Of a stretch of 64,000 nucleotides of DNA, positions 1-64,000 are shown one piece after another; position 1 is the first letter of the stretch, and each line of letters starts with the position of its first letter. The stretch is from NCBI GenBank assembly GCA_016214905.1, contig JACRMQ010000008.1, positions 62,001 through 126,000 of the forward strand, written 5' to 3'. The notes under the pieces are model-generated. The model searched no databases. It saw only the letters and a list, made by a program, of their open reading frames with translations, and was not told the origin of the DNA. This stretch comes from Ignavibacteriales bacterium. GTDB taxonomy: Bacteria; Bacteroidota; Ignavibacteria; UBA10030; SZUA-254. A program made the translations under genes and the position numbers.

Positions 1-424
1 ATATCAATTGACCGATCGGCATCCCGGCATAAATGCGAACCGGTTGCCGAACCGAAATTTCCAATGTCCATGTATTTTTGAAACCGACATCACCTTTCCC
101 TGCGGTTGCATGGATATCTATTCCAAGCCGACCGATGCTGCTTTTACCTTCAAGGAAAGGAACATGTTTGTGTGTTTCAGTATACTCCTTTGTCACGCCA
201 AGATATAGCTTACTCGGTACAAGAATTAATCCTTCTTTAGGAATTCTGAAAGTGCGAACCGGATTATGTTTTTTCGCGTCGAGAATTTCACACTTATACA
301 TCGATAACCAATCACCGAGATGTACATCGTAACTATTCGAACCGAGATTGCTGCGGTTAAACGGAGAAATAATAATTGTTCTTTTTTTTATTTCGCTTAA
401 TATCTGTTTGTCAGTAAGAATCAT
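1..424 (-). CDS. dcd: dCTP deaminase, C-terminus cut by window edge
   Basis: Reading the complement from the ATG at 422-424 gives an open frame of 141 codons that runs off the left edge; the family is usually about 170-195 residues, so some 30-50 residues are missing. The N-terminus (MILTDKQILSEIKK) and the block EGKSSIGRLGI followed by HATAG and TLEIS match the trimeric dCTP deaminase/dUTPase fold; the Arg/Ser pair of the GKSSIGR block and the Glu of TLEIS correspond to active-site positions of the family. It deaminates dCTP to dUTP, feeding dTMP synthesis. The usual DPG of the family loop reads DVG here. A bifunctional dCTP deaminase/dUTPase cannot be excluded. No clear operon partner is visible; the SPOR gene upstream on the same strand is 130 bp away. 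Confidence 0.85.
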   Translation of the reverse strand, partial: MILTDKQILSEIKKRTIIISPFNRSNLGSNSYDVHLGDWLSMYKCEILDAKKHNPVRTFRIPKEGLILVPSKLYLGVTKEYTETHKHVPFLEGKSSIGRLGIDIHATAGKGDVGFKNTWTLEISVRQPVRIYAGMPIGQLI

Positions 425-554
425 AAGTTAAAAATATTAGACCGGGGTTATGTTGATTTGATAATTTAATAAATTTTAGGGGAGATACCAAGACGGTGGA
501 AGAGCGTGGATTAATTAGTTTGAAGCGATAGAAGAACATTTAATTTTCGGAATT

Positions 555-1277
555 TCACCACTTCTTCCAACTCGTCCGCATTCGTAACACACCGTTTATA
601 TTAAATTTTGTTTTCAATTCTTTTAATAAAGGGCGAGCTTCATCGGCGGTATCAAAGGTTCCTACCCACACCAGATAGAGAAGATTTTTTCCATCGAGCA
701 AGTTTTCGTAAACAGTTGACCGATATCCGTTCGCAACAAGTTTCTGTTGAAGTTTGACTGCATTTTCTTTCAGCGAGAACGCTCCAATTTGCACAGCCCA
801 TTCTTCACCTTTCGCCCGCGGTTGATTATTCCTTGACGAAAAACTGTCCTGGTTAGTTCTTTGCTGATTTAGATAACCGGTGGTAACATAAGGTGAAGAC
901 GGATAGGTATTTTCTAATTTTTTAAAACTTTGTTCCGCCTCGGCGAATGTTCCGGATTGCAGGTTGTATTCGAACAAGCGTGCTAATGCATCGTCTGCCC
1001 ATTCGCTTCTCGGAAAACTGTCGACAATAGTTCTAAAACATCTGATAGATTCATTCTCATTCGAAGCGATTAAACCTTCAACGTAAATGATACCTGCGGT
1101 ACGGGGAATTTTTCTCTGCAAATCCGACACCCTCGGGACCACAATGTCGCTTTTCCCTTCAGAAATAAGGCGCACATATTCGAAAATCTTACGTTCGTAT
1201 ATCTGGGAGTCTGAAAAGGAATTACCAAACAAAAGAAATAAAAGAACGAAAAGTAGCCGTAACTGCAGATTTCGCAT
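555..1277 (-). CDS. Secreted TPR-like protein with C-terminal SPOR domain
   Basis: 240 residues. Residues 1-23 form a hydrophobic signal peptide (LRLLFVLLFLLFG core). The middle (about 60-135) has tetratricopeptide-like helices typical of YbgF/BamD-like proteins, with the pattern FPRSEWADDALARL. Residues 155-240 form a SPOR domain (WAVQIGAFSLKENA, YLVWVGTF, A-x-x-LLKELK). SPOR domains bind denuded glycan strands of septal peptidoglycan, so the product is probably periplasmic or outer-membrane-associated and works at the division site. The start ATG at 1275-1277 places the signal peptide at the extreme N-terminus. The assignment of the domains is strong; the specific function is not known. Confidence 0.8.
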   Translation of the reverse strand: MRNLQLRLLFVLLFLLFGNSFSDSQIYERKIFEYVRLISEGKSDIVVPRVSDLQRKIPRTAGIIYVEGLIASNENESIRCFRTIVDSFPRSEWADDALARLFEYNLQSGTFAEAEQSFKKLENTYPSSPYVTTGYLNQQRTNQDSFSSRNNQPRAKGEEWAVQIGAFSLKENAVKLQQKLVANGYRSTVYENLLDGKNLLYLVWVGTFDTADEARPLLKELKTKFNINGVLRMRTSWKKW

Positions 1278-1392
1278 GCACTGAATCCCCTATGTAATCG
1301 AAACGGTGAATTTGAGCAAAAAATACATTTTTTTCAATTAAATGTCAAATTTCAATCGGGGATGCCAAAAAGTGACAAATGTTTGAAGGCGT

Positions 1393-1420
1393 TTGAATTT
1401 GTACTCTATTTTTATATATT
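1393..1420 (+). promoter_or_regulatory. Possible sigma70-type promoter of the coiled-coil receiver gene
   Basis: TTGAAT at 1393-1398 and TATATT at 1415-1420 are separated by 16 bp and lie 53 bp before the TTG start at 1473. They are the best -35/-10 pair in the 195-bp divergent spacer between the SPOR gene and the coiled-coil gene, but in AT-rich DNA such matches are common. Confidence 0.3.
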
Positions 1421-1472
1421 AACATTGTGAATAACATGATGCAAAGTATTTTGATAGAAAAGGGGAAACGAA

Positions 1473-4403
1473 TTGCTGGATTCAAAATATATTCCAAAAA
1501 ATCAGATGGATCAGGCACCTGAATCTTCTCGTGAAATTTTCCGTCAGTGCCTTCGACAAGCGGATAGATTTATTATAGAAGGAAAATTTTCAGAAGCAAA
1601 ACAGCAATTAGCTGAAGCTAAAAAAATAGATTCCCGAAATCCATTTATTATAGCGTTCGAGGAAAGAATTGCATTATTCGAAAATAAAATAAATACCATC
1701 CATAAGCAACCGACCGCTACACAAAAAGAACCCGAACCTCAAACCCAACCGGAGACAATTACTCCATCATCGTCAACAACCGAAACTCTTTCTCGTGAAA
1801 TAATTGAACTTCAGCTTAGGCAAAGTATTGAAACGGAATTCAAAACCCGTTACACAGAAGAGCTTCGAAAAGCCGAAGAGCAAGCCGCCAGGTTACTTGA
1901 AGAAGAAAGAATTGCCCTGCAACAGCAACAGCATTTGCTTCATGCTCGGTACGAAGAACAAATATCCACAGCCCGGAAACAATTAGACGATGAATTTCAG
2001 AAACATCTTGCATCTGAAATTTCCGCTTTAGAAGAAAAATTATCTCAGCAACACAAACAGGAACTTTCCGCGCTCGAAAAAGAGATCAAAGATAAATTAA
2101 CTCTTCAGCATCAAAATGAAATTGACAATATTAAAAAGGATCTCGAATCGAACCGGGGAGAGTTAGAATCCGGTAAACAAAAATCGTTTACGGAGAGAGA
2201 GAATGAGTTAAAAAAAGAATTCGATATTCAACTGCAAACAGCATTACGGAAGACCAAAGAAACTATATCCGCCGACTATTCAAAACAACTTGAATCTGAA
2301 CGTAAAAAGATCACCAGTGATCTCTCTGCCGAATATAATGATAAGCTCAACGTCTTACAACAAACGATTGATCGCATCACTAAAGAATTGGAACAAGATA
2401 AATCTGCTTTTTTAAAACGGGAAGCTGAACTGAAACAAGAATATGAATTGAAAATCGATGAATCGGTTAAAAATACCCTTTTAAATTTTGACACCGAGAC
2501 CACTAAATCACTTGAACAAGAACAGATGCAAATTGAACAGCGTCTGAAAGATGAATACGAGAAGAGGCTCGCTATTGAACGCAAAATATTAGATGAAAAC
2601 ATCACATTACTTGAAAATGAACGTAGATCTTTTTCCGAACGTGAACAAACTATTAAAAAGCAGTACGAATCGAATTTAGCGGAGGCGCTTAAAGAAGCCG
2701 AGGCATCAAATCTACAAAAAACCGACAAGCAAGTTGAAAAAGAAATAAAGCGTCTCAAAAATGAACTTGAGCACGAATTAAAATTGAAACTCGATGAAGA
2801 GAAAAAAGCCTTTAAGCAGCTTGAAAAAGCAATCGAGAATGAACGCGCAGAATTTCAAAACCACCAAAAGAAATTAAAAGAACAACACGAAAATGATCTT
2901 AAGAATGCTCTTGCAGAATCCGAAAGATCACATAAACAGGAAATTACGCTACGCCTCGATGAAGAACGAAAAAAGATTACAAAAGATTTTACGCAACAAT
3001 TAGCTGCAAAACTTGAGGAAGAGAAGGAAGCTTTTCGTATACTCGAGGCACAATTGGTTCAGGAGAGAAAAGAATTTACCGCTCGGGAACAGGAGTTAAA
3101 GAAACAACAAAATCAAAAACTCCTCGATGCACTCAGAAAAACAGAGATAATGTTTCAGCAACAATCTGCGCAGCAACTTGAGATGGAACGGGAAAAGATA
3201 ACAGCAGAGTTGCGATCGGTTTATGATAAAAAACTGGAAGAGGACCGGTTAAAACTTTCATCTGAATTCGATGTTTTACGAATTGAATTTGAATCGTCTT
3301 ACCAGAAGCGCATCAATGAACTCGAACTCGAAGCACAAAATAGATTACGGGAACAACTCGCAACACTCCAGAAAAATCAAGAAGAAGATTTAGCCAAACA
3401 TCGAATCACGCTTAGAAAAGAACTTGAATTGGAAATCGAGCGTGAATACGAAATCAGACTTCTTGATGAGAAGCAGAGAATTCAAAAAGAGTCAGATACT
3501 GCGATTGAAGAGGAAAAAAAGCGCCTCGATGAACAGTACAATAAAATGATTGAAACGCAGAACGAACAGGTTCAAAAATTGCGTTCCGATCTCAGGAACG
3601 AAATGGAGCAGGTTCTTCTGTCGCGGTTGGAGCGTATCGCGACCGAGTACGATCATAAAATGGAATTACTTGGTGCACGCATCCCCGAGACAAAAGAAGA
3701 GCGTTATGAAATGTACCGCATGAAGATGCTTGATTGTTACATCACCGGTCAGCCATCAGTAGCCGAGGCGCGAGTACTGATGCAACTCAAAGAACTCCTT
3801 GAATTAACATTTGATGAGCATCTTGCCATCGAGGCGGATGTCCGGCTTGATTTATATGTTAAGCGTGTTGAAAAGATGATTCTTACGGGCGAAATGAATC
3901 TGAATAATACCACAGGTTTGGAAAAGCTGAAACAACAATTCAGTATAACCCCTGAAGAAGCGACGCGACTCGAACAGTTTATTCTTGCAAGTTTTCAACG
4001 TCTAACAAAAAAAGGAAGAATTTTAATTGTGGACGACGATGAATTACTGTTGCATTCGCTCGAAGATTTATTGAATGACTGCGATTATCAGGTTGTTACT
4101 TCACCTGACATAGAAACCGCCTTAGAAAAGTTAAACAACACGACATTCGATTTGATATTAAGTGATATTAAATTTGGAGTAAGCGATCTGGACGGATTCA
4201 AATTCTTCAAAGCCGTTCAAGAGAAACCACATCTACGGTCTATTCCGTTTGTATTCATGAGCGCGCTGATAGACGGAGTAATTATCCGATCGGGAATTCA
4301 ACTTGGCGTTGATGATTATATTACAAAGCCGATGGATCCCGACCTGTTAATTGCGACAATCGAAGGCAAATTAAAACGATTTCGTGAAATTAAACTTAAC
4401 TAG
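1473..4403 (+). CDS. Giant coiled-coil protein with C-terminal response-regulator receiver domain
   Basis: 976 residues. Residues 1-60 resemble a short TPR-like helical pair (SREIFRQCLRQADRFIIEGKFSEAKQQLAEA). Residues about 110-730 are continuous charged coiled coil rich in Glu, Lys and Gln. Within it a 74-residue unit repeats exactly: phenylalanines at 239, 313, 387, 461 and 535 each begin the same motif (F-x2-R-E-x2-L-K). Residues 740-850 form a non-coil helical linker, and 850-976 form a receiver domain (ILIVDDDE, LSDIKFG with phospho-acceptor Asp898, TKPMD with the conserved Lys). The start is TTG, supported by AGGGG at 1461-1465 just upstream; the ATG at 1509 lacks such a site. It is probably a cytoplasmic scaffold or filament whose state is read or set by phosphorylation, with the downstream hybrid kinase (72 bp away, same strand) as likely partner. 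Exact role unknown. Confidence 0.75.
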   Translation: MLDSKYIPKNQMDQAPESSREIFRQCLRQADRFIIEGKFSEAKQQLAEAKKIDSRNPFIIAFEERIALFENKINTIHKQPTATQKEPEPQTQPETITPSSSTTETLSREIIELQLRQSIETEFKTRYTEELRKAEEQAARLLEEERIALQQQQHLLHARYEEQISTARKQLDDEFQKHLASEISALEEKLSQQHKQELSALEKEIKDKLTLQHQNEIDNIKKDLESNRGELESGKQKSFTERENELKKEFDIQLQTALRKTKETISADYSKQLESERKKITSDLSAEYNDKLNVLQQTIDRITKELEQDKSAFLKREAELKQEYELKIDESVKNTLLNFDTETTKSLEQEQMQIEQRLKDEYEKRLAIERKILDENITLLENERRSFSEREQTIKKQYESNLAEALKEAEASNLQKTDKQVEKEIKRLKNELEHELKLKLDEEKKAFKQLEKAIENERAEFQNHQKKLKEQHENDLKNALAESERSHKQEITLRLDEERKKITKDFTQQLAAKLEEEKEAFRILEAQLVQERKEFTAREQELKKQQNQKLLDALRKTEIMFQQQSAQQLEMEREKITAELRSVYDKKLEEDRLKLSSEFDVLRIEFESSYQKRINELELEAQNRLREQLATLQKNQEEDLAKHRITLRKELELEIEREYEIRLLDEKQRIQKESDTAIEEEKKRLDEQYNKMIETQNEQVQKLRSDLRNEMEQVLLSRLERIATEYDHKMELLGARIPETKEERYEMYRMKMLDCYITGQPSVAEARVLMQLKELLELTFDEHLAIEADVRLDLYVKRVEKMILTGEMNLNNTTGLEKLKQQFSITPEEATRLEQFILASFQRLTKKGRILIVDDDELLLHSLEDLLNDCDYQVVTSPDIETALEKLNNTTFDLILSDIKFGVSDLDGFKFFKAVQEKPHLRSIPFVFMSALIDGVIIRSGIQLGVDDYITKPMDPDLLIATIEGKLKRFREIKLN

Positions 4404-4475
4404 GTGAGGAAGCGGGAGAATACCCATTACAACTAAATCAAAAATAATCATAACACATCGTGGGAGAACGATACT

Positions 4476-6653
4476 ATGCTCTATTTCCCTGTTTCAGTTG
4501 CTTACACCGCGGCAAATTTCATTCTTGCCACTATTATTATTATTAAATCACAAAAAAATCAGATATCTCGATTTTATTTTTTCTGCGTTAATTGCCTTGT
4601 AATATTTGGGCTCGCCTCGTATTTAGTTACGCAATCAGAGGACGCTCTATTCGTCGACTTATTTAAGCACATCGCTCTTTTTATTTACGCTCTGTTCCCT
4701 TTCTTCTTTATTCATTTCATCACATTTTTCATAAGACAAAAAGACATCATAAGGTCTGTCACCGTGAACACTTCCATTTACGTTGCCGGCTTATTTTCTT
4801 ACACGATGTTACTCCTCGGTTTTATTCCACAACCAATCACTGAGATCGGAGTTTTAGCACAAAGCAGTTATATTTTTTACATAACGTGGATGTCTGTTTT
4901 TTTCAGCATCGGTGTCGCGATGCTTTTTGAGATATCGCGCAACTTCAGGCATAAAATATGGAAAGCGAATATTATATTTGTCACCTTCGCATTATTAATC
5001 TTAATTTTACCGGGCCCTTTTACAGATTCGGTGTTTTTCGGAATTCTTAGATTGAATGTTGAGTGGTATTTTTATCTCTGCACATTCGCTATTTTGATAA
5101 CAGTTTATTTTATCTTCCGTCATAAAATAAACATCAATCCTGTTTCCGATGCTTTAAAATCTGCTCTCGAAGTGATGAACGATATATTCATTACAACGGA
5201 TAAAGATTTTCATATTGAGATGATGCGTGGCAAAACTATCAAAGATATCCTCGGTTACGCAGAAACCGACCTGATTGGAAAATCTTTAAAGGAAGTTATT
5301 GACAATAAAGAATATCTGGAAAAATATCGTTCTTTTGTCGAACAAAAAAAGATGAAGGAAAGCAATTTCGACGCTGATATAATCTGTAAAAACGGCAATC
5401 GGGTTCCTATTAATTTTTCTTTTAGTCCCCTGTTCGTCGGTGAAGAACTGGACGGTTTTGTCAGTGTAGGTAGAGATATGAGTGCACACAAACAACTTGA
5501 AAACGAACTGCGTCATTCTCAGAAAATGGAAAGCATCGGCACATTGGCAGGCGGTATAGCACACGACTTCAACAACATACTTCAAATACTCTTGGTCAAT
5601 ACTTCAAGTATGAGAAGAGCGTATAACGACAAAGAGAAAATAGAGCAAATCGCCGATATCAATACGGGCGCAATAAAGCGCGGCTCTCGACTTGTACAAC
5701 AAATTTTAACTTTTGCCCGCAAGGCCGAAGTTTTATTTGAACCTGTTGATTCGGTCCAGCTTATACAAGATATCACAAAAATGTTAACCGAAACATTTCC
5801 AAGAACCATAAAATTTTCGCTCAGATTGACACCGGAATTACCACCGATATTAGGCGATCACAATCAATTAAATCAGGTGATTATGAATCTTTGCGTTAAC
5901 GCGCGCGATGCCATGCCGGACGGTGGAACAATTTCTATTCAAACAGAAATAGGGCAAGGATGGGAAGTAAGAAAAAAATTTCCAGAGGCAGAAGCGGACT
6001 TATTTGTATGCATCCGTGTAACCGATACAGGGACCGGAATGGATGCGAATACACGTGAGCGAATATTTGAGCCATTCTTCACAACAAAAGAACAAGGAAA
6101 AGGAACGGGCCTTGGATTGGCGGTTGTTTACGGAATAGTTTCCAGTCATAAAGGTTTCATTGAAGTTGCAAGCGATGTCGGTGTTGGCACTACTTTCACG
6201 CTTTTACTTCCTGCGTCGAAAGATGAAGTATCCATTTCAATTCCCGAATCAACTTCTACAACTAATTTACCTCGTGGAGATGAAACCCTTTTGGTCGTCG
6301 AAGATGAAGATACGCTTCTTCAAACAATCACAGCATTACTGAGCGGACATGGTTATAAGATTATTTCTGCGCGCGATGGCTTTGAAGCTATTGAAATGTT
6401 CAAAAAACATAAAAACGATATTGATCTTATCATTCTGGATATCGGTCTGCCCAAACTCAGCGGATGGGACGCATTAGCACAGATTAAAGAAGGCACAGAT
6501 GATTTAAAAGTGATTGTATCGAGCGGATATTTAGATCCAAAATTAAAATCTGAAAAACTTGGAGATGGCGTTAGCGAATATATTCTTAAACCATACGATC
6601 CACAGCAAATACTTCTCAGTATTCGCCGTGTACTGGATGGGAGAATGAATTAA
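4476..6653 (+). CDS. 7TM-PAS hybrid histidine kinase with receiver domain
   Basis: 725 residues. Residues 1-225 contain about seven hydrophobic segments (7TM histidine-kinase sensor type). A PAS domain covers about 230-340, with the coil AHKQLENELRHSQKMES leading to the HisKA helix. The phospho-accepting His363 lies in GGIAHDFNNIL. The ATPase domain shows N (NLCVNARDAMPDGG), G1 (VTDTGTGMD), F (EPFFTTK) and G2 (GKGTGLGL) boxes. A receiver domain ends the protein (VVEDEDTLL, Asp655 in LILDIGLPKLSGW, Lys in ILKPYD). It senses an unknown membrane or intracellular signal and relays phosphate internally. Its position right after the coiled-coil receiver protein suggests a pair; no DNA-binding regulator is adjacent. 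Confidence 0.88.
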   Translation: MLYFPVSVAYTAANFILATIIIIKSQKNQISRFYFFCVNCLVIFGLASYLVTQSEDALFVDLFKHIALFIYALFPFFFIHFITFFIRQKDIIRSVTVNTSIYVAGLFSYTMLLLGFIPQPITEIGVLAQSSYIFYITWMSVFFSIGVAMLFEISRNFRHKIWKANIIFVTFALLILILPGPFTDSVFFGILRLNVEWYFYLCTFAILITVYFIFRHKININPVSDALKSALEVMNDIFITTDKDFHIEMMRGKTIKDILGYAETDLIGKSLKEVIDNKEYLEKYRSFVEQKKMKESNFDADIICKNGNRVPINFSFSPLFVGEELDGFVSVGRDMSAHKQLENELRHSQKMESIGTLAGGIAHDFNNILQILLVNTSSMRRAYNDKEKIEQIADINTGAIKRGSRLVQQILTFARKAEVLFEPVDSVQLIQDITKMLTETFPRTIKFSLRLTPELPPILGDHNQLNQVIMNLCVNARDAMPDGGTISIQTEIGQGWEVRKKFPEAEADLFVCIRVTDTGTGMDANTRERIFEPFFTTKEQGKGTGLGLAVVYGIVSSHKGFIEVASDVGVGTTFTLLLPASKDEVSISIPESTSTTNLPRGDETLLVVEDEDTLLQTITALLSGHGYKIISARDGFEAIEMFKKHKNDIDLIILDIGLPKLSGWDALAQIKEGTDDLKVIVSSGYLDPKLKSEKLGDGVSEYILKPYDPQQILLSIRRVLDGRMN

Positions 6654-6753
6654 CTGCTATAATTAGCGGGTGCTTTTATCTTGTTTTTTGTTTTCCTTCT
6701 GTTATATTCATTATTTACAGAAATCAACGCATTATTCATTTTTTTAGATTTGT

Positions 6754-8091
6754 ATGTCGATCATTATCAGCGGTGCCACAATCATTACCGCCAATCAAAC
6801 CCGTGATATTCTTGCTAATACATCAGTAGTTATTGAAAACAATACGATCTCCGGAATTTTTCCAGAAAACAGCAATCAAAATAATTCCGGCTCAGAAGTT
6901 ATCGATGCCACCGGTATGGTTTTAATACCCGGATTCATTCAAACACATCTGCACCTTTGTCAAACTCTTTTTCGCGGACTCGCAGACGATCTTCAATTGC
7001 TCGATTGGCTTAAATTAAAAATATTTCCGATGGAAGCCGCTCATAATGCTCGATCTATGTACAGTTCTGCACTCGTCGGAATCGCCGAACTGATCCGATC
7101 GGGAACCACCACAATTCTCGATATGGGAAGCGTTAATCATCAAGAAGAGATCATCCGTGCTGTCGGTGAAACTGGATTCAGAGCATTTGTTGGAAAAGCG
7201 ATGATGGATGTGAATGAATTGTACCCAAGACTAAAAGAATCAACTGCTGATTCTTTGCGAACAACAAGATTGCTGGCTGAGCAATGGCATAATTCTTTTA
7301 ATGGCCGCATTAAGTACGCCGTTGCGCCTCGCTTTGTACTCTCCTGCTCCGATACTCTCATGCAAGATGCTTACGAGTTGACATCGAATTCATCGGGAAT
7401 GCTTTTACACACACACGCTTCTGAAAATACGAATGAGACACAGAAGGTTTTCGAACGGTGCGGAATGGCGAACATCGAATTCCTGAATAAACTTGGCATC
7501 CTCTCTAATAAATCGGTTCTTGCACATTGTGTTCATTTGAACAAAAATGAATTCGATATACTGCAAAACACAAAAGCTAATGTCTCACATTGTCCGTCCT
7601 CCAATCTTAAACTCGGTTCCGGCATTGCTGATATTCCCGAGATGCTTTCAAAAAACATATCTGTATCTCTTGGTGCGGATGGCGCTCCATGCAATAACAC
7701 GCTCAATATGTTCCAAGAAATGCGACTCGCTTCGTTAATCCAAAAGCCCTTTCATGGATCAACATCGATGGCGGCAGAAACAATTTTTCGTATGGCAACA
7801 ATAAACGGTGCACACGCTCTCGGGATTGCAAACGAAATCGGCAGTATTGAAATTGGTAAAAAAGCCGATTTAGTTTTACTCAATCTTAATGAGATATTTA
7901 ATCCGCTATTGCCATCGGATAATTTGTACTCTTCGATTGTTTATTCTGCCTCACCCGAAAATGTCGACTCTGTTATGATAGATGGTAAATGGGTTTATCG
8001 GAAAAAAGAAAATATTGTTATTGATGTCGATAAAATACGCTTCGAGGCGAAAGAAGAACTTCATAAATTAATATCTCGAATGGATTATTGA
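6754..8091 (+). CDS. Amidohydrolase, probable adenosine-type deaminase (MTA/SAH/5'-deoxyadenosine deaminase family)
   Basis: 445 residues, full length for the subtype. Metal ligands are visible as H65-x-H67 in THLHLCQTLFRG, His in LLHTHASEN, His in LAHCVHL, and Asp in GADGAPCNNTLNMF. This last block, with the following QEMRLASL, is characteristic of the MtaD / S-adenosylhomocysteine deaminase / atrazine-chlorohydrolase branch. The enzyme would hydrolytically deaminate a purine nucleoside by-product such as 5'-deoxyadenosine, methylthioadenosine or SAH in the cytoplasm, for salvage of radical-SAM and SAM metabolites. Guanine deaminase is less likely. The gene stands 100 bp after the kinase with no clear Shine-Dalgarno sequence; the ATG at 6754 is the first in frame and gives the normal N-terminal beta strand. 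Confidence 0.8.
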   Translation: MSIIISGATIITANQTRDILANTSVVIENNTISGIFPENSNQNNSGSEVIDATGMVLIPGFIQTHLHLCQTLFRGLADDLQLLDWLKLKIFPMEAAHNARSMYSSALVGIAELIRSGTTTILDMGSVNHQEEIIRAVGETGFRAFVGKAMMDVNELYPRLKESTADSLRTTRLLAEQWHNSFNGRIKYAVAPRFVLSCSDTLMQDAYELTSNSSGMLLHTHASENTNETQKVFERCGMANIEFLNKLGILSNKSVLAHCVHLNKNEFDILQNTKANVSHCPSSNLKLGSGIADIPEMLSKNISVSLGADGAPCNNTLNMFQEMRLASLIQKPFHGSTSMAAETIFRMATINGAHALGIANEIGSIEIGKKADLVLLNLNEIFNPLLPSDNLYSSIVYSASPENVDSVMIDGKWVYRKKENIVIDVDKIRFEAKEELHKLISRMDY

Positions 8092-8214
8092 TAATCTGTT
8101 TAATTAAATCAATTAACAAATTTTAATAGCAAATTAATTGTATATCATATTGTTCCTAATTACATTTCAAATATTAATTCACAAAATCATCAAAGAATTT
8201 TATTGGAGTCTGTT

Positions 8215-8613
8215 ATGAAAAAACTTCTTATTGTAAGTATCGTGCTTATTATTTTTATTTTCACTCAATCTCAGCTTTTTGCTCAGGATAAGCAAATGGA
8301 AAAACATCTTGAAAAGAAAGCCGAAATGATGCAGAAAAAGGGAGAGAAGCTGCAAAAGGTTGGAGAAAAGATGCAAGAGAAAGGTGAAAATGTTCAAGAG
8401 AAAGCTGAGAAAATGGAAAAAAAGGGAGAAGAGTTAAAACAGGTGGGTGAAGAAACGAAAGCGAAGGAAATGAATAAAACTGCAACCAAGCTGGAGAAAA
8501 AAGGTAAAAAGCTTGAACGCAAGGGAAAACTTTTAGAAAAAAAAGGTGAAAAAATAGAGAAAAAAGGGGAAGAGCTTGAAAAGAAATTAGAGAAAAAAGA
8601 TAAACCAAGCTAA
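8215..8613 (+). CDS. Secreted Lys/Glu-rich heptad-repeat protein
   Basis: 132 residues from the ATG at 8215, which has GGAG at 8205-8208 in front of it; a TTG at 8203 in the same frame overlaps this site and is not used as start. Residues 1-23 are a signal peptide ending at FAQD. The remainder is almost entirely seven-residue units of the form KKGEKLQ / KVGEKMQ / EKGENVQ / KKGEELK / LEKKGKK. The glycine keeps its heptad place and the hydrophobic residue is mostly Leu, Met or Ile. A long single helix or coiled coil in the periplasm is likely. No enzyme motif is present and no family is recognised with certainty. It is a monocistronic gene followed by a good terminator. Confidence 0.7.
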   Translation: MKKLLIVSIVLIIFIFTQSQLFAQDKQMEKHLEKKAEMMQKKGEKLQKVGEKMQEKGENVQEKAEKMEKKGEELKQVGEETKAKEMNKTATKLEKKGKKLERKGKLLEKKGEKIEKKGEELEKKLEKKDKPS

Positions 8614-8638
8614 ATTTTTTAATTCAAGAAAATAGAAT

Positions 8639-8673
8639 AAAAGCGGTACTCACCTACCGCTTTTTATTTTTTT
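8639..8673 (+). terminator. Rho-independent terminator after the heptad-repeat gene
   Basis: AAAAGCGGTA, a 6-base loop CTCACC, then TACCGCTTTT form a 10-bp stem that runs into a T-rich tract (TTTTTATTTTTTT). The stop codon lies 26 bases upstream. The next gene is convergent, and the A-rich left flank means the hairpin may also serve the opposite strand. Confidence 0.85.
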
Positions 8674-8735
8674 CACCAAAATGATTTCCATCTAACACAG
8701 AAGTATTATTATAAAAAGAGTTTTTGTGTTGTAGG

Positions 8736-9398
8736 TTATTGTTTCAATATACACCGATTAGTAACTGAAAAAATATTTTCTTCGTATATAACCAAAGCAT
8801 AATAACCACCCGCACCGAAACCACAATTTACTGCAACTGTTTTACCAATTCTATCAATACCGGCTGCTTCGTGAATATGACCACAAATAGAAACATCGGG
8901 TTGTTTTTCTTCGATAATTTTCCGCACAGCCGTGCTGCCCACGTGAATTCCCGAATGTATTCGATCGAGTATTGTGTTATGCGGTGGTGCATGAGTAACT
9001 AATATTTTATGTCGCGCATTTGCAACGTCAAGAAAGGCGGTCGAGATTCTATCATAAACTTCGTCCTCCAAAATTTCATACGGGGTATTCAACGACGATC
9101 TCGGAGAAGCAGAAGCACCAAAGAAACCGATACCACCGATAATTACTCCTCTTGCGTTCAATGAAACTTGTTTTTGCAGCAATACTTCTTCGTGAGATGC
9201 CGAATCCATATTTCCGGCTATCGCAAATACGCGCTTGCTTGAGTTCACAAATCTATCAATAGCTTTTTCCACCTCTTTTTTCGATCCTACGGTAGTGATG
9301 TCACCTCCGATGATAGTGATATCGGGCATTTCTTTTTCAATCATTCTTTCAACGAGTGAATATTCACCATGAATATCTGTAACGGCAACTATTTTCAT
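8736..9398 (-). CDS. Calcineurin-like metallophosphoesterase
   Basis: 220 residues. The two-metal phosphoesterase motifs occur in order: D-x-H (VTDIHGE), GD (IIGGDIT), GN (AIAGNMD), H (VTHAPPH) and GHxH (SICGHIHEAAG). The short form with the THAPPH block resembles the YfcE/MJ0936-like and archaeal-type phosphoesterases that act on phosphodiesters or small phosphate esters. The substrate cannot be predicted. It is divergent from the YjbQ gene, with a 78-bp shared upstream region. Confidence 0.82.
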   Translation of the reverse strand: MKIVAVTDIHGEYSLVERMIEKEMPDITIIGGDITTVGSKKEVEKAIDRFVNSSKRVFAIAGNMDSASHEEVLLQKQVSLNARGVIIGGIGFFGASASPRSSLNTPYEILEDEVYDRISTAFLDVANARHKILVTHAPPHNTILDRIHSGIHVGSTAVRKIIEEKQPDVSICGHIHEAAGIDRIGKTVAVNCGFGAGGYYALVIYEENIFSVTNRCILKQ

Positions 9399-9404
9399 TT
9401 TCAG

Positions 9405-9433
9405 TTGTTAAAGTCGGATGAATAAATTATTAT
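9405..9433 (+). promoter_or_regulatory. Possible promoter of the YjbQ-family gene
   Basis: TTGTTA at 9405-9410 and TATTAT at 9428-9433 with a 17-bp spacer lie in the 78-bp divergent region; an AAGGAA site precedes the ATG at 9477. Plausible but unproven. Confidence 0.4.
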
Positions 9434-9476
9434 TGATCAATAAAAAGAATAATAAATATTTAATAAGGAATCAAAT

Positions 9477-9896
9477 ATGGAAATATATTCAACCTCTGTT
9501 CAAACGACTACCAAAGGATTCAGCGACGTGAGAGACATTACAGCAAGTGCCGTGAATTTTCTCAGAGAAATAAAGATCACCGAAGGATTGTTGACGGTAT
9601 TTGTCCCGGGATCAACCGCGGCAATTACTACAATTGAATTTGAAGAAGGTGTCGTTCAGGATTTTAAAAAAGTAATAGAGAAGATTGCACCGAGAGATAC
9701 CCATTATGAACATAATTCCAGGTGGGGCGACGGAAATGGTTTCTCACACGTGAGGGCGGCGCTGCTTGGACCCTCTTTGTCTGTTCCGATAAGCCGTAGC
9801 TCCCTTGAGCTTGGAACATGGCAGCAGATCGTACTGGTAGATTTCGATAATCGTCCGCGTACAAGAGAAGTGTTCATCCAGATAATAGGGAAATGA
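9477..9896 (+). CDS. YjbQ/UPF0047 family protein (secondary thiamine-phosphate synthase type)
   Basis: 139 residues, the usual size of this compact beta-barrel family. The recognisable blocks are GLLTVFVPGSTAAITTIE, the H-x-Y-x-H stretch DTHYEHNSRWGDGNG with SHVRAALLGPS, and LGTWQQIVLVDFDNRPR. Members can complement thiamine-phosphate synthase loss in E. coli weakly, hence the database name, but the physiological role is unsettled. It ends 22 bp from the convergent DUF4175 gene, and its TGA stop is part of a small inverted repeat. Confidence 0.85.
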   Translation: MEIYSTSVQTTTKGFSDVRDITASAVNFLREIKITEGLLTVFVPGSTAAITTIEFEEGVVQDFKKVIEKIAPRDTHYEHNSRWGDGNGFSHVRAALLGPSLSVPISRSSLELGTWQQIVLVDFDNRPRTREVFIQIIGK

Positions 9897-9914
9897 TCAA
9901 GTCGGCTTTGATCA
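9894..9914. terminator. Small inverted repeat between convergent genes
   Basis: TGATCAA (9894-9900), a 7-base spacer, then TTGATCA (9908-9914). The first arm contains the stop codon of the YjbQ gene, and the repeat is followed by ATTTCTATTTTTT. The stem is short and AT-rich, so it may be a weak terminator for the plus strand or chance. Confidence 0.35.
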
Positions 9915-9918
9915 ATTT

Positions 9919-12900
9919 CTATTTTTTGATGTTTTCTTTTTGAAGTTGCTCAAAATAATTTTTGATAAGGTCTTGATAATCTTTAGTATATTTGCCTTCC
10001 CGGATTTTTAAAAGTTCTTCACGAAGCCAATCAAGACCGCTTTGTGTAGAAAGATCGATTTCTGCGGGAGTTATTTTGGGGATATTTTTTCCCTCTTCCG
10101 CTCTGCGGCGTTTTTCATAATCGCGCTCTCGCATCGAGCGAGTTGATTCGAGTAAGCGAGAAAATATTCTTTCCTGCCTTTCTTTTGTTTCGGAATTGAC
10201 ATTACCTTGCTGTAAATCGGTTTCAACTTCTTTCATTTCTTTCGAAATTTGCTCAAGATTTCCCAGCAATCGGTTATAATCACCAGTACTTTTTGCTTCT
10301 TCGGCAAGCTGCTCAAGCGCCTTTTGAGCAGCGACTTGTTGTCCTGCAAGTCGGCGGTACTCTGCCGCCTGTTCAGCCGAGATAGATTCACCGCCTCCCT
10401 TGCCCATGCTCATCGCTTGCTGTGTTCCTTGATTGATACCGCTTTGCATCCCTGCCATCTGCTCTAACCGAGCCATTAGTCCTGCCATTCCCATTCCACC
10501 CTTACCCCCCTGCATCATACTGCTCAATGCATTTTGCATCATCGTTGCTGCGCGGTTAAGTGACGACATTGCTTCATTTTGTTTTTGCGATGTCCCCGCG
10601 GGATTTCGATATTCCATTTGCTGCATCGCCTCACCCATTTGCCGCAAAGCTGTACCCAATTCCTTACCCATCTCTGGACTGATGGCAAAACTTTTTTTCC
10701 CTACCTCAGCAAGAGCATTGACGATACGACCAAGGTTTTCGATTGCTTCGTTTTGTTTTCTTGTATTCTCACGGAACCGCACCGAATTCGGATCTAGCGA
10801 ACGCGAATTGTCTTTCAATGCTTCTTCTTCCTTCGATAGCTCTATAACATTCTCCAACTGACGTCGCATCTCTTTCACGATTTGATCGGATTGACGTTCA
10901 AGAAGAGATTTTTTCGTTTTCTCCAACTGTTTTTTAAAATCTTGCATTTCTTGCTCAGCGTCTTTTTGCGATTGAGAAGCATTTTGCATATTCCCCGATT
11001 TCATCTGCATTATTGATTGTTGCATCTTTTTACCGGTTTGATTTTTTTGCATCATCTCTTCCGCCCCCGCCATTTCATCCAGAGGCATTTCTTTAGGAAA
11101 TTCTTCCATTTTTTCACTAAGCGATTTTGTTTCTTTCTCAACAGCATCCAAATCTTTTTTCAATTCATCCTGCTTCTGAGCAAGTTCTTCCTTATTATTT
11201 TCAGATCCGCTCTTCTTTGTCGCTTCTTGAAGAGTATTTTGTTTTTTGATGAGTTCTTCCGATCGTTTTATTAACTCATCAAGTTTCTGCTCTATGCTTA
11301 TCCGCTTTAATAATTCTATTGTCCGTTCCAGACTCTGCTTAAATTGTTCTTCCGTGATTTGTGCTTTTTGCATTGCCTGTTTCATCTCATCGGATGAAAG
11401 CTTTTTCATTGAATCCTGCAATTTACGTAATGCGTTTTGTAATTCCGGTGCGTTTAATTGTTCCATCAGTTTTTGCATCTCACGGTATTTTTCCATCGTT
11501 TCATCAGAAAGAAGCTTATTTTCATCCATTTTCTTCAACATCTCATCCATCTTTTGAATTGTTTCTTCAAGCTTCCTCTTCAGATCGCTATGGCGTTTTA
11601 CCATTTCTTCAATTTTTTTCTGTTGCTGCCATGTCGCTTTATCTTTATTGCTTTTTGTTTGCCGCTGTAAATCTTCTATGTCGCGTTTAAGTTTATCAGC
11701 TTCATCAGCGATCTTTTTTAATGATTCTATTGATTCCTCTTGAGTGTTTGAAACATCTGTGAATACCTCTTCTAACGAAGGCAATCTCAAAATGTAAATT
11801 TGAGTGCGACTTGCTTTTGGTCCTGATATATTATCGTTATCAAATACTTCGGCATAGTAAGCAACGATATCTTCCGGCACAAGATTAAGCGCGTCTAAAC
11901 TCCAGTCGTAAGATATATCCGCTTGATTTATGTTAGAGGAGGATGCTGGCAAGTTTAATGCAGAAAATTCTTCTGCCGGATTTTCATATTTTGATTGTGC
12001 AAGTCGATGCCACAATTTGAGTTTTGAGAATCCAAAATCGTCTTTGATGCGAATAAGTAAATTGAGATTCATCTGGGTTGTCAGATCGATATTTTTCCCC
12101 GGAGATAGAATCTCGATCGATGGAAAATCATCGGGAATTACCGTAACAGAATATTCGACGGGATCAATATTGACAAGCCGGGATGCATCTTCTATAATTA
12201 TTTTATACGATCCATTCTTTCTTAAAATAAAATCTCCAGCGGCATTTATTTTGTTTGTTTTCAGATTTACGACACTTGAATCATTAAACATTACCAAACT
12301 CGATATCAATTCTTTATTGGAATTTATATCCAGGTGGACAGTTGAACCGGCATAAGCCCGGATATCACCGCTATTCTCGTCAACAAAACTTTTTTGCATC
12401 CGAGTGTAAGCAGGCGGTGTTATAGTGACGTTAAGTGATCGAATAAACGGACGATCGATTACTTTTATTGTAAATTTTTCACTCGAGACATCTCCGGCGG
12501 TCGCATAATATTCGGTTGTGGAAACGAGATTATTAAGTGTAGTGATAAATGAAGAATTAGCTCTCTGCTTCATTTGGTTAGACTCGAAAACATGCTGTCC
12601 TGCGGGACAAGTAGATAAAATAACGGCTTGATTTTTATCGACATTCGCTTGCACTTTTATGATGACATCTGCACCACGAACGACTTCCACATTTCCAGGC
12701 TCAACGTTGAACTCGATTAACTTCTTTTGAGAAAATGATTGTGAATAATGAATTATTCGGTAAAACGGATTGAGCAAGATGGCAGGTGAAATAATATTAG
12801 TTATGAGAAAGAGAAATAATACAACAAAAAAATATTTTGCACTCTTCTTAATTGATGACTCATCGATAGCTTCACCGAAATTAAGCTTAGCGACCGCATC

Positions 12901-13338
12901 GAAAAGATCTTTAAAAGACGCATCGATCAATTCAACCGAGTAATGGTTTTGCAAATACTTTTTATCTTCATAAACTTGAACCGCATCAATAAGACGATCT
13001 TTTATTTCAGGGAAAAAGCTTCCAATAAGACGGGCTGTTTCCCGCGCCGGTTCAATACGTAGCACTCTACTCAATCGTAAGAACGGAATAACTATATACC
13101 ACCCCATGATTAAGGCACTGCCTACAATCAAAAAATAAAATAGTATTAATCGTCCGGTTCCCGAAAAGTGAAAATATTCCTCGGACAGCGATAACACAAG
13201 AATGAAAATTATGAGGATTGAAATTCCAACAGCACATTTCGACCAGAACGCTACACGAAGTTTTTTTCTTTGTGCGATCTTCAACCTTCGGATAAGTTCC
13301 GAATAATTTTCAGAAAGATGAGAATTTAGCGCGCTCAT
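9919..13338 (-). CDS. DUF4175-type membrane protein with very long coiled coil
   Basis: 1139 residues. Two or three membrane helices lie in the first 75 residues (VGISILIIFILVLSL, LILFYFLIVGSALIMGWYIVI) and another near 170-190 (YFFVVLFLFLITNII). Residues 200-510 are beta-rich Ig-like modules, presumably periplasmic. From about 530 the protein is coiled coil rich in Lys, Glu, Gln and Met, including a Gln/Met/Gly-rich stretch near 930-1010 (MMQGGKGGMGMAGLMARL). The architecture matches the DUF4175 family, whose function is unknown. It lies 19 bp downstream of the DUF4159 gene on the same strand, a pairing I recall from Bacteroidota-type genomes, so the two probably act together in the envelope. 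Confidence 0.72.
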   Translation of the reverse strand: MSALNSHLSENYSELIRRLKIAQRKKLRVAFWSKCAVGISILIIFILVLSLSEEYFHFSGTGRLILFYFLIVGSALIMGWYIVIPFLRLSRVLRIEPARETARLIGSFFPEIKDRLIDAVQVYEDKKYLQNHYSVELIDASFKDLFDAVAKLNFGEAIDESSIKKSAKYFFVVLFLFLITNIISPAILLNPFYRIIHYSQSFSQKKLIEFNVEPGNVEVVRGADVIIKVQANVDKNQAVILSTCPAGQHVFESNQMKQRANSSFITTLNNLVSTTEYYATAGDVSSEKFTIKVIDRPFIRSLNVTITPPAYTRMQKSFVDENSGDIRAYAGSTVHLDINSNKELISSLVMFNDSSVVNLKTNKINAAGDFILRKNGSYKIIIEDASRLVNIDPVEYSVTVIPDDFPSIEILSPGKNIDLTTQMNLNLLIRIKDDFGFSKLKLWHRLAQSKYENPAEEFSALNLPASSSNINQADISYDWSLDALNLVPEDIVAYYAEVFDNDNISGPKASRTQIYILRLPSLEEVFTDVSNTQEESIESLKKIADEADKLKRDIEDLQRQTKSNKDKATWQQQKKIEEMVKRHSDLKRKLEETIQKMDEMLKKMDENKLLSDETMEKYREMQKLMEQLNAPELQNALRKLQDSMKKLSSDEMKQAMQKAQITEEQFKQSLERTIELLKRISIEQKLDELIKRSEELIKKQNTLQEATKKSGSENNKEELAQKQDELKKDLDAVEKETKSLSEKMEEFPKEMPLDEMAGAEEMMQKNQTGKKMQQSIMQMKSGNMQNASQSQKDAEQEMQDFKKQLEKTKKSLLERQSDQIVKEMRRQLENVIELSKEEEALKDNSRSLDPNSVRFRENTRKQNEAIENLGRIVNALAEVGKKSFAISPEMGKELGTALRQMGEAMQQMEYRNPAGTSQKQNEAMSSLNRAATMMQNALSSMMQGGKGGMGMAGLMARLEQMAGMQSGINQGTQQAMSMGKGGGESISAEQAAEYRRLAGQQVAAQKALEQLAEEAKSTGDYNRLLGNLEQISKEMKEVETDLQQGNVNSETKERQERIFSRLLESTRSMRERDYEKRRRAEEGKNIPKITPAEIDLSTQSGLDWLREELLKIREGKYTKDYQDLIKNYFEQLQKENIKK

Positions 13339-13357
13339 TGATATGGCATTTAAAGAT

Positions 13358-14032
13358 TTAGTGAGTTAACGCCCAAACAACTATGTTGGTTCCGAAACGT
13401 AGGGATTCGATGTGCTTTTCCATAGTATCGTTATGAACTTCAGGATCGTTCCATCCATCGCTCGGATTCGATTCGAATGTATAATATAACACAAGTCGGT
13501 TGTTGTGAAACAATCCGAATCCCTGAGCAGGTTTTTCATCGTGGGCGTGAACTTTAGGGGGACCGTTTGAAAAATCAAACTGACAACTGTACAATCCGAA
13601 AGAATGAGGTAGTTCAACCAAATCACGATCGGGAAAAACTTTTTTAATTTCGCGACGGAAAGATTTGTCCATGCCGTAATCATCATCCACATAAAGGAAA
13701 CCGCCGTTTTCAAGATAGGTACGCAAGCGGTGTGTTTCGTTGTCGCTAAGAACAATATTTCCGTGACCGGTCATAAAAATAAATGGATATGTAAAAAATT
13801 TATCGTCTTCGATCGAAACAAACTCATATCCCGGAGCAACATTTATCGATGTATTCTGACCGATAAATTTCAAAAGATTAACCTCTTCTTGGGGATCGTT
13901 GTACCAATCACCACCGCCGTTATATTTGAGACGGGCAATTTTAAACGCACTATTAACAGACGGTACCTGAGAAAACAGATCAGCTTGAGATACAATGATG
14001 ATGATTAGAATTATAACGAAAATATATTTCAT
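13358..14032 (-). CDS. DUF4159 family secreted protein
   Basis: 224 residues from the ATG at about 14032. A longer frame to a TTG at 14089 would put 19 residues rich in His and Phe in front of the signal peptide and is less likely. Residues 1-22 are a signal peptide (KYIFVIILIIIIVSQ). The body has the DUF4159 signature: ARLKYNGGGDWYNDP, FIFMTGHGN, LENGGFLYVDDDYG, and FSNGPPKVHAHDEK. The fold resembles a glutamine-amidotransferase-like domain, suggesting sugar or peptide binding, but no activity is established. It is encoded directly upstream of the DUF4175 protein. Confidence 0.78.
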   Translation of the reverse strand: MKYIFVIILIIIIVSQADLFSQVPSVNSAFKIARLKYNGGGDWYNDPQEEVNLLKFIGQNTSINVAPGYEFVSIEDDKFFTYPFIFMTGHGNIVLSDNETHRLRTYLENGGFLYVDDDYGMDKSFRREIKKVFPDRDLVELPHSFGLYSCQFDFSNGPPKVHAHDEKPAQGFGLFHNNRLVLYYTFESNPSDGWNDPEVHNDTMEKHIESLRFGTNIVVWALTH

Positions 14033-14119
14033 ACAATAAAAATGTATGAAATGATGATGGAAGAAGCAAACGCCAACAGAAATATCCAAATCATTTTATT
14101 TAGAGAGGATAAATAGATT

Positions 14120-14148
14120 GGTAGTGCGCACCGAATGCACGCACCACC
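14120..14148 (-). repeat. Inverted repeat downstream of ftsZ
   Basis: GGTAGTGCG (14120-14128) and CGCACCACC (14140-14148) can pair over nine positions with one G-U wobble in a minus-strand transcript. No U-run follows, so it is not a classical terminator. It sits about 158 bases past the ftsZ stop and could mark the end of the dcw transcript. The rest of 14033-14305 shows no gene. Confidence 0.4.
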
Positions 14149-14305
14149 AACAAGGAGTGTACGATAGTGATATTTAGTTATAGGTAATCGAAATTCAGAA
14201 AATGTATTGACGACTATTTTTTCAGAATTTTCAATCGCCTTGTGTTTTTTTAATATGAATCGAATTCTGCCAAAGACTGATGAAAATCTATTAGCGTGGA
14301 ATCCA

Positions 14306-15481
14306 TTAATCCATAATTTTTCTTAAGAATGCCGGACGATCCACATCGATTGTATTCGCCGCACGTGCTGTTTCTACTTCATCGTTTTTCATCGAATTCA
14401 AAGGAATATCAATGCCACGTCTAATGTATGCGGGTTCTTCAAATTTCTGTAAATCGTGTAAACCGGCGGGAATCCTTTCGATAACTTTCGCCGCGGGTCT
14501 CGCAACCCGGACTGTTCCGACACCGCGCTTATTAAAACCGGTGGCAATTACAGTAACCATCATCTCTTCGCCAAGCGATTCATCAACTACCGCGCCCATT
14601 ATCACATTGGCTTCTTCACCGGCCGCTTCGTGAATTACACTAACAGCTTCATCAACTTCAACCAATGACATAGTTGGACCGCCGGTTACGTTAACGAGTA
14701 CACCAAGAGCGCCCGATATTGAAACACCTTCGAGAAGCGGGCTTGAGATTGCCGCATGTGCAGCCTCGATCGAACGGTTCTCACCTGTTGCAAGGCCTGA
14801 GCCCATCAAAGCATCGCCCATCTCACGCATAATAGTGCGGACATCTGCGAAGTCGACATTGATTAAACCCGGTGTTGTAATTAATTCCGAAATACCTCTT
14901 GTTGCATTATAAAGCACCTCATTGGCTTTATCGAATGCTTCCTGAAGCGGAGTATTCCGCTCGACAATCGAGAGCAATTTCTGATTCGGGATGACAATTA
15001 ATGTATCTACTTGCTTTTTCATTTCCTCAATTCCGGCTTCTGCCTGGGCTAATCTCTTTTTCCCTTCGCAGGCAAAAGGTTTTGTTACAATACCGACAAC
15101 AAGCGCACCGATGCTTTTGGCAATGTTTGCAACAATCGGTCCGCCGCCGGTACCTGTACCTCCGCCCATTCCTGCTGTTATGAAGACCATATCGCTACCG
15201 GCCAATGAGCGGGCAAGTTCGTCGCGATCTTCTTCCACTGCACGTTGACCGATGGAAGGATCGGCTCCCGCACCTAAACCGCGTGTTAAATTTTTTCCGA
15301 TCTGGATTTTGTTCGGCGCTTTGTTTCGTTCAAGCGCCTGCATATCGGTATTGATCGCAAAAAAATCGACTCCTTGCATCCTTTTGTCGATCATACTGTT
15401 CACGGCATTTCCACCGCCGCCACCAACGCCAACAACACGTATCTTGGCTCCTTGGTTAAAAAAGTTATCGAGTTCTATCAC
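14306..15481 (-). CDS. ftsZ: Cell division GTPase FtsZ
   Basis: 391 residues, normal length. It shows GVGGGGGNAVN near the N-terminus, the tubulin signature GGGTGTGGGP, NTDMQAL and the T7 loop NVDFADVRTIM. A short variable linker leads to the conserved C-terminal tail DRPAFLRKI, which binds FtsA and other membrane anchors. It polymerises into the Z ring at midcell. It is the last gene of the dcw cluster, 77 bp after ftsA. The start at 15481 gives the usual short acidic N-terminus (MIELDNFF) and has AAGGAG a few bases upstream. Confidence 0.98.
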   Translation of the reverse strand: MIELDNFFNQGAKIRVVGVGGGGGNAVNSMIDKRMQGVDFFAINTDMQALERNKAPNKIQIGKNLTRGLGAGADPSIGQRAVEEDRDELARSLAGSDMVFITAGMGGGTGTGGGPIVANIAKSIGALVVGIVTKPFACEGKKRLAQAEAGIEEMKKQVDTLIVIPNQKLLSIVERNTPLQEAFDKANEVLYNATRGISELITTPGLINVDFADVRTIMREMGDALMGSGLATGENRSIEAAHAAISSPLLEGVSISGALGVLVNVTGGPTMSLVEVDEAVSVIHEAAGEEANVIMGAVVDESLGEEMMVTVIATGFNKRGVGTVRVARPAAKVIERIPAGLHDLQKFEEPAYIRRGIDIPLNSMKNDEVETARAANTIDVDRPAFLRKIMD

Positions 15482-15558
15482 TGTCGTATCTCCTTTTATG
15501 TTTTGAAATGAATGTGTAAATAATATTTAAAAAAATTATATATAATAGTAATTTCATT

Positions 15559-16797
15559 TTATAATTCATCGAACCAACTTTTCATTTTTCCGAATATTTT
15601 TTTAATCGATTCGCTTCTCTTGCCTTCGGCAAAATTAAGAGGTGTTTTCTCTTTATGTCGAAGTCCGTGCAACACCAATCCAACGCATGTTGAATAAATC
15701 GGATTCTCAATTTCGCGCACCAAACCCGCGTTGAAACCGCCTGGAATTCCTATCTTCACCGGTAATCCGAGAACTTCGCGTGCCAGATCTGCCGCACCTT
15801 TTATCAGTGAGCCACCTCCTGTTAGCACAACACCTGCAGAGAGATGGCGTGAATATCCGGAACGCTTAATTTCCATAGCTGCTATTTCAAATATTTCTTC
15901 CATTCTTGGTTGAATTATCTGTGCTAAAAGTTTTTTATCGATTTCTAAAGGCGGTCTGCCGCCAATTCCCGGAATCGTGATAGGATCATCGTCTAAAACA
16001 CCGGGTAAATATGCGAAACCGTACTGGCATTTTAATTTTTCTGCTTGCTCGGTTAAAACTCCAAGTCCGCGTCGAATATCATTGGTTACCTGACTGCCTG
16101 CAATTGGAATCACAGCAGTATATCGAATTGTCCGATCCTCAAAGACCGCTAAATCGGTGGTTCCGCCGCCAACATCGAGCATCGCGATTCCGACTTCTTT
16201 TTCTTCTTCATCCAGCACAGCATAGCTTGAGGCGAGTGGTTCGAGAACCATATCGCCGATATGTAATCCGGCGCGTTGCACACATTTATAAATATTCTGA
16301 GCTGCCGTTACTAGTCCGGTTATGATATGGACATTCGCTTCCAAGCGCACTCCAGACATTCCAACAGGATCACTAACTCCATCTTGTCCGTCTATAATGA
16401 ATTCTTGTGGGATTACATGAATGATACGCCGGTCAGACGGCAGAGCAACTCTTTTAGTATCTTCGATTAATCGATTAACATCAGACTGAGTTATTTCATT
16501 CTCAACACCACTGATGGCAATGACACCTCGGCTTTGAAAACTTTGAATATGATCGCCTGCAATCCCAACAATCACAGATTGAATTTTAATCCCCGACCGT
16601 GCCTCTGCTTCCGAAACTGCACTTTGAATTGAACGAACGGTTTTATCGATGTTTGTTACAACACCTCGTGTTAGGCCATCGGATAAACTTCTTCCAACAC
16701 CGAGGATGTTAAACTTCGCGTTTTCATCCATCGATGCCACTACAACACACACCTTTGTTGTGCCGATGTCGAGTCCAACTATTATTTCAGGTTCCAT
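15559..16797 (-). CDS. ftsA: Cell division protein FtsA
   Basis: 412 residues with actin/Hsp70-like ATPase motifs: VGLDIGTTKVCVVV (phosphate 1), VGIAMLDVGGGTTDLAVF (phosphate 2), and VVLTGGGSLIKG (adenosine). The C-terminal residues IKKIFGKMKSWFDEL form an amphipathic helix of the kind that binds the membrane. It anchors FtsZ filaments and recruits late division proteins. It lies between ftsQ (44 bp) and ftsZ (77 bp). Confidence 0.97.
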   Translation of the reverse strand: MEPEIIVGLDIGTTKVCVVVASMDENAKFNILGVGRSLSDGLTRGVVTNIDKTVRSIQSAVSEAEARSGIKIQSVIVGIAGDHIQSFQSRGVIAISGVENEITQSDVNRLIEDTKRVALPSDRRIIHVIPQEFIIDGQDGVSDPVGMSGVRLEANVHIITGLVTAAQNIYKCVQRAGLHIGDMVLEPLASSYAVLDEEEKEVGIAMLDVGGGTTDLAVFEDRTIRYTAVIPIAGSQVTNDIRRGLGVLTEQAEKLKCQYGFAYLPGVLDDDPITIPGIGGRPPLEIDKKLLAQIIQPRMEEIFEIAAMEIKRSGYSRHLSAGVVLTGGGSLIKGAADLAREVLGLPVKIGIPGGFNAGLVREIENPIYSTCVGLVLHGLRHKEKTPLNFAEGKRSESIKKIFGKMKSWFDEL

Positions 16798-16841
16798 GCC
16801 TCGTTTGACCTTTCACTATTTTTCACAGAGCTTCCATATTT

Positions 16842-17624
16842 CTAATTATCGGTTACCCATTTAACAACTACCTGATCATTAAATCTTAGATCAATTTGCT
16901 TCAATCGGTCGGCATTTTGCGCTCTGACATAATTACTCCAGAATGTTTGCAGCATGAGTAATTTTGCAGGATAATTATCTCGACCAATAATGATCGGTAT
17001 CGCAGCTTCGGTTGAGAACAACAATACATCATCACCATTTTTCATATTCACTTCCGAAATGAAGCGGTACATTGTTGAATCGATTTCGATAGCAGTTTGG
17101 AGAATTTGGATTGCCTCTTGAATTTCCGAATTCTCAATTGCTTTACCGATCTTTGCATTCTCAATTCCCTTAATACCATTTATTATCGGAAGATCGAGCT
17201 TTACCGCGGTTTCCAGGTACGGTAATAATACACCATCATCATCGATATATCTTAATTGTTGTGAATTAACCGTAGCAATCGGAACACGTTCAGTTATATT
17301 AATATTAATCGCATCAGGATATTGCCGGGTGACACAAAGATTTTTTATAAACGGTTCAACACTGAGTTTCTTCTGAATATCATTTAGATTAAGATCATTC
17401 AACATTGTGCCGTTCTTGATTTCGGATAATGTATTAATATATTTCACCGGTAAAATTCGCGCACCATCGATGATTATTCGCTTCAACGGCAACGTTTCTC
17501 TCCACTCAGCGCCGAGAAAACAAAGAACAATAATTACGGCAACCAGCGGTATTGTTAGAAAAATACCAAGTCGACGTATTCGTTTTTCTGTGCTTATAAC
17601 TTTTTTTGTTTCCACTGTTTCCAT
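16842..17624 (-). CDS. ftsQ: Cell division protein FtsQ/DivIB
   Basis: 260 residues: a short cytoplasmic N-terminus, one membrane helix at about 20-42 (LGIFLTIPLVAVIIVLCFLGA), then a POTRA-like segment (LPLKRIIIDGARILP) and the FtsQ beta domain (YIDDDGVLLPY, LPIINGIKG). It forms the periplasmic hub of the divisome with FtsL and FtsB. Sequence conservation is low in this family, and position between murB and ftsA supports the call. Confidence 0.9.
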   Translation of the reverse strand: METVETKKVISTEKRIRRLGIFLTIPLVAVIIVLCFLGAEWRETLPLKRIIIDGARILPVKYINTLSEIKNGTMLNDLNLNDIQKKLSVEPFIKNLCVTRQYPDAININITERVPIATVNSQQLRYIDDDGVLLPYLETAVKLDLPIINGIKGIENAKIGKAIENSEIQEAIQILQTAIEIDSTMYRFISEVNMKNGDDVLLFSTEAAIPIIIGRDNYPAKLLMLQTFWSNYVRAQNADRLKQIDLRFNDQVVVKWVTDN

Positions 17625-17641
17625 TAATTCGATATTTCTTT

Positions 17642-18547
17642 TTAAACGTTTTGTGAATAACCGAGTAATTTTACTTCAAGTTCGAGCTGAATGTTAAATC
17701 TATCGAGTACTGCTTTTCGAACGGTATCGATCAGATAAAAAACATCTTTTGCTTTCGCGCCGCCGAGATTTATGATGAAGTTTCCGTGTTTCTCGGAAAT
17801 TTGTGCTGCGCCGCAGATCATTCCTTTCAATCCTGCATCTTCAACCAGCTTCGCCGCCTGGGTTCCTGTCGGATTTTTAAATACGCTTCCGCAGTTCGGA
17901 TAGCTGATAGGGTGCTTCCGGTTGCGCTGTAATATCAAATCATTTCTGATTTTCATCAACTCTTCGGTATTGCCTTCCGGAAGTTCGAACCATCCATTCA
18001 AAACAACATCGGTATCCATCAGTGAAGAGCGGCGGTAAGCAAATCCGATCTGATCTTTTCCCAGAACAACGATTGCTCCGTTTCTCAGTACCTCAATTTT
18101 ACAGAGATAATTTGAAATCTCTCCGCCATAAGCACCGGCATTCATAACTATAGCTCCTCCAATCGTGCCGGGGATCCCGGCGAGCATTTCAACGCCTTTT
18201 TTCTGATGTTGAATTGCAAAATCTACGAATCGGTTCAAGGCAACACCCGATTCGGTGTAAATTTGATTTCCCTCCATATAAATCGATCTTAATGCGGATT
18301 CGATGTCAACGATTGCGCCACGGAATCCATCGTCGTTTACAAGAAGATTACTCCCTTTTCCGAGAGCGAAAAATGGGAAATTATTTTTCTGCAGATACCT
18401 GATCATATCTACGGCGTCATTTTTATCTTCCGGTTTAAAATAATAATCTGCCGGTCCGCCGATGCGCAAAGTTGTGTGATTGCTCATAGGTTCGCTCAGA
18501 AGTATCGCGCCGCGAAAAAAATTTTTTATGTCGTCAATATTTATCAC
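17642..18547 (-). CDS. murB: UDP-N-acetylenolpyruvoylglucosamine reductase MurB
   Basis: 301 residues. FAD-binding motifs are HTTLRIGGPADYY, LGKGSNLLVNDDGFRG, and AGIPGTIGGAIVMNAGAYGGE. The catalytic region is YPNCGSVFKNP with the conserved Ser, and AAQISEKHGNFIIN lies near the C-terminus. It reduces UDP-GlcNAc-enolpyruvate to UDP-MurNAc with NADPH. The length and lack of an extra C-terminal module fit type II MurB. It is located 15 bp after murC. Confidence 0.97.
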   Translation of the reverse strand: MINIDDIKNFFRGAILLSEPMSNHTTLRIGGPADYYFKPEDKNDAVDMIRYLQKNNFPFFALGKGSNLLVNDDGFRGAIVDIESALRSIYMEGNQIYTESGVALNRFVDFAIQHQKKGVEMLAGIPGTIGGAIVMNAGAYGGEISNYLCKIEVLRNGAIVVLGKDQIGFAYRRSSLMDTDVVLNGWFELPEGNTEELMKIRNDLILQRNRKHPISYPNCGSVFKNPTGTQAAKLVEDAGLKGMICGAAQISEKHGNFIINLGGAKAKDVFYLIDTVRKAVLDRFNIQLELEVKLLGYSQNV

Positions 18548-18562
18548 TGTATTTATAATTTA

Positions 18563-19951
18563 TTAATTGTTCACAGTTGATAATTGTTTAATCAATTTTT
18601 CCGAATATTTCCAGATATCACCCGCGCCCATCATGATCACAATATCGTTCTTCTTCAAAACCGACTTCAAATAATTCGGTAATTCATTTTTATCGGGAAC
18701 ATAATGAGCATTTTTATGACCGTATTGCTTGGCGGCATCAATTATCATCTCACCGGTGATACCTTGTATCGGTTCTTCTCGTGCCGGATATACATCAGTA
18801 ACAACGAGCACATCGGCGAGTAAAAATGCTTTCGCGAACTCTTCACAAAAATCACGCGTGCGTGAGTACAGATGCGGTTGAAAAACACACACCGTTCTGC
18901 GCCGCCACCCCGCTTTAACGCCTGCGAGCGTAACTTTACACTCGGTTGGATGGTGCGCGTAATCATCATACACGCTGATACCGTTGATTTCTCCGCGTAA
19001 TTCCCATCTCCGAATAACACCTGTGAATTTTTCGATACCGGATTTCACTTTTTCAAACGGAATCCCGAGTTCAAGACTAACAGTGATTGCCGCCAGTGCA
19101 TTTTGAACATTATGTTTACCGGGAACCTGCAGAATAATTTTCCCCAATTCAATATTATTCCGGAGAACCGTAAATGTAACAGTGTGATTTTTATGAGATA
19201 TATCAACCGCTTGCACATCTGCCTGAGGATTGATACCGTAACTGATGACTTTTTTCTGACTCAATTTCGGCATAATGTCCTGCAATGCCGGCTCATCAAG
19301 ACAGAGTACAACAAATCCATAAAAAGGAATTTTATTCGCGAATTGAATGAATGCACCTTTTATATCTTCCAGATCGCGGTAGCAATCAAGATGATCTGTT
19401 TCAAGTGTAGTGAGCACTGCTATTGTCGGGGTAATTGAAAGAAACGATCTGTCGAACTCATCCGCTTCAACAACGATAAAATCACCATGACCAAGTCGCG
19501 CATTTGAACCGCCGAAGCCGCTCAACCGCCCGCCAACGATTACAGTTGGATCGAAATTTCCTTCGAGCAAAACAAGACCAACCATGGATGTAGTGGTTGT
19601 TTTACCATGCGTGCCGGCGATTCCTATTCCATATTTCAGCCGCATTACTTCTGCAAGCATCTCTGCCCGCCTGATAACCGGTATTTTTCGTTTTTGCGCT
19701 TCGATAATTTCAGGATTATCAAAGGTGACTGCCGATGAATACACGAGTGCATCAACGTTGGCGGAAACATTAGACGATTTATGCCCATCGAAAATATCCG
19801 CGCCTAATTTTTGAAGCCGTTCTGTTATCTCGCTTAGTTGCTTGTCGGAACCGGACACTTGAAATCCCTGGTCGAGCAATATTTCTGCAATGCCGCTCAT
19901 ACCGATACCGCCGATGCCGACAAAATGTATTTTTTTAATTGAACTGAACAT
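18563..19951 (-). CDS. murC: UDP-N-acetylmuramate--L-alanine ligase MurC
   Basis: 462 residues with N-terminal nucleotide-binding loop HFVGIGGIGMSGIAE, the Mur ligase ATP loop GTHGKTTTTSM, EADEFDRSFL, and the C-terminal DDYAHHPTE block typical of MurC. It adds the first amino acid (L-Ala) to UDP-MurNAc in the cytoplasm. It resumes the dcw series after the two inserted genes of unknown role (TSUP and PH-like). Confidence 0.98.
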   Translation of the reverse strand: MFSSIKKIHFVGIGGIGMSGIAEILLDQGFQVSGSDKQLSEITERLQKLGADIFDGHKSSNVSANVDALVYSSAVTFDNPEIIEAQKRKIPVIRRAEMLAEVMRLKYGIGIAGTHGKTTTTSMVGLVLLEGNFDPTVIVGGRLSGFGGSNARLGHGDFIVVEADEFDRSFLSITPTIAVLTTLETDHLDCYRDLEDIKGAFIQFANKIPFYGFVVLCLDEPALQDIMPKLSQKKVISYGINPQADVQAVDISHKNHTVTFTVLRNNIELGKIILQVPGKHNVQNALAAITVSLELGIPFEKVKSGIEKFTGVIRRWELRGEINGISVYDDYAHHPTECKVTLAGVKAGWRRRTVCVFQPHLYSRTRDFCEEFAKAFLLADVLVVTDVYPAREEPIQGITGEMIIDAAKQYGHKNAHYVPDKNELPNYLKSVLKKNDIVIMMGAGDIWKYSEKLIKQLSTVNN

Positions 19952-19998
19952 AATTGAAACTATCGATTTATTTTAAAATTTTATTATGCTGAAATATT

Positions 19999-20361
19999 TT
20001 ATTTACCGATGATCATTTTAATCGATATCAACAACAACGCAACACCGAAAACTTTACGCAGTGTGTCGGGAGAAAGTTGATTCGCAATATAACCGCCGAT
20101 AAATCCGCCGAAGAAAAATCCGATGCACAGTATGCCTGCTACCTTCAAATCAACGTGACCTGCGTTGTAATATTGAATAGCCGCTAATATCCCGATCGGC
20201 GGTATGAGCATCGCAAGCGTGGTTCCTTGAGCCATATGCTGTTGCCATCCGAAAATGAAAACAAGCGCCGGTATAATGATGATCGCGCCGCCAATTCCAA
20301 GTAATCCGGCGAGAGTTCCACCTACGAGTCCGAGAAGAATATATTGAACTGTTTGCGTCAT
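19999..20361 (-). CDS. Half-length TauE/SafE (TSUP) family membrane protein inserted in the dcw cluster
   Basis: 120 residues with four hydrophobic segments, i.e. one repeat of the normally eight-helix TSUP anion-exporter family. The hallmark GLLGIGGAIIIIPALV occurs at residues about 20-35, with FFFGGFIGGYIANQLS later. The ATG at 20361 has GAAAGG just upstream; the in-frame TTG at 20376 overlaps that site and is rejected. Half-length TSUP proteins are known and probably dimerise. Families transport sulfite, sulfonates or other organic anions. Its place between murG and murC, same strand and tight spacing, is unusual. Confidence 0.78.
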   Translation of the reverse strand: MTQTVQYILLGLVGGTLAGLLGIGGAIIIIPALVFIFGWQQHMAQGTTLAMLIPPIGILAAIQYYNAGHVDLKVAGILCIGFFFGGFIGGYIANQLSPDTLRKVFGVALLLISIKMIIGK

Positions 20362-20385
20362 AAATTTACCTTTCAAAATATTTTA

Positions 20386-20892
20386 TCATCGTATCCCCAA
20401 AACAGGTCTCTTACCTCTCGGTACTAACTCTGCGATACGATGCATTTCCTGAAGCAGCTCTTTATCCCGTTCATATCTTCCTATTCTGATTCGGAATAAT
20501 CTTCTTCTGCTTTTCGATTTAAAGACAACAACCTGAGATGCACCCGCCGTTTGAACCTGCCGTTCGCGCCCGATGTGCATCCATTCGATATCAGATAGCA
20601 AGATTTCCTGATTTCTGTATTTATTGTGGAAAATAATTCTATCGGGACCGACAATCAGTTTACGATCGCGTGCACGATTCAATAATAACACGATAAATGA
20701 AATTATCACGAAAAGGATGATAATGTATAACAACGGATCTGTAACTAATGTCGGCAGCTTATCAAAATCAAACGTCCCTCGCACACCGGAATATATTATT
20801 AAAGTGACAAGGTACAATAACGACTGCTGATAATAAAAGTCGAGCTTATATTTAAATATTTTCGCGCCGCTAGTTATCGGTTGATTTTCCAT
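20386..20892 (-). CDS. Two-helix membrane protein with PH-like domain
   Basis: 168 residues from the ATG at 20892, preceded by AGGT; an upstream TTG at 20904 in frame is less favoured. Two membrane helices lie at about 22-42 and 55-75 (LYIIILFVIISFIVLLL). The C-terminal 90 residues are beta-rich and charged (LIVGPDRIIFHNKYRNQEILLSDIEWMHIG), resembling the bacterial PH-like fold used by several small envelope proteins. The gene overlaps the end of murG by 23 bp, so it is translationally tied to the cell-wall cluster. I do not recognise a named family, and function is unknown. Confidence 0.6.
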   Translation of the reverse strand: MENQPITSGAKIFKYKLDFYYQQSLLYLVTLIIYSGVRGTFDFDKLPTLVTDPLLYIIILFVIISFIVLLLNRARDRKLIVGPDRIIFHNKYRNQEILLSDIEWMHIGRERQVQTAGASQVVVFKSKSRRRLFRIRIGRYERDKELLQEMHRIAELVPRGKRPVLGIR

Positions 20893-21991
20893 ACGTACCT
20901 GCAAGAGTGATTATTCTTTTTGCTATTTTCGCAGCAGCATCCGGTTTCCCGAATTTTTTACTTTTCGCACTCATTTCAGTCATAACTTGACTGTCCAAAA
21001 TTTTCTTCAACGCCGCATCAAGTCCTATTAATAATTTTGAATCATCTACAACCAGAGCAGCCCCGGCGGCGGCAAGCGAACGGGCATTTTCAGTTTGATG
21101 ATCTGCTGTGGCGTAAGGATACGGCACAAGTATTGCCGGCTTGCCCAGTCTGGTCAACTCGGCTATCGTGGTAGCGCCCGCGCGTGAAATTACAACATCT
21201 GCAACACAATACGCGTAATCCATACGTTCGATAAACGGATTCACTGAAACTGTTTGTGCGCCGAACGATTTTTTTATATCACTATAAGTCGAAAAATTGT
21301 CGGCTCCGGTTTGCCATATTACACGAGATCCTGTCTCAACTAACTGGGGCAGAAATTTTTCAATCGCACGATTGATGGTTTCGGCGCCAAGACTGCCGCC
21401 TAAAACAAGAATCGTTTTTCTCTTATCTTCCGATTCGAATCCAAAATATTTCATAGCCGCATTCATATCGACATCTTCAAGCAATCCGCGCGTCGGATTG
21501 CCGGTCAGATAAACATTATTCATTCCGGTGAAATATTTCATCGATTGCTCAAATGTCAGATGAATTTCATCTACGCGCGGTGCCAACAACCGGGTGGTCA
21601 CACCGGGATAACTATTTTGTTCCTGAATAAGCGTTGGTACGCCAAGGTAAACAGCCATTCTCAGAACGGGACCCGAAACATAACCGCCCGTTCCCACAAC
21701 GACATGGGGTTTAATATTTTTCAAGATAGAATATGTTTGAAATATTGACACAATTAATTTTATCGGAAATATAATATTCTTCAATTTTAATCTTCGTTGA
21801 AAACCGCTTATCCAGATGGTTCGAAAACCATATCCGGTTTGCGGTACCAAGCGTGCTTCAATTTTATCGGCAGTTCCGACGAATGTAATTTCGATCGACG
21901 GCTCTATTTTTTTTAATTCATCTGCGATAGCAATCGCAGGAAACAAATGACCGCCTGTACCGCCGCCGGCGAACATAACACGCAGAGCCAA
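20870..21991 (-). CDS. murG: UDP-GlcNAc:lipid I transferase MurG
   Basis: 373 residues. The N-terminal G-loop MFAGGGTGGHLFPAIA, VVGTGGYVSGP, EQNSYPG, LVLGGSLGA, the SRAGATTIAEL motif and PYPYATADHQ are all in place for this GT-B glycosyltransferase. It converts lipid I to lipid II at the inner membrane face. The start is TTG at 21991, one base after the ftsW stop, and AAAGG in the end of ftsW serves as binding site. An internal ATG five codons later would shorten the first strand. Confidence 0.97.
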   Translation of the reverse strand: MALRVMFAGGGTGGHLFPAIAIADELKKIEPSIEITFVGTADKIEARLVPQTGYGFRTIWISGFQRRLKLKNIIFPIKLIVSIFQTYSILKNIKPHVVVGTGGYVSGPVLRMAVYLGVPTLIQEQNSYPGVTTRLLAPRVDEIHLTFEQSMKYFTGMNNVYLTGNPTRGLLEDVDMNAAMKYFGFESEDKRKTILVLGGSLGAETINRAIEKFLPQLVETGSRVIWQTGADNFSTYSDIKKSFGAQTVSVNPFIERMDYAYCVADVVISRAGATTIAELTRLGKPAILVPYPYATADHQTENARSLAAAGAALVVDDSKLLIGLDAALKKILDSQVMTEMSAKSKKFGKPDAAAKIAKRIITLAGTYGKSTDN

Positions 21992-21992
21992 A

Positions 21993-23162
21993 CTAATACA
22001 CCTTTCTCAATTCAATATTATCAGCATCCACCGATCCTATAACCGGAACTTCTCTGGCGCGCGGATGAAGTTCAGTGTGAGCGGAAATATTGAGTAAAAC
22101 ACCGATAGCACAGGCGGAGAAAATCATCGACGAACCGCCGTAACTCACAAACGGCATCGGTAATCCGGTTGTGGGTAAAATTCCGAGCGTAACACCCGCG
22201 TTAATTAATGCGTACAGCGTAATCGACCACGTTATTGCGAGCGCAAGATATTTACTGAATATATCAGGAGCGTTTTTTGAAATTTTTAATCCGCGTATCA
22301 TGATATAGAAAAAAAGACCAAGGAAAAATATTGTTCCTAAAAATCCATACTCTTCACCAACAATCGAAAACACAAAATCGCCATACGATTCTGGTAAAAA
22401 GAAATCGCGTTGTTTACTTTCACCGGGACCGACACCGAAAATTCCACCATTACCAAAACCCAAAATCGATTGCCACGGCTGGTAATTCGATTGCGCTGTT
22501 CCACTGCTCACACCACCGAGGAAATCGGTGACACGCCTGAGCCGGTATTCTGCACTCACCAAATAAATACCGATAACCGGCAATAATATTGCGAATGTCA
22601 GGAAGAGGTGTTTCATCCTTACATTTCCTGCGAACAGCAGAATCATGCTCAATCCGAATATCATTGCACCCATGCTGAAGTTCGGTTGAGCCATCACGAG
22701 CGCCGTTACGATTCCCACCCAGAAGATCATTGGATAATATCCGCGGCGAAGATCGTCAATTATTTCCTGTTTCGATGCGATGAGTACACTCAAATGAAAC
22801 AACAACGCATACTTCGCAAACTCCGAGGGTTGAAATCCTATGCTGTTTATTCGAATCCACCTTGTAGCTCCTTTAGATACAACTCCTAATACAAGCGTAA
22901 AGAACAGCATCGCTACGGCGAGGATAAGAGCATATTTCGTAAACCGTCGAATCACTTTATAATCAAATCGAATAAAAAAGAACATTCCGAAAATACCCAT
23001 TAAAACTTTAATCGCATGACTCGTCAGCATTTTTTCACTGTCGCCCATTTTCACCTGCGCATACGAAGCCGAGGCACTGTAAACTATGCCTAAACTCAAC
23101 AACATCAATGTGAGCACAGCCGACATCAGCCAAAAATCTATATGATTGCGATGTTCATTCAT
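21993..23162 (-). CDS. ftsW: Lipid II flippase/SEDS glycosyltransferase FtsW
   Basis: 389 residues with about ten membrane helices. SEDS motifs are present: GATRWIRINSIGFQPSEFAK, LLVAQPNFS-type segment (VMAQPNFSMG), FGNGGIFGVGPGESKQR, FSIVGEEYGFLG, and the C-terminal MPFVSYGGSSM. It polymerises septal glycan with the adjacent FtsI-type transpeptidase. It lies between murD and murG with gaps of 5 and 1 bp. Confidence 0.97.
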   Translation of the reverse strand: MNEHRNHIDFWLMSAVLTLMLLSLGIVYSASASYAQVKMGDSEKMLTSHAIKVLMGIFGMFFFIRFDYKVIRRFTKYALILAVAMLFFTLVLGVVSKGATRWIRINSIGFQPSEFAKYALLFHLSVLIASKQEIIDDLRRGYYPMIFWVGIVTALVMAQPNFSMGAMIFGLSMILLFAGNVRMKHLFLTFAILLPVIGIYLVSAEYRLRRVTDFLGGVSSGTAQSNYQPWQSILGFGNGGIFGVGPGESKQRDFFLPESYGDFVFSIVGEEYGFLGTIFFLGLFFYIMIRGLKISKNAPDIFSKYLALAITWSITLYALINAGVTLGILPTTGLPMPFVSYGGSSMIFSACAIGVLLNISAHTELHPRAREVPVIGSVDADNIELRKVY

Positions 23163-23167
23163 GAATA

Positions 23168-24544
23168 TTAAATCAATGCCTTTACAATTTCTTTAAAAAT
23201 CTGGCCACGGTGTTCGTAATTTTGAAACCAATCGAATGATGCACAAGCGGGTGATAATAAAACAATATCTCCGGATGACGCAAGTTTCCGAGCTTCATCA
23301 ACAGCTTGTTGCATCGAAGATGCAATAACAACTTTCTTCAATCCGGAAAATGCATCTTTCACTTTACCTGCCGATTCTCCAATTGCGATAACCGCTTTAA
23401 CATGTTTCTTCAGCGGTTCAAACAATTTAGTATAATCGTTCCCTTTATCTCTGCCTCCAATCATCACAACAATTGGTTCTTCATATGCTTGCAGGGCATA
23501 CCAAACAGAATCGACGTTGGTCGCTTTTGAATCATTGATATATTTTACACCATCCAATTCTCTGACGAATTCCAATCTGTGTTCCACTCCGGGAAAAGTC
23601 TTCAACGTCGATCTGATGCTTGCCGGGTTTATATTCATCAATCGCGCTGCTAAAATAGCTGCCATTGAATTATAGAGATTGTGGATTCCCCTTATCTTTA
23701 TATCATCGGCATTAAATATTTCGATTTCTTTACCATCAATCGCAATAGCAACTTTATTATCTTTGACGAATGCACCTTCGCGAAACTCTTTTTCGATCCC
23801 GAACGGCATTCTGCGAACATTATTTGACGCTAACTTATCTACCGCCTTCCGGGTATTAATATCATCATGATTATAAATGAGATAATCATTCTTATTTTGA
23901 TTCTTAAAGATTCTACATTTTGAATCGATGTATTTTTGGAGATTGTTTTCATACCGATCGAGATGATCGGGAGTTATATTGAGCAAAATAGAAATATGCG
24001 GATGAAATGTATCGATATAATCCAACTGAAAACTACTTACCTCAAGAATTGCTACCGCATCATTCTGCAATTCACCCGCAAAACAGGCAAACGCTTTCCC
24101 GATATTTCCACCAACCGACACATTTCTACCGGCATCGCTGAAAATATTACCGATCAAAGAGGTTGTGGTTGTTTTACCGTTTGTGCCTGTAACCGCCACG
24201 ATCGGTGCCCTACAAAACCAGCTGGAAACCTCTAACTCTGAAAATATTTTTAAACCACGCTTCGATGCTTCTATAACTATCGGTGATGTTGATGGAACAC
24301 CGGGGCTCAGCACCAGCATTCTTGAATCATAAACCTTATCGGTGTGACCGCCGGTTTCGTACTCGATCTTATTATTTTTAAGAGATATGATCGCATCCGC
24401 CAGTTTGGTAGAATCGCCGTTATCGCTGACAAAAGGAATTGCGCCATTACTCCTTAGTAACTCCGCAACAGCGATACCGCTCCGAGCCATACCCAAAATG
24501 CTGACTTTTTCACCTTTCACAATATTTTTTTGAATTTCATCCAT
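23168..24544 (-). CDS. murD: UDP-MurNAc-L-Ala--D-glutamate ligase MurD
   Basis: 458 residues with N-terminal SILGMARSGIAVAELL, the ATP loop VTGTNGKTTTTSLIG, LEVSSFQLD, NITPDHLDRY, and the C-terminal INDSKATN and LLSPACASFDWFQNYEHRG blocks that identify MurD. It adds D-Glu to the growing peptide stem. Gap of 6 bp after mraY and 5 bp before ftsW. Confidence 0.98.
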   Translation of the reverse strand: MDEIQKNIVKGEKVSILGMARSGIAVAELLRSNGAIPFVSDNGDSTKLADAIISLKNNKIEYETGGHTDKVYDSRMLVLSPGVPSTSPIVIEASKRGLKIFSELEVSSWFCRAPIVAVTGTNGKTTTTSLIGNIFSDAGRNVSVGGNIGKAFACFAGELQNDAVAILEVSSFQLDYIDTFHPHISILLNITPDHLDRYENNLQKYIDSKCRIFKNQNKNDYLIYNHDDINTRKAVDKLASNNVRRMPFGIEKEFREGAFVKDNKVAIAIDGKEIEIFNADDIKIRGIHNLYNSMAAILAARLMNINPASIRSTLKTFPGVEHRLEFVRELDGVKYINDSKATNVDSVWYALQAYEEPIVVMIGGRDKGNDYTKLFEPLKKHVKAVIAIGESAGKVKDAFSGLKKVVIASSMQQAVDEARKLASSGDIVLLSPACASFDWFQNYEHRGQIFKEIVKALI

Positions 24545-24550
24545 CTATCG

Positions 24551-25675
24551 TCATCGAACTTTGAACGTTGCCAAACTCAAAATCATTAATAAAATCGCAA
24601 TTATATAGAAACGTGTTACAATTTTTGGTTCGGGCCAACCGAGCATTTCAAAATGGTGGTGAAGCGGAGCCATTTTGAAAATCCTTTTACCTTCACCATA
24701 CTTTCTTTTTGTATACTTAAAATAGGTTCTTTGAATAATTACCGAAATCGTTTCAACTAAAAATACACCGCCAAGAGTTGGGAGGAGTAATTCTTTTTTT
24801 ATCAAAACACAAAGTGCCCCTATCGCACCGCCAAGAGCTAAAGAACCGGTGTCACCCATAAATACCTGAGCGGGGTATGCGTTGAACCAAAGGAAACCGA
24901 GCGAAGCACCCACTAATGCCGCGCAATAAATGCTTAACTCCGCATTCCCGCGCAGAAATGGAATGGTTAGATACTGACTGAGATCGGCGCGACCCGAAAT
25001 ATAAGTAATCACGGCAAGCGTAATTCCAACAATACAAACAAGTCCGGCAGCTAATCCGTCTAAACCGTCTGTTAAATTTACCGCGTTACTTGTTGCGGTT
25101 ATTATAAAAATCACCATGGGAATATATAAGATTCCGAAATCAAGCTCCATGTTCTTGAAGAACGGCATGGTGGTGCTCGATTTCAATTTCCAAAGATCAA
25201 CATCGATCCAGTGAGGGAAAAAATATATCACTCCACCCACAATCAGTCCAACAATTATTTGACCGGCGAGTTTGTATTCTTCAATCAATCCTTTTCTTTT
25301 TTTCTTCACTACCTTGAGATAATCGTCTAAAAAACCGACCGCTCCTAATGCTGCTGTTACGAAAATAATCAACCACACATAACCGTTTTTCAAATCTGCC
25401 CAAAGAAGTGCAGGAATCAGGATCGCGCCAAGTATAATCAGCCCGCCCATCGTTGGAGTACCAGCTTTACTCAAGTGTGTTTTAGGTGCTTCAACTTTTG
25501 CCGATTCACCGATTTGATGTTTCTTCAAAAGCCGTATCACTTTCGGTCCCAACCAAAACGCTATTATCAAAGCGGTTACTGCCGCAGCACCTGCCCGGAA
25601 CGAAATATATTTGAATATTCCGAATCCCGGTGGATGTAATACCCGATTAATATATTCCAGCAGATAATAAAGCAT
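24551..25675 (-). CDS. mraY: Phospho-MurNAc-pentapeptide translocase MraY
   Basis: 374 residues with about ten membrane helices. Catalytic motifs are GFLDDYLKVVKK (the Asp pair), NAVNLTDGLDGLAAG, VFMGDTGSLALGG, and MAPLHHHFEMLGW with the His-rich loop. It transfers phospho-MurNAc-pentapeptide to undecaprenyl phosphate to make lipid I. The first 20 residues (LLEYINRVLHPPGFGIFKYISFR) are slightly divergent, but the start ATG gives normal length. Confidence 0.98.
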   Translation of the reverse strand: MLYYLLEYINRVLHPPGFGIFKYISFRAGAAAVTALIIAFWLGPKVIRLLKKHQIGESAKVEAPKTHLSKAGTPTMGGLIILGAILIPALLWADLKNGYVWLIIFVTAALGAVGFLDDYLKVVKKKRKGLIEEYKLAGQIIVGLIVGGVIYFFPHWIDVDLWKLKSSTTMPFFKNMELDFGILYIPMVIFIITATSNAVNLTDGLDGLAAGLVCIVGITLAVITYISGRADLSQYLTIPFLRGNAELSIYCAALVGASLGFLWFNAYPAQVFMGDTGSLALGGAIGALCVLIKKELLLPTLGGVFLVETISVIIQRTYFKYTKRKYGEGKRIFKMAPLHHHFEMLGWPEPKIVTRFYIIAILLMILSLATFKVR

Positions 25676-25679
25676 TGAT

Positions 25680-27071
25680 TTACACTCTTCCTCTCTTTAA
25701 TCTTTCTGAGAGAAATATGACAACATCTTCCATTTTCATTCCGCGGGATCCTTTCACCAGGATCAGATCGCCTTTTGAAATTAACTCCGATGCGAATTCG
25801 GCTAATATGTTTTTTTGATCGTAATGATATTTCAATTTCACGGATGAATTATCGTGAATAAACTTTGACATATCTCCATAAGTTAAAAGATAATCGAATT
25901 TATTTTGCGTTACAGCTTTACCGATTTTTTTGTGTTCGTTTATCGCCGAATCTCCGAGCTCGAGCATATCGCCAAGAATTAATATTTTTTTACCTTTACA
26001 TTTAATAGCATCAACAGTTTCTAATGCCGAGATCATCGAATCGGAGTTAGCGTTATATGTATCGTTGATTATTGTAACAGTCCCGAATTTTAAGATTTCC
26101 ATTCTTTTATTCACGCTACGAAAATGATTTAGCGCTTTGGCAATTTTCGTCTCGGGAACACCAAATTCCAAACCTATAGCAGCCGCCGAAAGAGCATTCT
26201 TCATTGTATGCATACCCGGCACCGAAAGTTTTATACTAAATTCTTTTTTCTTTCTATGCTTCACGCTGAAAGTTACGCACCCGGCCGAATCAACACTTTT
26301 CATCTTGCCTAAAACATCGGCGGCAGAATCATTGAAACCGAAGAATATTTTATCCGTTACTTTGTCCGCATTCTTGTTTATATGAGGATCATCAGTATTA
26401 ATAAATGCCTTCGATTTATCTTTCAGATAATCAAAAAGTTCACCCTCGGCGCGAGCAATGCCTTCAGTGGTTTTGAAAAATTCAAGATGTTCCGACCCGA
26501 TATTTGTAATCACGCCATGAGTCGGTTTTAAAATATCGCATAAATATTTTATCTCACCGAAGTGATTTGTACCGATCTCAATCACGGCTATCTCGTGCTT
26601 CCTTTTCAACCGGAACAACGTCTGCGGGACACCGATCTGGTTGTTTAAATTTCCCACTGTGCTAAGAACTGTATATTTTTCCCCGAGCACTTTGGCTGTC
26701 ATTTCTTTTGTTGTCGTTTTACCATTACTTCCCGCAATGGCGATTATCGGTATCTGAAATTTATCACGGTATAAAGATGCCAGCTCACCAAATGCTTTTA
26801 ATGAATCTTTCACGACAAGAACAGGTTTATTCAAATATTTACGCCTGTCTGCAAATGTATCGATGACTGCACATGCAGCACCCGCATTGAACGCATCAAC
26901 AACGAATTGATGTCCGTCGAACATCTCGCCTCTCAAGGCGATGAACAATTCATCCGTTTTCACCGTGCGCGAATCTGTTGAGACACCGCTGAATGATCGA
27001 ACTTCTATTGATTCGAAGTTGAACGCCGATTCATGTTCAATTTTCAATATGTCGCTTTGCTTAAGATTCAT
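25680..27071 (-). CDS. murF: UDP-MurNAc-tripeptide--D-Ala-D-Ala ligase MurF
   Basis: 463 residues. The N-terminal domain has SGVSTDSRTVKTDELFIALRGE; the ATP loop is IAGSNGKTTTKEM; NLNNQIGVPQTL, EIGTNHFGEI and DTYNANSDSM are MurF signatures. It completes UDP-MurNAc-pentapeptide. The ATG overlaps the murE stop by 4 bp, indicating translational coupling. Confidence 0.97.
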   Translation of the reverse strand: MNLKQSDILKIEHESAFNFESIEVRSFSGVSTDSRTVKTDELFIALRGEMFDGHQFVVDAFNAGAACAVIDTFADRRKYLNKPVLVVKDSLKAFGELASLYRDKFQIPIIAIAGSNGKTTTKEMTAKVLGEKYTVLSTVGNLNNQIGVPQTLFRLKRKHEIAVIEIGTNHFGEIKYLCDILKPTHGVITNIGSEHLEFFKTTEGIARAEGELFDYLKDKSKAFINTDDPHINKNADKVTDKIFFGFNDSAADVLGKMKSVDSAGCVTFSVKHRKKKEFSIKLSVPGMHTMKNALSAAAIGLEFGVPETKIAKALNHFRSVNKRMEILKFGTVTIINDTYNANSDSMISALETVDAIKCKGKKILILGDMLELGDSAINEHKKIGKAVTQNKFDYLLTYGDMSKFIHDNSSVKLKYHYDQKNILAEFASELISKGDLILVKGSRGMKMEDVVIFLSERLKRGRV

Positions 27072-28576
27072 ACTTGTAAATTCATGAATGAATCAACAAC
27101 CGCTTTATCGCTGAACGGAATTTTATTGTTTCCGATAATCTGATATTCTTCGTGCCCTTTTCCGGCGATCAGAATAACATCATTTTTTTTCGCGAAACCG
27201 ATTGCTTCCTTAATCGCTGTAGCCCGATCGGTATGCCGATAAACCTGCGCTTCCGGGTGAACACCTTTCATTATTTCATCAATTATTTTTTTAGGATCTT
27301 CATTCCGCGGATTATCGGAAGTTATAATCGTAATGTCACTAAGACGGGTTGCAACCTCTGCCATCTTAACTCTCTTCCCACGATCTCGATCTCCACCACA
27401 GCCAAATACCGTGATTATTTTATTCGATCGGTTAGTTTCGAATAAATCATGAATTGTGGATAGAACATTTTCCAAGGCATCGTGAGTGTGCGCATAATCG
27501 ATGATTGCAGTCCATCCAGTTTGCGAAATATATTGTTCGAATCTTCCTCTTACGGGACTAATATTTTTAATAGCGCCCTGTATGTCGCTAGCCGGAACAC
27601 CTATCGCCCGACACGCTGCATATGCGGCAAGAATATTGCTTAAATTAAACTTCCCGATTAATTTAGTTTCAATATCGATTTTTTTTTCATTGTCGATGAT
27701 GGTGAATCGGCTTCCTTCCATATTCATCCTGATATTGCTCGCGCGAACAGCGGCGTCACCGGATATTCCGTAGGTCAGCACCGATGCGTTTGTTCGGGAA
27801 ATTATTTTCATACCCCATTCGTTATCAGCATTTAAAATTGCATGGGATGATGAAGATAGATTATCAAACAAAATAACTTTGGATTTAAAATATTCATCCA
27901 TCGATTTATGATAATCCAGATGATCCTGCGTAAGATTTGTGAAAACAGCCACACTAAAATCTATTCCATGAACCCTGTTTTGGTGAAGCGCGTGCGAAGA
28001 AACTTCCATCACTGCATACTCACAATTACCTTTCACCATTTTATCCAACAAAGCATGAAGCTCCAGCGATTCCGGAGTTGTATGTGTGGCGGGAAATACT
28101 TCATCGCCAATTCGGTAATCGATAGTCCCTATGAGACCGGTTTTTTTTCCCGTTGCTTCCAGAATCGATTTTATCAAATGCGCTGAAGTGGTTTTACCGT
28201 TAGTTCCGGTTATTCCGATTATTTTTAATTTGGAAGAAGGGTTGTGATAATAATTCGAGGCGATCTGAGCAAGTGCGAGCCGGCTATTGGGTACAACCAC
28301 CTTCATCACACCTTTGTGAAGAAAATAAGAATCGGGCAGGAGCGTGTCATTCTCTAAAACGATACAGATTGCACCGCGCTCCACTGCATCTTCGATAAAT
28401 TTATGCCCATCCGATGTTGTTCCACGAATCGCGATGAATAAATCACCGTGCGTGATATTCCGTGAATCATATTGGATTCTATTTATTTCAATTTCCTGAG
28501 TCGGTGTCATATGTCCATATATCAGATGGAACATTTTGGTGACCGTTACATCGCTGATGATTTCAGAAAACTTCAT
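27068..28576 (-). CDS. murE: UDP-MurNAc-dipeptide--2,6-diaminopimelate ligase MurE
   Basis: 502 residues from the ATG at 28576, which overlaps the ftsI stop as ATGA. The frame stays open further upstream, but those residues are the shifted end of ftsI. Motifs: YDSRNITHGDLFIAIRG, TGTNGKTTSAHLI, EVSSHALHQNRV, FTNLTQDHLDYH, and SDNPRNEDP. The DNPR block is the residue set associated with meso-diaminopimelate rather than lysine, so the stem peptide is probably of the DAP type. Confidence 0.97.
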   Translation of the reverse strand: MKFSEIISDVTVTKMFHLIYGHMTPTQEIEINRIQYDSRNITHGDLFIAIRGTTSDGHKFIEDAVERGAICIVLENDTLLPDSYFLHKGVMKVVVPNSRLALAQIASNYYHNPSSKLKIIGITGTNGKTTSAHLIKSILEATGKKTGLIGTIDYRIGDEVFPATHTTPESLELHALLDKMVKGNCEYAVMEVSSHALHQNRVHGIDFSVAVFTNLTQDHLDYHKSMDEYFKSKVILFDNLSSSSHAILNADNEWGMKIISRTNASVLTYGISGDAAVRASNIRMNMEGSRFTIIDNEKKIDIETKLIGKFNLSNILAAYAACRAIGVPASDIQGAIKNISPVRGRFEQYISQTGWTAIIDYAHTHDALENVLSTIHDLFETNRSNKIITVFGCGGDRDRGKRVKMAEVATRLSDITIITSDNPRNEDPKKIIDEIMKGVHPEAQVYRHTDRATAIKEAIGFAKKNDVILIAGKGHEEYQIIGNNKIPFSDKAVVDSFMNLQV

Positions 28577-30609
28577 CGTCGGTTTCCTGTCTGATCGTTC
28601 ATACCGAGATCCAGATCGCTTTTCTGTTGACATATCAACGTGACTCGCATTCCGCGTTTTTTTTTGATTCCCGCTAACGGCGTTTGTGTTGAAACTGTTC
28701 CGGAACCGTTGACAACAGGAATTAAACCTTGTGTTTTTAAAGTTTCAATAGCTTTCCTTAAACTCAAACCGCGAACATCCGGGACCAGATCAGAAGCCTG
28801 TATGGTTTTCTTCTTTCCAATCTCAGAAGAAACAGATCCGCTATCTGCCGAGGCAACTACCGAATTCAATCGGCTCGTCACATCTGTAGTTGCAATTACT
28901 TGTTCCGCTATTCCGCGAAAAACCGGCGCGCTCACTAATCCACCATAATAACTTTCGCCCTTTGGTTTATCCATCATTACCAGACAAACAATTTGCGGAT
29001 CTTCAATAGGGAAGAAACCCACGAACGATGCGATATATTCTCCGGTCGTATATTTGCCGTCAATCATTTTTTTCGAGGTGCCTGTTTTCCCTGCTATGCG
29101 TACACCATTAACTTTTGCCGATGTTGCGGTTCCACGATCCACAACGCCTTCTAAAAATTTAGTCAATTCTTGACATGTTGAATGAGAAATCACGTTCCGT
29201 ATCTTTTGAGGTTTTGATTCTCGCACAAGTACGCCGTTTGCATCAACTTCCTTTTTGAAGAGCAAAGGTTTCATCAAAACACCATCGTTAGCGACGGCAG
29301 CGTACGCACATACAATCTGAAGCGGTGTAACACCAACTTCATACCCGAACGCCATCGTATTTAATGATGTTGCAGACCAGTTGATCGGTTTTTTCAAAAC
29401 ACCATTTAATTCTCCGGGATATTCAATATTGGTTGCAATACCAAATCCGTAATCACGCGCCATTTTGTAAAATCTCTCGGCACCAATAATATCGCTTATC
29501 TTTGCCATAACTATATTGCTCGACATTTCAATTGCTTCTTGAAATGTCAGAATTTCAGCTTTATGCGCATCGATTATTTCACGTGGTTTTTTATTCGCCG
29601 ATATGTAAACTTTATATAATCCTTTTTCAGCGTTGAATTTACTTTCCGGTTTTACGAGATTATGTTCAATAGCCGCAGAAGCTGTGACGATTTTAAATAC
29701 AGATCCAGGTTCGAACATATCGGTAAAAGCGCGCAAACGCCGATCTTCCATTTCGTATTTTCCGAAATTGTTCGGGTCAACTTTTGGATATTGTGCTATC
29801 GCTAATATTTCACCTGTCTGTGGTTGCATCATAATAACAAGTCCACGGTCGACCTTACTTTTTTCAACACCTTTTTTCAATTCTTTTTCTGCAATCGCCT
29901 GTAGTTGTATATCGATGGTGAGATAAATGTTATTGCCATCTCGCGGTTCCACACGCGGGTAATCAACAGAGGGGCGTGCACGTCTTAAGCCATCCCGCTG
30001 AAACACAACATAACCATCAGCACCCCGTAGTTCGTTATCATATTGCTGTTCAATTCCCGATATGCCCGAATTATCGATGTTAGCAACGCCGATAAGTTGC
30101 CCCGCGAGATAATCGTTATAGTAAATTCTCTTTGTTTCATAACGGGCAATTACTCCGATCATTTTTTTAACATCGATCTCTTTCAGATATTTAACATCGA
30201 CCATACGTTCGAGCCAAACGAAGCGGGTGTCGGATTTTAGTTCTTGCAAATAATGGCTTTTGGGTTTTCCAAAAACTTTTGAAAATTTCTTTGAAATATC
30301 ATCGGCATCTTCAGCAGCGATTTTAGGATCTGCCGCGAAGGAAACAAGCTGAGAGTTTGATGCTAAAACATTTCCTTTTCTATCATATAAAATGCCTCTC
30401 GAAGCCGGAAGCACGAACTTTGCCTGATATTGTTTTTGAGCTATTTCTTTATACTTCGGTGATTCGATAATCTGAACCTGAAGAAGCCGCATGGCAATAA
30501 CACCGAAAAATACAAACAATAATATCCGCACAAATCGGAGTCGGGATTTTTTTTCATGAAAATCTCCGATATCATATGCCGGCAATTTTTGTTGTTGTTC
30601 AATCGTCAT
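28573..30609 (-). CDS. ftsI: FtsI/PBP2-3-type transpeptidase with C-terminal PASTA domain
   Basis: 678 residues: cytoplasmic tail, one membrane helix at about 25-45 (FVRILLFVFFGVIAMRLLQ), class-B PBP dimerisation domain (RGILYDRKGNVLA, GVANIDNSGISGIEQQYD), then the transpeptidase domain with SxxK (EPGSVFK), SxN (MSSN) and KTG (AGKTGTS). Residues about 610-668 make one PASTA domain (VPDVRGLSLRKAIETLKTQGL), a peptidoglycan or beta-lactam-binding module. It crosslinks septal peptidoglycan with FtsW. PASTA on division PBPs is best known from Gram-positive bacteria but also occurs in FCB-group genomes. Confidence 0.95.
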   Translation of the reverse strand: MTIEQQQKLPAYDIGDFHEKKSRLRFVRILLFVFFGVIAMRLLQVQIIESPKYKEIAQKQYQAKFVLPASRGILYDRKGNVLASNSQLVSFAADPKIAAEDADDISKKFSKVFGKPKSHYLQELKSDTRFVWLERMVDVKYLKEIDVKKMIGVIARYETKRIYYNDYLAGQLIGVANIDNSGISGIEQQYDNELRGADGYVVFQRDGLRRARPSVDYPRVEPRDGNNIYLTIDIQLQAIAEKELKKGVEKSKVDRGLVIMMQPQTGEILAIAQYPKVDPNNFGKYEMEDRRLRAFTDMFEPGSVFKIVTASAAIEHNLVKPESKFNAEKGLYKVYISANKKPREIIDAHKAEILTFQEAIEMSSNIVMAKISDIIGAERFYKMARDYGFGIATNIEYPGELNGVLKKPINWSATSLNTMAFGYEVGVTPLQIVCAYAAVANDGVLMKPLLFKKEVDANGVLVRESKPQKIRNVISHSTCQELTKFLEGVVDRGTATSAKVNGVRIAGKTGTSKKMIDGKYTTGEYIASFVGFFPIEDPQIVCLVMMDKPKGESYYGGLVSAPVFRGIAEQVIATTDVTSRLNSVVASADSGSVSSEIGKKKTIQASDLVPDVRGLSLRKAIETLKTQGLIPVVNGSGTVSTQTPLAGIKKKRGMRVTLICQQKSDLDLGMNDQTGNRR

Positions 30610-30611
30610 TT

Positions 30612-31016
30612 TTAATTACCAGATTCGAGCGGTTCTGTTCTGTTAAGTTGATCAAGTTTCGTATCATCGAATTCGAACCAGATCGGTTGTTCGCGAGGCG
30701 ATACTAATTCTAATTTATCCGTCAAGATTTTCTTCTCTATCCGTTCCAGACTCGATTTCTTATTTATTTCCGCAAGAAGGAAACCGTTCTCGTTCACCAT
30801 TTTTTCGTGAAGATTGTTCAGATCGTTCACTTCAACCACAAGTCTATTCACACAAATTTTATTCCAAATGTAACCCACAATCATAAATGATACGACGACG
30901 ATAATTGCGAGAATAGAAATCGAAGATTTACCTCGTCCTTTCACTGCCCGATTTTGGCGCGGTGTGCCGTTCGTCTTTAGTGGTACTGAATTACCGTTGT
31001 AAATTTCTTTCGCCAT
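30612..31016 (-). CDS. ftsL: FtsL-like division protein
   Basis: 134 residues with a 40-residue basic cytoplasmic tail, one membrane helix at about 33-55 (ILAIIVVVSFMIVGYIW), and a leucine-zipper-like periplasmic coiled coil (VVEVNDLNNLHEKMVNENG). FtsL is poorly conserved, so the call rests on topology and on location between rsmH and ftsI (2 bp gap to the latter). It would link FtsB/FtsQ to FtsW-FtsI. Confidence 0.85.
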   Translation of the reverse strand: MAKEIYNGNSVPLKTNGTPRQNRAVKGRGKSSISILAIIVVVSFMIVGYIWNKICVNRLVVEVNDLNNLHEKMVNENGFLLAEINKKSSLERIEKKILTDKLELVSPREQPIWFEFDDTKLDQLNRTEPLESGN

Positions 31017-31061
31017 TATCTATTCGTTATTCCTGCGGTTAAAAAATATTATTATAATTTG

Positions 31062-31991
31062 CTAAACCCGTTCAGCAACTCTCATTTTTGCGCTCCGAGC
31101 GCGTGGATTCTGAATAATTTCTTTTTCTTCAGGTTCAATCGGTTTTTTCACTATTAACTTTAACATCGGTGTTTGTATCTTATCAGGTAAAAACTTATTC
31201 CCCGACGGAACTGATTTTTGGGATGCTGAACGAAAAGTATCTTTAACTATTCGGTCTTCCAGAGAGTGATATGATAAAACCACAATTCGTCCGCCCGGCT
31301 GTAAAATGCCGATCGCATCAGTTAAACCTTTTCTTAAATTTTCTAGTTCATTATTAACATCAATTCGAATTGCCTGAAATATTCTCGCAATCGATTTTTG
31401 CAAAAACTTGCCTGAAATACATAGTTCTACAATTGCCGCCAACTCTTTTGTTGTTTCAATTTTTTTCTCGTTCCGCATCTCTATTATTTTATTAGCAATA
31501 CGACTGGAGAATCTTTCCTCTCCGTATTCCCGGAATATTTTTATTAACCGTTCCCGGGAATATGAATTCACAACATCGGAAGCGGAAATTTTCTGCTTAG
31601 TATTCATTCTCATATCAAGCGGTCCATCTGATTGATAACTGAATCCCCGCATTCTGTCATCAATTTGATGAGACGATATGCCAAGATCGAAAATAATTCC
31701 ATTTATCTTTTCAAAACCAACCTGTCGTATTTCCGACTTGATATTGGAAAAATTATTTTGACAGAAATGAACACGTGGTTGAAATCTCGACAACTTATTC
31801 TTCGCGCTTTCAATCGCTTCAGCATCTTCATCGAAACCGATGAGTTGACCGCTGTTCGATAACCGATTCATTACCGATTCGGCATGTCCACCGCCGCCAA
31901 GTGTACCGTCTACATAAATTCCACCTGGTTCTGTTATCAGAAATTGAAGCACTGCTTCAACAAGAACCGGTACGTGGAAGCTGTTGATCAT
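31062..31991 (-). CDS. rsmH: 16S rRNA (cytosine-1402-N4)-methyltransferase RsmH
   Basis: 309 residues with HVPVLVEAVLQFL, the SAM-binding VDGTLGGGGHAE, IIFDLGISSHQIDDRMRGFSY, DMRMN, ALRIDVN-like segment (AIRIDVNNELENL) and VVLSYHSLEDRIVK near the C-terminus. It methylates the ribosomal P-site region. It occupies the usual second place of the dcw cluster, 30 bp after mraZ. Confidence 0.98.
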   Translation of the reverse strand: MINSFHVPVLVEAVLQFLITEPGGIYVDGTLGGGGHAESVMNRLSNSGQLIGFDEDAEAIESAKNKLSRFQPRVHFCQNNFSNIKSEIRQVGFEKINGIIFDLGISSHQIDDRMRGFSYQSDGPLDMRMNTKQKISASDVVNSYSRERLIKIFREYGEERFSSRIANKIIEMRNEKKIETTKELAAIVELCISGKFLQKSIARIFQAIRIDVNNELENLRKGLTDAIGILQPGGRIVVLSYHSLEDRIVKDTFRSASQKSVPSGNKFLPDKIQTPMLKLIVKKPIEPEEKEIIQNPRARSAKMRVAERV

Positions 31992-32021
31992 TTTTTTAAT
32001 ACTACCGAATGAAGTTAATTC

Positions 32022-32462
32022 TTATTGCATTATCTTTGCGGCAATTTTTTCATAACTTTCCGGTTGGTCTAATTTGTACTCTTCATATGTCTTAGGATTC
32101 CACAATTCAATTTTATCGAGTGTGCCTATGATGCGAACTTCGTTTTGGATATCTGCGTATACACGAAGCTCCGGTGGGATCGAGATACGTTGCTGCGTAT
32201 CAAGCTGACTTTCTTGCGCGAATTCCAAAGTTGCTCTTATAAAACGCCTGCTTTCGGGATCGTTCGCCGAAAGTCCGCGCAAACTCGATTCTAATTTATT
32301 CCATTCGTCTAACGGATATACAAAAAGACACTGCTCAAATCCTCGTGTCACAACAAATGTATCATTGGCTTCGGGTGAAACATACTTACGTAATTTCGCC
32401 GGAAGACTCACTCTTCCTTTATCATCAACAGAGTACATATATGAACCTTTAAAAGACGACAT
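32022..32462 (-). CDS. mraZ: Transcriptional regulator MraZ
   Basis: 146 residues made of two AbrB/MraZ swapped-hairpin halves: DDKGRVSLPAKLRKY near residue 13 and DTQQRISIPPELR near residue 85, each carrying the DxxxR motif that contacts DNA. It forms ring-shaped oligomers and controls the dcw cluster, usually by binding repeats ahead of its own gene; three such repeats lie 38-64 bp upstream of its ATG. Confidence 0.97.
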   Translation of the reverse strand: MSSFKGSYMYSVDDKGRVSLPAKLRKYVSPEANDTFVVTRGFEQCLFVYPLDEWNKLESSLRGLSANDPESRRFIRATLEFAQESQLDTQQRISIPPELRVYADIQNEVRIIGTLDKIELWNPKTYEEYKLDQPESYEKIAAKIMQ

Positions 32463-32500
32463 AATTAAATTTTAAACCCTTTAAAATGAAAAATATTTCA

Positions 32501-32526
32501 CACCATTATTCCCCACTTTTCCCCAC
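32501..32526 (-). promoter_or_regulatory. MraZ recognition repeats (operator)
   Basis: Read on the minus strand, GTGGGG (32526-32521), GTGGGG (32516-32511) and ATGGTG (32506-32501) occur at exact 10-bp spacing with AT-rich spacers. MraZ is known to bind tandem GTGGG-like repeats separated by five bases ahead of mraZ, and this matches in sequence, spacing and position. The repeats fall just downstream of the predicted -10 box, so binding should block initiation or clearance. Confidence 0.8.
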
Positions 32527-32537
32527 CGTGAAGTTCC

Positions 32538-32565
32538 AATTTACGGTTTTTTTGATGAAAGTCAA
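32538..32565 (-). promoter_or_regulatory. Promoter of the dcw cluster (Pmra)
   Basis: On the minus strand TTGACT (32565-32560), a 16-bp spacer, and TAAATT (32543-32538) lie 76-103 bp before the mraZ ATG and directly ahead of the MraZ repeats. No other good -35/-10 pair was noticed in the 310-bp spacer. Confidence 0.65.
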
Positions 32566-32622
32566 GTAATTTAGAAGAAAAATAATAAAAAATCTGTTTA
32601 TTAATGGTGGGTAAGAATCGAG

Positions 32623-32659
32623 AGCTCAAAAACTGTCGAAATTATGCAATTTTTGAGCT
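32623..32659. repeat. Ten-base perfect inverted repeat in the mraZ-ychF spacer
   Basis: AGCTCAAAAA (32623-32632) and TTTTTGAGCT (32650-32659) are separated by 17 bases. It lies in the 310-bp spacer 32463-32772 downstream of the YchF-like gene and upstream of the mraZ promoter, so on the minus strand it may end the ychF transcript, although no long U-run follows. The remainder of the spacer holds only the promoter and operator. Confidence 0.5.
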
Positions 32660-32772
32660 TATTAAGGTGGGGATTTAGGATGAAAAAATGTGTAACTTTT
32701 AATAGTTTAAAAGAATTTTTACCGATTTGTTATAAGATTTCTATGATGTAAAAAAATGAATTCTACTATATA

Positions 32773-33858
32773 TCAGCTATGACGGATAGAGATTATATCT
32801 CCGTCGTTGACAATATACTCCTTACCTTCAAGCCGCCATAGCCCCTTTTCCTTAACTTTTGAAAAAGAACCTTCATTATCGATGAAATCTTGATAACCAA
32901 CAACCTCGGCTCTGATAAATTTGTCGAAGAAATCACTATGAATTGCACCGGCTGCCTCTTGTGCGCTCATTTCTTTTCGTATCGTCCACGCTCTGCATTC
33001 ATCTTCTCCTACGGTAAAAAATGAATGGAGCCCTAATAAAGAATATGCCTCACGCACAATAACATCGAGCGCAGATTCCCGAATGCCATACTCATGCATA
33101 AAATTTTTTGTTTCTTCATCTTCGAGGAGAGTTAACTCCATTTCAATTTTTCCTGAGAATGATACAACATCTGTGTTTTTACCCGATTTATTTTCTTGTA
33201 CACTTTTTAGTATAATGTTCGATGATGAGAGTTGTTTCTCGTCGAGATTCAGAACGATTAACATAGGTTTGACTGTCAGAAGAGAATATGATTTTAGGAT
33301 ATGAATTTCGCTTTTTGTAAGTTCCGCTTCACGCAACGGTTTTTCATCGTGCAGATACTGTATACATTTTTCGAGCACGGGTAATTCGCGTTTTTGTTCA
33401 TCAGTTGAATTTTTTTGGAATTGTTTTTTAATCCGTTCTATGCGTGCTTCAAGTATCGCCATATCCGAAAGTATAAACTCTGTTTCTATTATAGAAATGT
33501 CACGGAGCGGATCGATGTTTCCTTCGGGGTGTGGTACCGCATCGTTTTCGAAAACCCTGACAACTTGCACGAGGGCATCGGTTGTTTTTACATTCGATAA
33601 AAAATTGGTTGTAAACTGTGTTCCCCCGGAATCACCACGCTGTAAACCGACGACGTCAATCAACTCAATTGTAGCATAATTAGATTTCTGAGGAGAAAAT
33701 ATTTCTATCAGTGCTTCGAGCCGTTTATCAGGAACTTTAATAATTGCCTGTTGTGAAGCACGCTTACCTGAACTTGAACCATCCTGATGTGCTTTTGTGA
33801 TCGTTTGAAATAAGGTTGATTTACCTGAGAATGGGAGTCCGACTATGCCTATTACCAT
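32773..33858 (-). CDS. ychF: YchF-like GTPase/ATPase, divergent
   Basis: 361 residues, the usual YchF size. P-loop GLPFSGKSTLFQ (normally GxPNVGKSTLFN), switch II DVVGLQRGDSGGTQF (normally DIAGLVKGA), NLDE in the base-recognition position, the coiled-coil arm (ILEARIERIKKQF), and a C-terminal TGS domain with CRAWTIRKEMSAQEAAGAIHSDF and the beta-grasp end VNDGDIISIRHS. YchF proteins bind ATP as well as GTP and associate with ribosomes. The G1 and G3 motifs depart from the consensus, so it may be a paralogue. It is monocistronic, with its own region on either side. Confidence 0.82.
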   Translation of the reverse strand: MVIGIVGLPFSGKSTLFQTITKAHQDGSSSGKRASQQAIIKVPDKRLEALIEIFSPQKSNYATIELIDVVGLQRGDSGGTQFTTNFLSNVKTTDALVQVVRVFENDAVPHPEGNIDPLRDISIIETEFILSDMAILEARIERIKKQFQKNSTDEQKRELPVLEKCIQYLHDEKPLREAELTKSEIHILKSYSLLTVKPMLIVLNLDEKQLSSSNIILKSVQENKSGKNTDVVSFSGKIEMELTLLEDEETKNFMHEYGIRESALDVIVREAYSLLGLHSFFTVGEDECRAWTIRKEMSAQEAAGAIHSDFFDKFIRAEVVGYQDFIDNEGSFSKVKEKGLWRLEGKEYIVNDGDIISIRHS

Positions 33859-33968
33859 GATTGATTATGAAAAATATGATTGAGAAATTATCCTGAGCGA
33901 AAGAAAATATTCACAGAGAAGAAAACAGAACTATGCGTTAACATACACAACGATATTACTACTCGCAG

Positions 33969-34052
33969 TGCCCGGAGCAGGACTTGAACCTGTACGACCT
34001 TGCGGCCACTAGCTCCTGAAGCTAGCGCGTCTGCCAATTCCGCCATCCGGGC
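33969..34052 (-). tRNA. tRNA-Leu (anticodon CAG)
   Basis: 84 nt on the minus strand. The acceptor arms GCCCGGA and TCCGGGC pair perfectly. Anticodon stem CTAGC / GCTAG encloses the loop TTCAGGA, giving anticodon CAG. A long variable arm (class II) and TTCAAGT T-loop are present. The T-stem has one mismatched end pair. CCA is not encoded. It reads CUG codons. Confidence 0.95.
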
Positions 34053-34085
34053 GTTTATTTACCTTTTTGAATTTTTTTCCACTTA

Positions 34086-34114
34086 ATTGTACTAAATTTT
34101 TAACTTTTTTCCAA
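34086..34114 (-). promoter_or_regulatory. Promoter of tRNA-Leu
   Basis: On the minus strand TTGGAA (34114-34109), a 17-bp spacer, and TACAAT (34091-34086); predicted initiation about 27 bases before the tRNA 5' end. Spacing and boxes are good for a sigma70 promoter. Confidence 0.6.
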
Positions 34115-34217
34115 TCATTTGAAATCATACGCTGGTTTTTATATATTAATTCCGGTAAATAAGTATTTCTGAATCTAACGTAAATTTTATCTTTGAACAA
34201 TTCTGTAGAGAGATTTA

Positions 34218-34940
34218 ATGAAAAGATATTTCTCAATCTGTATTTTCTTTTTCATCTTCTTCTATACCGTTGCCGCTCAGTATTCTTTTAAATGTGACTC
34301 GATTAATACTTCTAACGGAATACTGAAAATATATTTCATCGGACATGGTACTTTGATGTTTGAATATCAAAAACAAATAATTCATGTCGATCCATGGAAT
34401 AAACTTGCTGATTACCAAAAACTACCTAAAGCCGATGTCATTCTTTTAACTCATCATCATCCCGATCATCTCGACACAACAGCAATTAACCATATATTAA
34501 AATCAAAAACAACGATCGTTGGAACCAGATCTACTTTTGAGACTATTCAAAGGGGTAAAATATTACATAATTACGACACCACTATGACCGGTGGAATAAA
34601 AATAATTGCAGTACCCGCTTACAACATCACCGAGGAACGAAACAAATTCCATCCGAAAGAAAGAGATAATGGTTATATTCTTTCAATCGATGGAAAACGT
34701 ATTTACATCGCGGGTGACACAGAAAATATTCCAGAGATGAAAACACTTGGGATAATTGATGTCGCCTTTCTTCCCATGAATCAACCATACACAATGCTTC
34801 CGGAACAATTAGCAAATGCCGCACGAATGATAAACCCAAAAGTTCTTTATCCTTATCACTTCAGCGATAATGATACAACAGGATTGAGAAAATTATTGAA
34901 TGGAACAAATATTGACTTGCGCTTTCGATCTATGAGATGA
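34218..34940 (+). CDS. Secreted metallo-beta-lactamase-fold hydrolase (UlaG-like)
   Basis: 240 residues with a signal peptide (residues 1-20, ending VAAQ) and the MBL metal motifs: LTHHHPDHLD (HxHxDH), GDTEN (bridging Asp) and YPYHFSDND (last His). The compact form without inserted domains and with GHGTLMFEYQKQIIHVDPW matches the UlaG/UPF0173-type lactonase-like subgroup. The exported location is notable because most relatives are cytoplasmic. Substrate unknown. Divergent from the tRNA and 147 bp before the OPT gene. Confidence 0.82.
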   Translation: MKRYFSICIFFFIFFYTVAAQYSFKCDSINTSNGILKIYFIGHGTLMFEYQKQIIHVDPWNKLADYQKLPKADVILLTHHHPDHLDTTAINHILKSKTTIVGTRSTFETIQRGKILHNYDTTMTGGIKIIAVPAYNITEERNKFHPKERDNGYILSIDGKRIYIAGDTENIPEMKTLGIIDVAFLPMNQPYTMLPEQLANAARMINPKVLYPYHFSDNDTTGLRKLLNGTNIDLRFRSMR

Positions 34941-35087
34941 ATGCTTTTTTATCAAGATTAAATACTGATTAAAGGAATGAGCAAACTTGATTATCTTCCA
35001 TCTTTCTTGTAATTTATCCAACCATCATTTAAAATGGTACTATTTATAATTCACCACTAAACCGATCCAACTAAACAAGGGACCGTT

Positions 35088-37148
35088 ATGAACGAATCAA
35101 AAAAGGTTACCCCATTTATTTCCGCTGATGCCAACCTTCCAGAATTTACGTTGCGTGTTGTAATTCTTGGCGTAATTATGGCTGTTATAATGGGAGCGGC
35201 TAATGCATATCTCGGATTAAAAGCCGGCATGACAATCGCCGCGACATATACAACTGCGGTAATAAGTATGGCAGTATTAAAAATATTGAAGGGAAATATT
35301 TTAGAAGAAAACGCTGCCAGAACAATTGGCTCCATAGGTGGGAATGTGGCAACCGGGGCTATTTTCACACTTCCGGCATTCTTTATTGCATCGATATGGA
35401 ATCCGTTTTTTTCGATAGAGCATTATATAATATCAACGTTAATGTTGATTTTTGCCGGAATATTGGGAATAATGTTCGTTACTATTTTGCGCCGCGTTTT
35501 GGTTGAAGACGTCGAATTACCTTTCCCGGAGTCGATTGCAGCAGCAGAAATCCACAAGTCAGGGCAAGGTGGTGAACAGAGTTCAAAATATCTTTTTGCC
35601 GGAATGGGTGTTGGTGCTTTTATAAGTGCCTTGGTGGAATTCAAATTTATAGCTGCGGGATGGCAGAAGGTTGTTTCTCTTACAAAAGGATCTTTAATGT
35701 TGCGTGCACCGGGAATGAACCCGGCTTACTTTGGTGTCGGATACATAATCGGACCAAAACTTGGTGCAATAAATTTTAGCGGTGGTGTGCTTGCGTGGGG
35801 TTTACTCACGCCAATTATCGCATATTTTATTCATCGGGATAATCCGGAGACGGTAAGCAATTGGACTACCGAATTTACTTTCATATGGAAAAATTACGTC
35901 CGTTACATCGCAATCGGTGGAATGCTCGTTGGCGCCTTCTATACGTTATATAAAATGCGCAATAGTCTATTCAGCGGTATTATACGTTCATTTTCTTACG
36001 TGAGAAAGTCGGCGGCGGGCGGTGATAATATTCTTCGCACCGAGAAAGATATAAACATCCGATGGTCGCTGCTTCTAATTGGAATCATAGTTTTGGTTAT
36101 GCTGGCGATCTTTAATTATTTCACCGGAAGTTTATTTCCCGCGGCTGTCGCGTCGGTGGTAATGTTATTTCTTGGATTTGTTTTCGCTGCCGTTTCCGGA
36201 TATCTTGTCGGGATTATTGGTGTTAGCAATAATCCTACCAGCGGGTTAACCGTATCGGTTCTGATTGTTGTCGCATTCCTTATGGTGGGACTTGGAATGA
36301 AAGGTGAAGCGGCTATTGCGGCAGTGCTTGGTGTTGCCGCTTTTACATGCACAAGCGTTTCGGTTGCCGGTGAAATGATGCAAGACCTTAAGGCAGGACA
36401 TATTCTAGGATGTACACCATGGAGAATGCAGGTAGGAGACATCTTTGGTGTTACGGCTGCGGCACTTGCTATGTTTTTTGTTCTTTCTCTTTTACACCTC
36501 GGAGACATTAAACAAGTTGTTGGAAATGAAATTGAGAAATTAGAAAAATCCGGTGTACAGAATATAGAATACAAAGGTAAAAATCAACAACTGCTTGGTT
36601 CTACATTTTCTTTAAATGAACTTAAGCAAATGGAACCCGAACAGCAAAATGATATATTAGGTACGCAGGCGGGATTCGGCGGCGAAAAACTTGCGGCACC
36701 GCAAGCAAGTTTAATGGCTGTTGTTGCGCGTGGTATTGTAGAAATGAAAACGGAATTCATTTTGATAGCAGTTGGAATGTTGATGGGGTTTGGATTTATT
36801 CTGATGCAGGTGAAAAGTCCGATGCTGATATGCGTTGGGATGTATTTACCGATTGATACGTCTTTCGCTATTTTCCTGGGTGGGGCAATGAAAGGCATTC
36901 TTGAAAAAATAGCTGAAAAACGAAAAATAAGTGATACTCAAAAAGAAAAGATGAATAATATCGGTGTTCTGCTCGCATCTGGATTAATCGCCGGAGAAGC
37001 ATTATTGGGATTATTATTCGCCGGTCTTGCATTCGGAGAGATAAAATTGTTCCATGCTTTTGAATCACCATTTTATGTGCCAAGCATAATCGCCATGATT
37101 CTTCTTGGAATTTTCTTGATTCGTATACCACTTAGAAAAGCGAAGTAA
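35088..37148 (+). CDS. OPT family oligopeptide transporter
   Basis: 686 residues with about 14-16 hydrophobic segments. Recognisable OPT blocks are the N-terminal FTLRVVILGVIMAVIMGAANAYLGLKAG-type start, FPESIAAAEIHKSGQ, YIIGPKLGAINFSGG, GVSNNPTSGLTVS, and PIDTSFAIFLGGAMKG. It belongs to the bacterial branch that imports small peptides or, in other members, metal chelates, driven by proton symport. The ATG at 35088 has AAGGGA upstream. It ends 6 bp before the convergent hypE. Confidence 0.9.
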   Translation: MNESKKVTPFISADANLPEFTLRVVILGVIMAVIMGAANAYLGLKAGMTIAATYTTAVISMAVLKILKGNILEENAARTIGSIGGNVATGAIFTLPAFFIASIWNPFFSIEHYIISTLMLIFAGILGIMFVTILRRVLVEDVELPFPESIAAAEIHKSGQGGEQSSKYLFAGMGVGAFISALVEFKFIAAGWQKVVSLTKGSLMLRAPGMNPAYFGVGYIIGPKLGAINFSGGVLAWGLLTPIIAYFIHRDNPETVSNWTTEFTFIWKNYVRYIAIGGMLVGAFYTLYKMRNSLFSGIIRSFSYVRKSAAGGDNILRTEKDINIRWSLLLIGIIVLVMLAIFNYFTGSLFPAAVASVVMLFLGFVFAAVSGYLVGIIGVSNNPTSGLTVSVLIVVAFLMVGLGMKGEAAIAAVLGVAAFTCTSVSVAGEMMQDLKAGHILGCTPWRMQVGDIFGVTAAALAMFFVLSLLHLGDIKQVVGNEIEKLEKSGVQNIEYKGKNQQLLGSTFSLNELKQMEPEQQNDILGTQAGFGGEKLAAPQASLMAVVARGIVEMKTEFILIAVGMLMGFGFILMQVKSPMLICVGMYLPIDTSFAIFLGGAMKGILEKIAEKRKISDTQKEKMNNIGVLLASGLIAGEALLGLLFAGLAFGEIKLFHAFESPFYVPSIIAMILLGIFLIRIPLRKAK

Positions 37149-37154
37149 TTAATC

Positions 37155-38219
37155 TTAACATATACGGGGAAGCTGCTCGCCCGATATCATATCGACGATC
37201 CGCTTCCCCCGTATGGTGCTTTCTAAAACTACAACACCTCTATGATCGTCAACTACTTTTCCGATGATGCAGGCATCTTTTCCGAACGGATGTTTTTTCA
37301 TCGCCTCAACAACTTTTCCGCTTTGTTTACCATCTACAAAAGCAATTAGTTTTCCTTCGTTCGCAACGTAGAGTGGATCTAATCCCAGGAGTTCACATGC
37401 GCCTTTTACTTCTTCGCGCACAGGAATTAATTTTTCATTTATTAAAATTCCCACTTCTGCACTTTGGGCAATTTCGTTTAAAACAGTTGCAACACCACCG
37501 CGGGTCGGATCACGCAGTACATGTATATCCCGATCAATTTCGAGTATAATTTCGACCAAATTATTCAACGCGGCACAGTCGCTTTCTACAGGTGAATCGA
37601 ATTTCAGTCCTTCACGGACCGACATGATAGCAATTCCATGATCCGCGATATAACCGCTTAGAATGATATCGTCTCCTGGTTTCGCCCTTCGCGGATCAAT
37701 ATTCACACCGTCGGGAACAACTCCTATGCCCGATGTATTAATAAAAACTTTATCTCCCTTTCCCCTGTCAACAACTTTCGTATCTCCCGTAACAATTTTA
37801 ATCTTCGCATTATCGGCAGCCCTTTTCATTAACTGAACTATGCGCCACAATTCATCCATCGATAACCCTTCTTCGATGATAAATCCCACCGACATATAAA
37901 GCGGCTTAGCACCGCACATCGCCAGATCGTTTACCGTGCCGTTAACGGCAAGTTCACCGATTGATCCTCCCGGAAAGAATATCGGATTGACGACATAAGA
38001 ATCTGTTGAGAAAGCAAGTTTGCCGCTTGGAAGCGAAAGCACAGCTCCGTCGTGAAGATGTTCTAATTGACTTGATTGAAATTGAGACGCAAACATTTCC
38101 TGAATCAATTGCTGCATTAATTTTCCGCCACCGCCGTGCGCAAGAGTGATATTTTTGTACCTTGCGATGGGTAGTGGACATGAAAATTGCGGATCGGAAT
38201 TTTGATTGTTTGTAGTCAT
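37155..38219 (-). CDS. hypE: Hydrogenase maturation factor HypE
   Basis: 354 residues. ITLAHGGGGKLMQQLI with the glycine-rich P-loop, FSTDSYVV, GGSIGELAVNGTVNDLAMCGAKP, VTGDTKVVDRG and DPTRGGVATVLNEIA identify the PurM-like fold of HypE. The C-terminus ends PRIC; the last Cys is thiocarboxamidated by HypF and dehydrated to the cyanide ligand of the NiFe site. It is separated from the other hyp genes by three unrelated genes. Confidence 0.97.
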   Translation of the reverse strand: MTTNNQNSDPQFSCPLPIARYKNITLAHGGGGKLMQQLIQEMFASQFQSSQLEHLHDGAVLSLPSGKLAFSTDSYVVNPIFFPGGSIGELAVNGTVNDLAMCGAKPLYMSVGFIIEEGLSMDELWRIVQLMKRAADNAKIKIVTGDTKVVDRGKGDKVFINTSGIGVVPDGVNIDPRRAKPGDDIILSGYIADHGIAIMSVREGLKFDSPVESDCAALNNLVEIILEIDRDIHVLRDPTRGGVATVLNEIAQSAEVGILINEKLIPVREEVKGACELLGLDPLYVANEGKLIAFVDGKQSGKVVEAMKKHPFGKDACIIGKVVDDHRGVVVLESTIRGKRIVDMISGEQLPRIC

Positions 38220-38254
38220 AATAATTTCACATTTCTAAGATAAGGACTTCCAGT

Positions 38255-39208
38255 TCAATCTTTGTCGTTCTTCGTGTTCAGAGCATCTTCGACGGTAACG
38301 ATATCGTCTGAAGAAATCGTAAAACCCGCTGCCTCAACATTTTCAACGACTTGTGTCGCTGTACGTGCCCCTACAATGGCAGAGGTAACTGCGGTATGTT
38401 TGAGCACCCAAGCAATTGCGAGTTGCCCGACAGTTTTATTGTATTTTGAAGCTATGGGTTTGATTTTTTCCACAAATTCAAGTGCCCTAGAAAGATTTGG
38501 CTCCAGATAAAATTTATTTGAACGACGCCAGTCATCATCTGCTAATTTGGTAATATCGAACTTTCCGCTTAAAATTCCTGCCTGCATTGGGCTGTATGCA
38601 ATCACACCAATATTTTCCCGTAAACAGTAAGGCAAAATTTCTTTTTCTATCTGCCGTCTCAGCAAACTGTAAGGTGGTTGTAACGATTGTACCTGAGAAA
38701 TCTTATTGCAACGTTGTAATAATTGAAGATCATAATTGCATACGCCAATAAAGCGTGTCTTACCTTCTTCTTTGAGTTTAACAAGAGTTTCCCACGATTC
38801 TTCGACTTCTGTTTTCGGATCGGGCCAGTGTATCTGATAAAGATCAACATAATCAACATTTAATCGATTCAAACTTTTTTCAATTTCACTTATTATACTT
38901 TTTGAAGATGCATGTATCTTAACATTCCGTTGATCGTCCCAAACCATTCCGCATTTTGTCGCAAGAAAAACATTTTGTCTTTTATCCTGAAGAGCTTTTC
39001 CTACAACTTCTTCAGAGTGGCCTAAACCATAAATTGCCGCCGTATCGATCCAATTAATTCCCAAATCGATTGCACGATGAATCGCATTGATAGACTCATT
39101 ATCGTCGATCTTGCCCCAACCGAATTGCCAAGGACCGCCAATTGCCCATGCGCCAAAACCGATTTCTGTTAGTTCCGGACCATTTTTACCTAGTTTTCTT
39201 CTATTCAT
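38255..39208 (-). CDS. Aldo/keto reductase
   Basis: 317 residues, (beta/alpha)8 NADPH-dependent oxidoreductase. Tetrad residues are visible: D in WIDTAAIYGLGHSEE (with the Tyr), K in VFLATKCGM, H in YQIHWPDP. FSDDA-type end is replaced by AIVGARTATQVVENV, the NADP-binding loop of the AKR11/12-like YhdN group. Substrate not predictable. It is encoded 35 bp upstream of hypE on the same strand, so they may be cotranscribed, though no functional link to hydrogenase is known. Confidence 0.88.
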   Translation of the reverse strand: MNRRKLGKNGPELTEIGFGAWAIGGPWQFGWGKIDDNESINAIHRAIDLGINWIDTAAIYGLGHSEEVVGKALQDKRQNVFLATKCGMVWDDQRNVKIHASSKSIISEIEKSLNRLNVDYVDLYQIHWPDPKTEVEESWETLVKLKEEGKTRFIGVCNYDLQLLQRCNKISQVQSLQPPYSLLRRQIEKEILPYCLRENIGVIAYSPMQAGILSGKFDITKLADDDWRRSNKFYLEPNLSRALEFVEKIKPIASKYNKTVGQLAIAWVLKHTAVTSAIVGARTATQVVENVEAAGFTISSDDIVTVEDALNTKNDKD

Positions 39209-39317
39209 CCGAGTGTTGATCGCGCAATTTTCTAAAATACTTATTTGAAGTTAATAAGGTTTTATGGAATTCCCAAAGATAAGAAGCGGCCGAGATATAA
39301 TCGCACTGCCAAATTAT

Positions 39318-42300
39318 TCAATATGTTGGCGGTTCTTTTTTCTCCTTGAGTCGTTGATAGACTTCCGGAAAATATTCTTTTGTACAGTCGGGGCATAATC
39401 CGTGTGTGAATACCGCGTCGGAGTGTTTTGAAATGTATGTTTCAACCTGCGTCCAATATCCCTTGTCGTCACGAATTTTTTTACAGCTTGAACAAATTGG
39501 CAATAAACCCGAGAGTGCTTTAACCTCAGATAAAGCATCGCGTAATTCGATGATAAGTTTTTCCCTGTCCTGCTCAAATTTTTTGCGTTCGGTTATCTCG
39601 CGTGCAACTCCAACAAGCGCAACAGGTTTATTTTCCACATCATAAACAACAGACGACCAAAGTTCAACCGGGATTGAAGTGCCGTCTTTGCACTTATTGA
39701 TAACTTCGCCATTCCAATCTCCCTTCTGGATGGTCGCATTGTGGATTTCATTCTGCATCTCGTCGGTAACATAAGGAGACGCAATTAAAGAAATATTCTG
39801 ACCGCTCAACTCACCCTCAGAATATCCATACATCTTGATAAAAGCATCATTAACAAATAAAATATTATTATTTAAGTTAGTTATGCAAATTGCGTCTCTC
39901 GCAGATGCAACGGTTTGGGCAAGAAGCAATTGTTTTGCTTCTGCTTGTTTCAAATCAGTTACATCTCTGTTAATTGATAGAACAGCATTTCTGCCTTCGT
40001 ATTCTATCATAACGGCATTAGCTATGATTTGAATCTCGTCCTGATTTTTATTGATATGAATAGTTTCAAGCGCTTCTGCTCTTTTTTCTCTAAGAATTTG
40101 ATCGATCACCTGACGACCATTGTCGATATTTTTAGTGATCTCTCTAAGACCTCTTCCAATCAACTCTTCCCTTGTAAATCCATATAGTTCGCATGCTTTT
40201 TTGTTCACGGCGAGAATTATTTCATGATCGGGATCGAAAATCATAATTGCATCGTTTGCTGTTTCAAATAACTTACGGTATTGTTCTTCCGATTTACGTA
40301 AAGCAATGTCATCTTTTCGCTTTCTTATGATATAGGCGGTTCCCACGAATGCGATTATAAGTAACAGTGAACCGACCGGAATATAAAAATAAGGTAAAAG
40401 ATAAAAAGGAGGCGGAATGGTGAAAGAAACGGTTTTTATTTCATTTGAAAATTCGCCGAGCTGATTTTTCGTTTGGATAGAAAACGTATGTTCGCCGCTT
40501 GCCAAATCGGGGATGATGGTGCTTCGTTCTTTATTCCACTCTGTCCATGGTTGATTATCCACGCAGTAGCGTATTTTAATATCATCAGGCATCTGTTCTC
40601 CCCAGAAGGAATATACTCTCCAATGGGCAAGTAAAGAAGAATTTTGAATGAGCGGATTAAATAATTTCACAACAGGATATTTGTCTGATAGTTCTTTCAG
40701 ATTTAGTATTTGAACTCCGCCACCGCTTGTTCCAAGGTAGACTTTATCATCCGTAGACAACAAACCCCATATACGGGAATTTTCTATACCTTCATGAACA
40801 TTGAATTCGGAAAAAGTGTCGTGGTCATAAATAGATACACCCCCGCGAGTCGCGATCCAGACTTTATTATCATTGCTAATTTTTATATTCCATACTGCAT
40901 CGCTTACAAGTCCATCCGCCGTTGTGAAATATTTGGGTGACTCATTTTCTATATACCCCAATCCGAACCACTGATCTCCAAACCATACTTTGTTGTTCTT
41001 ATCTACTGCGAGTGTGAAAATTCTATTGTTCTTTAAACCATTTTCAGTTGACCAGTAATTCCATTTACCATTCTTCGAATTCTCTGATATCGGCTTCCAT
41101 CTGCCGATCCCCGCGGAAGTTCCGAACCAAAGTGAACCATCATCGCTCTCGGCAAATGAATATATTCGCGCATTGGCTAATTCTTCGGTCATCTTGAATT
41201 GTGTGAACTTGCCGCTATCGTAATAATACGCACCCGGTTCACGGTCAACTTTGCGAACATCAAAATCGCGACGGTAAAGGCCAAGAAACCAAAGTCGTCC
41301 CTTCTTATCCATATTAATTTTATGAATTGATCCCGCATCTAGACCTTCCAGTAAACCAAAATATTTCCAGGTTGAACCGTCCCATCGGTATGTTCCATCG
41401 AAATAATAACCGCTCGAAATCCAAATATTATTGTTATTATCCTCAATTAATCCTGTTATGGCTCCTATTTTTTTTTCATTGATCTTCTCAATCGTTTTAA
41501 TCGAACCATCCGGATAGTGAATTACCAGTCCGTTCCCGGTTCCGCACCAAACAGACCCATCTTTACGTTTAATAATTTCGTTTACATTATTTCGTTGATC
41601 CGGAGAGGGAAATTTCCAAACTGCCCATCGTTGAGACGAAACGACATGAAGAAATAATCCAACCTCTGTGCCAACCCACAAATCTCCATTAGAACGGTAC
41701 TTTAAAAAAATAATATTCTGAAGTTGGGATGGTGTGGGTTTTATAGTTTTCCATTCGTTGTTATCGAATATTTTTAATTCATCAGATTCTACTATCTTGA
41801 TGGCCTGACCGGCAGCATTTACGTCGAATCCCAGTATGTTATCATGATCCTGAAACGGTTCCAGTTGAGGCATGGAAGATGATGCCCAGCGCCATAAACC
41901 CACATGCGAAGGAGGTGACCAAATCGACATAAATCCTAAGCCATTTTTATTTTCGCAGAGTCGGTTTATATTAAAAAGAGTTGCGGCGGCAGGCATCTTT
42001 TCTTCCCAAACATTTCCGTTCCATCTGAACAATCCCTGCGATCCGTTAAGCCATATTACTTTGCCTGATGTATTCCAAATCGTTGTATATTTTTGTTCTC
42101 TGAGTTCAGGTGGTGTTTGATAAGGAATAACTTTATTATGATGAAGTATATAAAGAGATGAATCAATTATCAATAGAAATTTATCATATCCAAAATATGC
42201 TAATGAGGCGATCTTGTTTTCGTGACCCTCTATGATGATCGGAATTTCTCTGAAACCACCCTGTCCGCCATAAAATAGACGATCATTATAAACTATTAAG

Positions 42301-42614
42301 ATACTGTCTCTTTCATCCGGAATAATTGCGGAAACCACTTGATTAGACAAACCATGTTCCTTCCCAACCGGTGTCCATGAATATCCATTGAACCAAGCAA
42401 GTCCTGATGAAGTGTTCGCCCATGGAGTACCTCCACTCGTTTCCACCACATCGAATACTCTCACTGAGGGCAATCCGGATTCAGTGGTAAACAATCTCCA
42501 TCTCCACTGATCTTGAAGTGTTATCTGTTGAGCATTACCCGTGGAACTTAGTAAAAAAAAATACAAGGTAGGAATACAAAAAAATAGAATAAAAATATTT
42601 TTCTTTTTCGACAT
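39318..42614 (-). CDS. Beta-propeller / Y_Y_Y / double-PAS membrane sensor without kinase domain
   Basis: 1098 residues from the second in-frame ATG (42614), which begins a good signal peptide (KKKNIFILFFCIPTLYFFLL, cut near NAQQ); an ATG at 42647 is an alternative start. The periplasmic part is a two-component-regulator propeller (repeats such as WFGTSAGIGRW, VWIATRGGVSIYDHD, VYLGTSGGG) followed by a Y_Y_Y module (CVDNQPWTEW). One membrane helix (YIPVGSLLLIIAFVGTAYII), two PAS domains, and a C-terminal domain with LPICSSCKKIRDDKGYW and HGLCPDC follow. No histidine kinase, GGDEF or output domain is found. The CxxC-x-CxxC tail is known at the end of many PAS and receiver proteins and may bind metal. 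Confidence 0.82.
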   Translation of the reverse strand: MSKKKNIFILFFCIPTLYFFLLSSTGNAQQITLQDQWRWRLFTTESGLPSVRVFDVVETSGGTPWANTSSGLAWFNGYSWTPVGKEHGLSNQVVSAIIPDERDSILIVYNDRLFYGGQGGFREIPIIIEGHENKIASLAYFGYDKFLLIIDSSLYILHHNKVIPYQTPPELREQKYTTIWNTSGKVIWLNGSQGLFRWNGNVWEEKMPAAATLFNINRLCENKNGLGFMSIWSPPSHVGLWRWASSSMPQLEPFQDHDNILGFDVNAAGQAIKIVESDELKIFDNNEWKTIKPTPSQLQNIIFLKYRSNGDLWVGTEVGLFLHVVSSQRWAVWKFPSPDQRNNVNEIIKRKDGSVWCGTGNGLVIHYPDGSIKTIEKINEKKIGAITGLIEDNNNNIWISSGYYFDGTYRWDGSTWKYFGLLEGLDAGSIHKINMDKKGRLWFLGLYRRDFDVRKVDREPGAYYYDSGKFTQFKMTEELANARIYSFAESDDGSLWFGTSAGIGRWKPISENSKNGKWNYWSTENGLKNNRIFTLAVDKNNKVWFGDQWFGLGYIENESPKYFTTADGLVSDAVWNIKISNDNKVWIATRGGVSIYDHDTFSEFNVHEGIENSRIWGLLSTDDKVYLGTSGGGVQILNLKELSDKYPVVKLFNPLIQNSSLLAHWRVYSFWGEQMPDDIKIRYCVDNQPWTEWNKERSTIIPDLASGEHTFSIQTKNQLGEFSNEIKTVSFTIPPPFYLLPYFYIPVGSLLLIIAFVGTAYIIRKRKDDIALRKSEEQYRKLFETANDAIMIFDPDHEIILAVNKKACELYGFTREELIGRGLREITKNIDNGRQVIDQILREKRAEALETIHINKNQDEIQIIANAVMIEYEGRNAVLSINRDVTDLKQAEAKQLLLAQTVASARDAICITNLNNNILFVNDAFIKMYGYSEGELSGQNISLIASPYVTDEMQNEIHNATIQKGDWNGEVINKCKDGTSIPVELWSSVVYDVENKPVALVGVAREITERKKFEQDREKLIIELRDALSEVKALSGLLPICSSCKKIRDDKGYWTQVETYISKHSDAVFTHGLCPDCTKEYFPEVYQRLKEKKEPPTY

Positions 42615-42701
42615 CGATTCAATATTTTCAATTACATTGACAACCATCCAAGTATCTATCGGCCATTTAACAATCCGAGCCGTTAATGATTCTTACTATT
42701 T

Positions 42702-42730
42702 ATGATAGACTATTTTAATGTCAGATGCAA
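42702..42730 (-). promoter_or_regulatory. Possible promoter of the propeller sensor gene
   Basis: On the minus strand TTGCAT (42730-42725), a 17-bp spacer, and TATCAT (42707-42702) lie 55-116 bp before the candidate starts. It suggests that the sensor, aldo/keto reductase and hypE can be transcribed separately from the TonB gene upstream. Confidence 0.45.
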
Positions 42731-42847
42731 TATAGATAGATGATTAATTATTCAAAATGTGCCAAAAATCACTAAATACCTAATTTTTTCTACGAAATCT
42801 AAAATCTTTGTACTCGATCTCAGATAAATTCAAATTGTATTAATCAA

Positions 42848-43537
42848 TTAATCTTTTTTTAACTTGAACCTGAATGGAACACAAACCCATACCGCAATCG
42901 GACCGCTGTTCATCATCGCCGGTGTGAACAACCACTCTAATGCTGCGTTAATCGCGGAATCATTTAAAATTTCTGAATCGCTTTTGCTCACAATTGCTTT
43001 CTTCGCTTTACCATCTCTATCTATAAGTATCTTCACCCAAACTGTACCTTCAACACCCGTGCGAATAGCCATGGGTGGATAAACGGGCTGTACTTGTTTT
43101 ACTGGAACCGGAAATCGTTCAACGGAAATAAATATTTCAGGGTCAGGATCAGCGATATTCACATCAGGCATTTCCACTTTAACTGTGCCGGTCTTTTCAA
43201 AAATCTCTCTGTTAATGTCGCGATTATCTCCCATCTCTTTTTGTGTTGGAATTGTTTGTTCAGGCAAGACATCTATTTCCGGAACCGGAACAGGGATACC
43301 TTCGGTTAGATGGGTTTCCGGCTTTATTTTTGGCATGGCAATTACCGGTTCATCCATTATACCTGGTTGCGGAAGATTCTTATAATCGATTATGATTCCG
43401 CCAGCATATATTACTTCTTCAACACTAAGATTGTTAAATATTTCATAAGATAATAACATCGTGAGGTGAAACGAAACAGAAATAACTAAAGCAATAAAGA
43501 TATGTTTCGGATAGAAATCAGATAAGAAAGCAGTCAT
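42848..43537 (-). CDS. TonB family energy-transducing protein
   Basis: 229 residues from the ATG at 43537, which has AGGAG seven bases upstream; the frame continues upstream to 43651 but those residues have no such signal. A membrane helix lies near residues 10-30 (KHIFIALVISVSFHLTMLL), then a Pro/Glu-rich periplasmic spacer and a C-terminal TonB domain (VQPVYPPMAIRTGVEGTVWVKILID, DSAINAALEWLFTPA). It would pass proton-motive energy from an ExbBD pair to outer-membrane receptors; neither ExbBD nor a receptor is nearby. Confirms a diderm envelope. Confidence 0.88.
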   Translation of the reverse strand: MTAFLSDFYPKHIFIALVISVSFHLTMLLSYEIFNNLSVEEVIYAGGIIIDYKNLPQPGIMDEPVIAMPKIKPETHLTEGIPVPVPEIDVLPEQTIPTQKEMGDNRDINREIFEKTGTVKVEMPDVNIADPDPEIFISVERFPVPVKQVQPVYPPMAIRTGVEGTVWVKILIDRDGKAKKAIVSKSDSEILNDSAINAALEWLFTPAMMNSGPIAVWVCVPFRFKLKKD

Positions 43538-43798
43538 ATAAACTCCTGTTTGTTCGACTAAATTGAAATCGTACAAATCAAGTGCCAAATTTAATATGTA
43601 AATTAATGATGTAAGGATGAAGTAACAAAACAGAATTATTGTAAATTGCATCCCATTTTCTTTATCCCACCAAGATTCCCTATAATGATTTCATTGAAAA
43701 GAACTTACAAGGATTGCAATATGCAATCAAAACTGGAGTTCAGAAGACTTCATTCCACATTTATCTCATTTCGCACACAAAGATTATCAAGTAGACTT

Positions 43799-44881
43799 CT
43801 AACGATGAAAATGATAGTATGCCGCGCACGCTCCTTCCGATGAAACCATCGGTGCACCGAGCGGATGTTCGGGTTTGCATTCTTTTCCGAAAGCGGAACA
43901 ATCGTGAGGTTTTTTCAATCCCTGCAGAATCAATCCGGCAATACACAAAGGTGATTCTTTTACAGCTATTTCTTGTACGTCAAATATCTTTTCGGCATCA
44001 TATTCTTTAAATTTATCGCTAATCTTATATCCGCTGTGTGAAATCTCGCCAATCCCGCGCCACTTTCTATTCGTTATCTCAAAAACATCGGTTAAAACCT
44101 TTTGTGCGGCTAAATTTCCTTCTCTCTTCACAGACCTCGCATATTGATTTTCTACGGTAAACTGTTTTTCCTCAAGTTGTTTCAGCGTCATATAGATTCC
44201 TTGAAGAATATCCACGGGTTCGAATCCGGTGACAACGATCGGGAGGTGATATTTTTTTGAAATCGGTATATATTCTTCAAACCCCATAACAGTACAAACA
44301 TGTCCAGCCGCCAATAAACCGTTAACGCGGTTGTGAGGAGAAGATAACAGCAATTCAACTGCGGGCGGTACAAGCACATGTGAACATAGAACGGAAAAAT
44401 TTTTCAATCCTTTTTTCGCAGCTGATAGAATCGACATCGCATTCGCCGGTGCTGTTGTTTCGAATCCGACTGCGAAAAAAACTATTTTTTTATCGGGATA
44501 TTTTTCGGCGATGGCTACGGCGTCGAGCGGCGAATAAACAATCCGCACATCACTTCCTTCCGCTTTCAGGGTTAGCAAGTCTTTTTTTGATCCAGGCACA
44601 CGGAGCATATCACCAAATGAAGTAAATATAACATCGTTTAACGATGCGATGTTAATTGCTTTGTCGATCATCTCCAACGGTGTTACACAGACCGGACAAC
44701 CCGGACCATGAATGAGTATAATTTCCTCAGGTAAAAGCTCTTCAATTCCATATTTCACGATGCTGTGTGTTTGCCCGCCGCAGATTTCCATTATCGTCCA
44801 TGGACGAGTTACAATATTTTTGATCGCTTCAATGTAACTTTGAGCTATCTCCCCATTCCTATATTCATCAATATATTTCAT
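43799..44881 (-). CDS. hypD: Hydrogenase maturation factor HypD
   Basis: 360 residues. Conserved blocks are [27 protein letters not shown] (CxxC-containing active site), [22 protein letters not shown], and the C-terminal [4Fe-4S] site CSAFGKEC with GACAAYY. With HypC it is the scaffold on which the Fe(CN)2CO unit of the [NiFe] centre is built. It is encoded 12 bp after the NTF2-like gene and follows hypC once that insert is skipped. Confidence 0.97.
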
Positions 44882-44893
44882 CGGTTCAATTAC

Positions 44894-45385
44894 CTATTTT
44901 TTATCACACGGTAATTGCCCGGGTGTTTCGTTACCTCCGTCAAACACATATTTCCACCGACCATCTGACTGGCGTTTCCAAATTGAAACATAAACACCGT
45001 AAGATACGGTATCGGTACCAACAGATGTTTGACTTACAAGTTTCCATTTTCCAAATGTATATCCAAGATCGCCCGATGCGGCAACATCTGCGTACACTGG
45101 AGACCACGATAAATTTGGTTGCTTTTTTATCGATGAATATTTTTTCTTCAGCGAGTCTTTGCCAACAATCGGAAATTGGTTTTGACGCATTAGAATAACA
45201 TCATCGGCCGCAAACTCAATAAATGCTTTACTTAATCCGTTAGATTGACAATATAAATTAAATAAACTATCGATAGTGTATAACTCGGAGTTATTTTTAA
45301 TCCGGTAAGCACCGTCGTTTTGTGCATAACCGGAAATCGAAACAGCTATCAGTGATGCGATAAACAACATTATTTTGTTTTTCAT
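44894..45385 (-). CDS. Secreted SnoaL/NTF2-like (DUF4440-type) protein inserted between hypC and hypD
   Basis: 163 residues with a signal peptide (residues 1-21, ending GYAQ). The rest fits the small cone-shaped NTF2-like fold: helices, then FAADDVILMRQNQFPIVGKDSLKKKY, GDLGYTFGKWKLV and GVYVSIWKRQSDGRWKYVFDGG. It resembles DUF4440/SnoaL-like proteins of unknown role. Its start has AAGGAAG upstream and lies 3 bp after the hypC stop, so it is in the hyp operon, although it is an exported protein with no known part in hydrogenase assembly. Confidence 0.75.
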   Translation of the reverse strand: MKNKIMLFIASLIAVSISGYAQNDGAYRIKNNSELYTIDSLFNLYCQSNGLSKAFIEFAADDVILMRQNQFPIVGKDSLKKKYSSIKKQPNLSWSPVYADVAASGDLGYTFGKWKLVSQTSVGTDTVSYGVYVSIWKRQSDGRWKYVFDGGNETPGQLPCDKK

Positions 45386-45388
45386 CAG

Positions 45389-45649
45389 CTATACTTCCTT
45401 GTTGGAATTGTTCGATTGCTCACCCAACTTTTCCATTTCTTTTATCATATTCAATGTAATCATAGCTTCTTTTTCATCCATCTTACTCAGAGCAAAGCCC
45501 ACATGCACAATTACATACTCACCCACCTGAACATCATCCACCCAATCCAAGCAAATTTCTTTTTGAATACCCCCGAAACTTACAATGCCCATCAGTGGTG
45601 TTGTACCTTTTTTAATCTCAAGAACTTTTCCCGGAATTGCTAAACACAT
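45389..45649 (-). CDS. hypC: Hydrogenase assembly chaperone HypC/HupF
   Basis: 86 residues beginning MCLAIPGKVLEI; after removal of Met, Cys2 is the residue that holds the iron unit and contacts the hydrogenase large subunit precursor. The beta-barrel blocks MGIVSFGGIQKEICLDWVDDVQVGEYVIVHVGFA are typical. It is located 98 bp after hypF and 3 bp before the NTF2-like gene. Confidence 0.97.
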   Translation of the reverse strand: MCLAIPGKVLEIKKGTTPLMGIVSFGGIQKEICLDWVDDVQVGEYVIVHVGFALSKMDEKEAMITLNMIKEMEKLGEQSNNSNKEV

Positions 45650-45747
45650 AGTTTTTCCTTTTTCTGAAACATTACTTTGGATTTACACAATGTTTTACGT
45701 TCTCTTAAACTCAATGCAAAATTAAATTTACTGAATCGCCTCACCAT

Positions 45748-48117
45748 TTACAATGAACTCGTATTTATTTTCATCACAGCCGCAATTTGCCCGAGTGAAA
45801 TACCTCCATCATTCGGCGGCACCCGCTGATGCCAATAAGGTTTGAATCCTTCTGAGGTTAATCTGTGCACAGCTCTTTCCGTTAAATATTTATTCTGAAA
45901 ACAACCGCCCGAAAGAGCTATACGTTTCTCTCCGATTCGCTTTCCGATATCGACGATCATCTCAATCAGTGTGTTGTGAAATTTTGCGGAGATGGCGGCA
46001 ACATCTATTTTCCGTTTCACATCTTCGAGAATGTTAATGATTAAGGGTCCCCAGTCAATTATGATTTTGGAATCCGATCGATGATTCGACTCGTCGGGAT
46101 CGAGGATTTCGGATTTATTTATTGGATATTCGATATTCAATATTCGATATTTGTAAGTTTCCTCAGTTTGCAAATCTTTAATCGCCCATTCTAATTCCAT
46201 CGCTGCTTTACCTTCGAATGAAACTTGCTGAGAAATTCCGATTATTGACGCCACAGCATCAAAAAGTCGTCCAGCGCTCGATGTTACAGGTGAATTGATT
46301 CCTTTCTTCATCATTGTTGACAAATTATGAAGCTCTGATTTACTGAACGATTTGATTGTTTGCAAATAATCATGGCAAATAAAATCATCACCGAATAATT
46401 CATACAAAATTCCAACGGCTGTCCGACGCGGTTCTTTAATCGCTTTCCACCCACCTGGGAGTTTGAAATTCCGGAAAGTTGCAATCCGTTCGTATGATTT
46501 TTCATTTGTCAATAAAAATTCTCCTCCCCAAATTGTTCCATCAGTTCCATAACCCGAACCGTCCCACGACACACCTAAGACTTCACCTTCAATTTTATTT
46601 TCGGCAACACACGACATTATATGCGCATAATGATGCTGAATTTGATTCAGCGTAATTTTACTTTTTTTAGCATATTGCGTCGACATGTAATCCGGATGAA
46701 GATCTGAAACAATTGAGGATGGCGTTGCTCGGTAAAGAAGTTGAAAGTCGTGTATGACCCGTTCAAATGCTGAATATGCGTCAGTCGTTTCAAGATCACC
46801 AATATGCTGGCTTATAAAAACATTTTCACCGGAATAAAGTGCAACGGAATTTTTTAAGTGCGCACCAACGGCAAGTATAGATCGGTTGGATGAATTGTTG
46901 TGTCGGATGGGAAGTGGAGCATAACCACGTGCCCGCCGCACAACCATCCCGCGTCCCGCCATGACGCGAACTATTGAATCATCTACATGTCGAACAATAG
47001 GTCGGTTGTGTACAAGAAAATAATCTGCGATACAGGATAATTTATCAACTGCATCTTTTTCGTTTATGCAAATCGGTTCATCCGAATAGTTTCCGCTTGT
47101 TGCTACAACCGGAGATCCAAGTTCGTTCATCAATATATGATGCAGTGGCGTGTATGGGAGCATTATACCGAGATAAGAATTGTTCGGAGCGACAGAAATT
47201 GCAATGTTAGATATTTGATGTTCGATCTTCATTGTGGGAAATGTTGCCTGCGATGTGCGCTTCAGAAGTACTATTGGAGACTCCGGCGAGAGAAGAAGCC
47301 GTTCTTCAAGTACACTGACTTCACAATCTTGTTTAATCATTTCTAATGATGGATACATGAGAGCGAAAGGTTTTTCTTCGCGGTTCTTTCGTTCCCTCAA
47401 ACGACGAACTGCATCGTCATTTCTAGCATCAACCATAAGATGAAAACCGCCAATACCTTTTATTGCAACGATTTTCCCTGCCTCTATTTGCTTAACTGCC
47501 ATCAAAATAGCTGCGTGATTATCTGATATTTTATTCCCACGTTCATTCCAAAATTCTATATGCGGACCACACTTTGGGCACGCATTGGGTTGAGCATGGA
47601 ATCGCCGGTTGAGCGGGTCTTCATATTCACTCAAACATTCGTCGCACATTTTAAAACTTTTCATCGAAGTATTCTGCCGGTCGTACGGAAGATTTTCGAT
47701 AATTGAAAAACGTGGACCACAGTTGGTGCAATTGGTGAACGGATAGAGATAACGGCGGTTTTGCGGATTAAACAGTTCCTTTATGCAATCATGACAAGAG
47801 GCAATATCAGGCAGTACGATTGCAGATATTTCGCCAGATTCATTGCTTTTTCTGATTTCGAAATTTGTATATCCCACCGGATCAAGATATGAATACTCTA
47901 AACTATGAATCGAAGAGTGTTGTGGCTTTTCATTAGCAATCCGTAAAACAAATTTTTCCAAAACATCTTTCGATCCTTCGACTTCGATTAATACCCCCTG
48001 TGTTGAATTCATCACCCAACCACACAGCCGAGACTCCATGGCAAGGCGGTAAATGAACGGACGAAATCCAACGCCCTGTACAGCTCCGCGCACAATAATA
48101 TGCACTCTGTGTATCAT
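45748..48117 (-). CDS. hypF: Carbamoyltransferase HypF
   Basis: 789 residues from the ATG at 48117, which overlaps the hypB stop as ATGA; the open frame upstream is the shifted end of hypB. Domains in order are acylphosphatase (HIIVRGAVQGVGFRPFIYR), two zinc fingers (CHDC-x18-CTNC, CDEC-x18-CPKC), a YrdC-like domain (GKIVAIKGIGGFHLMVDA, VVATSGNYSDEP) and a Kae1-like domain (HHYAHIMSC, SWDGSGYGTDG, LSGGCFQN). It makes thiocarboxamide on HypE from carbamoyl phosphate. Confidence 0.97.
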   Translation of the reverse strand: MIHRVHIIVRGAVQGVGFRPFIYRLAMESRLCGWVMNSTQGVLIEVEGSKDVLEKFVLRIANEKPQHSSIHSLEYSYLDPVGYTNFEIRKSNESGEISAIVLPDIASCHDCIKELFNPQNRRYLYPFTNCTNCGPRFSIIENLPYDRQNTSMKSFKMCDECLSEYEDPLNRRFHAQPNACPKCGPHIEFWNERGNKISDNHAAILMAVKQIEAGKIVAIKGIGGFHLMVDARNDDAVRRLRERKNREEKPFALMYPSLEMIKQDCEVSVLEERLLLSPESPIVLLKRTSQATFPTMKIEHQISNIAISVAPNNSYLGIMLPYTPLHHILMNELGSPVVATSGNYSDEPICINEKDAVDKLSCIADYFLVHNRPIVRHVDDSIVRVMAGRGMVVRRARGYAPLPIRHNNSSNRSILAVGAHLKNSVALYSGENVFISQHIGDLETTDAYSAFERVIHDFQLLYRATPSSIVSDLHPDYMSTQYAKKSKITLNQIQHHYAHIMSCVAENKIEGEVLGVSWDGSGYGTDGTIWGGEFLLTNEKSYERIATFRNFKLPGGWKAIKEPRRTAVGILYELFGDDFICHDYLQTIKSFSKSELHNLSTMMKKGINSPVTSSAGRLFDAVASIIGISQQVSFEGKAAMELEWAIKDLQTEETYKYRILNIEYPINKSEILDPDESNHRSDSKIIIDWGPLIINILEDVKRKIDVAAISAKFHNTLIEMIVDIGKRIGEKRIALSGGCFQNKYLTERAVHRLTSEGFKPYWHQRVPPNDGGISLGQIAAVMKINTSSL

Positions 48118-48764
48118 TTTGATAAGTGCTGAAGAATCCAACCGCACCAGAGTTCTATACCCGCGCCGGTTGTGCAGGATGTTTCGAATATTTCGAGTTT
48201 CGGATTTATCTGCAACGCGTTTTTCCTTAATTCTTGTAAACTGCAATTGACATAAGGAAGTAAATCGACCTTGTTGATGATAAGAACCGATGCGTTACGG
48301 AACATAGCTGGATACTTTAAAGGTTTATCGTCCCCTTCGGTTGTGCTGATGACAACCACTTTCATATCTTCACCCAAATCGTAATTAGCTGGACAAACAA
48401 GATTGCCCACGTTTTCAATTACAAGGAGGTCTAAATTTTCGATACCAATTTTAACCATCGCGTCTCTTATCAATGGTGCGTCCAAATGACATCCCCCGCG
48501 CGTAACAATCTGGACAACCGGAACTCCGTGCCGGGCAATGCGTTGCGCGTCGAAATCGGTTTGTACATCCCCCTCTATCACACTAAGTTTTATTTTATCC
48601 TTAAGGTGATCTATTGTTTGCTCCAGGATACTAGTTTTGCCAGATCCGGGTGAGCTGACGAGATTGAGAGTGAGGATTTTGTTCTCTTTTAATAAAGTTC
48701 TATTTATATTTGCAATTTCGTCATTCTTTTCAAGAACTTTTCGTTCAATCGTTATAACGCTCAT
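48114..48764 (-). CDS. hypB: Hydrogenase nickel-insertion GTPase HypB
   Basis: 216 residues from the ATG at 48764; a TTG at 48776 overlapping the hypA stop is a less likely start. SIMIBI GTPase motifs: P-loop LVSSPGSGKTS, EGDVQTD, the nickel/zinc site RGGCHLDAP, ENVGNLVCP, and INKVDLLPY. The N-terminus has no His-rich nickel-storage stretch. It delivers nickel to the large subunit together with HypA. Confidence 0.96.
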   Translation of the reverse strand: MSVITIERKVLEKNDEIANINRTLLKENKILTLNLVSSPGSGKTSILEQTIDHLKDKIKLSVIEGDVQTDFDAQRIARHGVPVVQIVTRGGCHLDAPLIRDAMVKIGIENLDLLVIENVGNLVCPANYDLGEDMKVVVISTTEGDDKPLKYPAMFRNASVLIINKVDLLPYVNCSLQELRKNALQINPKLEIFETSCTTGAGIELWCGWILQHLSK

Positions 48765-48772
48765 AATTCTTC

Positions 48773-49117
48773 TCAATCTTCCAATTCAATTTGTACTATT
48801 TGAAGTTCCCTGCCGGAAATTATTTTAATATCGCTGCTATGGCATTTCTCACAAAAAAATATTCCATACTCCAATCGTGAATTGTAATTACAAAAATTGC
48901 ATTCTGCCGAAATTGGAATTGTTTGGATGAAGAGCTTTGCTCCTCCAAGCGGTGTGTTGTGAACAAGCGATGAGAAACAAAATTCAAGCGAATCGCATAC
49001 GATTCCGCTCATCTCGCCAATTTTGAGAATGATTGATCTTACTCTGTTTTCATCTTCTGATTGAACATGCTCATGAACAATATCGAGAATATTTTTCGCT
49101 ACAGACATTTCGTGCAT
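48773..49117 (-). CDS. hypA: Nickel metallochaperone HypA
   Basis: 114 residues starting MHEMSVA, with the nickel-binding His2 and Glu3 in place, so the start is certain. The zinc site is CNFC and CEKC separated by a beta-hairpin. It passes nickel to the hydrogenase large subunit with HypB. It is the first of the tight hypA-hypB-hypF set and lies 140 bp downstream of the maturation protease. Confidence 0.97.
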   Translation of the reverse strand: MHEMSVAKNILDIVHEHVQSEDENRVRSIILKIGEMSGIVCDSLEFCFSSLVHNTPLGGAKLFIQTIPISAECNFCNYNSRLEYGIFFCEKCHSSDIKIISGRELQIVQIELED

Positions 49118-49257
49118 ATGATTTTATTTTACAATAAGTAAGCCACCTAAAATGCCTCCGTTTTGACGATTTCAGGGGATTTTTAAAGTTTTTGCAGATT
49201 GTTTTTCAGATTAATGTAATGAAAAGAAGGGCGTTTCTCAACTATGAAAGAATGGAA

Positions 49258-49740
49258 TCAACATTTCCCAGCGAGCAATTCAGAAAGAATGGCAGAACCG
49301 GTTTCGACAAATTGGGGAAATGATTCTTGAATCGGTTCGCTCAGCCCTTCTTTGATATCATACGGGGGGATAATTTCCATTGCAAGTATTCTGATAATTT
49401 TTGGAAACTTTATTTTCATTTCTTCTGCAAGTTGAAACACTTCCGGAAGCCCCATGTAATGCGGAGAAATTGCCACGACATTTTTGAATTGTTCTTTCGA
49501 TAGTTCGAGTATATATCCGGGTGGATGCGCCTTAGTAACAACAGCATCAAGAAGTAAAACCGATTCGTAACCTTCCAGTATTTCCATAATTTCGAAACCC
49601 GAAACAGCGGCTTCAACAACATCTACTTTATCGTGAAATAAGATTTTCAGTTCACGCGCGGCAAGAAGTCCTACGGCATCGTCTCCGAGAATATCATTCC
49701 CCAATCCAAGAACTAAAACTGTACTTAATCGGTCGATCAT
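49258..49740 (-). CDS. [NiFe] hydrogenase C-terminal maturation protease
   Basis: 160 residues, normal for the HyaD/HybD/HycI/FrcD family. It shows VLGLGNDILGDDAVG with the Glu/Asp nickel-contacting residue, LLLDAV with the conserved Asp, and SPHYMGLPEVFQLA with the His. It removes the tail of the large subunit precursor after nickel is inserted. It follows the large subunit gene by 79 bp that contain a terminator-like hairpin. Confidence 0.94.
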   Translation of the reverse strand: MIDRLSTVLVLGLGNDILGDDAVGLLAARELKILFHDKVDVVEAAVSGFEIMEILEGYESVLLLDAVVTKAHPPGYILELSKEQFKNVVAISPHYMGLPEVFQLAEEMKIKFPKIIRILAMEIIPPYDIKEGLSEPIQESFPQFVETGSAILSELLAGKC

Positions 49741-49762
49741 TTTTTGCGCACACTATTAATAT

Positions 49763-49794
49763 AAAAAAGTAGAGCGACGAATACCGCCGCTCTA
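49763..49794 (-). terminator. Terminator or attenuator after the hydrogenase large subunit gene
   Basis: On the minus strand TAGAGCG, an 11-base loop and CGCTCTA form a 7-bp perfect stem followed by CTTTTTTAT. It sits between the large subunit stop and the protease start, so partial termination here would give high levels of structural subunits and lower levels of protease and Hyp proteins. Confidence 0.65.
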
Positions 49795-49819
49795 TCGAAT
49801 TAAAGATAGTAAATTATTT

Positions 49820-51283
49820 TTAATTTCTTTTTATTTCTTGAATGATTTCTCCGTCTTTATTTCTGATATTCACGACGAGCGGCATTTGTCCGGGAAGTGT
49901 ATGCGTTGCACATCCAAAGCATGGGTCGTAAGCGCGAAACGCCATCTCAACGGTATTCAGAATACCGTCGGTGACTGTTGTTCCTTTTTTAATAAGACCT
50001 CGTGCCGCTTTATTGATTGATAATGAGATGGGGGCATAATTGTTAGTTGTACCTACAATCAGGTTAGCTTTTCTCAAAATACCTTTTTCGTCAGTGATAT
50101 AATGGTGAGTAAGTGTACCGCGCGGAGCTTCCACAATCCCAACTCCTTCTGTGGGTGTTGCGGTTGGGATTGCACGAATATTCGTCCCGGTTATTTCCGG
50201 ATCGCGCACCAGATCAAGAGCCATTTCTGCGGCGCTGAGTAATTCGATGGTTCGCGCCCAGTGAGTTGCAAGCGTTGCGTGAACCGGTTTACCGCCTAAA
50301 GTTTTATACATTCTATCATATTCTTCTTGAGCAGCAGGTGTGGGCATTCCATCGGCAGCGTTCAAACGAGAAAGAGGAGTTGCGCGGTAAATACCGCTAT
50401 CTTTTCCTTCCACGAATCCTTTCCAGCCGACCTTTTTAAGAAACGGGAATTTCAAATATGTCCATGGTTCAACATGTTCTGAAACAACATCGAGATAATC
50501 ATTCGGTGAATACTTAACAAATTCTTTCCCGTCCGGATCAACTACGCGGACCTTTCCATCGTAAAAATTGACACGGTTTTTCTCATCTACCAATCCCATA
50601 GAATAAATCTTCATTGAAAACATATCAGATAATATCAGATCAACATAAGCTTTATTCTTTAGTACAATATCATTGAACACTTGAATCGTGAATTTCCCGA
50701 AATCAACGAACCATTTACAATGTTCTTCAATCAGTTTTCGTTCTTCTTCATTTATCCCTTTGCTTACACCACCGGGCAGTGAAGTAACCTGATGAGTATT
50801 TTTTCCTCCGAGTATTTTAATCACTTCCTGAGTTCGCCTTCTCATTTCGATAACTTTTCCACCGACTTCCAAACCAACTTTTGCAACAACACCGAGAATA
50901 TTACGTTGTGCTTTGGGAGCGTCGGGACCAACAACAAAATCAGGACCTCCTAACGCGTAGAAATGTGTTGTATGATCGCCGGCGTAGAATACATTATATA
51001 ATAATTCGCGGAGCTTCTTGGCTGTCGGAGGTATTTCCACATGGAAAACAGCATCGCACGCTTTTGCAGAAGCCATGTGGTGCGCTTCAGGACAAACACC
51101 ACAAATACGCGTTGTAATGCGGGGCATTTCTTCAACCGGTCTGCCGACGCAGAATTGCTCAAAACCGCGAAGCTCCGGAATCTGGAAATAAGTGTTAGCT
51201 ACTTCACCATCGTCGTTCAAGAAGATGTCGATTTTACCGTGTCCTTCTAAACGTGTTATCGGATCAATTTTAATTTGTTTCAT
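49820..51283 (-). CDS. mvhA: [NiFe] hydrogenase large (catalytic) subunit, group 3 type
   Basis: 487 residues. The four nickel-ligand cysteines are in place: C61-x2-C64 (RICGVCPEAHH) and C455-x2-C458 (DPCFGCATH). After His461 a 26-residue C-terminal tail remains (TLPGQMPL...), the piece removed by the maturation protease. TRLEGHGKIDI at the N-terminus and LPGGVSKGI are typical. Overall style, including the cytoplasmic partner subunits without Tat signal, matches group 3 (MvhA / HoxH-like) bidirectional enzymes. It overlaps the small subunit gene by 4 bp. Precise subgroup needs a tree. Confidence 0.93.
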   Translation of the reverse strand: MKQIKIDPITRLEGHGKIDIFLNDDGEVANTYFQIPELRGFEQFCVGRPVEEMPRITTRICGVCPEAHHMASAKACDAVFHVEIPPTAKKLRELLYNVFYAGDHTTHFYALGGPDFVVGPDAPKAQRNILGVVAKVGLEVGGKVIEMRRRTQEVIKILGGKNTHQVTSLPGGVSKGINEEERKLIEEHCKWFVDFGKFTIQVFNDIVLKNKAYVDLILSDMFSMKIYSMGLVDEKNRVNFYDGKVRVVDPDGKEFVKYSPNDYLDVVSEHVEPWTYLKFPFLKKVGWKGFVEGKDSGIYRATPLSRLNAADGMPTPAAQEEYDRMYKTLGGKPVHATLATHWARTIELLSAAEMALDLVRDPEITGTNIRAIPTATPTEGVGIVEAPRGTLTHHYITDEKGILRKANLIVGTTNNYAPISLSINKAARGLIKKGTTVTDGILNTVEMAFRAYDPCFGCATHTLPGQMPLVVNIRNKDGEIIQEIKRN

Positions 51284-52245
51284 ATTTTATCAACCCTCTT
51301 TAAAATAGAGTGAGCCATCGAAAATCGATAGAATGTTCCGAGCGGATCGGCGATTTGATTTAATATTTCATCGATCTCGTTCGGATCTTGTGAATCAACT
51401 ACAGAACTGAGTGCGCTTACCATTTTTGCGCCTTGATCTACAACATTCGGAGGCGCACCATAACAACCGCGGCAAGGCATATTCGCTTTTGTGCAAAGCG
51501 CTCCGCAACCGCTCCGCGTTGCAGGACCCATACAAATAATCCCCTGATCGAGAAGGCATTCGTTCGGATCCGGTAATATTTCGTACGGTCTGAAGAATTT
51601 TTTTATTTTTTTCTCTTTACGCTCCCGCGGACATTCATCGCAGCATGTTTTGTCATCGGCGCCGAGAACAGATCCTTTTGGCGGTAGCGGTTTGCCGCTC
51701 AAGATATATTCGATGACGTTCCATATTTGAAACGGCTGAGGAGGACAACCCGGTACGTAATAATCGACATCGATAACCTGATCGAGTGATTTTACAGTTC
51801 CCCACATTTCCGGAATTTCTATTTCACCTTCCGGCATTTTGGTGTGTGTTTGCGGATAGACGCCACCGTTCAAACTGACAGTTGAAGGGGAATCTTTGTA
51901 AACCCATTTCAATATTGCGTCTTTTGTTGTGAGGTTCGCTAAAGCCGGAATACAGCCTTCGTGCGCGCATGAACCGAATGCAACGAGCGCTTTAGATTTC
52001 GCACGAAGAAGATGAGCAAGTTCGGCATTTTCCGAATTTCGTATAGCACCGTTGAACAAACAAAGATCGATGCTCTTGTCTTCCATTTTTCTAACATCAT
52101 CATACTTAAAATCCATGGCGACGGGCCAAAATACGATATCGAAAGCGTTTGCCACATCGAGAATTTTTTCCTGGATATCCAGCACAGCTATTTCACAACC
52201 ACCGCAACTCGATGCCCAGTACAATGCTAATTTTGGTTTTGCCAT
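51280..52245 (-). CDS. mvhG: [NiFe] hydrogenase small subunit, MvhG-like
   Basis: 321 residues. Proximal-cluster ligands: YWASSCGGCEIAV, FGSCAHEGCIPA and VPGCPPQPFQI. The C-terminal half has more cysteines (TCCDECPRER, CMGPATRSGCGALC, CRGCYGAPP) that hold further [4Fe-4S] clusters, as in F420-nonreducing (MvhG) and related group 3 enzymes. No Tat signal, so it is cytoplasmic. It carries electrons between the nickel site and MvhD or the NuoG/HdrA-type partner. Its gene is 45 bp after mvhD. Confidence 0.92.
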   Translation of the reverse strand: MAKPKLALYWASSCGGCEIAVLDIQEKILDVANAFDIVFWPVAMDFKYDDVRKMEDKSIDLCLFNGAIRNSENAELAHLLRAKSKALVAFGSCAHEGCIPALANLTTKDAILKWVYKDSPSTVSLNGGVYPQTHTKMPEGEIEIPEMWGTVKSLDQVIDVDYYVPGCPPQPFQIWNVIEYILSGKPLPPKGSVLGADDKTCCDECPRERKEKKIKKFFRPYEILPDPNECLLDQGIICMGPATRSGCGALCTKANMPCRGCYGAPPNVVDQGAKMVSALSSVVDSQDPNEIDEILNQIADPLGTFYRFSMAHSILKRVDKI

Positions 52246-52290
52246 ATTGAGTTCCTTTATATTCTCTTTTCAAATTCAGAATCTGAACGT

Positions 52291-52740
52291 TTAAACAGTA
52301 ACGGGATTTTCTACGCGATCACCTTGACCGATTCTTTTTCTCCAATCAAGCGGTCCAAGAGAACGGATAGTCTCTGTGAACGTTGTAGTTACCTCCTGAA
52401 ATTTATCTCCTTCAGCGGCAGATATCCATTCGAGACGGAGCCGTTTCTCATCAATTCCGTACGCTTGCATAATTTTTTTCATAAGATGAGCACGTCTCAG
52501 AGTTTTATAATTTCCCTCAGCATAATGGCAGTCACCCGGATGGCAACCGCCTATCAGCACTCCATCGGCTCCAAGATCGAATGCCTTCATAATAAACGTT
52601 GGATCCACGCGGCCGCTGCACATCGTGCGGATCACTCTGATGTTTGCCGGAGATTTCAGGCGCGAAACACCGGCGAGGTCTGCACCGGTATACGTGCACC
52701 AATTACAGAGAAATGCTACTATTCTTGGTTCAAATCCCAT
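52291..52740 (-). CDS. mvhD: MvhD-type electron-transfer subunit
   Basis: 149 residues with the full MvhD signature: CNWCTYTGADLAGVSRL, RTMCSGRVDP, and GADGVLIGGCHPGDCHY. MvhD holds a [2Fe-2S] cluster and docks a hydrogenase or formate dehydrogenase onto HdrA. Its presence here is strong evidence that the hydrogenase delivers electrons to an HdrA-like protein, and the HdrA C-terminal half is encoded just upstream (42 bp). Confidence 0.95.
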   Translation of the reverse strand: MGFEPRIVAFLCNWCTYTGADLAGVSRLKSPANIRVIRTMCSGRVDPTFIMKAFDLGADGVLIGGCHPGDCHYAEGNYKTLRRAHLMKKIMQAYGIDEKRLRLEWISAAEGDKFQEVTTTFTETIRSLGPLDWRKRIGQGDRVENPVTV

Positions 52741-52782
52741 ATTCGTTGCTCCATTTCAGTTTTCATTGTTTACTAATAATAT

Positions 52783-54546
52783 TTAAATTTCGAGCAGCCC
52801 TTCAAGCTCGGCAAAAATTTGCGCATCCGAAAATCCTTTGCCTGTTATTGCCGATGCCGGGCATGCTGCTACACATGTACCGCATCCCTTACATAACACA
52901 TCGTTGACCTGAGATATTTTTTTATCAGAAATAAAATCTATTGCTGAGTAAGGACATAGGTTGTTACACATTCTGCATCCGGCGCAATATTTCTCATCGA
53001 TGAATGCGCGAACAGGATCGATATCAACTTCACCTTTGGCGATAATAGATAGAATTCTCGCCGCGGCTGAGCTCGCCTGTGCAACCGTATCGGGAATATC
53101 TTTTGGTCCCTGAGCGCATCCGGCAATGTATATCCCGTCGCTCATGGTGGATGTAGGATCTAATTTCGGATGACGTTCAAGGAAAAATCCGTCGGGACTC
53201 TTACTGATAGAGAATATTTTGCGTATCGCTTCAATATCGTGACGCGGTTCTATAGCGTTGCACAAAACAACCATATCGACAGGAACCTCTCTGAACTTTC
53301 CGATGAGTGTATCTTCGCAACGAATGAGAAGCGATCCATCACCGTTGGAGCCGTGACTGCGTTCCACAACTTCGGCCGCTTTTCCACGAATCATCGTTAT
53401 CCCTTCATCCAACAGTCGGCTGTAGAATTCTTCGTACCCTTTTCCGAACGCGCGCATATCGATGTAAAATTGGTAGATAGCCGCATCGGTTCTGTCGTGA
53501 ACTAAATGCGCGAATTTAAGTGCATACATGCAGCACACACGCGAACAGTACGGATGGTTTTCAACATCACGTGAACCTATACAGTGAATTATGCCGACTG
53601 ATCTGGGTTGGTTCCCATTTTTCATTACAACTTTTCCACTGGTTGGACCGGTTGAATTCAATATTGCTTCAAACTCGAGAGACGAATAAACATTATCGAG
53701 TCGTCCGTAACCAAACTGCGCAAGTTTTGAAGCATCGAAAAGATCGTAGCCGGTTGCGAGCAAAACCTGTCCGGCATCAATTTCAACAATTTCATCTTCC
53801 ATTTTATAATTGATCGCCTGCGGTTCGCATACCTTTGCACATGTTTGACACCCGCCGGTTTCAAAATAGATACAAGACTCGGTATCGATTACCGGAACCC
53901 GCGGAACGGCTTGCAGTGTCGGCACGCTTATCGGAGTTTTCACACCAAGTGTAAATTCAGGTTTCTTGCCTTTATAATCTTCGACAACCATTTTAATATG
54001 ACCGGTTGGACACACATGAGCGCAAGCGCCGCATACAATACACGCATCCGAACGTTCACCGAACGGCAGAACAACTTTCCGTTTTATACCGCGGCTTTCG
54101 AAGCCGAGCACCGATGCTTTAACCAGATCGCGGCAAACATTCACGCACAAGCCACATAAAATGCAGGCCTCTGTCGCTTCATCTTTCTCCAGACTTTCGA
54201 ACCGGGGTTTTTCAACCCCCAATCGTTGGGCCATCTCTTTAACAACTTTAACATTGGGCCAGCGCGACAGCATCAATTCCATTATAACTTTTCTGATCCA
54301 TTTGACCTTGTCGGAATTTGTCAAAACACTTATACCATCCCGGACCGGATAGTTGCATGCCGTAACAAGACGGCTCCTTTTCCCACGAACCACCTCAACG
54401 CTGCACAATCTGCATACTCCATAAGGTTCAATAAGATCCGAATAGCACATCGTTGGGATCCAAACACCTGCTTTTTCGGCCGCTTGAACTATTGTGGTAT
54501 CTTCCACAACTTGAATTTCTATTCCATCTATTTTTACATTTACCAT
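52783..54546 (-). CDS. NuoG N-terminal ferredoxin domain fused to C-terminal half of HdrA
   Basis: 587 residues. Residues 1-80 form a [2Fe-2S] domain of NuoG/HydA type (C34, C45, C48, C64). The usual next His-Cys cluster is missing (SRWPNVKVV instead of HPLDCxxC). Two [4Fe-4S] motifs follow: C128-x2-C131-x2-C134-x3-C138 and C169...C179. From about residue 205 the sequence is HdrA from its mid-linker onward: LQAVPRVPVID, C225-x7-C233-x2-C236-x3-C240, the second FAD-contact ATGYDLF, IGSRD, AGCAQGPKDIPDTVAQASSAAA, and two C-terminal ferredoxin motifs (C521...C531, C552...C562). The GxGxxG half of HdrA is absent and is encoded separately at 61058-61915. Predicted central electron hub between NuoEF, MvhD and hydrogenase. 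Fusion is seen directly; function is inferred. Confidence 0.88.
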   Translation of the reverse strand: MVNVKIDGIEIQVVEDTTIVQAAEKAGVWIPTMCYSDLIEPYGVCRLCSVEVVRGKRSRLVTACNYPVRDGISVLTNSDKVKWIRKVIMELMLSRWPNVKVVKEMAQRLGVEKPRFESLEKDEATEACILCGLCVNVCRDLVKASVLGFESRGIKRKVVLPFGERSDACIVCGACAHVCPTGHIKMVVEDYKGKKPEFTLGVKTPISVPTLQAVPRVPVIDTESCIYFETGGCQTCAKVCEPQAINYKMEDEIVEIDAGQVLLATGYDLFDASKLAQFGYGRLDNVYSSLEFEAILNSTGPTSGKVVMKNGNQPRSVGIIHCIGSRDVENHPYCSRVCCMYALKFAHLVHDRTDAAIYQFYIDMRAFGKGYEEFYSRLLDEGITMIRGKAAEVVERSHGSNGDGSLLIRCEDTLIGKFREVPVDMVVLCNAIEPRHDIEAIRKIFSISKSPDGFFLERHPKLDPTSTMSDGIYIAGCAQGPKDIPDTVAQASSAAARILSIIAKGEVDIDPVRAFIDEKYCAGCRMCNNLCPYSAIDFISDKKISQVNDVLCKGCGTCVAACPASAITGKGFSDAQIFAELEGLLEI

Positions 54547-54561
54547 AGCTGCTCCTGTTGA

Positions 54562-56394
54562 TTACTCTATATGGATAGCATCGAATTTACAGACATCATA
54601 ACAAATGCCGCACTTTCCGCATTTGGATGGATCGATACGGTGAGCCTGATTTTTTTCACCGATGATTGCATTATCGATACATTGCTTTCGGCAAACATCA
54701 CAACCATGCCCGACTTGAATGCAGACATTTTCATCTATACTATATTTAATGAGTGGTTTACAAACGTGCGCAGGACATTTTTTATCGCGGACATGCGCTT
54801 CGTATTCTTCACGGAAATATTTCATGCTGGTTAAAACCGGGTTGGGCGCCGAACCGCCAAGCGCGCACAGAGAAGACTCCACTACCATACTCGATAATTC
54901 TTCGAGCATAACAAGATCTTCCTCGGAACCTTTTCCCATCGTTATTTTATCCAGAATATCCAGCATCCGCTTTGTACCTTCTCTGCAAGGGATGCATTTT
55001 CCGCAAGATTCATCTTGAGTAAAGCTAAGGAAATATTTTGCCATATCAACCATACAGTTTTCCTCATCAGTCACAAGCATTCCGCCGGAACCCATCATAG
55101 ATCCGACTTTTGCAAGTTCTTCATAATCGACAGGCAAATCGAGTAAAGTTTCGGGTATGAATCCACCGGAAGGTCCACCGGTTTGAACGGCTTTAAATTT
55201 TTTACCTTCCGGGATACCGCCGCCGACTTTATAAATAATATCGCGCATGGTTATTCCCATCGGAACTTCTACAAGCCCGGTATTATTTACTTTTCCGGCT
55301 AACGAAAACACTTTTGTTCCTTTGCTTCCGCCCCATGGATCGACAGAAACATCTCCTGTTCCAATACTTGAAAACCATTTGGCACCCTTGAGTATAATCT
55401 GAGGAACATTAGCCCATGTTTCAACATTATTCAGGCACGTGGGACAGTCCCAAAGACCTTTTTCGACTGTGTGAATATATTTTGCTCTCGGTTCACCGAC
55501 TTTTCCCTCGATTGATGTCATGAGTGCAGTCGACTCACCGCACACGAACGCGCCGGCACCACGACGGATTTCAATATCGAAGTCAAAACCTTTATCGAAA
55601 ATATTTTTTCCAAGAAGACCATACTCACGCGCCTGTTTAATTGCGACCTCGAAGCGATGGATTGCAAGAGGGTATTGCATACGAACATATATAAAACCCT
55701 GCGTAACATTTTCAATCGCGTACGCCCCAATCAGCATTCCTTCAATCACAGAATGAGGATCACCTTCAACAATACTTCTATCCATAAATGCACCCGGATC
55801 TCCCTCGTCGGCATTGCATATAACATACTTAGCTGTGCCATGGGCTTTTTTACACGATTCCCATTTTACACCGGTAGGGAATCCACCGCCGCCTCGTCCT
55901 CTCAAACCCGATGCTTTTATCTCTGTTACAACTTCTTCGGGTTTCATGGATGTTAATACTTTCGCGATAGCTTTATAACCGCCCCGACCAATATAATCTT
56001 CGATTTTTTCTGGATCGATCATGCCGCGGTTGCGAAGAGCAATTAAAGTTTGATCTGCAAAAAATGGTATCTCCGACATTTTCGGAATAGGCGTTTTCTC
56101 TTCCGGCGGAATGTACATCAGTTTCTTTACGGGGCGCCCCTTAAGGAAATGTTCTGCCACCAAATGCGGAATATCCGACACCTTCAGAAGTTGATAGAAA
56201 ATTCCATCGGGCTGCACAACTACAAGAGGTCCGGCACCGCAAAATCCGTTACAGCCCGTTGTTATGACCGCTGCTTCTGTTTGCAGATTGTTTTTCTTAA
56301 TTTCCCTTTCAAACGCATCTCTTATTTCAAATGCATGGTTCGATACACAACCGGTACCTGTACATACCATTACTTGTATTCGATGAGTCGTCAT
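54562..56394 (-). CDS. nuoF: NuoF/HydB-type NAD(P)-binding flavoprotein subunit
   Basis: 610 residues. An N-terminal thioredoxin-like [2Fe-2S] domain (C11, C16, C48, C52) is followed by the FMN/NAD module (GLRGRGGGGFPTG near 164-175, NADEGDPGAFMDR, GAGAFVCGESTAL) and the [4Fe-4S] site C464-x2-C467-x2-C470 ... C510. Two C-terminal ferredoxin motifs follow, as in HydB of bifurcating hydrogenases. The first of these is irregular (C558-x6-C565-x2-C568-x3-C572), the second is regular (C592...C602). It would exchange electrons with NAD(H) or NADP(H) and is the likely bifurcation or confurcation flavin by analogy with HydB. 12 bp after the ferredoxin gene and 15 bp before the NuoG/HdrA fusion. Confidence 0.93.
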   Translation of the reverse strand: MTTHRIQVMVCTGTGCVSNHAFEIRDAFEREIKKNNLQTEAAVITTGCNGFCGAGPLVVVQPDGIFYQLLKVSDIPHLVAEHFLKGRPVKKLMYIPPEEKTPIPKMSEIPFFADQTLIALRNRGMIDPEKIEDYIGRGGYKAIAKVLTSMKPEEVVTEIKASGLRGRGGGGFPTGVKWESCKKAHGTAKYVICNADEGDPGAFMDRSIVEGDPHSVIEGMLIGAYAIENVTQGFIYVRMQYPLAIHRFEVAIKQAREYGLLGKNIFDKGFDFDIEIRRGAGAFVCGESTALMTSIEGKVGEPRAKYIHTVEKGLWDCPTCLNNVETWANVPQIILKGAKWFSSIGTGDVSVDPWGGSKGTKVFSLAGKVNNTGLVEVPMGITMRDIIYKVGGGIPEGKKFKAVQTGGPSGGFIPETLLDLPVDYEELAKVGSMMGSGGMLVTDEENCMVDMAKYFLSFTQDESCGKCIPCREGTKRMLDILDKITMGKGSEEDLVMLEELSSMVVESSLCALGGSAPNPVLTSMKYFREEYEAHVRDKKCPAHVCKPLIKYSIDENVCIQVGHGCDVCRKQCIDNAIIGEKNQAHRIDPSKCGKCGICYDVCKFDAIHIE

Positions 56395-56406
56395 TCTAAT
56401 CTCCTT

Positions 56407-56790
56407 TTATAAAATTTTTTCACTGCCGATAGCGTAGGCATATTCCTGCACAAATTTACCTTTCATGATGTGCTCATCGAAAATTCGTTTCGCTTTCGCT
56501 TCGGTAAGTTGGATGTACTTTACAGGTGCCTGACCCGTCAGCTCAATCGTTATCATCGGTTCTTTATTGCAAAGACCGGCACAACCTGTGCTTGTTATAA
56601 TAACATCATGTACATCGTGCGTTTCAATCTCTTTCAAAAATGTATTCATGATGTTTCGGGCACCGGCGGCAATTCCGCAGGTTCCCATATGAACCGTGAT
56701 TTTTGCCCTACCACCGCCTTCGCGTATCGTCATTTTTTTGCGCGCCTCTTCGGCAATTTTCTCTAAGTCTTCTATTTTCAGTTTACCCAT
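56407..56790 (-). CDS. Thioredoxin-like (2Fe-2S) ferredoxin domain protein
   Basis: 127 residues. HMGTCGIAAGARNIMNTF and TSTGCAGLCNKEPMITIE are the marks of the small ferredoxin-like proteins found next to HydB/NuoF in Thermotoga, clostridia and others. Only three cysteines lie at the cluster positions, which is usual for this subgroup, so a cluster may be absent or have another ligand. The N-terminal 25 residues are a helical, charged extension. Probably part of, or an assembly partner for, the NuoEF module. Confidence 0.85.
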   Translation of the reverse strand: MGKLKIEDLEKIAEEARKKMTIREGGGRAKITVHMGTCGIAAGARNIMNTFLKEIETHDVHDVIITSTGCAGLCNKEPMITIELTGQAPVKYIQLTEAKAKRIFDEHIMKGKFVQEYAYAIGSEKIL

Positions 56791-56817
56791 ACCTTATTTC
56801 CTTTTCGATGAATTCGG

Positions 56818-57279
56818 TTATTGGTATTTTTTTAATAGCTTTGTGGTTCCTTGTGCCGTCACTTTACCGTAGAGATCTTTTCCGATCACGACAACGGGGG
56901 CAATTCCGCATGCACCAACACATCGTACCGACTCAAGTCCGAACTTCATATCTTTCGCAGTTTCACCGCACTGGATTCCGAGTTCTTTCTCTAAAACATT
57001 CATTATTTTTGGAGCGCCGTAAGCATGGCATGCTGTTCCCATGCAAACGCAAACCTGGTATTTTCCGCGCGGAACCAAGCTGAACGCGTTGAAAAAAGTT
57101 GCAAGACTGTAAATCTGACTAAGCGGTACATGTGATTTTTTTGCAACTTCAAATATGATATCCCGCGGCAGATAATTAAACTCATTCTGCACATCATGCA
57201 TCATCTCGATGATGTTCTCCGGACGCGCACCCCAGCGCTGAACAATTTCATCAGATTTGAGTTGAAGATTATATTCCAT
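56818..57279 (-). CDS. nuoE: NuoE/HydC-type [2Fe-2S] subunit
   Basis: 153 residues: an N-terminal helical bundle (LMHDVQNEFNYLP-like, IIFEVAKKSHVPLSQIYSLATFFNAFSL), then the thioredoxin-like fold with ligands in VCVCMGTACHAYG and VRCVGACGIAPVV. It passes electrons between NuoF and the rest of the complex. Located 11 bp after a HATPase gene and 27 bp before the ferredoxin gene. Confidence 0.95.
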   Translation of the reverse strand: MEYNLQLKSDEIVQRWGARPENIIEMMHDVQNEFNYLPRDIIFEVAKKSHVPLSQIYSLATFFNAFSLVPRGKYQVCVCMGTACHAYGAPKIMNVLEKELGIQCGETAKDMKFGLESVRCVGACGIAPVVVIGKDLYGKVTAQGTTKLLKKYQ

Positions 57280-57290
57280 GGTCTTCTCCT

Positions 57291-57836
57291 TTAATTCTTA
57301 AAAAAACTTTCAATATTTTCTTCGATATATTTTTCGATAAAACTCAACACACTTGTTGAATTGATTGCGACATCTCGAATCTTGGTTTTAACATCCTTTG
57401 TCGCGAAGTTAAAACCTTTTTCATTTCTCTTAATATTTAATGTAAAATCAACATCGGGATAACTCGAAATAAGAGCTACGATCGTTTCGGAAATTTTACC
57501 GATCGGTTTCCGATCGATATGGCTCCAATTAAATACGGCAGTTACCGTTGTTCCAATATTCCTTTTCGATTCTATACTTAATGAACCGTCCGCCATCCGC
57601 GCGGCATCTTCAAGCAACGGTAATCCTAAACCGATTTTTCGACCAGACTTTCCTGTATAAAACGGATCCGGCGCCATCCTGGTTTGGGCATCATTCATAC
57701 CCGCGCCGTTATCTTTGACGATTATCGTAAGAAGATCTTTGGCGGTTTCTCTTATCACGCTTATTACTATTTCCTTTGCCCCGGCACGAATCGAATTTTC
57801 GGCGATATCGAGAATATGAAGAGAAATATCTTCCAT
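57291..57836 (-). CDS. HATPase-domain protein of the hydrogenase regulatory cassette
   Basis: 181 residues with a GHKL ATPase fold: N box ISLHILDIAENSIRAGA, G1 VKDNGAGMND, F-like DPFYTGKSGRKIGLGLPLL, and NIGTTVTAVF. There is no phospho-accepting helix. It resembles anti-sigma/serine kinase-like or stand-alone ATP-binding proteins seen beside hydABC. The N-terminal start overlaps the PHP gene by one base. A partner-switching or kinase role is likely; the target is unknown. Confidence 0.85.
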   Translation of the reverse strand: MEDISLHILDIAENSIRAGAKEIVISVIRETAKDLLTIIVKDNGAGMNDAQTRMAPDPFYTGKSGRKIGLGLPLLEDAARMADGSLSIESKRNIGTTVTAVFNWSHIDRKPIGKISETIVALISSYPDVDFTLNIKRNEKGFNFATKDVKTKIRDVAINSTSVLSFIEKYIEENIESFFKN

Positions 57837-58573
57837 TATTGAATTATCTTTCTGCCTTTTTCATTTCTGAACGCTTTTACTATTTCGGCGAACGATATTT
57901 CTTCTATCAAAAATTTTGAAAAAACGTTTCCGAAATCTTTCAGGAAGTGGGCATCTGAGTTTTGAACGAACGTGTAGTTGGAATATTCGGGAAATCTTTT
58001 ACGCGCCTCCGCAACCGTTAGGTTCGACGAGATTTCAAGACCATCGAAATGCGTGGTAATCGGTACAAATCCTAATTGAGATATAACGCTGTAGCTCTGC
58101 CGGTCGATATGAGATGCAAATGCCAGACCGTTTAGAGAATGAATGATATTAATAGCTTGCTCGATTGAGATATCAGCGGCACCGATTAGAAGTTTAGAAT
58201 TGAATCCGACTACTTCATCGTTCTCGTCGGCAACAACCTGCATTCCGAAAGTTTGCTCGTCATTTTCACCTTCGAGCCGTTCGTACACATATTGCTGTAA
58301 TTCGAATGCTGATTCTACATTATCAAAGAGCGCGACGACGTGAATTTCTTCTCTCGTGCAAACTTCCATGCCGGGCAGCACGATAAGCGGCGTTCCGTGA
58401 GCCGCGCGAAGAACTGCCGGAATGTTCACCGCGGTATTATGATCGCTGATTGCGATAACGTCTATGTTATGATGTAAAGCTTTAGCTACAATTTTTCGTG
58501 GCGTCATTTGCAGATCGCCACAGGGTGAAAGGCATGTATGCACATGCAAATCTGCCCTGATAATTGTTGACAT
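57836..58573 (-). CDS. PHP-domain phosphoesterase
   Basis: 245 residues. ADLHVHTCLSPCGDLQMTP, IAISDHNT, LPGMEVCTREEIHVVAL, FASHIDRQS and FVQNSDAHFLKD carry the metal-binding His/Asp/Glu residues of the PHP fold. This standalone form, with the CGDLQMTP block, is a regular member of hydrogenase-linked sensory cassettes. Activity is unknown; phosphatase toward a signalling partner is a reasonable guess. It overlaps both neighbours by one base, so it is translationally coupled. Confidence 0.88.
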   Translation of the reverse strand: MSTIIRADLHVHTCLSPCGDLQMTPRKIVAKALHHNIDVIAISDHNTAVNIPAVLRAAHGTPLIVLPGMEVCTREEIHVVALFDNVESAFELQQYVYERLEGENDEQTFGMQVVADENDEVVGFNSKLLIGAADISIEQAINIIHSLNGLAFASHIDRQSYSVISQLGFVPITTHFDGLEISSNLTVAEARKRFPEYSNYTFVQNSDAHFLKDFGNVFSKFLIEEISFAEIVKAFRNEKGRKIIQ

Positions 58574-58917
58574 TACGGTCCGGGGTGAATACCCATCTCG
58601 TAAAGTTTGCCGACAACCTGAAACGTCGATAATGTTGTAAGCATCAATGGAATTTTCTCTTCCTCGGCTTTTTTAACCGTTTCAGTGTCCGGTTCACGAC
58701 CTTCGGTAATAATAATTCCGCCGAGATCTTTTAAAACCGCGACCGCAATTATATTGGCATGAGACATCATGGTTACCCAAACATCCCCCTTTTTACTGCG
58801 GGCAATTACATTGCTCAACAAATCACTTGCGTATCCCCCTGTAATTTCCTGCTCAAATTTTTGTTCGCAGCAGAGTAATTTTAATCCTAACTTATCGACT
58901 ATACTATGCAATTTCAT
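58573..58917 (-). CDS. DRTGG-domain protein (second copy)
   Basis: 114 residues comprising almost only one DRTGG domain, the alpha/beta module also found in phosphotransacetylases and CBS proteins: ITGGYASDLLSNVIARSKKGDVWVTMMSHANIIAVAVLKDLGGII-type pattern and EEKIPLMLTTLSTFQVVGKLYEMGI. Such domains are thought to bind a ligand or partner. It overlaps the FeFe-like gene by 4 bp and the PHP gene by 1 bp. Confidence 0.83.
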   Translation of the reverse strand: MKLHSIVDKLGLKLLCCEQKFEQEITGGYASDLLSNVIARSKKGDVWVTMMSHANIIAVAVLKDLGGIIITEGREPDTETVKKAEEEKIPLMLTTLSTFQVVGKLYEMGIHPGP

Positions 58918-60248
58918 GATGTTATCATTTTAATATTGCTGTTTATTTTTTCACTGTGTCGAAGCACTGTTTCAAGCAAATCGCTTGATAATTTTTCAAA
59001 TTTTTTTATCGCAACAAAGATGCAATCATCGAGCATTACACGCTCTAAAACCACGTCTTCGGCAAAAGCCAAACATGTTGGCGAACCACAAGCACCGCAA
59101 TCAATCTTTGGAAGTTTATCGTGAATGTCTTGTTTCTTTTGCATTTTCTCGATAGCCCTTGATATTTCCTCATCCAGCGGTTGGACGGGGTGCGGCGAAA
59201 TTTTACCAATTAATGAAAAGAAGTTCTTTTGATATAATCCACGAATTTTTTCTCTATTTTGACATGGGATTAATCCGTATTTTTCCACCATTCGAAGAAC
59301 TCTGCCCCTGGCGATATAAGGATTTTCAACAGTCAGCGTTCCTCCTACACATGCGGTTGGACATGAATGACATTCAACATATTGAATATCTTTTAATCTA
59401 TCATTCTCAATATCCTCAAGAATACGAACTGTATCTGTTAATCCGCCTACCGCGAAACAATCTTCTGCCTTCAAACACGCAACTTGCCCGCCGACTATGG
59501 GCCAGCCAAGTCCCAATCCTTGAATATCTTTTATATCATGATTACCATTAGATTGAGAAATTGTTTGCAGCAATGTAGGATAAATATCGCGCATGGCAAT
59601 TGCGCCGTCGATGAAAGAGTGCTTTTTGCGCAACGGATTTTTTATGCTTAACATCTTCGCCGGGCATGGAGTTATATAGATCGCTCCTATTTCGCTTGCT
59701 TTGAGCCCGGTCTCTTTCATTTTCAAATTTTTCGCTTCCCGCGCGGCAATCTCCATCGGCGATTCAATCGGTATGAGATGGTCTAGTAAATTCGGATAAC
59801 GAATCTGAATTAACTGCACGATAGCGGGACAAAAAGAAGATATCAACGGTCGTGGTGACTTATTCGTATCGAGATATTCTTGAATCGCGATACTAACGGC
59901 TTCCGAGGCGCACGCCACGTCGTACACATCGTTAAAACCGATTTTTTTTAGAGATTCTAAGATCAGAGAAGGAGTTGTATCTTTTCCGAACTGGGCATAG
60001 AATGCAGGAGAAGGTAGCGCAATTGTATATTTAAACTTTGAAAAATCTTTGAACGAGCTTGTCATCGCGATAATTGCATTATTCGGACAAACCCGAACGC
60101 ATTCACCACAATCAATGCACCGGTCATCGAGCAACGATGCTTTCTGATTCCGAACACGGATGGCTTGTGTTGGACAAACACGCATACAATGCATATGCCC
60201 GTCACACAAATCATCGACAAACTTTATAGTATGAAATTCTCCGTGCAT
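58914..60248 (-). CDS. [FeFe]-hydrogenase-like protein, probable sensory type
   Basis: 444 residues. Two N-terminal ferredoxin motifs come first; in the first, His18 takes the place of the second Cys (C15-x2-H18-x2-C21-x3-C25) and the second is regular (C44...C54). The H-cluster-domain homologue spans about 70-330 with possible ligands C140 (SSFCP), C195 (TPCPAK), C296 and C300 (CPTACVGG). Where catalytic enzymes have Cys before the first ligand (TSCCP) there is Phe139. A C-terminal cluster motif DCGACGSPTC...DDC (384-409) follows, like those of RnfB. The lost proton-relay Cys points to a sensor rather than a turnover enzyme. Encoded in the middle of the regulatory cassette. Confidence 0.85.
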   Translation of the reverse strand: MHGEFHTIKFVDDLCDGHMHCMRVCPTQAIRVRNQKASLLDDRCIDCGECVRVCPNNAIIAMTSSFKDFSKFKYTIALPSPAFYAQFGKDTTPSLILESLKKIGFNDVYDVACASEAVSIAIQEYLDTNKSPRPLISSFCPAIVQLIQIRYPNLLDHLIPIESPMEIAAREAKNLKMKETGLKASEIGAIYITPCPAKMLSIKNPLRKKHSFIDGAIAMRDIYPTLLQTISQSNGNHDIKDIQGLGLGWPIVGGQVACLKAEDCFAVGGLTDTVRILEDIENDRLKDIQYVECHSCPTACVGGTLTVENPYIARGRVLRMVEKYGLIPCQNREKIRGLYQKNFFSLIGKISPHPVQPLDEEISRAIEKMQKKQDIHDKLPKIDCGACGSPTCLAFAEDVVLERVMLDDCIFVAIKKFEKLSSDLLETVLRHSEKINSNIKMITS

Positions 60249-60251
60249 TTA

Positions 60252-60677
60252 TTAATTAACATTCAGTGTTATAATTACTTTTGTTCCTTTGCCTATTACA
60301 GATTCAATTTTTAAATAATCAGAATTTTTCTTTATGTTCGGTAAACCCATTCCGGCCCCGAAACCCATTTCACGCATTTCACGTGTCGCTGTTGAAAATC
60401 CTTCTTGCATCGCTAAACTGACATCCGGAATCCCGGGTCCTTCATCATCAACTATTATCGATATTTGTGACGGTGAAACTTCAAACGTCAATGTTGCTTG
60501 CTTTGCATACATTACTACATTCATTTCGGCTTCATAAGAAGCTATTGCAACGCGCCTGACAATTCTTGCGTTTATGCCGAGCTGTTTCAGGATCGCTTTA
60601 ATTTCCGTTGATGCTTTCCCGGCATTGTAAATATTTCCCCCTTGAATTTTAAAAGTTTGTAAAAAAGTATTATCCAT
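60252..60677 (-). CDS. RsbW-like ATP-binding protein
   Basis: 141 residues with the GHKL fold of anti-sigma regulatory kinases: RRVAIASYEAEMNVVMYA (N box), VDDEGPGIPD (G1), and MGFGAGMGLPNIKKNSD (G2). Similar proteins act in partner switching. It is 3 bp before the FeFe-like gene and overlaps the first DRTGG gene by 8 bp. No sigma or anti-anti-sigma factor is visible in the window. Confidence 0.87.
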   Translation of the reverse strand: MDNTFLQTFKIQGGNIYNAGKASTEIKAILKQLGINARIVRRVAIASYEAEMNVVMYAKQATLTFEVSPSQISIIVDDEGPGIPDVSLAMQEGFSTATREMREMGFGAGMGLPNIKKNSDYLKIESVIGKGTKVIITLNVN

Positions 60678-61044
60678 TCTCGTTTTCGCACTTCAAACGC
60701 TCCATCGTTGGATCGAGTCCAATCTTGTACAATAAACCGCAAGCTTCATACATCGAGAATCGTGTGCCCAGAAGCGGTATCTTTTTTTCGGTTGCGAAAG
60801 CGATCATGCTAATATCAGGTTTTTTACCTCGAACCAGTATTACAGCGTTAATCTCTGCAATGTGTGCCGTTTTAATTGTTTGTATGTTCGCTAATCCTGT
60901 TAATAAAAGCGCTCCGGATTGCGAAAAAGCGAGAACATCGCTCATCAAATCGGAAGCACATCCGAATTCTATGGGCATACTAAGTTGTTCTTTCCCGCAG
61001 AATATATCGCATTGAAGAATTTCGCTGATGGAAGATAATAGCAT
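60670..61044 (-). CDS. DRTGG-domain protein (first copy)
   Basis: 124 residues, one DRTGG domain: FGCASDLMSDVLAFSQSGALLLTGLANIQTIKTAHIAEINAVILVRG-like core and FATEKKIPLLGTRFSMYEACGLLYKIGL. It is clearly related to the second copy at 58573-58917 (shared ASDLLS/ASDLMS, SMYEACGLLYKIGL versus STFQVVGKLYEMGI). Two different DRTGG proteins flank the ATPase and FeFe-like gene, so they may form a heteromer. Confidence 0.82.
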   Translation of the reverse strand: MLLSSISEILQCDIFCGKEQLSMPIEFGCASDLMSDVLAFSQSGALLLTGLANIQTIKTAHIAEINAVILVRGKKPDISMIAFATEKKIPLLGTRFSMYEACGLLYKIGLDPTMERLKCENENG

Positions 61045-61057
61045 TATCGTTTATCGG

Positions 61058-61915
61058 TTAATCCTGAATTTGCGTTATATTTTCGTTTATAAGTTTTCCA
61101 TCTATAAATATAGATCTACCAGACGGAATCCTTGTTGCCGGACAATTACTCCAACACTGACCACAGCCGGTGCATTTATCGGTATCAACGTATCGAGCTT
61201 TCTTACGAACTTTAATTTTAAAATTTCCGATGAAACCGCTCATACTTTCCACTTCGGAATATGACATAAGAGTTATATCTTTCCTATGACCTACGGAAAC
61301 CATTTTGGGTGTAAGTATGCACGCGGCACAATCGAGTGTTGGAAAAGTTTTGTCGAATTGACCCATCCGTCCGCCTATCGTCGGTTCTTTTTCAACTAAA
61401 TAAACATGATAACCGGCATTGGCAATTTCGAGCGCTGCCTGTATACCGGCAATTCCTCCGCCAACAATAAGAGTGTTTTTGTTGATTTTTGCTTTACCAA
61501 TTTCCAATGATTCGTGAAGGGCGACCCGGCTTACAGCCGCATTCACAAGCGCTTTCGCTTTATGTGTCGCCTCGTCTCGATTATCGTGAATCCATGAACA
61601 ATGCTCACGAATGTTTGCAATTTGTACCAGATATCTGTTCAATCCGCCCGCTTCGGCGGCGAGCCGGAAAGTAAGTTCATGCATTAACGGAGAACATGCC
61701 GCAACCACGACACGATTAACGCCTAATTTTTTTATATCTTGTTTTATTAAATCCTGTCCCGGATCGGAACACATGAATTTATAATCACGCGCAATCACAA
61801 CGTTTTTTGCCTTTGCAATGAACTCACGTACAGCGGCGACGTTTACAGTTGCAGATATATTCACTCCGCAGTGACAAATATATACACCGATTTTTGCTTG
61901 ACCATTCTGTGACAT
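61058..61915 (-). CDS. hdrA: N-terminal half of HdrA (FAD-binding subunit)
   Basis: 285 residues. The N-terminal HdrA domain (VYICHCGVNI, VVVAACSPLMHELTFR, IANIREHCSWIH) is followed by the FAD loop VGGGIAGIQAALEIANAGY (151-169), EKEPTIGGRMGQFDKTFPTLDC, and a [4Fe-4S] motif C248-x2-C251-x2-C254-x3-C258. The frame then stops 27 residues later, exactly before the linker leading to the second half of normal HdrA (about 650 residues). The missing half is present at 52783-54546. A stop by recent frameshift is unlikely, because the next gene starts 13 bp on with no HdrA remnant between. GGAG precedes the ATG at 61915. It would bind the flavin jointly with the other half. Confidence 0.9.
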   Translation of the reverse strand: MSQNGQAKIGVYICHCGVNISATVNVAAVREFIAKAKNVVIARDYKFMCSDPGQDLIKQDIKKLGVNRVVVAACSPLMHELTFRLAAEAGGLNRYLVQIANIREHCSWIHDNRDEATHKAKALVNAAVSRVALHESLEIGKAKINKNTLIVGGGIAGIQAALEIANAGYHVYLVEKEPTIGGRMGQFDKTFPTLDCAACILTPKMVSVGHRKDITLMSYSEVESMSGFIGNFKIKVRKKARYVDTDKCTGCGQCWSNCPATRIPSGRSIFIDGKLINENITQIQD

Positions 61916-61934
61916 AAAAATTCTCCATTAATCG

Positions 61935-61968
61935 GTCCCGCACCGTTCTATTAATTCCGGTGCGGGAC
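61935..61968 (-). repeat. Strong hairpin between mdh and the HdrA N-half gene
   Basis: GTCCCGCACCG (61935-61945), a 12-base loop, then CGGTGCGGGAC (61958-61968): an 11-bp GC-rich perfect stem in the leader, 20 bp before the ATG at 61915. No U-run follows, so it is more likely a processing, stability or protein-binding element than a terminator; in the opposite sense it is also not a classical one. Confidence 0.7.
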
Positions 61969-62035
61969 AATTTATCATTTATTTGAACTGCTATCAACCA
62001 ATCGTTGATGCTCTGTTAAACAGATCCGGCTGAAT

Positions 62036-62986
62036 TTATTTCACCATTGCTAGGACTTCATCGCTCGATTTCTTTACCGAGGCAACAGATTTAGCAAATG
62101 CTTCTTTCTCTTTGTCAGTCAAATCCATAACGATAATTTTTTCAATACCCTTAGCGCCTAAAATTACCGGCACACCGATGAATAAACCATTAACACCATA
62201 CTCACCGTTGAGTAATGTGCAAACCGGCAAAATCTTTTTCTTATCAAAAATAATCGCTTCTGCCATCTCCAACGCCGCCCATGCCGGAGAAACAAATGCC
62301 GAGCCGCTGCCCAACAACTTAACTACCTCACCGCCTGCTTGTCTGGTGCGAGCTTCGATAGCATCAAGTTTATCGGGGGCAATAAATTTTTCCACCGGCA
62401 TTCCGCCTATGCGGCATGCCGAGCGGATTGGCAACATATCGTCACCGTGACCACCAAGAACCATGGCTTCAACGTTCTCAATGCTTACGCCAATTTCTTT
62501 AGCCACGAAGTATCTGTATCTCGCAGAATCCAACACACCTGCCATACCCATAACTTTCTCGCGTGGTGGTTTCAGATTCATATTGAGCCGATAAACAATT
62601 GCATCCAACGGATTGGCAATCGAGATGATTGTTGCTTTTGGGCAGAATTTCGAAATACCTTCGCTCACGGCGTCGGTAATTTTTAAATTGGTCGCCAGTA
62701 ATTCTTCCCGTGTGGGAATTGTGCCGTCGGGTCGGGCGGCGCGAGGTACTCCGGCAGTATTTATAACCAAATCTGCACCGGATATAACATCGTATTCTTT
62801 TGCTCCTTCAACAACCACATCTGATGAAATGATCGGTGAACCTTCAGAAATATCCAAACATTTACCTTTGGACAAATCGGGTGCTTTCACGTCTACAAGA
62901 CTTACATACTTTGCAAGGCGTCTCCGCACTATTTCCTGCACCAATACACCGCCTATGTTGCCGCCGCCTATAACTGCTATTTTCAT
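62036..62986 (-). CDS. mdh: Malate dehydrogenase (LDH-like type)
   Basis: 316 residues. NAD loop IGGGNIGGVLVQEI, AGVPR with the substrate Arg, NPLDAIVYRL with the Asn, and the proton-relay His in GGHGDDMLP. The active-site loop reads PRAARPDGTIPTREELL, longer than the common MDH PRKPGMSRDDLL. An acidic residue follows the NAD fold strand (VDVKAPD), fitting NAD. It interconverts malate and oxaloacetate. AAAGGAG precedes the ATG. It is unexpected between hdrB and hdrA genes. Confidence 0.9.
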   Translation of the reverse strand: MKIAVIGGGNIGGVLVQEIVRRRLAKYVSLVDVKAPDLSKGKCLDISEGSPIISSDVVVEGAKEYDVISGADLVINTAGVPRAARPDGTIPTREELLATNLKITDAVSEGISKFCPKATIISIANPLDAIVYRLNMNLKPPREKVMGMAGVLDSARYRYFVAKEIGVSIENVEAMVLGGHGDDMLPIRSACRIGGMPVEKFIAPDKLDAIEARTRQAGGEVVKLLGSGSAFVSPAWAALEMAEAIIFDKKKILPVCTLLNGEYGVNGLFIGVPVILGAKGIEKIIVMDLTDKEKEAFAKSVASVKKSSDEVLAMVK

Positions 62987-63076
62987 TTCTTTAAACTCCT
63001 TTCGATTTCATTATTAATATTTTACAACAGATTTACTCTTTTATTTTTGATCCGACAATAGATAGTACGTCGATAT

Positions 63077-63163
63077 CTATTCACGCATTTTATCTCGGCG
63101 ATTGACATGCCGGATGCGTGCGATTTTTTGATCACAGTTGGCTACACTGAGCGTGTCTTGCAT
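63077..63163 (-). CDS. Short ORF with strong ribosome-binding site between hdrB and mdh
   Basis: 28 codons, ATG at 63161-63163 to a TAG at 63077-63079. AAGGAG lies six bases upstream, among the best Shine-Dalgarno sites in the window. The peptide begins MQDTLSVANCDQKIARI and ends with a basic stretch (RHVNRRDKMRE). No membrane segment and no known family. It could be a translated small protein or leader. The rest of the 292-bp spacer (62987-63278) shows no other gene. Confidence 0.4.
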   Translation of the reverse strand: MQDTLSVANCDQKIARIRHVNRRDKMRE

Positions 63164-63278
63164 AACCATCTCCTTATATTGTTAATGTTGTTTGTGAATT
63201 AAGATATCAATCTTCATTGCACATGGAGATTTTTTTTGATCTGATAGAGAATTTGTTATTATAACCCGCACTTCTTGT

Positions 63279-64000
63279 TCAGATCGTTACTAATGATGTT
63301 ATTTTATCGCCTAATGGAATAAAAGAAGAATCGAGACCGATGGCTTCTTGCTGTATTCCGAAAACAATTCCCAACAACTGAGTAAAATATAAAATTGGAA
63401 CCGAAAACTTTGCATTATAAACTTCGTTGATTTTACTTTGATACGCTTCGAGGTTAAAGTGACATAGCGGACACGTTGTAACTATCGCGTCTGCCTCGTT
63501 TGCCACGGCACATTCGAGCAATTCTTTGTTCAACTTTAGCGCAGTGTCTTCAAACGTCGTCATCAGCATCCCTCCGCAGCATCGCACTTTCATCGGAAAA
63601 TATACAACCTCAGCACCGCATTTCCGGAACAATCGGTCCATAAGAATCGGATTTTCTTTATCATCGAATGTTTTGTCGGGCCGAACAATTTGACATCCGT
63701 AATATGGCGCAATCTTTAAACCATTCAGGTCACGTTTCATCTTTTTTTGGATCGCTACCATACCAATATCGTTCATAAGTATATCAAGGGGATGGCGCAC
63801 TTTCGTTTTTCCGCTGTAGTTTAAACCTGCCTCGGCTAACGCCTCATTCACGTCGGAATGGAGCGCCGGAATTTCGTTTAAAATTCTATTTGTCTTTGAT
63901 AAAACGGTAAAACATGAACTGCACGGTGCCATTATCTGTAAACCCATTTGCTCGGCAAGAGCGAGATTCCTTGATGAAATTGCGAGCGAAACAGTTTCTT
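63279..64000 (-). CDS. hdrB: Heterodisulfide reductase subunit B (HdrB), N-terminus cut by window edge
   Basis: The minus-strand frame is open to the right edge; 239 residues are visible of the normal 290-300. CCG-domain cysteines occur as MAPCSSCFTVL, YYGCQIVRP, KVRCCGGML and VTTCPLCHFNL, the ligands of the noncubane [4Fe-4S] clusters of HdrB. HdrB normally reduces a disulfide or another low-potential acceptor with HdrC, which is probably just outside the window. It lies upstream of mdh and the HdrA N-half gene on the same strand and is separated from mdh by a 292-bp spacer. Confidence 0.9.
   Translation of the reverse strand, partial: ETVSLAISSRNLALAEQMGLQIMAPCSSCFTVLSKTNRILNEIPALHSDVNEALAEAGLNYSGKTKVRHPLDILMNDIGMVAIQKKMKRDLNGLKIAPYYGCQIVRPDKTFDDKENPILMDRLFRKCGAEVVYFPMKVRCCGGMLMTTFEDTALKLNKELLECAVANEADAIVTTCPLCHFNLEAYQSKINEVYNAKFSVPILYFTQLLGIVFGIQQEAIGLDSSFIPLGDKITSLVTI

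Follow-up and report, generated by a model that had tools for sequence, protein, structure and literature searches.

A six-gene cassette with a hydrogenase-like member in an Hdr-NuoEF-[NiFe] operon is a candidate redox-sensing regulator of electron-bifurcating enzymes

The "sensory hydrogenases" of the HydS type pose two questions: by what route they signal, and whether H2 is what they sense at all. Both arise in the window analyzed here, a stretch of 64,000 nucleotides from an Ignavibacteriales bacterium, where a FeFe-hydrogenase-like gene lies among two DRTGG, two GHKL ATPase and one PHP gene, all within a [NiFe] operon. The initial annotation read this cassette as an H2- or redox-sensing switch, and we asked which of the two it could be. 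All six ORFs occupy 57291-61044 of the minus strand; neighboring genes overlap by 8, 4, 1 and 1 bp, and one pair is separated by 3 bp. These coordinates bore out the overlapping arrangement that had been described. In gene order, they are:

60670..61044, minus strand: DRTGG1, 124 aa, first cassette gene (sub-threshold Pfam match, AF2 fold, conservation)
60252..60677, minus strand: HATPase1, 141 aa, SpoIIAB-like GHKL ATPase or kinase (PF02518; conserved motifs E49/N53, D78xGPGI and GFGAGMG)
58914..60248, minus strand: FeFe-like protein, 444 aa, with Fer4 dicluster, hydrogenase domain and C-terminal FeS domain; relative of group D HydS
58573..58917, minus strand: DRTGG2, 114 aa, with invariant D32, S35 and T49 (Pfam, conservation)
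57836..58573, minus strand: metal-dependent phosphoesterase of the PHP family, 245 aa, with a full set of metal ligands (PF02811, conservation)
57291..57836, minus strand: HATPase2, 181 aa, GHKL ATPase with N-box Asp10/Asn14, adjoining nuoE (PF02518)

In the Pfam search, both ATPases matched HATPase_c (PF02518), the PHP gene matched PF02811, and the FeFe-like gene combined Fe_hyd_lg_C (PF02906) with Fer4 and FeS (PF04060) domains. For the DRTGG family (PF07085, cut-off 25.2), DRTGG2 reached 38 bits and DRTGG1 only 20.2. Despite this sub-threshold score, the predicted fold settles DRTGG1 as a DRTGG domain: its AF2 model (pLDDT 93) matches the DRTGG structure 2ioj (TM ~0.8) and the CBS-DRTGG region 3l2b.

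The operon runs hdrC-hdrB, mdh, HdrA N-terminal half, cassette, nuoE, 2Fe-2S, nuoF, NuoG/HdrA-C fusion, mvhD, NiFe small and NiFe large subunit, with its hdrC-hdrB end partly outside the window. The genes that flank the cassette inside the window are:

61058..61915, minus strand: N-terminal half of HdrA, immediately upstream of DRTGG1 (HdrA2 positions 1-256 matched)
56818..57279, minus strand: NuoE/HydC-like 2Fe-2S subunit, directly downstream of the cassette (domain scan)
56407..56790, minus strand: thioredoxin-like 2Fe-2S protein (domain scan)
54562..56394, minus strand: NuoF/HydB-like subunit (family match)
52783..54546, minus strand: fusion of a NuoG/HoxU-like N-terminus with the C-terminal part of HdrA (family match)
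52291..52740, minus strand: MvhD-like subunit (named from operon position and conservation across loci)
51280..52245, minus strand: NiFe hydrogenase small subunit (named from operon position and conservation across loci)
49820..51283, minus strand: NiFe hydrogenase large subunit, VhuA-like (family match)

We compared the cassette across 105 related loci, which were chosen by similarity to it and include a few contigs twice. A DRTGG2 search found matches in 23 of 293 genomes of the class, and a scan of GTDB contigs added at least 80 further loci among the best matches listed, so that the sample is biased toward window-like sequences. A lack of co-occurrence would speak against a functional unit; instead, all six genes were present in 60 of the 105 loci, collinear on one strand in 52, and the remaining 8 complete loci were clostridial, with the last ATPase on a divergent hydABC operon. 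This is far beyond chance, and the six genes are a real module. Complete cassettes came from Ignavibacteriota/Bacteroidota, Aminicenantes, Sumerlaeota and Clostridia, the last confirming the statement in the initial annotation that such sets occur beside clostridial hydABC. Two features that it had singled out turned out to be common. Having one DRTGG and one ATPase gene on each side of the FeFe-like gene is the standard arrangement across loci. The Hdr-NiFe version of the locus is shared by ~30 sampled genomes, most regions of the 23 class genomes following the order HdrB-HdrAN-cassette-NuoE-2Fe2S-NuoF-NuoG/HdrAC-MvhD-NiFe, and a NiFe operon with accessory genes has already been described in Acetomicrobium mobile (PMC8880783).

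The partner enzyme of the cassette varied. The NiFe-Hdr enzyme accompanied it in Ignavibacteriota/Bacteroidota, Aminicenantes, Sumerlaeota and one Acidobacteriota locus. In Clostridia the partner was the FeFe HydABC, with HydA L1 and L3 motifs intact in all 24 loci with a HydA-sized gene. One locus (L053) had a molybdopterin oxidoreductase of the formate-dehydrogenase type, and another (L098) a NuoG-like subunit that contains a lipoyl-carrier (GCV_H) domain. The element shared by these loci is the NuoE/NuoF core, which is the Bfu (HydBC) core (PMC9304861). The cassette follows this NAD/ferredoxin-bifurcating core rather than one catalyst, and is thereby tied to electron bifurcation rather than to hydrogen. 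HATPase2, where kept and where the core is present, adjoins nuoE in most loci, and in clostridial HydABC operons it lies between nuoE and the 2Fe-2S gene. In some Clostridia the sequence seen around the cassette holds no bifurcating operon; we rejected these orphans as a pointer to another partner enzyme, since their neighbors were unrelated.

For the FeFe-like protein, the positions that bear on cluster binding and proton transfer are:

59829..59831, minus strand: C140, first H-site cubane cysteine, equivalent to CpI C300; the preceding residue, Phe139, is the C299 equivalent
59664-59666, minus strand: C195, second H-site cysteine
59349..59363, minus strand: C296 to C300, third and fourth H-site cysteines
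59484..59486, minus strand: Q255, replacing the proton-relay Glu (TamHydS E252)
59022..59099, minus strand: C-terminal Cx2Cx4Cx16C cluster motif (C384, C387, C392, C409)

We placed this protein as a relative of group D (M2e) HydS because it lacks a PAS domain, has Thr (T193) at the M353 position, which in group D is Ser or Thr, and a residue other than Cys (F139) at C299, keeps the four cubane cysteines and carries an exact Cx2Cx4Cx16C, the motif of M2e proteins (PMC8163306). The cubane and C-terminal cysteines are conserved. The proton relay is not: at the places E252-E289-S249-D265, the relay of group D as defined in PMC10407848, the window protein has Q, E, V and G, with TamHydS numbering placed by conserved pattern and offset. 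In TamHydS itself, E252V or E252D left <0.01% of H2 oxidation (PMC10407848).

A quick-search tree of 94 FeFe-like proteins, for which both tree and alignment were made without TamHydS, split with strong support into groups of 40 and 54. The smaller held all NiFe/Hdr loci together with the formate-dehydrogenase, lipoyl and similar loci; the larger came almost entirely from Clostridia, where the neighbor was FeFe HydABC or, on the stretch seen, none. The E252 equivalent was present in 0/40 proteins on the NiFe side vs 50/54 on the FeFe side, and that of D265 in 1/40 vs 53/54. At the C299 position, Phe occurred in 24 of the 40, whereas 51 of the 54 had Ala or Ser. The second Cys of the N-terminal cluster motif was kept in 4 of the 40 and in all 54 of the others.

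The maturation genes pointed in the same direction. In this 99.6% complete genome, HydG had zero matches and HydF nothing over the cut-off –only distant GTPases scored below it–, so that, judged on these two genes, a capacity to make the H-cluster was not found. The only PF02906 protein of the genome is the one in the cassette. HydG exceeded the cut-off in 1 of ~30 NiFe-operon genomes and in 6 of 7 FeFe-clade genomes (Fisher p 2.4e-5 on 1/29 vs 6/7, a generous value because the genomes are interrelated and many are of no known completeness). There is a precedent in Desulfitobacterium hafniense, which has a FeFe-like protein in a genome reported to lack maturation enzymes (PMC9888536), although that protein is a HydA-type composite, unlike the HydS relative here.

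Catalytic residues are near-invariant across the cassette, in support of a single coherent module in which kinase-like parts are joined by phosphoesterase-like and hydrogenase-like ones. In HATPase1, E49, N53, D78, G80, G82, G105, G107 and G109 are near 100% conserved. Its nearest family is SpoIIAB, with N-box Glu/Asn and the G1 and G2 boxes kept, although the family score is 51 bits, far below the cut-off of 135. The PHP ligands H10, H12, H45, E70, H78, H155, D207 and H209 are invariant (n=75 sequences); the nearest solved structure carries a 5'-3' exoribonuclease annotation. D32 and S35 are invariant in both DRTGG proteins. HATPase2 has Asp10 in the N-box position where GHKL ATPases usually have the catalytic Glu.

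Natural rearrangements indicate who may talk to whom. DRTGG1 and HATPase1 are fused in seven loci (L053, L054, L092, L098, L101, L105 and L155), which argues for direct contact of the two. Three other loci (L064, L066 and L068) lack the FeFe-like gene, and their HATPase1 is extended at the N-terminus by a region that Pfam identifies as a CBS pair in L064 and that resembles it in sequence in L066 and L068. Two of these three CBS-type genomes (G047 and G224) had no match to the FeFe-like protein genome-wide at E 1e-20. The input domain seems to have been swapped, which puts the FeFe-like protein ahead of HATPase1 in the signal path; if the FeFe-like gene supplies the input of HATPase1, a CBS region in its stead is what would be expected.

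Taken together, we read the cassette as a six-protein redox-sensing regulator of NAD/ferredoxin-bifurcating (Bfu/HydBC-core) oxidoreductases, here serving an Hdr-NuoEF-[NiFe] operon, and give this reading a probability of a little under 60%. The retained cubane site suggests an Fe-S redox role, and an Fe-S redox sensor is probably the best reading of the FeFe-like protein. It would lack a working H-cluster and report Fe-S redox state, probably that of the ferredoxin pool, by acting on the DRTGG1-HATPase1 pair. The signal would then pass to a return arm of DRTGG2, PHP and HATPase2, which we infer to act at or near the bifurcating enzyme rather than on transcription. The simplest chemistry for that arm would be reversible phosphorylation, with putative kinase and phosphatase activities in the ATPases and PHP protein, and the best candidate site would be Ser35, invariant in both DRTGG proteins. 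This invariance could also be structural, which we counted against the phosphorylation reading. Against the redox-regulator reading as a whole, we counted the Asp for Glu in HATPase2, the orphan clostridial cassettes, and HydG in the host genomes of the NiFe-type locus L113 and of L093. No conserved target of the regulator was found across the loci examined. A wider proposal is that cassettes of the group D HydS type need not be H2 sensors and would instead govern bifurcating enzymes in general according to redox state: a pseudo-hydrogenase would read ferredoxin poise, the SpoIIAB-like kinase, two DRTGG proteins and PHP would set the activity or direction of the NuoEF core, and CBS would be an interchangeable input. 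We offer it tentatively and regard it as rather doubtful.

Other explanations deserve weight. The FeFe-like protein might bind H2 at an H-cluster and switch the ATPase/DRTGG/PHP relay: the related group D TamHydS turns over H2 and is called a putative H2 sensor (PMC8163306; PMC10407848), the four cubane cysteines are retained, and the partner enzyme here is a hydrogenase. However, an H-cluster H2 sensor of the known kind is unlikely in this genome, given the loss of relay residues, a C299 position that is mostly Phe (as here), the usual loss of the N-terminal Cys and the absence of HydG, which extends to nearly all NiFe-operon genomes, with HydF below cut-off as well; moreover, the cassette also adjoins the formate-dehydrogenase-like enzyme. 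We consider H2 binding as the trigger very improbable, and of the "H2- or redox-sensing" alternative in the initial annotation it is the redox half that we keep as a reading. Alternatively, the protein could be an assembly or repair factor comparable to eukaryotic Nar1, inserting Fe-S clusters or activating the bifurcating enzyme together with the GHKL ATPases. Nar1 also has an H-site without evident H2 chemistry (PMC12621388), HATPase2 is encoded inside the structural genes of clostridial HydABC, and the cassette has no DNA-binding member. A CBS region in place of the FeFe-like gene nevertheless suits a sensor better than a cluster carrier, and the Caldanaerobacter HydABCD, a complex of four subunits, assembles and is active in E. 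coli from an operon in which the only such gene is tte0891 (PMC4694547), which by its operon place may be HATPase2. Assembly as the main role is less likely than a regulator, and we hold it to be unlikely.

The regulator could instead act on transcription, HATPase1 being an anti-sigma or anti-activator kinase, or the cassette feeding a neighboring Cache kinase/NtrC pair that controls the operon. This would fit the SpoIIAB relationship of HATPase1, the AraC-type gene that flanks TamHydS (PMC8163306) and the divergent genes just past the window edge, which encode a Cache-HisKA kinase, an NtrC/sigma-54 regulator and a double-receiver protein; kinase/NtrC-like genes lie near the operon in several relatives too. 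Thus, the earlier description of a switch with no recognizable DNA-binding output held for the six genes, none of which encodes a DNA-binding protein, although an output may exist in this divergent group. Yet most clostridial loci have no kinase/NtrC pair, and we rejected a sigma-54 promoter as the link between the neighboring NtrC regulator and the operon, since no site was found upstream of hdrC or hycI in this genome; among relatives there was one strong site, in a single one (L063 and L080 are the same contig). Promoter and terminator scans across the operon gave counts near those of shuffles. In favor of partner switching, STAS and SpoIIE genes are present elsewhere in this genome, as generic copies; no STAS, sigma or SpoIIE gene recurred beside the cassette across loci, so a STAS/SpoIIE partner near the cassette was rejected as well. 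We see transcriptional partner switching as an improbable main function.

The redox-regulator reading can be set beside systems already described. Like the window protein, TamHydS has Fer4 and hydrogenase domains, the Cx2Cx4Cx16C motif, no PAS, a residue other than Cys at C299 and Thr at M353, and its gene has a bifurcating hydrogenase and a HATPase as neighbors (PMC8163306). The window protein differs in having lost the relay except for the E289 equivalent, in its Phe at C299, in one missing N-terminal cluster Cys, in a genome with no HydG/HydF and in its NiFe partner enzyme; it belongs to a deep clade apart from the FeFe-associated proteins, which mostly have Ala at 299. The NiFe-HydABCSL operon of A. 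mobile, with HisK, HydP and HydD assumed to serve maturation or regulation (PMC8880783), likewise unites a bifurcating HydABC core, a NiFe unit and accessory genes; there, only three accessory genes are named, which may or may not correspond to cassette genes, while the operon here has all six genes of the cassette and an HdrA in two parts. Clostridial FeFe HydABC operons have the same cassette and the same NuoE/2Fe-2S/NuoF core and differ in the place of HATPase2, the FeFe HydA catalytic subunit and the usual presence of HydG. The anti-sigma kinases SpoIIAB/RsbW share with HATPase1 the GHKL fold, N-box Glu and Asn and G1/G2 boxes; unlike them, HATPase1 stays at 51 vs 135 bits and has no STAS antagonist or sigma factor alongside. 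Finally, the CBS-DRTGG region of the Clostridium perfringens pyrophosphatase (3l2b, 3l31) has the same DRTGG fold, and the L064-type cassette likewise brings CBS and DRTGG together; the cassette DRTGG proteins, however, are free-standing, with no pyrophosphatase.

Pieces of the module are already known as neighbors of bifurcating hydrogenases, and almost nothing under the name of the cassette was found in the open-access literature searched. Within that literature, three points appear to be new: a branch of HydS relatives from which the marks of H2 chemistry have disappeared, the tie of the cassette to the NuoEF core, and the replacement of the FeFe-like gene by a CBS region. A large natural branch that keeps the six-gene cassette after losing those marks separates the question of signaling from that of H2 sensing: an H-cluster is unlikely to be required for whatever the cassette does here. 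Two natural variations, the CBS replacement and the fusions of DRTGG1 to HATPase1, provide experimental handles.

Two smaller variants were also seen. PHP-HATPase2 fusions in L099 and L113 were discounted, as they are long ORFs whose N-terminal stretch matched nothing and whose two genomes are close relatives. A reduced set of FeFe-like protein, DRTGG2 and HATPase2 occurs in L072.

In the operon around the cassette, HdrA is encoded in two pieces, one on each side of the cassette:

61058-61915, HdrA N-terminal half, upstream of the cassette
52783-54546, NuoG/HoxU-like N-terminus fused to the remaining HdrA, downstream of nuoF

When related loci were compared, this two-piece arrangement was kept in the relatives, whereas in two of the loci (L064 and L068) a single 1083-aa protein holds both HdrA parts. 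Several relatives (L060, L062, and L065) carry a radical SAM gene of ~310 aa inserted between the NuoG/HdrAC gene and mvhD. Another gene lies near the split:

62036-62986, malate dehydrogenase gene, with hdrB on one side and the HdrA N-terminal half on the other

It is also present in L078 and in L059, where it adjoins a second MDH-like gene.

The cassette itself varies among relatives. In L072, it is reduced to the FeFe-like gene, DRTGG2, and HATPase2, whereas L063, whose genome belongs to the same genus group, retains DRTGG1, HATPase1, and PHP. Two further loci present a short form:

L053:9005-16458, and also L054, short cassette followed by NuoE/NuoF

In L053, an 844-aa molybdopterin oxidoreductase comes next, and in both loci the FeFe-like protein has a His in place of the cubane cysteine C296 (window protein numbering).

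Other cassettes have a GCV_H (lipoyl-carrier) domain nearby, on a NuoG-like subunit or on large proteins:

L098:4072-5367, GCV_H-domain neighbour
L090:6934-8769, GCV_H-domain neighbour
L093:6397-8214, GCV_H-domain neighbour

Perhaps these cassettes accompany a bifurcating enzyme with lipoyl as the third substrate.

Finally, regulatory genes diverge from the operon in the region past the window end:

L158:5402-10291, kinase, regulator, and receiver protein genes

Their products are a Cache-HAMP-HisKA kinase, a sigma-54 regulator of the NtrC type, and a protein of 390 aa whose Cys-rich middle is flanked by two receiver domains. Pairs comparable to these kinase and NtrC-type genes are found close to the operon in several relatives.
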